IMG/VR virus record: IMGVR_UViG_3300009419_000135
Coordinates: 1-20,051 of that record
Length of the DNA: 20,051 nt
Source of the DNA: a virus
Direction: 5' to 3' (one strand)
Shown here in pieces: positions 1 to 20,051 of this stretch; positions within the stretch are counted from its first letter, which is position 1, and every line of letters begins with the position of its first letter. Under the pieces are notes generated by a model. It searched no databases and had not been told where the DNA came from. It saw only the letters and a program-made list of their open reading frames with translations. Made by a program: the position numbers and the translations under genes.

Positions 1-1
1 A

Positions 2-217
2 GCCTACGCCCGTATCACCAACTTCTTTGGTACAAAAGACCAACTGCAAGTTCAGGTGGAAATCCATGCAACCGAAGAAGCTCGCAGAGCAGGGTGGCCC
101 TCCATCCAGCAGCAAGCTCATTACATAGGCATGGAAGACCTGTCTGGTGACCTGATCCCGGCAATCTACAATGTCCTCAAAACCTTTACCCAGTACGCTG
201 GTGCAACTGACATCTAA
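2..217 (+). CDS. C-terminal part of small phage structural-type protein (cut by window start)
   Basis: The open frame runs in from the left edge and ends at TAA 215-217, leaving 71 residues. I recognise no named family. The segment is soluble and mixed alpha/beta in character, with an EEARRAG stretch near residue 28 and an end reading FTQYAGATDI. The next gene has a closely similar layout (KEAREAG in the middle, EFEGAEDA at the end), so the two look like tandem relatives. Its position directly before tail-fibre genes suggests a minor virion or tail component. The start codon lies outside the window. The reading frame is certain; the function is an inference from position only. Confidence 0.75.
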   Translation, partial: AYARITNFFGTKDQLQVQVEIHATEEARRAGWPSIQQQAHYIGMEDLSGDLIPAIYNVLKTFTQYAGATDI

Positions 218-227
218 GGAAAACCAC

Positions 228-497
228 ATGGCCCTCATCAAATCAGTCGATACAGACTTCGGCATCCCTGCGACATACTGGAACATCGGTGCTGTTCAAG
301 AAGACTTCAAAGGCAAAGGCACTGAAGTGACCTTCTACGGCTACGCAAGCAAAGAAGCCCGTGAAGCTGGCAAGCAGCCTCTGTCTGCTGGCAAGGTGCA
401 AGTTGCTGGTGACGAGTATGTGGCTGGCGCTGACCGCGCTGCTTTGTACGCCATCATCAAGCAAAAGCCCGAGTTTGAAGGCGCAGAGGACGCTTAA
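228..497 (+). CDS. small phage structural-type protein, related to the preceding gene
   Basis: This 89-residue protein starts at ATG 228, preceded by AAGGAAAA with good spacing; an upstream in-frame ATG at 171 lies inside the previous gene and has no such site. It contains no membrane segment or signal peptide. The beginning MALIKSVDTDFGIPATYWNI is followed by a beta-rich middle, then KEAREAGKQPL, and a helical end (ALYAIIKQKPEFEGAEDA). The order of elements matches the partial gene just upstream, suggesting duplication and divergence. It lies 10 bases after that gene and shares TAATG with the next. A minor virion protein is likely from context; the exact role is unknown. Confidence 0.8.
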   Translation: MALIKSVDTDFGIPATYWNIGAVQEDFKGKGTEVTFYGYASKEAREAGKQPLSAGKVQVAGDEYVAGADRAALYAIIKQKPEFEGAEDA

Positions 498-1084
498 TGT
501 TATTTGGCGTATCAGCGTTTTCTGTTGCACCTTTTTCGAGTAATTTATCAAATATTTACTCGGCATCAGCCACGCTTGCGTCCGAAAGCGCACTGACTGC
601 CAGCGCCAATTTTGTTTACAGGGCTGCGGCCACAATCGCATCCGACAGCGCCATCAGCGCCAGCGCCTTCAGATATGTTGTTGGACAAGCAACTATTGCA
701 TCAGACAGCGAAGTAAGCGCAAGTGCTTTGCGGTATGCAGTAGGTCAGGCCACCATCTCATCAATATCCAGCATTGCAGCGGCATCCAATGTTGAACTTA
801 ATGCTAGGTCTGTATTAGCAGCATCCAGTGCGTTTGCCTCTTCTGCTATTTACATTACTAGCCCATCGGCTATACTTTCTTGCGCCTCAACAGTAAATAT
901 AATTGTTCGCAAAAAGTGGGAAAATGAAGTTGACATTCCAGAATCATGGAATGATATCAATGACATTAGCGCAACTTGGACAAAAATTTCAGATATAGCA
1001 GAAAGTTGGACACCAGTGTCAAACAATTCTAGCACCTGGACTCCAGTTGCAAATGAATCTCAAGCTTGGACAAAAATTCACTAG
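497..1084 (+). CDS. repeat-built virion protein: 20-residue Ala/Ser units then 10-residue Trp units
   Basis: This 195-residue protein starts at ATG 497, overlapping the previous stop (TAATG). Residues 25-124 are five units of exactly 20 residues, best preserved as ATIASDS..SASA.RY.VGQ at 45-64 and 65-84. Residues 141-195 carry six tryptophans at exact spacing of ten (141, 151, 161, 171, 181, 191), mostly in the form SxTWTxI or ESWTPV. There are no enzyme motifs. Such strict periodicity points to a fibrous or solenoid fold, and the setting just before the tail-fibre genes suggests an exposed or connecting virion part. The low-complexity Ala/Ser region could instead be a flexible linker. No named family is recognised with confidence. 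Confidence 0.8.
   Translation: MLFGVSAFSVAPFSSNLSNIYSASATLASESALTASANFVYRAAATIASDSAISASAFRYVVGQATIASDSEVSASALRYAVGQATISSISSIAAASNVELNARSVLAASSAFASSAIYITSPSAILSCASTVNIIVRKKWENEVDIPESWNDINDISATWTKISDIAESWTPVSNNSSTWTPVANESQAWTKIH
569..868 (+). repeat. five in-frame 60-base coding repeats
   Basis: Five consecutive 60-base units begin at 569, 629, 689, 749 and 809 and encode the 20-residue Ala/Ser repeats of the gene at 497. Units two and three are the most alike in protein (ATIASDS core plus RY.VGQ end); unit five is strongly diverged. Third-base differences between units show that the repeat is kept at protein level, so this is not a recent DNA amplification. Confidence 0.75.
917..1081 (+). repeat. 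30-base coding repeats, each starting with a Trp codon
   Basis: TGG codons lie at 917, 947, 977, 1007, 1037 and 1067, a strict 30-base period. Each begins a 10-residue unit; the last is cut by the stop codon. TGGACAAAAATTTCA at 977 and TGGACAAAAATTCAC at 1067, and TGGACACCAGT at 1007 and TGGACTCCAGT at 1037, show local similarity at DNA level too. Confidence 0.85.
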
Positions 1085-1092
1085 GAATTTAT

Positions 1093-1869
1093 ATGGCAGA
1101 TAGCACAACAACCAACCTCGGCTTAACCAAACCAGAAGTTGGCGCGTCAACTGACACTTGGGGAACAAAGATCAATGCGGACTTTGACAGCATTGATGCT
1201 TTGTTTGATCCTGGTCCAGTGCTGAAGGTTAACAAGGGTGGAACTGGTGCGGCAACAGCGTCAGGGGCTAGGACAAACCTTGGGGCCACCACTTTGGGCG
1301 GAAACTTGTTCACAGTGACAAACCCGTCTGCTGTGACATTTCCTAGGTTTAACGCAGACAACTCTGTGTCGGCCTTGGGTGCTTCAGATTTCAGAACGGC
1401 CATTGGCGCCGATGTGACCTTGACAGGTACGCAGACGCTGACCAACAAGACGATTGCCTACGCTGACAATACGCTGACCGGCGTTGTGGGTACGACTGCC
1501 ACGCAGACGGTGACGAACAAGACGATTGAGGCTGGCACGTTCACCAACGGGTACACCGAGGAAGTTGCGACAGCCAACACCAGCACGGCCTACACGATTG
1601 ACCTGGCCAACGGCACGGTCCAAATCCTGACGCTGACAGGCAACTGCACATTCACCTTCCCAACAGCCACTGCTGGCAGAAGTTTCATCATGCTGTTGAA
1701 GCAAGACGGTACAGGCTCACGCACAGTGACTTGGCCTTCTGCTGTGAAGTGGCCTAGTGCGACTGCGCCAACGATCACGGCCACTGCGTCCAAGTTGGAC
1801 AAGTATGTGTTCACGGCTGACGGAACCAACTGGTACGGATCAGACGCTGGCAAGAACTACACCGTCTAA
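1093..1869 (+). CDS. phage tail-fibre-like protein
   Basis: This 258-residue protein uses ATG 1093, nine codons inside the open frame, because TAGGA lies just upstream and the N-terminus NLGLTKPEVGASTDTWGTKI then becomes the first segment; that opening is typical of many phage tail-fibre and baseplate-associated proteins. Next come VNKGGTGAATASGARTNLGA (about 47-66), a common fibre linker, and two LTNKTI-type repeats (TQTLTNKTI, TQTVTNKTI). The C-terminal part (about 160-258) is a beta-rich domain with LTGNCTFTFP and a TNWYGSDAG end. It probably forms trimeric fibre or appendage material involved in host contact. Family type is clear; the receptor is unknown. Confidence 0.87.
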   Translation: MADSTTTNLGLTKPEVGASTDTWGTKINADFDSIDALFDPGPVLKVNKGGTGAATASGARTNLGATTLGGNLFTVTNPSAVTFPRFNADNSVSALGASDFRTAIGADVTLTGTQTLTNKTIAYADNTLTGVVGTTATQTVTNKTIEAGTFTNGYTEEVATANTSTAYTIDLANGTVQILTLTGNCTFTFPTATAGRSFIMLLKQDGTGSRTVTWPSAVKWPSATAPTITATASKLDKYVFTADGTNWYGSDAGKNYTV

Positions 1870-1878
1870 GGAGTATTG

Positions 1879-3774
1879 ATGTTTTCAAGCAATACTTCAT
1901 CGGCTGCGGGTGATGCCAACTACATCGAAGATGTGTTCTCGACTTGGCTGTACACAGGCAACGGCTCTACACAGACCATCACCAACGGCATTGATCTGGC
2001 AGGTAAAGGTGGGTTGGTTTGGATTAAAGACCGAAACTCCGGCGCAAAAGGTCATGCGCTGTTTGACACAGCGCGGGGAGTTAATAAGAAACTTCAATCG
2101 CAATCCACAAACGGTGAATTTTCAAGCCCAAACCAACTGACTGCATTTAACGCAACAGGGTTTGACCTTGGCTCTGCTACTGACCCCAACGGCTCGGGCA
2201 CAACCTACGCCTCATGGACATTCAGAGAGCAGCCGAAGTTCTTTGATGTGGTGACGTATACGGGGAATGGTTCATCCATCACAGTCAATCACAACCTCGG
2301 TTCTGTACCGGGGATGATTATTGTAAAAAACCTATCTCAAAGCGATAGTTGGCTTGTCTGGCACAGATCAATGTCTGGATTTGCGCCTTATATGTTTCTC
2401 GATGAAACGCTGGCGGTTCAAAATAATGGCGGAATTTCGTCTGTTTCAAGCACATCTTTTACATACCCTTGGAGTTTTTCAACAGGGAATGGAAACGGTT
2501 TGCAATACATCGCCTACGTCTTCGCCCACAACGCAGGAGGCTTTGGCCTGACGGGTACGGACAATGTGGTTTCGTGTGGGAGCTTTACGACTGATGGCTC
2601 TGGCAATGCAAGTGTGACGCTGGGGTATGAGCCTCAGTGGATTCTGTACAAAGAATCTTCTAATACTGGAGAAAACTGGAGCATTGCCGACACTATGCGG
2701 GGAATGCCCGTCACAGGTAATGTTCTTGAGTTATTTCCTAACAATGCTTCTTCAGAAAGTACCGCTGGCATATCTGTTCGACCCAACGCAACTGGCTTCA
2801 CTTTTGGCCCCGGTTGGTCCGCAAGTAGAACATTCATCTACATCGCCATACGCCGTGGCCCGATGAAAGTGCCTACGACCGGGACGAGTGTGTTTACACC
2901 TGTGTCTACAAGCGGTAACGTAACCTCAATTACATCGGGGTTTCCTGTTGATTTTGCTCTTGGTAAAGAAATTAAAAACAGCACCAGCTACGGAAACTAT
3001 GCAATAGATCGCTTGCGTGGCGGTACTGTGTTATTGGAAACCAATACTACAGGCGTTGAATACACAAGCCAAACATTCAAGTTTGATTCCAACACACAAT
3101 TTTTGCAAAGCGGCGGCGGATTGTTTTATGGGCCTTCTATTTATTGGAACTTCAGACGCGCCCCCGGCTTCTTTGATGAGGTTTGCTATACGGGGACGGG
3201 GAGTGCTACGACTGTGGCGCACAACTTGGCAGCAGTGCCTGAGTTGATGATTATTAAAGGCAGAAGTTATGTTGAAGACTGGGCTGTTTATTCTGCATCT
3301 TTACCCAACACTCAAGCTTTGAGATTGAATTCTGCGGGTTCACCTATTACTAATTCACTTTATTGGAATTCAACGACTCCAACTTCTTCGGTATTTACAG
3401 TTGGAACAAGAGTGGAGGTAAATAATAGTGGTGGTAGTATTGTTGCCTACCTATTTGCAACTTGCCCCGGCGTAAGCAAAGTCGGCAGCTACACAGGCAA
3501 TGGCAGCAGTCAGACGATCAACTGTGGCTTCACTAACGGCGCAAGGTTCGTGATGATCAAGCGCACTGACAACACTGGCGACTGGTACGTCTGGGACACA
3601 GCACGAGGTATCGTCAGCGGTAACGATCCGCACTTGTCGCTCAACAGCACAGCGGCTGAAGTGACCAGTAACGACACCATCGACACTGACAGCACAGGCT
3701 TTGTGGTCAACCAAGTCTCTGCAACGAATGTGAACGTGAGCAGCGCGACTTACATCTTCTTGGCAATCGCATAA
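1879..3774 (+). CDS. large multi-unit tail adhesin-like protein
   Basis: This 631-residue protein starts at ATG 1879, six bases after a strong AAGGAG; a TTG one codon earlier is less likely. It is built of about six related units of roughly 100 residues. Each has a [VS].YTGNGS or related strand, a hydrophobic strand with WIK, IIVK, ILYK, MIIK or VMIK, then a DTARG-like or W..WD stretch, and ends in YIAYVFAHN or YIFLAIA-like strands. Clear examples are YTGNGSSITVNHNLGSVPG (unit 2), YTGTGSATTVAHNLAAVPE (unit 5) and YTGNGSSQTINCGF (unit 6). This pattern is known from phage tail proteins thought to bind host surfaces. It follows the fibre gene and precedes a tail assembly chaperone, which fits. 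Confidence 0.83.
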   Translation: MFSSNTSSAAGDANYIEDVFSTWLYTGNGSTQTITNGIDLAGKGGLVWIKDRNSGAKGHALFDTARGVNKKLQSQSTNGEFSSPNQLTAFNATGFDLGSATDPNGSGTTYASWTFREQPKFFDVVTYTGNGSSITVNHNLGSVPGMIIVKNLSQSDSWLVWHRSMSGFAPYMFLDETLAVQNNGGISSVSSTSFTYPWSFSTGNGNGLQYIAYVFAHNAGGFGLTGTDNVVSCGSFTTDGSGNASVTLGYEPQWILYKESSNTGENWSIADTMRGMPVTGNVLELFPNNASSESTAGISVRPNATGFTFGPGWSASRTFIYIAIRRGPMKVPTTGTSVFTPVSTSGNVTSITSGFPVDFALGKEIKNSTSYGNYAIDRLRGGTVLLETNTTGVEYTSQTFKFDSNTQFLQSGGGLFYGPSIYWNFRRAPGFFDEVCYTGTGSATTVAHNLAAVPELMIIKGRSYVEDWAVYSASLPNTQALRLNSAGSPITNSLYWNSTTPTSSVFTVGTRVEVNNSGGSIVAYLFATCPGVSKVGSYTGNGSSQTINCGFTNGARFVMIKRTDNTGDWYVWDTARGIVSGNDPHLSLNSTAAEVTSNDTIDTDSTGFVVNQVSATNVNVSSATYIFLAIA

Positions 3775-3783
3775 GGAACAACT

Positions 3784-4227
3784 ATGCAAATCAGAATCCG
3801 ACAGACAGGCGCAGTGATGTACGAGGGTGAGTTCCGTGCAATGCACTCCAACACCTCAATGCCTCCGCAACTGACCGAAACCCTCATCAACGACTTGGGC
3901 GGCGATGTGGTCTTTGAAGGCCCACAGGCTCAGCCAACTCGCTACCAAGTCGGCTTTGCTGACGGACTTGAGCAGATCGACGGCAAGTGGTACACCAAGT
4001 ACAGCGTGGCCGACATGGATCAAGACGCTAAAACAGCCAAAGATACTGAGCAAGCCAAGGCCATTCGCAGTCAACGTGCTGATAAACTCAAGGACAGCGA
4101 TTGGACACAGGTAGCAGACGCTCCAGTGGACAAGGCTGCATGGGCTACCTACCGCCAAGCACTTCGGGATATCACGGCGCAACCAGGCTTTCCTTGGGAC
4201 ACCCAATGGCCTACTCAGCCGGAGTAA
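3784..4227 (+). CDS. phage tail assembly chaperone-type protein
   Basis: This 147-residue protein starts at ATG 3784 after AAGGAACAACT. The C-terminal third carries the hallmark of the Phage_tail_APC family: R.DKL..SDWTQ.ADAP, then WATYRQALRDITAQPGFPWD (about 118-137) and WP. The N-terminal half has a YEGEFR strand and GGDVVFEGPQAQPTRYQ, seen in related phage proteins that accompany tail fibres. Its likely task is to help fold or assemble the adhesin encoded directly upstream; such pairs are usually adjacent. The C-terminal family match is strong. The assignment to a particular fibre is inferred from neighbourhood. Confidence 0.85.
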   Translation: MQIRIRQTGAVMYEGEFRAMHSNTSMPPQLTETLINDLGGDVVFEGPQAQPTRYQVGFADGLEQIDGKWYTKYSVADMDQDAKTAKDTEQAKAIRSQRADKLKDSDWTQVADAPVDKAAWATYRQALRDITAQPGFPWDTQWPTQPE

Positions 4228-4230
4228 GCC

Positions 4231-4437
4231 ATGAGCGAACAGATCGATGCAACGGAGGCCAGATTGACTACGCATGAGCAAGTTTGCGCTCATCGCTATG
4301 AGGGCATCCAAAAATCTTTTGAGTCAGGCTCCAAGCGCATGGCAAAAATTGAGTATCTGCTTTATGCGGTAATTGCTGCTGTATTGCTCGGTCCAGGTGT
4401 TGCTGCTGAGATGGTTAAAAAGATTTTCGGACTCTAA
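4231..4437 (+). CDS. small one-helix membrane protein, XhlA/holin-accessory-like
   Basis: This 68-residue protein starts at ATG 4231, three bases after the previous stop, with GGAG inside the end of the preceding gene. The first 40 residues are polar and helical (ATEARLTTHEQVCAHRY) and could form a coiled coil. A single hydrophobic helix follows (IEYLLYAVIAAVLLGPGVAA, about 41-60), then a short basic end. This plan resembles XhlA-type haemolysin/holin accessory proteins found beside phage lysis genes. The gene lies among structural genes, about 10 kb before the endolysin, so a lysis role is uncertain; it might be a membrane-interacting virion or superinfection protein instead. Confidence 0.72.
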   Translation: MSEQIDATEARLTTHEQVCAHRYEGIQKSFESGSKRMAKIEYLLYAVIAAVLLGPGVAAEMVKKIFGL

Positions 4438-5093
4438 TGGCTAACATCAAACAACAATTAGACAATCCTGCCTTGCCTTCTTTAGGCTTGTCGGGTGCTG
4501 TCTATTCTCAGGATGTCCAGAACCAAAACAATGGCATCTTGAGGTTGTTTTTTACCAAGATTGTTAACGTCATTGGCTCCTTGATTGGTCCTTCTGGTGG
4601 AAAGTACCTTAACTTTCCCTATGGTGCTTTTCATAACGAAACAGACCAAGTTGCTACCAGTACAACTGATGCCTATCCTGTTTTCTTTCCAAGTACAGAC
4701 TTTTCTAATGGAGTAAGCATTGCCAGCAATTCACGAATTACAGTTGCTGTAGATGGAATTTGGAATTTGCAGTTTTCCTTGCAAATCAAGAATGTAAGCA
4801 ACGATGGTCAGGACTTTGATATATGGTTTCGCAAAAACGGAACCAACATTCCCAATTCAAACAGTCGTTTTCATGTCGCCGCTCGTAAGTCTACTGGTGA
4901 CGCATCTCACATTGTTGCAGCACTAAACTTCATGGAAAGTCTATCAGCGGGTGACTACATTGAAATTGTTGGGAAAGTCACAAGTCTTGATGTTACTCTT
5001 GAGGCATTTCCTGCAAGTACAAGCCCAACTAGGCCAGCAATCCCATCAGCCATTGCTACCATGACGTTTGTGTCTAACCTACCCAACCAGTAA
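4437..5093 (+). CDS. virion protein with beta jelly-roll-like domain
   Basis: This 218-residue protein starts at ATG 4437 within TAATG. It is almost wholly beta-rich. Features are YGAFHNETDQ (about 62-71), SRITVAVDGIWNLQFSLQIK (about 101-120), DFDIWFRKNGTNIPNS, and ALNFMESLSAGDYIEI. The pattern of a strand with G.W.L.FS, a strand with .W.R.NG..I..S, and an L.AGD.I.. strand is that of C1q/TNF-like jelly-roll domains present in phage head-fibre or tail proteins. No signal peptide or enzyme motif is visible. It probably decorates the virion or forms part of the host-contact apparatus encoded around it. The fold is inferred from the pattern, not from a search. Confidence 0.75.
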   Translation: MANIKQQLDNPALPSLGLSGAVYSQDVQNQNNGILRLFFTKIVNVIGSLIGPSGGKYLNFPYGAFHNETDQVATSTTDAYPVFFPSTDFSNGVSIASNSRITVAVDGIWNLQFSLQIKNVSNDGQDFDIWFRKNGTNIPNSNSRFHVAARKSTGDASHIVAALNFMESLSAGDYIEIVGKVTSLDVTLEAFPASTSPTRPAIPSAIATMTFVSNLPNQ

Positions 5094-5099
5094 AACATC

Positions 5100-6575
5100 A
5101 TGGCCTACATCCCACTTCAAATACCCCCAGGTGTCTACAAGAACGGTACTGAGTACCAATCAAAAGGACGCTGGAATGGATCTAACTTGGTTCGCTGGTA
5201 CGAGAACACAATCCGTCCTGTTGGTGGCTGGAGAAAGCGTTCTAATACTCAGATGAGTGGACTTGCTCGTGGCCTTATTAATTGGCGCGACAACTCCAAC
5301 AATAGACGAATTGCTATTGGCACACATTCAAATCTATACGTGATGAATGAGAATGGCACTGTGTTTGACATTTCGCCAACCAGTTTGGTCACTGGTAATG
5401 CAGATGCTTTGCTGAAGATTGGCTATGGATACGGCACTTATGGCAGTTCTGCTTATGGTGTAGCAAGACCTGATCTTGGTCAGTTTATCCCTGCAACAAC
5501 ATGGAGTCTAGATACCTTTGGTGAGTATCTTGTGGCTTGCTCTACCAAAGATGGACGATTGCTAGAGTGGCAATTGAATACATCAAATGATGCTGCGCCC
5601 ATTACTAATGCGCCAATAGATTGCACTGGATTGATTGTTACGCAAGAGCGATTTATCTTTGCTTTGGGAGCAGGTGGTAACACTCGCAGGATTGCGTGGT
5701 GCGATCAAGAAAACAACACTGTATGGTCACCTGCTGCAACCAACCAAGCGGGTGATTTTGAGCTAACCACTATTGGCTCTTTGATGTGTGCAAAGCGGAT
5801 TCGCGGAGCAACAATACTGTTTACAAACGTAGATGTACACACAGCAACCTATATTGGCCCACCTTTTATTTACGGTTTTGAACGTATTGGCGCTGGTTGT
5901 GGGGTTATCTCAAAACAGTCTGTTGCTGTTATTGATAACGCTTGCATTTGGATGTCTGATTCTGGTTTCTGGATTTACGATGGTTTTGTAAAACCAGTCA
6001 AATGTGATGTTGGCGACTACATATTTAAGAATCTGAACTTTACACAATCCTCTAAAGTTTATTGTGTTCACAATTCTACATTTGGTGAGATTTGGTGGTT
6101 TTATCCAAGTTCTGCCTCTAACGAATGTGATTCGTATGTCACATACAACTATCGTGAAAACCATTGGGCAATTGGTACATTGGCCCGTACTTGTGGTACA
6201 GACCGTGGGATTTTCTCTAACCCACTGCTGATGTCAACAGATGGGTATCTGTATGAGCATGAGGTTGGCTTTGCTTATGACGGTCAGACGTTGTTTGCGG
6301 AGTCTGGGCCTGTTGAGCTGGGTGCTGGAGACAGGTTAATGACATTAACTGGCCTCATCCCTGATGAAATGACTGCTGGTGATGTACAAGTACGGTTTAG
6401 CACCAAGCTGTATCCCAATGCAACAGAATACAACTACGGTCCTTACTCTTTAAATTCACCAACAAGTGTCCGTCTTACTGGGCGGCAGGTCTCGGTAAAG
6501 ATTGAAGGTGTTGATCTTACTGATTGGCGAGTAGGTGTTATTCGTTTTGATGGCAAGCTTGGAAGTATGCGCTGA
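5100..6575 (+). CDS. propeller-like tail hub / stabilisation-type structural protein
   Basis: This 491-residue protein starts at ATG 5100, directly after TAAAACATC. No strong ribosome binding site is seen, so coupling to the upstream gene is likely. The N-terminus (IPPGVYKNGTEYQSKGRWNG, then LVRWYE and RPVGGWR) is followed by repeated beta segments of the form IAIGTHSNLYVM, IWMSDSGFWIYDG and YLYEHEVGF, as expected of a beta-propeller. Length, position and plan recall the P22 gp10 packaged-DNA stabilisation/hub group and similar proteins of marine and freshwater short-tailed phages. It would lie at the tail hub between head and needle. I see no direct residue match that proves homology to gp10, so the role is a moderate-confidence inference. 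Confidence 0.75.
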   Translation: MAYIPLQIPPGVYKNGTEYQSKGRWNGSNLVRWYENTIRPVGGWRKRSNTQMSGLARGLINWRDNSNNRRIAIGTHSNLYVMNENGTVFDISPTSLVTGNADALLKIGYGYGTYGSSAYGVARPDLGQFIPATTWSLDTFGEYLVACSTKDGRLLEWQLNTSNDAAPITNAPIDCTGLIVTQERFIFALGAGGNTRRIAWCDQENNTVWSPAATNQAGDFELTTIGSLMCAKRIRGATILFTNVDVHTATYIGPPFIYGFERIGAGCGVISKQSVAVIDNACIWMSDSGFWIYDGFVKPVKCDVGDYIFKNLNFTQSSKVYCVHNSTFGEIWWFYPSSASNECDSYVTYNYRENHWAIGTLARTCGTDRGIFSNPLLMSTDGYLYEHEVGFAYDGQTLFAESGPVELGAGDRLMTLTGLIPDEMTAGDVQVRFSTKLYPNATEYNYGPYSLNSPTSVRLTGRQVSVKIEGVDLTDWRVGVIRFDGKLGSMR

Positions 6576-6976
6576 TGGATTATGAAAAGTACAAGGTCGA
6601 TGGTGAATTACCACTATGGGCCTTGCTTTTCCAAAAAGTACAGAAAATACTTGAACCTGCTTTAGAATACGATAACACTTATAACATTCAAGATGTAGCA
6701 GATTGCATCGCAGATGGCTCAATGCAGCTATGGCCTAGTAGTAATAGTGCTGTAGTGACGCAAGTGCAAAACTTTCCAAGGATGAAGGTGTTGCACATTT
6801 TTTTGGCTGGTGGCAATCTAGATGAACTAGAAACGCTAACCCCCCATATTCAGAAGTTCGCTGAAGACATGGGATGCCGTAAGATCACCTTAACAGGGCG
6901 TAAGGGCTGGTCAAGAACTTTTGTCACTAAATTCAACATGAAGCCAACACATTATTGGCTTTCAACGGAGGTGTAA
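6575..6976 (+). CDS. small virion-assembly protein of unknown function, GNAT-like in plan
   Basis: This 133-residue protein starts at ATG 6575, overlapping the previous stop as TGATG. It has an N-terminal helix (LPLWALLFQKVQKILEPAL), a central strand pattern (MKVLHIFLAGGNLDELETL), a helix (HIQKFAEDMGC) and an end with ITLTGRKGWSRTF. A strand, GG turn, helix and GR.GW arrangement recalls the core of small acetyltransferase-like folds, but I cannot confirm an acetyl-CoA site. Proteins of this size lie at this position, between hub and ejection genes, in many podovirus-like genomes. A structural or assembly role is more likely than an enzyme role. Confidence 0.72.
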   Translation: MDYEKYKVDGELPLWALLFQKVQKILEPALEYDNTYNIQDVADCIADGSMQLWPSSNSAVVTQVQNFPRMKVLHIFLAGGNLDELETLTPHIQKFAEDMGCRKITLTGRKGWSRTFVTKFNMKPTHYWLSTEV

Positions 6977-6978
6977 TT

Positions 6979-8313
6979 ATGTCTGGTGGTAGCAGCCAAA
7001 GTACGCAGCAGCTTGATCCTGCACTGCGTGATGCGTTTCTTGGAAACGTAACCCGAGCAACAGGTGTTTCTGAAGGATTGCAAGCCCGAGAGTTTGCTGG
7101 GTTTACTCCTGATCAGCAGCGATCTTTTGCCGTTGCTCGACAGTTTGCTGACCCAAACAGTCAACAGATGCGTCAACTTAACACTTCTGCCAACCTGGCA
7201 ACAAGTGCTGGTTTGTATAGCCCTCAACAGGTTAATGCACAAGATGTGGCCGCCCAAGGCTATTCTGCCGCACAAGCCCAAGCCGCACAACTTGGCCGTA
7301 ATGCAGTTCGTGATGTAAATGCCGAGCGCATTGCTGCTGACAGGGTAAGTGGCGCTAACGTAACATCTGAAGCGTTGGGCCAAATTGCTCCACAGGCTCG
7401 ACAAAATATACGTGATATTCAAGCTGGTTCTTTTTTGAACCAGAACATTGAACAGTACATGAATCCTTACACTCAAGCAGTTACAAACCAAAGTTTGGCT
7501 GACCTTGAGCGTTCGCGTCAATTACAACAGCAACAAACTTCTGCTCAAGCTACTGCGGCTAAGGCTTTCGGTGGTTCGCGCCAAGGTGTTGCTGAAGCTG
7601 AAACCAACCGTGCTTTTGGCGAAAATGCTGCTCGTTTAGTTGCTCAACAAAATGCTGCTGGTTATGAGGCTGCACAAAGAGCCTCTGAGGCTGATCTTGC
7701 TCGTGCCATGCAAGCACAGCAGTTGAATCAAGCTCAAGATGCTGCTACCACACAACAGTCTCTGCAATTGGCTGGTCAATTTGGTCTTGCCAATCAACAA
7801 GCAGGTTTGAGTTCGGCTCAAGCAAACCAAGATGCTTTGCTACGTGCTGCTTTGGCTAACCAAGGCTTTGATTTCAATGTTGGTCAGCTTAATACGCAAA
7901 ATCAACAGCAAACCAGTTTGGCAAATCAAGCGGCCACAAACCAAGCAAGCCAATTTAGTGCTGCCGCACAAAACCAAGCCAGCTTGGCAAATGCTCAGAA
8001 CTTTTTGCAAGCAAACCTAGCTAATCAAGGTGCTGGCCTTCAAGCTAACCAACAACGTCTTGGCGCTTCTGGTCAACTTGCCAATGTGGCTGGTCAAGGT
8101 CAGCAAATGGGCTTTGCGGGAGCTAACCAGTTGGCTCAACAGGGTGCTGCACAACAGCAGTTCTCTCAGGCTCAATTGGATGCAATCCGCAATCTGCCAC
8201 TGGAACAACAACAGATCATCAACCAAGCATTGGGTCTTAATGTTGGCGGTGGTTCTGGTATGCAACAGCAATCTAGTTCACGCCAAGGTTTGCTTGGTGT
8301 TCTCGGCTTGTAA
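6979..8313 (+). CDS. Gln/Ala/Asn-rich internal virion (DNA ejection-type) protein
   Basis: This 444-residue protein uses ATG 6979, which follows GGAGG at 6967-6971; an in-frame TTG 24 bases earlier lies in the previous gene and is rejected. After a short N-terminal segment (MSGGSSQSTQQLDPALRDAF) the chain becomes extremely rich in Gln, Ala and Asn. There are long helical heptad-like stretches (QLQQQQTSAQATAAKAFGGS; LANQGAGLQANQQRLGASG) and no membrane segment. Composition, length and position before two further internal proteins match the first of three ejection proteins in P22-like phages (gp7/gp20/gp16). Homology cannot be shown by eye because the sequence is of low complexity. Confidence 0.78.
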   Translation: MSGGSSQSTQQLDPALRDAFLGNVTRATGVSEGLQAREFAGFTPDQQRSFAVARQFADPNSQQMRQLNTSANLATSAGLYSPQQVNAQDVAAQGYSAAQAQAAQLGRNAVRDVNAERIAADRVSGANVTSEALGQIAPQARQNIRDIQAGSFLNQNIEQYMNPYTQAVTNQSLADLERSRQLQQQQTSAQATAAKAFGGSRQGVAEAETNRAFGENAARLVAQQNAAGYEAAQRASEADLARAMQAQQLNQAQDAATTQQSLQLAGQFGLANQQAGLSSAQANQDALLRAALANQGFDFNVGQLNTQNQQQTSLANQAATNQASQFSAAAQNQASLANAQNFLQANLANQGAGLQANQQRLGASGQLANVAGQGQQMGFAGANQLAQQGAAQQQFSQAQLDAIRNLPLEQQQIINQALGLNVGGGSGMQQQSSSRQGLLGVLGL

Positions 8314-8322
8314 GGAGTTTTT

Positions 8323-9870
8323 ATGCCCATCAATTTTGGCTTATTGTCAAACGCTGCTCTTACTGGTCTTGGTGAACAGGAAAGGGCAGATCTTCAAAAG
8401 CAAGCCACTACACAGTTCTTGCTTGGCTCTTTGTTAAGCAATGACCCTTCTATGGGCTTGCGCTCTGCTCTTAGTGTTCCTGAGCAATACACAACTGCTC
8501 AAAAAGGGATTACTGAGGCACGACAGAAAGCTTCTGATCGTCAAGCTGTTAGTGATTTTCAGAGTCGTTATTTGCCAACACAGTTCAATGAATCTAGCCC
8601 ACAGTTCACAGGACCAGTAACTCCTGATGTTGAGGCTCGTCAAACTGAATTGGCTACTGCTCGCGCACAGGGTTTGCCTTTCAACATCCAGAATGCTTTG
8701 CAGGATGTGTTGCGACTGCCTCCAACAGTGCAAGGTCCAATCCGAGAGACCATCACTGCTTTGCAACCTCGTGTTCAGGGTGATTTGCTGCTTAATCCGA
8801 ACATGGAAATCTTGCGTGGTTTGCCAACTCAAAAGGATGGCGTTGCAAGTCAATACAACCCATTGACAGGTGGCTTCTCTTCTGCTCCAGTGCAGAACTA
8901 TATGCAGTCCAGAATTATGACTACGCCTCCTGAAACTTCTCCAAACACCATGTTGGTTCCAATGCAGGGTGGTGGTTTTACTCAACAAGCTATCCCAGGT
9001 GCGGCACAAGCAGTTGGAACAATTGAGGGCGCTAAGGCTAGAGGGCAAGCAGAAGGTCAACTTACAGAAGTTCTTGGGGCTGATGGCAGGACTTACAGAG
9101 TGCCCGTCTCTACATTGCTTAATCAGCCAACTGGTCAAGGTGCTGGTCGTACAACAACTCCTCAGGGTGGTCCTGCTGGTGCGGCTTCTAAAATCTCCCC
9201 TGCCCAAGAAGCCATTAACCAAGCAGCCGCCAATCGATACAACGAGTTTACTAAGACCGCACAAGACTCTGCTCTCACTGTTGGAGATCGCAGGCGTTCT
9301 GCTGAGTACCTGTACAACGCTGCTGAACAGCTTGACCCCAATAAAGCTACTGAGTTTTTGTCTGGCGCTGCATCGTATATTCGTGCGATTCCCGGAGTTG
9401 GTGACAAGTTTGATTCTTTTGTTGGCAACGTCAGTATGTTCAATAAGACACGCTCTGAGGGTGTGCTTAAAGGTCTGGAAAGCATCAAGGGTAACGCTAA
9501 CGCATTTGAAGGCTCTATCGTTGATAAGGCCACTACTGGTGTGACAGATCCCAAGTTTGTTACCAAGTACTTGTCTGCAATTGAAATTGCCGCTGCCGAC
9601 AAAGATCTTGCTCGTCAGACTTTCTTGGATAACTACACTGGTGATCCAAAGGGTGTGTTTACTGCTTGGCAGAATTCACCTGACAACCCAAGAATCTACA
9701 ACCATCCAAAAGTCAATCAGTTCTTAACAGAACAGATTAGTTCTTGGCAACGTGGCGGCTCACAGGGCGCTCCAGTTCTCCCTTCTGGCTTTACAGCGGG
9801 GCGTAGCAAGTCAACTGGCGCAGTCCAAATTAAGAAACCCGATGGCTCTATTTTCGTAGTAGGTCAATAA
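8323..9870 (+). CDS. internal virion / DNA ejection-type protein
   Basis: This 515-residue protein starts at ATG 8323 after a strong AAGGAG. The N-terminal region (LLSNAALTGLGEQERADLQ; FLLGSLLSND) is helical. The middle (about 60-270) is Gln/Pro-rich and probably loosely folded. The region from about 300 to 470 is helical (YLYNAAEQLDPNKATEFLSG; YLSAIEIAAADKDLARQTF), and the end has a small strand pair (AVQIKKPDGSIFVVG). It lies between the Gln-rich internal protein and the transglycosylase protein. The three together look like an ejection set delivered with the DNA. No enzyme motif is seen. The role is inferred from order and composition. Confidence 0.76.
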   Translation: MPINFGLLSNAALTGLGEQERADLQKQATTQFLLGSLLSNDPSMGLRSALSVPEQYTTAQKGITEARQKASDRQAVSDFQSRYLPTQFNESSPQFTGPVTPDVEARQTELATARAQGLPFNIQNALQDVLRLPPTVQGPIRETITALQPRVQGDLLLNPNMEILRGLPTQKDGVASQYNPLTGGFSSAPVQNYMQSRIMTTPPETSPNTMLVPMQGGGFTQQAIPGAAQAVGTIEGAKARGQAEGQLTEVLGADGRTYRVPVSTLLNQPTGQGAGRTTTPQGGPAGAASKISPAQEAINQAAANRYNEFTKTAQDSALTVGDRRRSAEYLYNAAEQLDPNKATEFLSGAASYIRAIPGVGDKFDSFVGNVSMFNKTRSEGVLKGLESIKGNANAFEGSIVDKATTGVTDPKFVTKYLSAIEIAAADKDLARQTFLDNYTGDPKGVFTAWQNSPDNPRIYNHPKVNQFLTEQISSWQRGGSQGAPVLPSGFTAGRSKSTGAVQIKKPDGSIFVVGQ

Positions 9871-12080
9871 TGGCAACTAAAGACGAAATCTTTGCATTCG
9901 CTGCTCAAGAAGCAGAGCGCCAAGGGGTTCCTCTGTCTTTGGTGCAAGGCGTTATTGAAGCTGAGTCTGGTGGCAAGTTTGATGCTCGTGGTCCTAAAAC
10001 ACGATCAGGAGAAACTGCGTTTGGTCCAATGCAGTTGATGGCTGGTACTGCCAAAGATCTTGGCGTTAACCGCATGGATTGGGCTGACAACATCCGTGGT
10101 GGCGTGAAGTATCTTGGTCAACTGAGCCAACGCTTTTCTTCACCTGAATTGGTTCTTGCTGCTTACAACGCTGGTCCTGGTAATGTGGAAAAGTATGGTG
10201 GAGTTCCACCATTCAAAGAAACCCAAAACTATGTGAAAAAGGTCCAAAACTTTATGTCTAAACCTACAGACGATGATTTTGTTCCATTTGAGGCGGCTAC
10301 TCAAAATGGACGAGACACTGCAATCGATGTTTCTTTTCCGCAAGGCATGGGTGATCAGCAACCTGCTCAACAGGCAACTGATGATTTTGTTCCGTTCTCT
10401 GCTGCATCAGCGCCAGCGCCTACTGTTCGTCAAACTCCAAATGTCACCAACATTGTTGACAGCGTAAGAGCGCAAGCCAATCAGCCACCTAACCAATTCC
10501 TGCAAGACGTTCGTGCCAGCTTCAATCCTTTGGATGTGTTCCGTGGCAAGACAACCACAGGCCAATTGGCAATGGGTGCTGGTAACCTGATCAATACAGG
10601 CATTCAGAATGTCTTGGGTAGTCTTGGAGTTTCTGATGAGTACATGGGCAGAACTCCTACTGCACCCACTCCTGCTGCTCCTACGCAGTCTATCAGCGAC
10701 ATTATTAGTGGGGTTGCTAAAACGGCTCAGGAACGACCCGGACTGCTTGTTGGTAGTCTCGGTACGGCATTGACTGATCCACTCAACTTAGCTCTTCCTG
10801 GTGGCATTCAGCGTTCATTGGCGACTGCCACACCTAGGGTTGTTGCTCAAGCTGCTCCACGTACTGCCACTGCCGTACAGAATCTTGGTTCTGCTGCTGC
10901 TGGTGGTGCTGTTTCCTCTACTGCTGCTCAGTTGGCAGAAACTGGTACTGTCAACCCTGCTCAGTTGAGTAACGAGATACTTGCTGGCACTTTGCTTGCT
11001 GCTCCTTTTGCTGCTACTGGTGCGGCCACAACACCTCGTCAGGTGGCTCCTTTAACGCAATCACAACAAGTTGCTCAACAAGCTGTTGCTCAGGGTGCAA
11101 CACTGCCGCCTTCTCAAGTCAATCCTACGATTTTGAATCGATTGCTTGAGGGTTTTTCTGGCAAACAACAGACAAGTCAGGTTGCTTCTATCAAGAATCA
11201 GGAAGTCATCAACACTCAGGCTCGTAAGTCTTTGGGTCTTGCTCCTGATACACCGATCACTCCTCAAGTTTTGCAGCAGTACCGGGAAGTCAAAGGTCAA
11301 GCCTACGATGCTTTGAGGTCCAACCCTGCTTACTACACAGATCGCACATTTATTGGTGATGTCAATAAGCGTATTGCTGATTTGCAAAAGCTTGCTAACA
11401 CTACAGATGTCAGTGCTGAACTCAATGTTCTTAACGGACTTAAGCAGCTTAGTTTTAATGGCGATGGTCTGGTTGAGCAAATTAAAAGGTTGCGAGGTGA
11501 TGCTGAAACAAACTTATCATCTGGCGATGCAAGAAATATAAGCTTGGGAAGGGCGCAAAAGTTTGCTTCTCAACAACTTGAAGATCTTGCAGAACGTAAC
11601 CTGCAAAAGTTCAATCAACCCGATGTGATGAGTAACTTTAAACAGGCTCGTCAAGACATTGCCAAGAGCTACACCATTGAGAAATCATTGAATGCGGCCA
11701 CTGGTGATGTATCTGGTGCTAAGTTGGGTCAACGTGCTGCTGCTGGAAAGATTGTTCCTGCTGAACTTCAGGCCGTATCTAACGCTGCTGCTGCCTTTCC
11801 AACTGCCTTCCAGAACGTAGCAAGGATTGGTAGTGTTCCCGGCATAAGCCCACTTGATGTTGGTGCTGCTGGTGTTGCCGCTGCTAGTTCTGGTAACCCA
11901 AGCTTGTTGGCCGCTGTTGCTGGTCGGCCATTGGTTCGTTCTGCAATTACAAGCGCACCCTTCCAGAATCGGATGTTGCCAAACACAACTCCTAGAGTCC
12001 CAGGATTGCTAAACAGGATTACCACCGATCCATTAGCCAACTACGGAATTGGAATGTTGCCTCAGTACGGTGTGCAATGA
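9870..12080 (+). CDS. internal virion protein with N-terminal lytic transglycosylase domain
   Basis: This 736-residue protein starts at ATG 9870, overlapping the previous TAA. Residues 1-130 form a GH23/SLT lytic transglycosylase domain: VIEAESGG with probable catalytic Glu32, FGPMQLMAGTAKDLGV (51-66), then LAAYNAGPGNVEKYGG (96-111) and TQNYVKKV. This domain would cut peptidoglycan to let DNA pass the wall on entry, as in T7 gp16. A linker holds two copies of DDFVPF (135-140, 171-176). A long Ala/Thr/Pro-rich, partly hydrophobic region follows (about 200-420), then helical regions (about 440-640) and an Ala/Gly-rich end. No signal peptide is present, which fits a virion component more than a secreted enzyme. 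Confidence 0.9.
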   Translation: MATKDEIFAFAAQEAERQGVPLSLVQGVIEAESGGKFDARGPKTRSGETAFGPMQLMAGTAKDLGVNRMDWADNIRGGVKYLGQLSQRFSSPELVLAAYNAGPGNVEKYGGVPPFKETQNYVKKVQNFMSKPTDDDFVPFEAATQNGRDTAIDVSFPQGMGDQQPAQQATDDFVPFSAASAPAPTVRQTPNVTNIVDSVRAQANQPPNQFLQDVRASFNPLDVFRGKTTTGQLAMGAGNLINTGIQNVLGSLGVSDEYMGRTPTAPTPAAPTQSISDIISGVAKTAQERPGLLVGSLGTALTDPLNLALPGGIQRSLATATPRVVAQAAPRTATAVQNLGSAAAGGAVSSTAAQLAETGTVNPAQLSNEILAGTLLAAPFAATGAATTPRQVAPLTQSQQVAQQAVAQGATLPPSQVNPTILNRLLEGFSGKQQTSQVASIKNQEVINTQARKSLGLAPDTPITPQVLQQYREVKGQAYDALRSNPAYYTDRTFIGDVNKRIADLQKLANTTDVSAELNVLNGLKQLSFNGDGLVEQIKRLRGDAETNLSSGDARNISLGRAQKFASQQLEDLAERNLQKFNQPDVMSNFKQARQDIAKSYTIEKSLNAATGDVSGAKLGQRAAAGKIVPAELQAVSNAAAAFPTAFQNVARIGSVPGISPLDVGAAGVAAASSGNPSLLAAVAGRPLVRSAITSAPFQNRMLPNTTPRVPGLLNRITTDPLANYGIGMLPQYGVQ

Positions 12081-12169
12081 AAGATCTTGCTGTTGCCATT
12101 TTGGGAGCAGCAGTTCTTACGGGGTTTGTCCTCTATTGTCTCCGTATTCTCACTTGGGCATTTTCATGA
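12077..12169 (+). CDS. tiny one-helix membrane protein (30 residues)
   Basis: ATG 12077 overlaps the stop of the transglycosylase gene as ATGA, and the frame runs 30 codons to TGA 12167-12169. The product starts MKDLAVAILGAAVLTGFVLY and is one hydrophobic helix of about 20 residues with a charged N-terminus and a CLR turn. It overlaps the next tiny gene by ATGA as well, so both are probably made by translational coupling. Position at the start of the membrane/lysis group suggests a lysis or membrane-modifying role, but no family is recognised. The main evidence is the double overlap and a clean membrane helix. Confidence 0.6.
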   Translation: MKDLAVAILGAAVLTGFVLYCLRILTWAFS

Positions 12170-12246
12170 GAGTGAAACTTGCTATCGGTATTGTTGTTGT
12201 GTGGTGGCTACTACAGGTCGCCTTAGTTGTTGTTAGGGGGCTGTAA
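12166..12246 (+). CDS. tiny one-helix membrane protein (26 residues)
   Basis: ATG 12166 overlaps the previous stop (ATGA), and the frame ends at TAA 12244-12246, itself overlapping the next ATG (TAATG). The product begins with a basic MRVK and continues as one hydrophobic helix including IVVVWWLL, ending RGL. A basic N-terminus followed by a helix would place it in the inner membrane. An in-frame ATG exists far upstream at 12049, but that reading would overlap the end of the transglycosylase gene and yield an unlikely Cys-rich leader. Function is unknown; a small holin-like or regulatory membrane peptide is possible. Confidence 0.6.
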   Translation: MRVKLAIGIVVVWWLLQVALVVVRGL

Positions 12247-12737
12247 TGATCGATCCAATTTCTGCTATGGCCGCAGTAAGTGCTGCTGTCAACATGATCA
12301 AAAAGGCATCAGCGACTGTTGATGATGTTTCAAGCCTTGGTCCGCTGATCGGCAAGTACTTTGATGCCAAGCACACGGCCACTAAGGCAGCGCAAGAGGC
12401 CAAGAAGGCTGGTGGCTCCAACATGGGTAAGGCCATCGAGATCGAGCTGGCGCTGAAGGCCCAAAGGGATTTCGAGGAACAGCTCAAGGGGATGTTCTTT
12501 TCCACCAACAACATGGACATCTGGAACAACATCCAGCAGCGTGTTGCGGAGATGAACCAAGAGGATGTTGCCGAGCAGCGCAGAGAAGCTGCCCGTGCAG
12601 TCAACGCAGCCAAGAGACGCAAAGAGGTGATTGAGTTGACCATTGCCATCACGCTCATCTCTGTCATTGCGATCATCCTCTTCTGGGGCATTCTGGAAAT
12701 TGTCTTTTACTGTTCTGACTACGGGTGCGGTTCATGA
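12246..12737 (+). CDS. membrane-anchored coiled-coil phage protein
   Basis: This 163-residue protein starts at ATG 12246 in TAATG. The N-terminus MIDPISAMAAVSAAVNMIKK resembles a family of short phage proteins seen just before lysis genes in aquatic phages. Residues 40-128 are mostly charged helix (AKHTATKAAQEAKKAGG; EQRREAARAVNAAKRRKE), probably coiled coil. One hydrophobic helix spans about 130-155 (LTIAITLISVIAIILFWGIL), followed by a Cys-containing end. The long soluble helical part would lie in the cytoplasm or be packaged. It is immediately followed by other small membrane genes. Function unknown; family resemblance is from memory. Confidence 0.8.
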   Translation: MIDPISAMAAVSAAVNMIKKASATVDDVSSLGPLIGKYFDAKHTATKAAQEAKKAGGSNMGKAIEIELALKAQRDFEEQLKGMFFSTNNMDIWNNIQQRVAEMNQEDVAEQRREAARAVNAAKRRKEVIELTIAITLISVIAIILFWGILEIVFYCSDYGCGS

Positions 12738-12738
12738 C

Positions 12739-12897
12739 ATGGACAAGTGGAAAGAAGCCAAAGATGGTTTTGACAAGTGGATTAAAATCAACTGCTACCT
12801 TGCCTTCATTTGGGTGGGGTTTAAGTTTCTTCAGTTCTTGCCACCAGAGATCGCCAACCGAGTCATTGAAGCCTTCTTGGAGAAACTAGGCATATGA
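12739..12897 (+). CDS. small one-helix membrane protein (52 residues)
   Basis: ATG 12739 is one base after the previous stop, and the frame ends at TGA 12895-12897, overlapping the next ATG as ATGA. The product has an amphipathic start (MDKWKEAKDGFDKWIKIN), one hydrophobic helix (CYLAFIWVGFKFLQFL) and a helical end (ANRVIEAFLEKLGI). A second ATG at 12734 opens another frame of similar length but gives a Ser/Thr-rich chain with no pattern. No strong ribosome binding site is seen, so coupling is assumed. It may be a lysis accessory or small holin-like protein; no family is recognised. Confidence 0.65.
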   Translation: MDKWKEAKDGFDKWIKINCYLAFIWVGFKFLQFLPPEIANRVIEAFLEKLGI

Positions 12898-13103
12898 AAA
12901 TTGCACTGATTTTTGTTTTGCTGGCGCTGGTGGGGTGTGAAAACACTTACCGCTATGCTTGCCAAAACCCGGACAATTTCCACAAGCCTGAATGCTCCAA
13001 GCCTCGGTGCTTGTTCACTCAAGACTGTCCAGAATATTTGGTAGCACCTATCTTGGAGAAGCAAATTGACGCAACAAAACCAGCCGAGCCAGTTAAGCCA
13101 TGA
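12894..13103 (+). CDS. small Cys-rich phage lipoprotein
   Basis: This 69-residue protein starts at ATG 12894 (ATGA overlap). The N-terminus MKIALIFVLLALVGC is a lipoprotein signal with lipobox LVGC and lipid-bearing Cys15. The mature part begins ENTYRYACQNPDNFHKPEC and contains four more cysteines (23, 34, 39, 45), which could form disulfides in the periplasm. The .YRY.CQ.P.N...PEC pattern recurs in small lipoproteins next to lysis genes of aquatic phages, as far as I recall. It differs from the proline-rich Rz1 encoded farther on, so the phage carries two lipoproteins in this cluster. Role unknown. Confidence 0.8.
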   Translation: MKIALIFVLLALVGCENTYRYACQNPDNFHKPECSKPRCLFTQDCPEYLVAPILEKQIDATKPAEPVKP

Positions 13104-13596
13104 AGATCGGTTAAGTGCCGAGGCCATTGAGGTCAGGGTATGGGGCTTTGTGGTCATCATGATCACACTGATCCTGGCTGGCATCGTCTTTGCCTTGCTG
13201 TACTCAGTCACCTTTGTGACGCAGCCGATCAAATCAATGGCCCCCATCGACCAGGCTTACACCAAGATGCTCAACGACATCGTGCTACTGATCGTGGGTG
13301 GCATCGGCGGCATTGTGGGTAAGCGTGCTGTGTCTGGTGCTGTGAATGCCATGAGGTCAACACCTCCACCACCACCCATGCAGCACTATGGGAATTATTC
13401 GCCACATACCCACAGCTACGCATTACAAGCGCAGCCTGCGCCCAATGCAATGCCTGACTTCAACTGGATGGGCTACAAGAATCCCGAGTTGGACGAGACA
13501 TGGACACCTGGACCACCTCCTACAACACCACCAGAGCATCAAGAGCCTGATGATGAACGCGCAGAAATAGCACTTGCTCGTAAGGAATCATTATGA
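13066..13596 (+). CDS. two-helix membrane protein with proline-rich tail, TTG start
   Basis: The frame opens with TTG at 13066, seven bases after GGAG (13055-13058), and overlaps the lipoprotein gene by 38 bases. No ATG occurs before the first membrane helix, so a TTG start is the best reading; it gives 176 residues. Helix one is about 26-50 (VWGFVVIMITLILAGIVFAL), helix two about 70-86 (DIVLLIVGGIGGIVG), joined by a short loop with APIDQAYTKML. The C-terminal half is Pro/His-rich (STPPPPPM, PGPPPTTPP) and probably unstructured. Two helices before Rz and endolysin would fit a holin, but the long tail is unusual, so the role is open. Confidence 0.78.
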   Translation: MTQQNQPSQLSHEDRLSAEAIEVRVWGFVVIMITLILAGIVFALLYSVTFVTQPIKSMAPIDQAYTKMLNDIVLLIVGGIGGIVGKRAVSGAVNAMRSTPPPPPMQHYGNYSPHTHSYALQAQPAPNAMPDFNWMGYKNPELDETWTPGPPPTTPPEHQEPDDERAEIALARKESL

Positions 13597-14108
13597 CATC
13601 CATACAGCGCACAGGTATAGCAGTGCTGCTGGTGCTGCTTGCCCTATTTGGAATCTACAAATACGGCTATAAAAGTGGCTGGGGTGATCGTGATGTCGAG
13701 ATGCAAGCTGAGATCGCCAAGAAGAATGAGGAGTCCCGAGCCAAAGAGCAATCAATGGCAAAGGTTGTTGCTGACAAAGAAACTGAACTGAGAAAGGCCA
13801 ATGATGTTGTTGCTAAAAAACAAACTGATCTTAATAAGCTCATTGCTGCTGGTAGGGTGCGGCTCCCCTCCCCAAGTTGCGTACAAGCCACCCCAAATCC
13901 CCCCGTTGCCGCCAGAGATAGCAATGAAGCGGGAAGCAAACCTAGTGGACCGCCTGACCAAGCTCCTAGTGATCCAGGACAGTCCGAGCGCGAAACCTTG
14001 AGACTGATTGCAGAGATTGCAGCGGAAGGCGACAAAGCTATCAACCAGCTAAATGCTTGTGTGGCAGCTTACGAAAACATGAGGAGCATCATCAATGGTA
14101 ACAACTGA
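13593..14108 (+). CDS. Rz: Rz-like inner-membrane spanin
   Basis: This 171-residue protein starts at ATG 13593 in an ATGA overlap, with AAGGA just upstream. It has one N-terminal membrane helix (about 8-24, IAVLLVLLALFGIYKYGYK) as a signal anchor, then a charged periplasmic coiled coil (about 32-86, with KNEESRAKEQSMAKVVADKE). A Pro/Ser-rich stretch follows at about 91-130 and a final helix with one Cys. This is the plan of i-spanin Rz, which with Rz1 joins inner and outer membranes and fuses them at the last step of lysis. A second gene lies wholly inside it in another frame and encodes the matching Rz1, which strongly supports the assignment. Confidence 0.88.
   Translation: MTSIQRTGIAVLLVLLALFGIYKYGYKSGWGDRDVEMQAEIAKKNEESRAKEQSMAKVVADKETELRKANDVVAKKQTDLNKLIAAGRVRLPSPSCVQATPNPPVAARDSNEAGSKPSGPPDQAPSDPGQSERETLRLIAEIAAEGDKAINQLNACVAAYENMRSIINGNN
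13801..14001 (+). CDS. Rz1: Rz1-like outer-membrane spanin lipoprotein, nested in Rz
   Basis: This frame lies entirely within the Rz-like gene, shifted +1. From ATG 13801 (66 residues; a second ATG follows at 13804) it gives a lipoprotein signal, LILISSLLLVGC, with lipobox LVGC and lipid-bearing Cys20. The mature part of 47 residues is proline-rich (PPQVAYKPPQIPPLPPEIAM), as is typical of Rz1 o-spanins. GAAAGG lies just before the start. Nesting of Rz1 inside Rz in the +1 frame is the classical lambda arrangement. The Pro-rich segment of Rz1 is encoded by the same bases as the Ser/Pro-rich segment of Rz, which explains the odd composition there. Confidence 0.9.
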   Translation: MMLLLKNKLILISSLLLVGCGSPPQVAYKPPQIPPLPPEIAMKREANLVDRLTKLLVIQDSPSAKP

Positions 14109-14709
14109 TCAACTAAAACAACTACACATTGCGCCTGAGTGGGCTGATGCGCTGAACCACACATTTCAGCGGTTTGGCATCACAAGCCCTATGCAAATGG
14201 CCGCATTCATTGGTCAATGTGGTCATGAGAGTGCAAACTTCAGGGTGTTGGAAGAGAACCTGAATTACCGTGCTGCCACCCTGTTAAAGTTGTTCCCCCG
14301 TACACCTCGTAGAACATGGGGATTTACACCTGAAGAAGCTGCTGCTTATGAGCGTCAACCAAAGAAGATTGAAAACCGTATTTACAGTAACCGTATGTCA
14401 AATCGGGATGAGGCTTCTGGTGATGGCTATAGGTTTCGTGGCCGTGGTTGTATTCAGCTAACTGGTACTGCCAACTATCACCATGCTGGTAAGGCTTTGG
14501 GTGTGGACTTCATCATGGAGCCTGACTTGGTTGCTACACCTCAGTACGCTGCTCTGACTGCTGGGTGGTTTTGGGATACCCAGAAGCTCAACGCAATTGC
14601 TGAGTCTGGGAATCACTTGGCTCTGACAAAGAAAATCAATGGCGGCACTATCGGCCTTGATGACCGAATCAAGCACACCAATCAAGCTTTGGCATTGTTT
14701 GGCGGTTAA
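14095..14709 (+). CDS. GH19 chitinase-like endolysin
   Basis: This 204-residue protein starts at ATG 14095, eight bases after AGGAG (14082-14086) and 14 bases inside the end of Rz. It is a glycoside hydrolase 19 domain over almost its whole length. Visible motifs are FIGQCGHESANFRVLEENLN with probable catalytic Glu45 and Glu54, and FRGRGCIQLTGTANY (114-128). The domain ends with W..DTQKLNAIAESG and KINGGTIGLDDR. In phages this family cuts the peptidoglycan sugar backbone. There is no signal peptide, so export would need a holin. Its stop codon shares TTAA with the stop of the convergent gene. Confidence 0.93.
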   Translation: MVTTDQLKQLHIAPEWADALNHTFQRFGITSPMQMAAFIGQCGHESANFRVLEENLNYRAATLLKLFPRTPRRTWGFTPEEAAAYERQPKKIENRIYSNRMSNRDEASGDGYRFRGRGCIQLTGTANYHHAGKALGVDFIMEPDLVATPQYAALTAGWFWDTQKLNAIAESGNHLALTKKINGGTIGLDDRIKHTNQALALFGG

Positions 14710-14978
14710 CGCTCAAGTCCTTGTAAGCGGTCTGCAACAAGTTGAGCGTATCCAGCAATGTCGATCCAGTTATCAACGTAATCTGGATCACCAATAGCAA
14801 TCCTTGCAAGTTTGTGGCAGATCATGTCAAGCGCAACGGTTTGATCTGGTGCAAGTGTGTTTAGTTTATCAAGCTCCATTTGCTCAAACACTGCTTCTTG
14901 GATTGCACTTGTTGCTCTGGCAACATCAACAAACTTGCCATAACGCTTGCCTCGTTCGTCAAGGATTTTATCAATCAT
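14706..14978 (-). CDS. DUF6378-type small phage protein
   Basis: This leftward gene encodes 90 residues from ATG at 14978, five bases after AAGGAG; a GTG one codon earlier is too close to that site. The sequence has ILDERGKRYGKF near the N-terminus, LAPDQTVALDMICHKLARIA in the middle, and GDPDYVDNWIDIAGYAQLV near the end. That is the pattern of the DUF6378 family, common beside MazG-like genes in phages. The conserved helices with His and Asp suggest a small all-helical fold like nucleotide hydrolases, but activity is unproven. It shares TGATG with the MazG-like gene upstream, so the two are probably coupled. Confidence 0.82.
   Translation of the reverse strand: MIDKILDERGKRYGKFVDVARATSAIQEAVFEQMELDKLNTLAPDQTVALDMICHKLARIAIGDPDYVDNWIDIAGYAQLVADRLQGLER
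14709..14749. other. 41-base hairpin at the convergent gene ends
   Basis: The arms ACGCTCAA (14709-14716) and TTGAGCGT (14742-14749) pair perfectly over 8 bases. After a 3-base bulge, CTTGT (14720-14724) pairs with ACAAG (14737-14741), leaving a 12-base loop. The structure begins at the shared stop TTAA of the endolysin gene and the leftward DUF6378 gene, and encodes the C-terminus of the latter. No run of T follows on either strand, so it is not a classical factor-independent terminator. It could still protect mRNA 3' ends or reduce read-through between opposing operons. Confidence 0.5.
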
Positions 14979-15283
14979 CACGACTCCTTGATAAAGATTC
15001 CTTCTGGTGACAGATGACCCTTGCGGTCTTTAATCTGTTCATAGGCGTGTTTAAAACAGCTTACAAGGTCCAAATCAGCAGTGGCACAACCCATGACAAG
15101 GGTAACCAGAATATCGCCGTATGCGTCAATCATGGCCTCTCTGTCATTGTCAGTGATAGCTTGAATTAGCTCACCAACTTCCTCAAGTGTTTTAATGGCT
15201 TGTGCTCTTGGATTGCTGTGCTGGACAATCTGACGAGCCTCACCCCAGCGAACAACTTCCATTTCAATTTCTGCAAAGCTCAT
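14978..15283 (-). CDS. MazG-like nucleotide pyrophosphohydrolase
   Basis: This leftward gene encodes 101 residues from ATG at 15283, which overlaps the stop of the preceding gene as ATGA; a GTG three codons earlier is possible. The motif TLEEVGELIQAI (32-43) supplies the acidic EExxE triad (Glu34, Glu35, Glu38), and DAYGDILVTLV (53-63) supplies Asp53 and Asp57. Together these make the metal site of MazG/all-alpha NTP pyrophosphohydrolases. The end CFKHAYEQIKDRKGH is typical of phage members. Such enzymes hydrolyse nucleoside triphosphates to monophosphates, cleansing or adjusting nucleotide pools, or lowering the ppGpp alarm response during infection. Substrate here is unknown. Confidence 0.87.
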   Translation of the reverse strand: MSFAEIEMEVVRWGEARQIVQHSNPRAQAIKTLEEVGELIQAITDNDREAMIDAYGDILVTLVMGCATADLDLVSCFKHAYEQIKDRKGHLSPEGIFIKES

Positions 15284-15591
15284 ACTGTCCACTCTCTTTC
15301 ATTACGACCACTGTTTGATTTAACTGTGTTGCCTGTCAAAACGATAAGGCACATGACCTTTAATTCGTTTAAGCGTCTTGCAACTTGATTGCTCTCAAGG
15401 CCAGTTAGCCTTGCAATACCATCTTTGCCAAGCGGCCCGTTCTTTTCTAAGCACTCAAGAATTATCTTGTGATGTTTGGCAGAGACTTCTTTGATGCTGT
15501 CTGCTGCTTCAAACGAGGTTATGGGATCTTCTTTTCTTACCCTTGGAAAAAGGTCCAAAGGATTGCTGCTGAAAAATTCTTTGAAGTTCAT
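15280..15591 (-). CDS. winged-helix DNA-binding protein
   Basis: This leftward gene encodes 103 residues from ATG at 15591, preceded by AAGGA with good spacing. An in-frame ATG at 15669 would add 26 residues and remains possible, since GGGGAAAG lies before it. After EDPITSFEAADSIKEVSAKH (21-40), residues 41-80 form a helix-turn-helix (HHKIILECLEKNGPLGKDGI, then RLTGLESNQVARRLNELK) and 82-100 a wing ending SGRNEREW. This family recurs in phage early regions and may regulate transcription or assist replication. It is the only clear DNA-binding regulator candidate here, so it might act on the paired TAGGG-N5-CCCTA sites; that link is speculation. Confidence 0.83.
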   Translation of the reverse strand: MNFKEFFSSNPLDLFPRVRKEDPITSFEAADSIKEVSAKHHKIILECLEKNGPLGKDGIARLTGLESNQVARRLNELKVMCLIVLTGNTVKSNSGRNEREWTV

Positions 15592-15688
15592 ATTTATTCC
15601 TTGAAGGTGGGTACTCGTTGCGTCTGCGGCTGACATAGAGATCAGCGCCTCATTTCCTTTTCGCAGCATCCGCTTTCCCCGTTATTAA

Positions 15689-15940
15689 TTAAAAGGGCAG
15701 ATCATCATCCCAATTGTCTGATTTGGCTTTTTGGGTTGGCTGGCTTGATTGGCGCGTCTGTTCTTTAGGGCGCACAGACAGGCTGATAAATCCTACATCT
15801 GCCTTGCTCTTCTTTTTCCATCCAGAAATCCAGTATTCAATGCCATCAATATTGATAGAGCCACTCATGTCTGGGTGTTTTTCCTCTGTCTTCTTGTCGT
15901 TCTTGAAAAGTTGACCCCTGTTAGTATTATCGTATTCCAT
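15689..15940 (-). CDS. SSB-like small protein with acidic DDDLPF tail
   Basis: This leftward gene encodes 83 residues from ATG at 15940 after AAGGAACACAAA; an in-frame ATG 20 codons upstream lies inside the HNH gene and is rejected. The N-terminus MEYDNTNRGQLFKNDKK is followed by a beta segment (SGSINIDGIEYWISGW, FISLSVRPKE), a Gln/Ser-rich linker and the end DDDLPF. An acidic tail ending in LPF or IPF is the partner-binding tip of bacterial single-stranded DNA-binding proteins. The body is shorter than a full OB fold, so this may be a small phage ssDNA-binding or tail-mimic protein. Its place beside the annealing protein supports a recombination or replication role. Confidence 0.8.
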   Translation of the reverse strand: MEYDNTNRGQLFKNDKKTEEKHPDMSGSINIDGIEYWISGWKKKSKADVGFISLSVRPKEQTRQSSQPTQKAKSDNWDDDLPF

Positions 15941-16421
15941 TTTGTGTTCCTTTAAATGCCGAAAATTTTCCGTGGTACAAGTCTGTTGCTTCCATTGCAA
16001 CTAAACATGCAAGTTCATAGTCCTCATACGTCCCTAAATAAATAGGGACATAGTTTTTGCATATAGCAACTTTCCATTTTTTATTTGTTGAGTGCCATGA
16101 GACTCCTTTCATTCCAGACGTATTAGTAGTCCTAATTTTTTGATTTGCTGAATTTTCAGCTTTTGTTGCTGATCTTAAATTTTCAATTTTGTTGTTTGAT
16201 CTATTCCCATCAATGTGATCAATAACCTCTGGCAAATAACCATGATGAAACAAAAAAATTAGGCGGTGAATTGGATATGCTTTGTTGCCAATCTTTGCTT
16301 TGACATATCCTTTTGGAGTCAATGTCCCAGCAATTCCAAGATCAATGTCTCGACCTTTTTTGCGGATTAGATTTCCATCTTCATAGTCAAAAATGGATTG
16401 AACAAGTTCTTGCGTAAGCAT
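15927..16421 (-). CDS. HNH homing-type endonuclease with AP2-like DNA-binding domain
   Basis: This leftward gene encodes 164 residues from ATG at 16421 after AGGTGA. Residues 52-86 hold the HNH core: IHRLIFLFHHGYLPE, then VIDHIDGNRSNNKIENLRSA with His69, Asn77 and Asn81. Residues 101-154 form an AP2/integrase-like DNA-binding module (TSGMKGVSWHSTNKKWKVAI, IYLGTYEDYELACLVAMEAT, YHGKFSAF). Such genes are mobile: the enzyme cuts genomes lacking the insertion. The gene is visibly richer in A and T than its neighbours. Its last nine residues are read through the ribosome binding site and start of the SSB-like gene, so its natural 3' end appears joined to host-phage sequence. Confidence 0.93.
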   Translation of the reverse strand: MLTQELVQSIFDYEDGNLIRKKGRDIDLGIAGTLTPKGYVKAKIGNKAYPIHRLIFLFHHGYLPEVIDHIDGNRSNNKIENLRSATKAENSANQKIRTTNTSGMKGVSWHSTNKKWKVAICKNYVPIYLGTYEDYELACLVAMEATDLYHGKFSAFKGTQNGIR

Positions 16422-16424
16422 GTT

Positions 16425-16508
16425 TCACCTCATCAAAGTGTCATCTGAAAGATGTGGAAGGCAATGATGAGTTGCTTTTCGGGCTGCAGACCCTATCCAC
16501 GCTTTCAT
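16425..16508 (-). CDS. tiny ORF between annealing protein and HNH gene (27 residues)
   Basis: ATG at 16508 follows the stop of the annealing-protein gene by one base and has AAAGGG six bases before it. The frame gives 27 residues beginning MKAWIGSAARKATHHCLP and ends in TGA just before the HNH start codon. The product is basic with two adjacent His and one Cys and has no membrane helix. It could be a genuine small protein, or the 5' remnant of a gene interrupted when the HNH element arrived. No family is recognised. Confidence 0.4.
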   Translation of the reverse strand: MKAWIGSAARKATHHCLPHLSDDTLMR

Positions 16509-16509
16509 T

Positions 16510-17181
16510 TTAACCCTTTGCATTTTTGAGTGCAGATCGCACAGTGGAATTCAACTGGTTTGACAGATAGACCTTCTGATCTGCTTCCAATTGCTGTTCA
16601 TCAATCATGGCCAAGGCATCAACTGCCTGACCAACCTCGACTAACCCGGTAACGGAGCTTGCAAGTTCTTGCAAAAACTCCTTAACTTCTGCTGGCAGGT
16701 CATCACCAATACCACCACGAGGGCTGATAACGGGTGCTGGACCTTTCTTTGGTACATCGCCCTCTTCTGGCAAATCTTCACCCGCATAGATGTACAGACC
16801 CAAGCCATGCAGCGACAGTGCTTTAGTCATGCAGCGCATGATGGCGGTGTTGACAGCAAAAGAATCGCATTCAACCGTGTATTCTTTCCCGTATTTGTTT
16901 GTTGCTGTGTAGCCTTTTAATGGAATTGATTTGTTAGCGCCATCCATTACAGGCAGTTGACAGGTCATGGGTTTGCCAAACAAAGTAACGGTGACCCAAA
17001 CCATTGCAGTGCCATTGATTTCCATGTAGCACTTGTCGCCAAACATTTCAACCTTGTAAGAAGCCGCAGGATCGGCCTTTAAAGCCTCTGCCCAAGCCCA
17101 AGCCCATGACAGGTACGTTAAATTGTTTTTCTTCTCTGTATGACCGTTTACGTTGGTCTGAAGCAGCTTTTCAATAGACAT
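16510..17181 (-). CDS. single-strand annealing protein, Sak/DUF1071 type
   Basis: This leftward gene encodes 223 residues from ATG at 17181, with GGAAG seven bases upstream. Residues 1-140 match the DUF1071/Sak-type annealing domain: NNLTYLSWAWAWAEALKADP (19-38), YKVEMFGD, an extended strand region (MVWVTVTLFGKPMTCQLPVM), then DSFAVNTAIMRCMTKALSLH (106-125) and GLGLYIYAGEDLP. The C-terminal part (about 150-223) is helical and variable. These Rad52-like proteins coat single strands and anneal them in phage recombination and replication. An SSB-like gene lies two genes downstream. No partner 5'-3' exonuclease is visible in the window. Confidence 0.88.
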   Translation of the reverse strand: MSIEKLLQTNVNGHTEKKNNLTYLSWAWAWAEALKADPAASYKVEMFGDKCYMEINGTAMVWVTVTLFGKPMTCQLPVMDGANKSIPLKGYTATNKYGKEYTVECDSFAVNTAIMRCMTKALSLHGLGLYIYAGEDLPEEGDVPKKGPAPVISPRGGIGDDLPAEVKEFLQELASSVTGLVEVGQAVDALAMIDEQQLEADQKVYLSNQLNSTVRSALKNAKG

Positions 17182-17184
17182 ACA

Positions 17185-17373
17185 TTACTTCCAGATAGTT
17201 GAGTCATATTCGTCTTGGATGATTTGATTTTGTGTCTCATCATCAAAGTCCTGGAACTCTAAGAAGTGGTTCTCACCACAGCAAGAGCGTTTGTCGTTAC
17301 GGGGTTCCATGCAATAAGGGCAATACTGCACATCATGCAAGTCTTCTTTGGCCTGTTGCAAAAAGTCTTTCAT
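17185..17373 (-). CDS. small Cys-rich, probably zinc-binding phage protein
   Basis: This leftward gene encodes 62 residues from ATG at 17373, overlapping the previous stop as ATGA. The sequence has a helical start (MKDFLQQAKEDLHDVQ), then CPYCMEPRNDKRSCCGENHF with Cys18, Cys21, Cys31, Cys32 and His36, able to hold one zinc. An acidic helix ends it (DDETQNQIIQDEYD). Small proteins with this CPYCMEPRNDKRSCCG core appear, from memory, in related phages. It lies three bases before the annealing-protein gene, so they are co-transcribed. It may adapt or inhibit a host protein, or bind nucleic acid; nothing in the sequence decides. Confidence 0.75.
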   Translation of the reverse strand: MKDFLQQAKEDLHDVQYCPYCMEPRNDKRSCCGENHFLEFQDFDDETQNQIIQDEYDSTIWK

Positions 17374-17678
17374 TTCATCTCCAATACAAATACACGGGCT
17401 GTGGTCTTGGTGTAGTACATCTGTCCCTTAACAAGCCAAGGCTTTTTATTGCGTATGACGTAAGAGCGCAGTGCCTGTGCAACCTTATCGCAATCTTTCG
17501 GTTGGCATGAGATGGATTTCCCTATGTCAAGATCTTTAAACACAGAATCGTATTTGTAAAACCGAGCAACACGCTTCTTTGGTTGATCAGTAGTAACACG
17601 CAAGGTAGTAAGGTCTACCTCCTTGACGTTACGAAATGGGCTTTTGCCAGCAAAGGTGGTCTTGATTACGTTGCTCAT
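17370..17678 (-). CDS. small basic early protein of unknown function
   Basis: This leftward gene encodes 102 residues from ATG at 17678, overlapping the stop of the upstream 50-residue gene (ATGA). An upstream GTG at 17708 would extend it by ten residues but lies inside that gene. The chain is rich in Lys and Arg (QPKKRVARFYKYDSVFKDLD), with a helix (DKVAQALRSYVIRNKKPWLV) and a beta end (GQMYYTKTTARVFVLEM). It has no Cys cluster and no membrane helix. A DNA-interacting role is possible from charge. I recognise no family. Confidence 0.75.
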   Translation of the reverse strand: MSNVIKTTFAGKSPFRNVKEVDLTTLRVTTDQPKKRVARFYKYDSVFKDLDIGKSISCQPKDCDKVAQALRSYVIRNKKPWLVKGQMYYTKTTARVFVLEMK

Positions 17679-17827
17679 GATTTTGTTACCGGAGTTGCGA
17701 GGAGCCACTTGTCACCCAGGAAGCGAATGGACTTGACCCACTGCTTGCAGTTATGACGTTGGATGTGTGCTGGAACACCATTGACGCAGAACAACTTCCT
17801 TACTTTCCTTAGTGCTTGAACATTCAT
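17675..17827 (-). CDS. first gene of leftward early operon (50 residues, unknown)
   Basis: ATG at 17827 follows a very strong AAAAAAGGAG with good spacing, the best ribosome binding site in the region. The frame runs 50 codons to TGA, overlapping the next start as ATGA. The product is strongly basic (MNVQALRKVRKLFCVNGVPA, then a HNCKQW segment and RFLGDKWLLAT) with two Cys. Being the first gene after the divergent control region, it should be among the earliest expressed. Its small size and charge would suit a nucleic-acid-binding or host-take-over peptide. No family is recognised with certainty. Confidence 0.75.
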   Translation of the reverse strand: MNVQALRKVRKLFCVNGVPAHIQRHNCKQWVKSIRFLGDKWLLATPVTKS

Positions 17828-17884
17828 TGATATCTCCTTTTTTGTTAAAGCAGATGTGAATGTATCAAGCTTTTTATGGTGTTT

Positions 17885-17904
17885 ATATAGGGATATACCC
17901 TAAT
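17885..17904 (-). promoter_or_regulatory. 20-base operator-like element, copy 1 (divergent early region)
   Basis: On the minus strand the element reads ATTAGGGTATATCCCTATAT. Its centre is the inverted repeat TAGGG-N5-CCCTA (17888-17902). It lies in the 111-base gap between the two early operons, 57 bases before the leftward ATG at 17827 and 36 bases before the rightward ATG at 17939. A second copy, matching 19 of 20 positions, is at 19464-19483. The AT-rich surroundings suit a promoter, but no convincing -35/-10 pair can be assigned, so it may be an operator, an activator site or a phage-specific promoter. Confidence 0.7.
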
Positions 17905-17938
17905 AGATTTTTCTGTTTTCTTGCGTTAGGCTCATCCC

Positions 17939-18130
17939 ATGAGCCACCAAACACACGAATTTGCTTTAGCTTACGAGCTAATAGTCCATGCCACCGATCA
18001 ACTGGAGCCATTGCTGCACCCAGATGATCTAGAAGCTGGTATTGTTGCGGTCCTAGCAACAGCACTAGAGATTGCTTCCAAGAAGCGACTAAAGGAATTA
18101 CATGAAATCTACCAAGCCAAGCCCATTTGA
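17939..18130 (+). CDS. first gene of rightward early operon (63 residues, unknown)
   Basis: The frame starts at ATG 17939. No clear ribosome binding site precedes it (GCTCATCCC), which is unusual for this genome and may mean leaderless or weak translation. The protein is helical and acidic in the first half (FALAYELIVHATDQLEPLLH) and ends in basic residues (LEIASKKRLKELHEIYQAKP). It has no membrane segment and no Cys. The next gene begins 29 bases before its stop with a strong AAAGGA site. Function unknown. The reading frame is supported by the overlap and by its regular helical pattern. Confidence 0.62.
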   Translation: MSHQTHEFALAYELIVHATDQLEPLLHPDDLEAGIVAVLATALEIASKKRLKELHEIYQAKPI

Positions 18131-18254
18131 TTGGCGTTCTAAACCGTCTTCTTTGTTTACCAAAACAGAGAAGTCAAACATGAACGTCAATGTTGTGGCA
18201 AAGACTACTGAGCGTAAAGAGATGAAGACTTATTCCAGAGCCGGAATAAAGTGA
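18102..18254 (+). CDS. small basic early protein (50 residues), overlapping the previous gene
   Basis: ATG 18102 follows AAAGGA with good spacing and lies in a different frame from the preceding gene, overlapping it by 29 bases. The 50-residue product is strongly basic and rich in Lys, Ser and Thr, starting MKSTKPSPFDWRSKP and ending KTYSRAGIK. It has no hydrophobic segment and is probably disordered or nucleic-acid-binding. The last part of the gene carries an inverted repeat (18230-18249). The ribosome binding site is the best evidence. No family is recognised. Confidence 0.65.
   Translation: MKSTKPSPFDWRSKPSSLFTKTEKSNMNVNVVAKTTERKEMKTYSRAGIK
18230..18249. repeat. inverted repeat TTATTCC-N6-GGAATAA
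   Basis: Perfect 7-base arms (18230-18236 and 18243-18249) surround AGAGCC at the end of the 50-residue gene. An AT-rich stretch with TATAGT (18255-18260), a possible -10 element, follows. It could be an operator for a promoter before the replication gene or an RNA hairpin; there is no T run. Confidence 0.5.
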
Positions 18255-18361
18255 TATAGTTATTTGAAACACGGCTAGGTTGGGATTTGCTCCCCGACTG
18301 AAAAGAGTTACCCCTTCTCCTGCCGCAGTTTCTTCAAAGGGGTTTAAAAAAGTGGGCAATC
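18255..18361 (+). promoter_or_regulatory. structured leader before the DUF1376 gene
   Basis: This 107-base gap holds no gene but has two possible RNA stems. GGTTGGG (18278-18284) can pair with CCCGACT (18293-18299), with G-U pairs. ACCCCTT (18310-18316) pairs perfectly with AAGGGGT (18337-18343), enclosing a small CTG-CCG-CAG hairpin. The start codon at 18362 has only a weak site before it (AGTGGG), while the best purine-rich stretch AAAGGGG is inside the second stem. Control of replication-protein translation by folding is plausible. A conserved ncRNA or an untranslated leader without function are the alternatives. Confidence 0.42.
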
Positions 18362-19174
18362 ATGCATTTTTATCCGCATCATATAGGCGACTATAGGTCT
18401 GCCACCATGCATCTCTCAAACGAGGAAGACTTGGCTTATCGCCGCCTTCTGGAGATGTATTACGACACTGAACAACCAATTCCAGACGACTTGCAACTTG
18501 TATCAAGAAGGATACGGGTAACGCCTGAAGCCCTTCTTTTTGTCCTCCAGGAGTTCTTTGTACTGGTCAACAAAGGCTGGAAGAACAAACGCTGTGATCT
18601 TGTGATCAATGACTATCATGAGATGGCTGAGAAAAACCGTAGAAATGGCAAAAAAGGTGGTCGTCCGAAGAAGCCTAAAGACGAGCAAGAAAACCCATTG
18701 GGTTTCCAGTCGGTTCCCAGTGGGATGCCAGTGGTAACCCAAGTGAAAGCTAACCAAGAACCAATAACCATAAACCATAAACCAAAGAGAGAGAGCGCAA
18801 CTAGCGTTGCTTGCCCACCTGATGTTGGAGAACAGGTTTGGCAAGATTGGTTGTCACTCAGGAAAACAAAAAAGGCAGCGGTTACACCGACCGTCATTGA
18901 TGGCGCAAGGAAAGAGGCTGAGAAGCTTGGCTGGCCTTTGGAAAAGTTTTTAGTTGAGTGGTGTACTCGTGGAAGCCAAGGATTAAAAGCTGAGTGGGTA
19001 GCGCCTAAACCTACTTTTGCCCAACAAGCTGCTGACGTTGCACGAACAACAGTTCCTGCCCAACATTCCGGTCCTGACCCTGTGTTGCTTCAGATCGCTG
19101 CTGACAGACAAAAGGCTGCTCCAATGCCTGACCACATCCGTCAACAAATCAACCAAGTATTGAGGAAGGCATGA
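18362..19174 (+). CDS. DUF1376-domain replication protein
   Basis: This 270-residue protein starts at ATG 18362. Residues 1-90 form a DUF1376 (YdaU-type) domain: MHFYPHHIGDYRSATMHLSN, then EEDLAYRRLLEMYYDTEQPI, and a helix-rich part ending WKNKRCDLVINDYHEM. A basic linker follows (KNRRNGKKGGRPKKPK), then a Pro/Gln-rich region. From about 155 to 215 is a second small helical domain (VWQDWLSLRKTKKAAVTPTV, ARKEAEKLGWPLEKFLVEWC) seen at the C-terminus of related phage replication proteins. The family is thought to act in replication initiation, often as origin-binding protein. The leader upstream may control its translation. Confidence 0.87.
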   Translation: MHFYPHHIGDYRSATMHLSNEEDLAYRRLLEMYYDTEQPIPDDLQLVSRRIRVTPEALLFVLQEFFVLVNKGWKNKRCDLVINDYHEMAEKNRRNGKKGGRPKKPKDEQENPLGFQSVPSGMPVVTQVKANQEPITINHKPKRESATSVACPPDVGEQVWQDWLSLRKTKKAAVTPTVIDGARKEAEKLGWPLEKFLVEWCTRGSQGLKAEWVAPKPTFAQQAADVARTTVPAQHSGPDPVLLQIAADRQKAAPMPDHIRQQINQVLRKA

Positions 19175-19287
19175 GCCATTACCAAGCAATGCAAATACTG
19201 GACAAGGTGCGTGAAGGAGTGCCTTACCCAGCACACATCATTGACCAAGCACTCCGATTAACTGGTGACCTGGATGAAGCCAACTGA
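19171..19287 (+). CDS. small early protein (38 residues)
   Basis: ATG 19171 overlaps the stop of the replication gene (ATGA), with GAGGAAGG just before it. The 38-residue frame gives two short helices (MSHYQAMQILDKVREGVPYP, then a part ending LTGDLDEAN). Helix-turn-helix-like size and acidic end are notable, but no binding motif is clear. I recall similar short proteins after replication genes in related phages. The next gene begins 14 bases before its stop. Confidence 0.68.
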   Translation: MSHYQAMQILDKVREGVPYPAHIIDQALRLTGDLDEAN

Positions 19288-19468
19288 TAGCGACCAATAC
19301 ATGATTGAGCTTGGTGAGGCCAGAGTTCTGTATGGAACGTATCAGTCAACCAAGCAAAAGGTCTTAACGCCTGTTCGGATTAAGTGGTTGACAAAGATGT
19401 ATGGCCCTGGTTCTGCTGAAAGAATCAGGGGTTACATGATCAAGCTTCAAAACGGTGAGTTAGATTAG
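19274..19468 (+). CDS. small early protein (64 residues), unknown
   Basis: The frame is read from ATG 19274, within the end of the previous gene; a GTG at 19265 would add three residues. The protein is basic in its second half (STKQKVLTPVRIKWLTKMYG, then GSAERIRGYMIKLQNGELD) and has no Cys. The pattern of LTPVR.KWL..MYG..AERIR.Y. suggests a small helical fold common in phages after DUF1376 genes, but I cannot name it. Its stop codon TAG (19466-19468) is the first half of the second operator-like element. Confidence 0.7.
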   Translation: MKPTDSDQYMIELGEARVLYGTYQSTKQKVLTPVRIKWLTKMYGPGSAERIRGYMIKLQNGELD

Positions 19469-19483
19469 GGTAAATCCCTATAT
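19464..19483 (+). promoter_or_regulatory. 20-base operator-like element, copy 2
   Basis: On the plus strand the element reads ATTAGGGTAAATCCCTATAT, differing from copy 1 at one position. The inverted repeat TAGGG-N5-CCCTA is at 19466-19480. It lies 59 bases before the ATG at 19543, against 57 bases for copy 1 and its leftward gene, and in the same orientation. It overlaps the stop codon of the previous gene. The 74-base gap to the next gene is AT-rich, suggesting a second early promoter here. Confidence 0.7.
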
Positions 19484-19542
19484 TAATTTGCTTTATCTCA
19501 ATAAATAATTGTCTTGCCAATGACGGCATAAAAGGAAACGCA

Positions 19543-19824
19543 ATGAAAGTCAAAACCACTATCCACATCCACTACACCCAATTCTCTTGGGAAGAAAAAG
19601 GCAATTACGAAGTTTTTTCTTTCAAGGCAGAGAACACTGAACAACGCACCTACGTGTGTGATCAGGAGATTGAGATTGAAGTGCCGGACAACTACGATCC
19701 TCGCGCACAGAAGATTGCAGCTTTGCAAGCCAAAAAGGAAAAGATTATGGCCGACTACCAAAAGACTGTGACCGAGATCAACACTAGGATTTCCAAACTT
19801 CAAGCTATTGAGTACACATCATGA
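19543..19824 (+). CDS. small early protein with C-terminal coiled coil (93 residues)
   Basis: The gene starts at ATG 19543 after AAAAGGAAACGC, a strong ribosome binding site. The first half is beta-rich (MKVKTTIHIHYTQFSW, YEVFSFKAEN, QEIEIEVPDNYD). The second half is a coiled coil (KIAALQAKKEKIMADYQKTV, ending ISKLQAIEYTS). Such a plan suggests an oligomer with a small beta head. It is the first gene after the second 20-base element, so probably starts its own transcript. It overlaps the next gene by ATGA. Family unknown. Confidence 0.78.
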   Translation: MKVKTTIHIHYTQFSWEEKGNYEVFSFKAENTEQRTYVCDQEIEIEVPDNYDPRAQKIAALQAKKEKIMADYQKTVTEINTRISKLQAIEYTS

Positions 19825-20018
19825 GCAATGACTTCTGGAAAGACTACGAGTCAGAGCCGAATCGGACAAAAAATTACAGCTTCCTAGACCTCAACCCTAA
19901 ATATGCTGGCGGTTATTGGGTTGGGGAGCTTCAAATCAATATAAAGGAAAAGCCAATCTGGCTGCATCGAACGATGATGCGGTTGTGCTTTGGCTGGGAA
20001 TGGAAGGATGCCAAATGA
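19821..20018 (+). CDS. small early protein (65 residues), unknown
   Basis: ATG 19821 overlaps the previous stop (ATGA) and the frame ends at TGA 20016-20018, overlapping the next ATG. The protein is rich in aromatic residues (FWKDY, GGYWVGEL, IWLHRTMMRLCFGWEWKD) and has six Trp or more aromatic pairs in 65 residues. No membrane helix or metal cluster is present. Function unknown; it is likely co-expressed with the coiled-coil gene before it. Confidence 0.75.
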   Translation: MSNDFWKDYESEPNRTKNYSFLDLNPKYAGGYWVGELQINIKEKPIWLHRTMMRLCFGWEWKDAK

Positions 20019-20051
20019 CTAACTTAATTAACTGCGGCACTTGCGGTTACC
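20015..20051 (+). CDS. start of a probable zinc-binding early protein (cut by window end)
   Basis: ATG 20015 overlaps the previous stop (ATGA). Twelve codons are visible, reading MTNLINCGTCGY. The CxxC pair suggests a zinc ribbon or zinc finger, but too little is present for a family. The overlap chain supports a real gene. Confidence 0.55.
   Translation, partial: MTNLINCGTCGY

Follow-up and report, generated by a model that had tools for sequence, protein, structure and literature searches.

A promoter box of probable activator type recurs in many different uncultured phages

In the DNA analyzed here, the 20,051 nucleotides of IMG/VR virus record IMGVR_UViG_3300009419_000135 (hereafter the window), two predicted early operons diverge from a gap that carries a 20-base element, and a near copy of this element lies further to the right. 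The locus raises the question of what these elements do and which protein, of the phage or of its host, would recognize them. A sequence-only reading of the window had proposed that they are binding sites that set early transcription, with a phage winged-helix protein or a host regulator as the binder.

Two boxes and the genes around them

The two 20-mers, box 1 at positions 17885..17904 on the minus strand (ATTAGGGTATATCCCTATAT) and box 2 at 19464..19483 on the plus strand (ATTAGGGTAAATCCCTATAT), share the form ATTAGGGTA[T/A]ATCCCTATAT and are one base apart; a direct check bore out their places, strands, and single difference as first described. Both contain TAGGG-N5-CCCTA, whose exact form occurs nowhere else in the window, and with two mismatches allowed this shorter pattern gave four matches, a number not above chance. 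When up to three mismatches were allowed in the full 20-mer, box 1 and box 2 were again the sole copies in the window, and none of 100 shuffles of the window yielded two copies, as expected from the earlier claim of an agreement beyond chance. The remark that no other copy was noticed holds within the window and not for other phages: the 20-mer ATTAGGGTAWATCCCTATAT was found in 21 IMG/VR stretches with several kinds of surroundings, and the looser pattern TTAGGGTNNATCCCTAT, a 17-base core, in at least 119 stretches, with one contig listed twice. The proposed dyad symmetry applies to the outer arms, to which palindromy is confined, and not to the longer element, which is directional (TTAGGGTWWATCCCTAT). 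The location of the copies in two intergenic gaps was nearly right, except that the open reading frame at 19265-19468 ends inside box 2, its TAG stop codon being at 19466-19468.

Box 1 lies between the divergent operons, and the same 20-mer is present in other phages. On its leftward side, a predicted -10 hexamer TACATT (17859..17864, minus strand) stands 22 bp from the 17-base core, with a transcription start predicted near 17852, and TACATT is found at the same distance from the box in two other phages (L012 and L014). The first leftward gene (17675..17827, minus strand) encodes 50 aa without a detected family and has look-alikes, identified by eye, near the box in L012/L014 and in L021. The leftward operon also encodes a Sak-type single-strand annealing protein (16510..17181, minus strand; Pfam SSAP_Sak, 1.9e-36; phrog_659) and an HNH endonuclease (15927-16421; HNH_3), the latter flanked by the Sak gene on one side and the gene at 15689-15955 on the other. 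The winged-helix protein (15280..15591, minus strand; phrog_1123) matched Pfam HTH_24 with an E-value of 3.3e-4, its score of 20.6 bits falling short of the curated cut-off (21.9).

On the rightward side, a predicted -10 hexamer TAGGCT (17927..17932, plus strand) faces away from box 1 at 23 bp from the core. The ATG of the first rightward gene (17939..18130, plus strand; 63 aa, no family found) follows only 6 nt later, so that the rightward mRNA is predicted to be leaderless; box 1 apparently faces a promoter that gives a leaderless early mRNA for a small gene. This operon includes a DUF1376 protein (18362..19174, plus strand) that matches phage primosomal and replication-initiation families. 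Box 2 is followed at 20 bp from the core by a weak candidate -10 hexamer TAAATA (19502..19507, plus strand), which fails a strict TANNNT test, and then by a gene for 93 aa (19543..19824, plus strand) from an uncharacterized family (phrog_2479), whose look-alike in L021 directly adjoins the box there.

Recurrence of the box and its distance from the -10 element

Among the TTAGGGTNNATCCCTAT matches listed, the two free centre bases were AA, AT, or TT at 128 of 140 sites, a count that left out the window copies (L001 and L002), the genome loci L024-L026, and L141-L146. A stop-free frame of at least 100 codons ran over 14 of these 128 sites versus 11 of the 12 listed sites with other centres, and because the latter are mostly under long frames, other-centre sites served as a chance control. 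Variants at the ends were also found in IMG/VR, TTAGGG..CCCTAA in at least 120 stretches and ATAGGG..CCCTAT in 109. Sites of the form ATAGGGT[TT/AA]ATCCCTAT behave as the main type, and TTAGGG..CCCTAA sites, which are mixed, were omitted from the spacing claim because few were left after pruning. The comparison thus involved a main type (TTAGGG..CCCTAT with an AA, AT, or TT centre), a second type (ATAGGG..CCCTAT with a TT or AA centre), and controls whose centre contains C or G; for the spacing and -35 counts, sites with similar or short flanks were removed beforehand. Among the non-redundant sites listed, no stop-free 100-codon frame covered 46 of 52 main-type and 24 of 30 ATAGGG-type sites, versus 8 of 40 controls. 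In the majority of scanned contigs, exact copies with an A/T centre number just one or two and often separate divergent operons; box 2 and several of its relatives follow one gene and precede the next on the same strand.

Many of the sites share a fixed distance to a -10 element. With similar flanks removed and positions counted from the 17-base core, TANNNT was found at +20 to +24 in 34 of 52 main-type, 16 of 30 ATAGGG-type, and 3 of 40 control sites. In the narrower interval of +21 to +23, it was present at 29 of the 52 non-redundant main-type sites listed (6.1 expected from shuffled flanks) and at 14 of 30 ATAGGG-type sites (2.6 expected), versus 3 of 40 control sites (3.9 expected). The excess persisted under the strictest pruning of flanks, with 19 of 38 sites of the main type (4.1 expected), 8 of 23 of the ATAGGG type (2.1), and 3 of 34 controls (2.8). 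For the promoters with this spacing (class 1), the best -35 hexamer at 16-18 bp scored below 3 bits in 36 of 41 cases; five reached 3 bits (background 7.3%), three of them with a perfect TTGACA, and the median score of 0.45 was above the background of -0.59. In a second, smaller class, the box precedes a promoter with a TTG-type -35 element and is approximately one helical turn more distant (TTG at +6 to +10 plus a -10 at +30 to +34); it accounts for 8 of 52 sites versus 1.0 expected, three of which are also class 1. Overall, 34 of the 52 main-type sites belong to at least one class, and the other 18 to none.

With the -10 element set at -12, the class-1 box is centred at approximately -42 to -44 and its core covers approximately -51 to -35, so that across the site set a box at fixed distance overlaps or abuts the -35 region, box 2 departing from the strict form. 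From the fixed spacing and the poor or missing -35 hexamers we infer an activator box in the class II position, and thus activation rather than repression. The element is a widespread promoter box of predicted activator type in many different uncultured phages. Its placement mostly outside long reading frames, its recurrence in phages, and the fixed distance to the -10 element strongly support the proposal of a binding site that sets early transcription from the divergent operons.

The promoter that faces away from the box has a narrower distribution. A rightward promoter of this kind (TANNNT at +21 to +23 and an ATG 6-7 nt on) was predicted in six related phages among 38 records, namely G277 (a near-twin that stands for the window), G278, G282, G293, L021, and MW202710 (the same as L141), the last of which has a degenerate box (TTAGTGAAAACCCTGAT) whose pattern was added by hand. 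When the MW202710 pattern was excluded, there were five matches versus 2, 0, 0, 0, 0, and 0 at six offsets of equal width. Across the site types, an opposite-facing TANNNT at +20 to +24 was found at 8 of 54 main-type, 3 of 30 ATAGGG-type, and 5 of 41 control sites. The facing-away promoter is a trait of the window's group and no general property of the box.

Cultured and named phages gave few matches. Nine named phage records were scanned with tolerance for one mismatch in the arms: no match was found in Sinorhizobium phiM5, Pelagibacter HTVC106P, C72C1, the Octadecabacter virus, or MW202711, Methylophilales phage Venkman and MW202496 had chance-like matches, and MW202879 and MW202462 had one match each with promoter-like spacing by eye. 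A blastn search with 39 bases against cultured phages returned weak matches only, MW202879 among them. Searches with the lysozyme, stabilisation, portal, and Sak proteins and a terminase of the second phage group (see below) returned uncultured Manatee Spring records at the top, followed by phages of many hosts. Among the open-licence full-text matches listed, there was no description of the box. In L003, L004, L005, and their relatives, repeated TTCTACA/TGTAGAA words flank the box in the stretch that separates a Cro-like gene from the leftward operon, and these may be sites of a second regulator. Two contigs of the second phage group (G285 at 28360-30662 and G300 at 8316-11077, in contig coordinates) carry clusters of looser boxes (TTAGGGTAAACACCTAT and others), several of which run directly into TTGAC.

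Candidate binders and alternative explanations

The 20-mers are probably class-II-type activator boxes at sigma70-type promoters, with a host regulator as the more likely binder. An activator, probably a dimer, would contact the TAGGG and CCCTA arms of each 20-mer and, centred near -42/-43, would touch RNA polymerase at a promoter that has a -10 element and usually no good -35. Box 1 would then act in both directions, firing the leftward operon for recombination and the rightward one for replication at the same time, and box 2 would fire the next block of rightward genes. The absence of a strict -10 element in place at box 2 and the sites outside both spacing classes are counterpoints to this reading.

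The chief alternative, which we regard as rather less probable, is an early activator encoded by the phages themselves, for example a small protein missed by the sequence search that acts from the same class II position. Such a protein would agree with the near absence of the strict phage box from bacterial genomes (see below) and with the small genes, with look-alikes in other phages, that adjoin the box in the window's group. It fits less well with the distribution of phage protein families. When the window and 33 contigs were split into ORFs for family comparison, 24 of these 34 phage records were linked by common families and two stood alone. A second group of eight box-bearing contigs (G281, G285, G292, G296, G300, G302, G303, and G312) had no family in common with the window; other members do link the two groups by some common families. 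The widest protein family was present in 12 of the 16 contigs of at least 24 kb and none in all 16; these long contigs are possibly incomplete, and the absence of a phage gene is therefore weak evidence.

The winged-helix protein proposed as binder by the sequence-only reading has relatives in 15 of the 34 box-bearing records and 7 of the 16 long contigs, which may be partial, or 6 of 13 when G305, G307, and G309, whose sites resemble chance matches inside genes, are set aside. No relative was found in G279, which carries the exact 20-mer of box 1, and the protein was rejected on this distribution, since it was not found wherever the box is. The Mor family (PF08765) was found in 0 of 40 box-bearing records, which may be partial, and a home-made, possibly insensitive GerE model built from five proteins of the bacterial genome G367 had no match in the 34 records. 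The lack of a family in all long contigs and of a GerE match favours a host protein without proving it, and of the two kinds of binder first considered, the host option fits better. In the second phage group, G303 (20723-21328) and its relatives encode a protein that, by reading of its translation, resembles sigma70 region 2.

We next describe box-like sites in bacterial genomes. The exact 18-mer TTAGGGTAWATCCCTATA, a pattern that does not include the common TT centre, occurred in 3 stretches of the genome collection; thus, no bacterium in this collection uses the exact sequence often. A motif common in Gammaproteobacteria was rejected, as TAGGGTWWATCCCTA was found in 3 of 274 genomes. The pattern TAGGGNNNNNCCCTA was present in 43 of 150 genomes in the order of G227 and in 10 of 32 in another order. 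As a general feature of G227's order, TAGGG-N5-CCCTA was rejected because the counts were mostly below the backwards control and came partly from tRNA-Ser genes. Matches of the TAGGGTATTACCCTA type are a trap in genome counts of the motif, as ARAGORN placed a tRNA-Ser over the match in seven of eight loci (L445, L447-L450, L452, and L461, not L446). The outlier in this order was G367, with 6 sites versus 1 in the backwards control.

The pattern TAGGGNWWWNCCCTA was found in 71 of 399 genomes of G227's order and, within G367's family, in 163 of 268 genomes with up to 6 sites each, versus 30 for the backwards control as counted among the matches listed, and some of the other matches may be tRNA genes. 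Beside G367, two genomes stood out with 5 sites each, G452 from the same family and G587, at whose inspected sites no common gene theme was visible. The 6 exact TAGGG-N5-CCCTA sites of G367 are all outside the listed frames and, as read by eye, neighbour cstA, putA, gltI, a CoA-transferase gene, and genes for CitMHS-like and SLC13-like transporters. By eye, cstA has TAAAAT at +22, gltI has TAGAAT at +22, and putA has TATATC at +21, and the other three are not clearly at +22. In genomes related to G367, one site, again by eye, has a kdpA-like gene on one side and, at a distance of approximately 500 bp on the other, a sodium:solute-symporter-like gene, another precedes a small gene with TTGCTT and TATAAT at second-class spacing, and a third separates a TetR-like gene from one that runs divergently; some of these sites may belong to other regulators. 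Five bacterial loci (L506, L510, L519, L525, and L532) have a double-box promoter with the second box over TATAAT, which in L506 and L519 precedes a gene for a small protein, MSELTLN....

Box-like sites, some of them with the phage spacing, are present in G367 and its family; the exact phage form is nearly absent from genomes, and this family need not be the phages' host. Five GerE matches were found in G367, two of them in full-length response regulators. For the binder, we rank a host regulator above a phage protein as the moderately probable case, and our best guess, held with low confidence, is a NarL/FixJ-type response regulator for carbon use.

Less probable than a phage-encoded activator, and unlikely in our judgment, is an operator of the lambda OR/OL type at which a repressor would block the early promoters. 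The box does adjoin the -35 place, where repressors also bind, three class-1 sites have a perfect -35 hexamer, and the L003-type phages encode, by reading of the translation, a Cro-like protein beside the box. On the other hand, most class-1 promoters (the 36 of 41 below 3 bits) have no -35 element able to work unaided, a spacing fixed at 21-23 bp is unneeded for repression, and the scanned proteins, all from the right part of the window, included none named as an integrase or phage repressor. A replication, packaging, or recombination signal without a promoter role would account for the palindromic arms and for the low number of exact copies in most contigs, one or two, often placed where operons diverge; it is highly improbable given the fixed -10 spacing in two site types and its absence in the controls, and given that box 2 and several relatives lie between same-strand genes. 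Chance or low-complexity similarity, which can be seen in the other-centre sites under long frames, is a negligible explanation for the set as a whole in view of the window shuffles, the three centres shared by nearly all listed sites, and the spacing statistics.

Resemblance to known regulatory systems and biological meaning

A class-II-type activator box read by a host regulator has several parallels. The ACTU motif of CrbR in Pseudomonas fluorescens is an imperfect inverted repeat of 17 bp that spans -52 to -36 and immediately precedes an RpoD promoter (PMC5715377). It is required for activation and occurs at few sites, including those of pflu0110 (acyl-CoA hydrolase) and actP, in connection with acetate use (PMC5715377). 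The position just upstream of the RpoD promoter given there matches that of the box, whose core is at approximately -51 to -35, and the chromosomal box-like site near a sodium:solute-symporter-like gene is a further point of likeness. The core letters differ: as compared by eye with Table 4 of PMC5715377, those of ACTU are GAC/GTC-like (for example, TACGACTAAAGTCTAAA), whereas the box has GGG/CCC and a spacer one base longer. On this mismatch of core letters, CrbR itself was rejected as the binder. The FixJ site of the fixK promoter, quoted as TAAGTAATTTCCCTTA in PMC4999443, is a site of a NarL/FixJ-type response regulator with an arm, TTCCCTTA, like that of the box; as quoted, arm and spacer otherwise differ. 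By reading of the translation, G367 encodes a FixL/FixJ-like pair.

Phage promoters offer two further comparisons. The Mor and C activators of phage Mu act from a dyad box near -43, and their promoters have a -10 and lack a -35 element. The position of the dyad box and the missing -35 are similar here, but a binder of this family was rejected because no Mor-family gene was detected in the box-bearing records, partial as these may be. Zeng and Chisholm reportedly described in 2012 cyanophage genes under the control of the host PhoBR system. Cyanophage genes under host PhoBR have promoters that bear a host two-component box, with a known regulator and gel-shift tests (PMC10976474). The cyanophage case is a precedent for phages that exploit host regulators; the box of the window would drive early operons.

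A broader reading, which we offer tentatively and consider doubtful, is that many phages have converged on one operator of their hosts' global carbon-status response regulator, so that a host two-component system would switch on the early genes (bidirectionally from a single box in the case of the window's group), and the phage box would be a stronger, more uniform version of scattered host sites. The box is a common mark of predicted early promoters in two or more groups of uncultured phages, and one of these groups has no detected family in common with the window. If a host regulator does bind it, the onset of phage development would be tied to the nutritional state of the host, and the box would predict the promoters that fire first and provide a sequence handle that links uncultured phages to their hosts.
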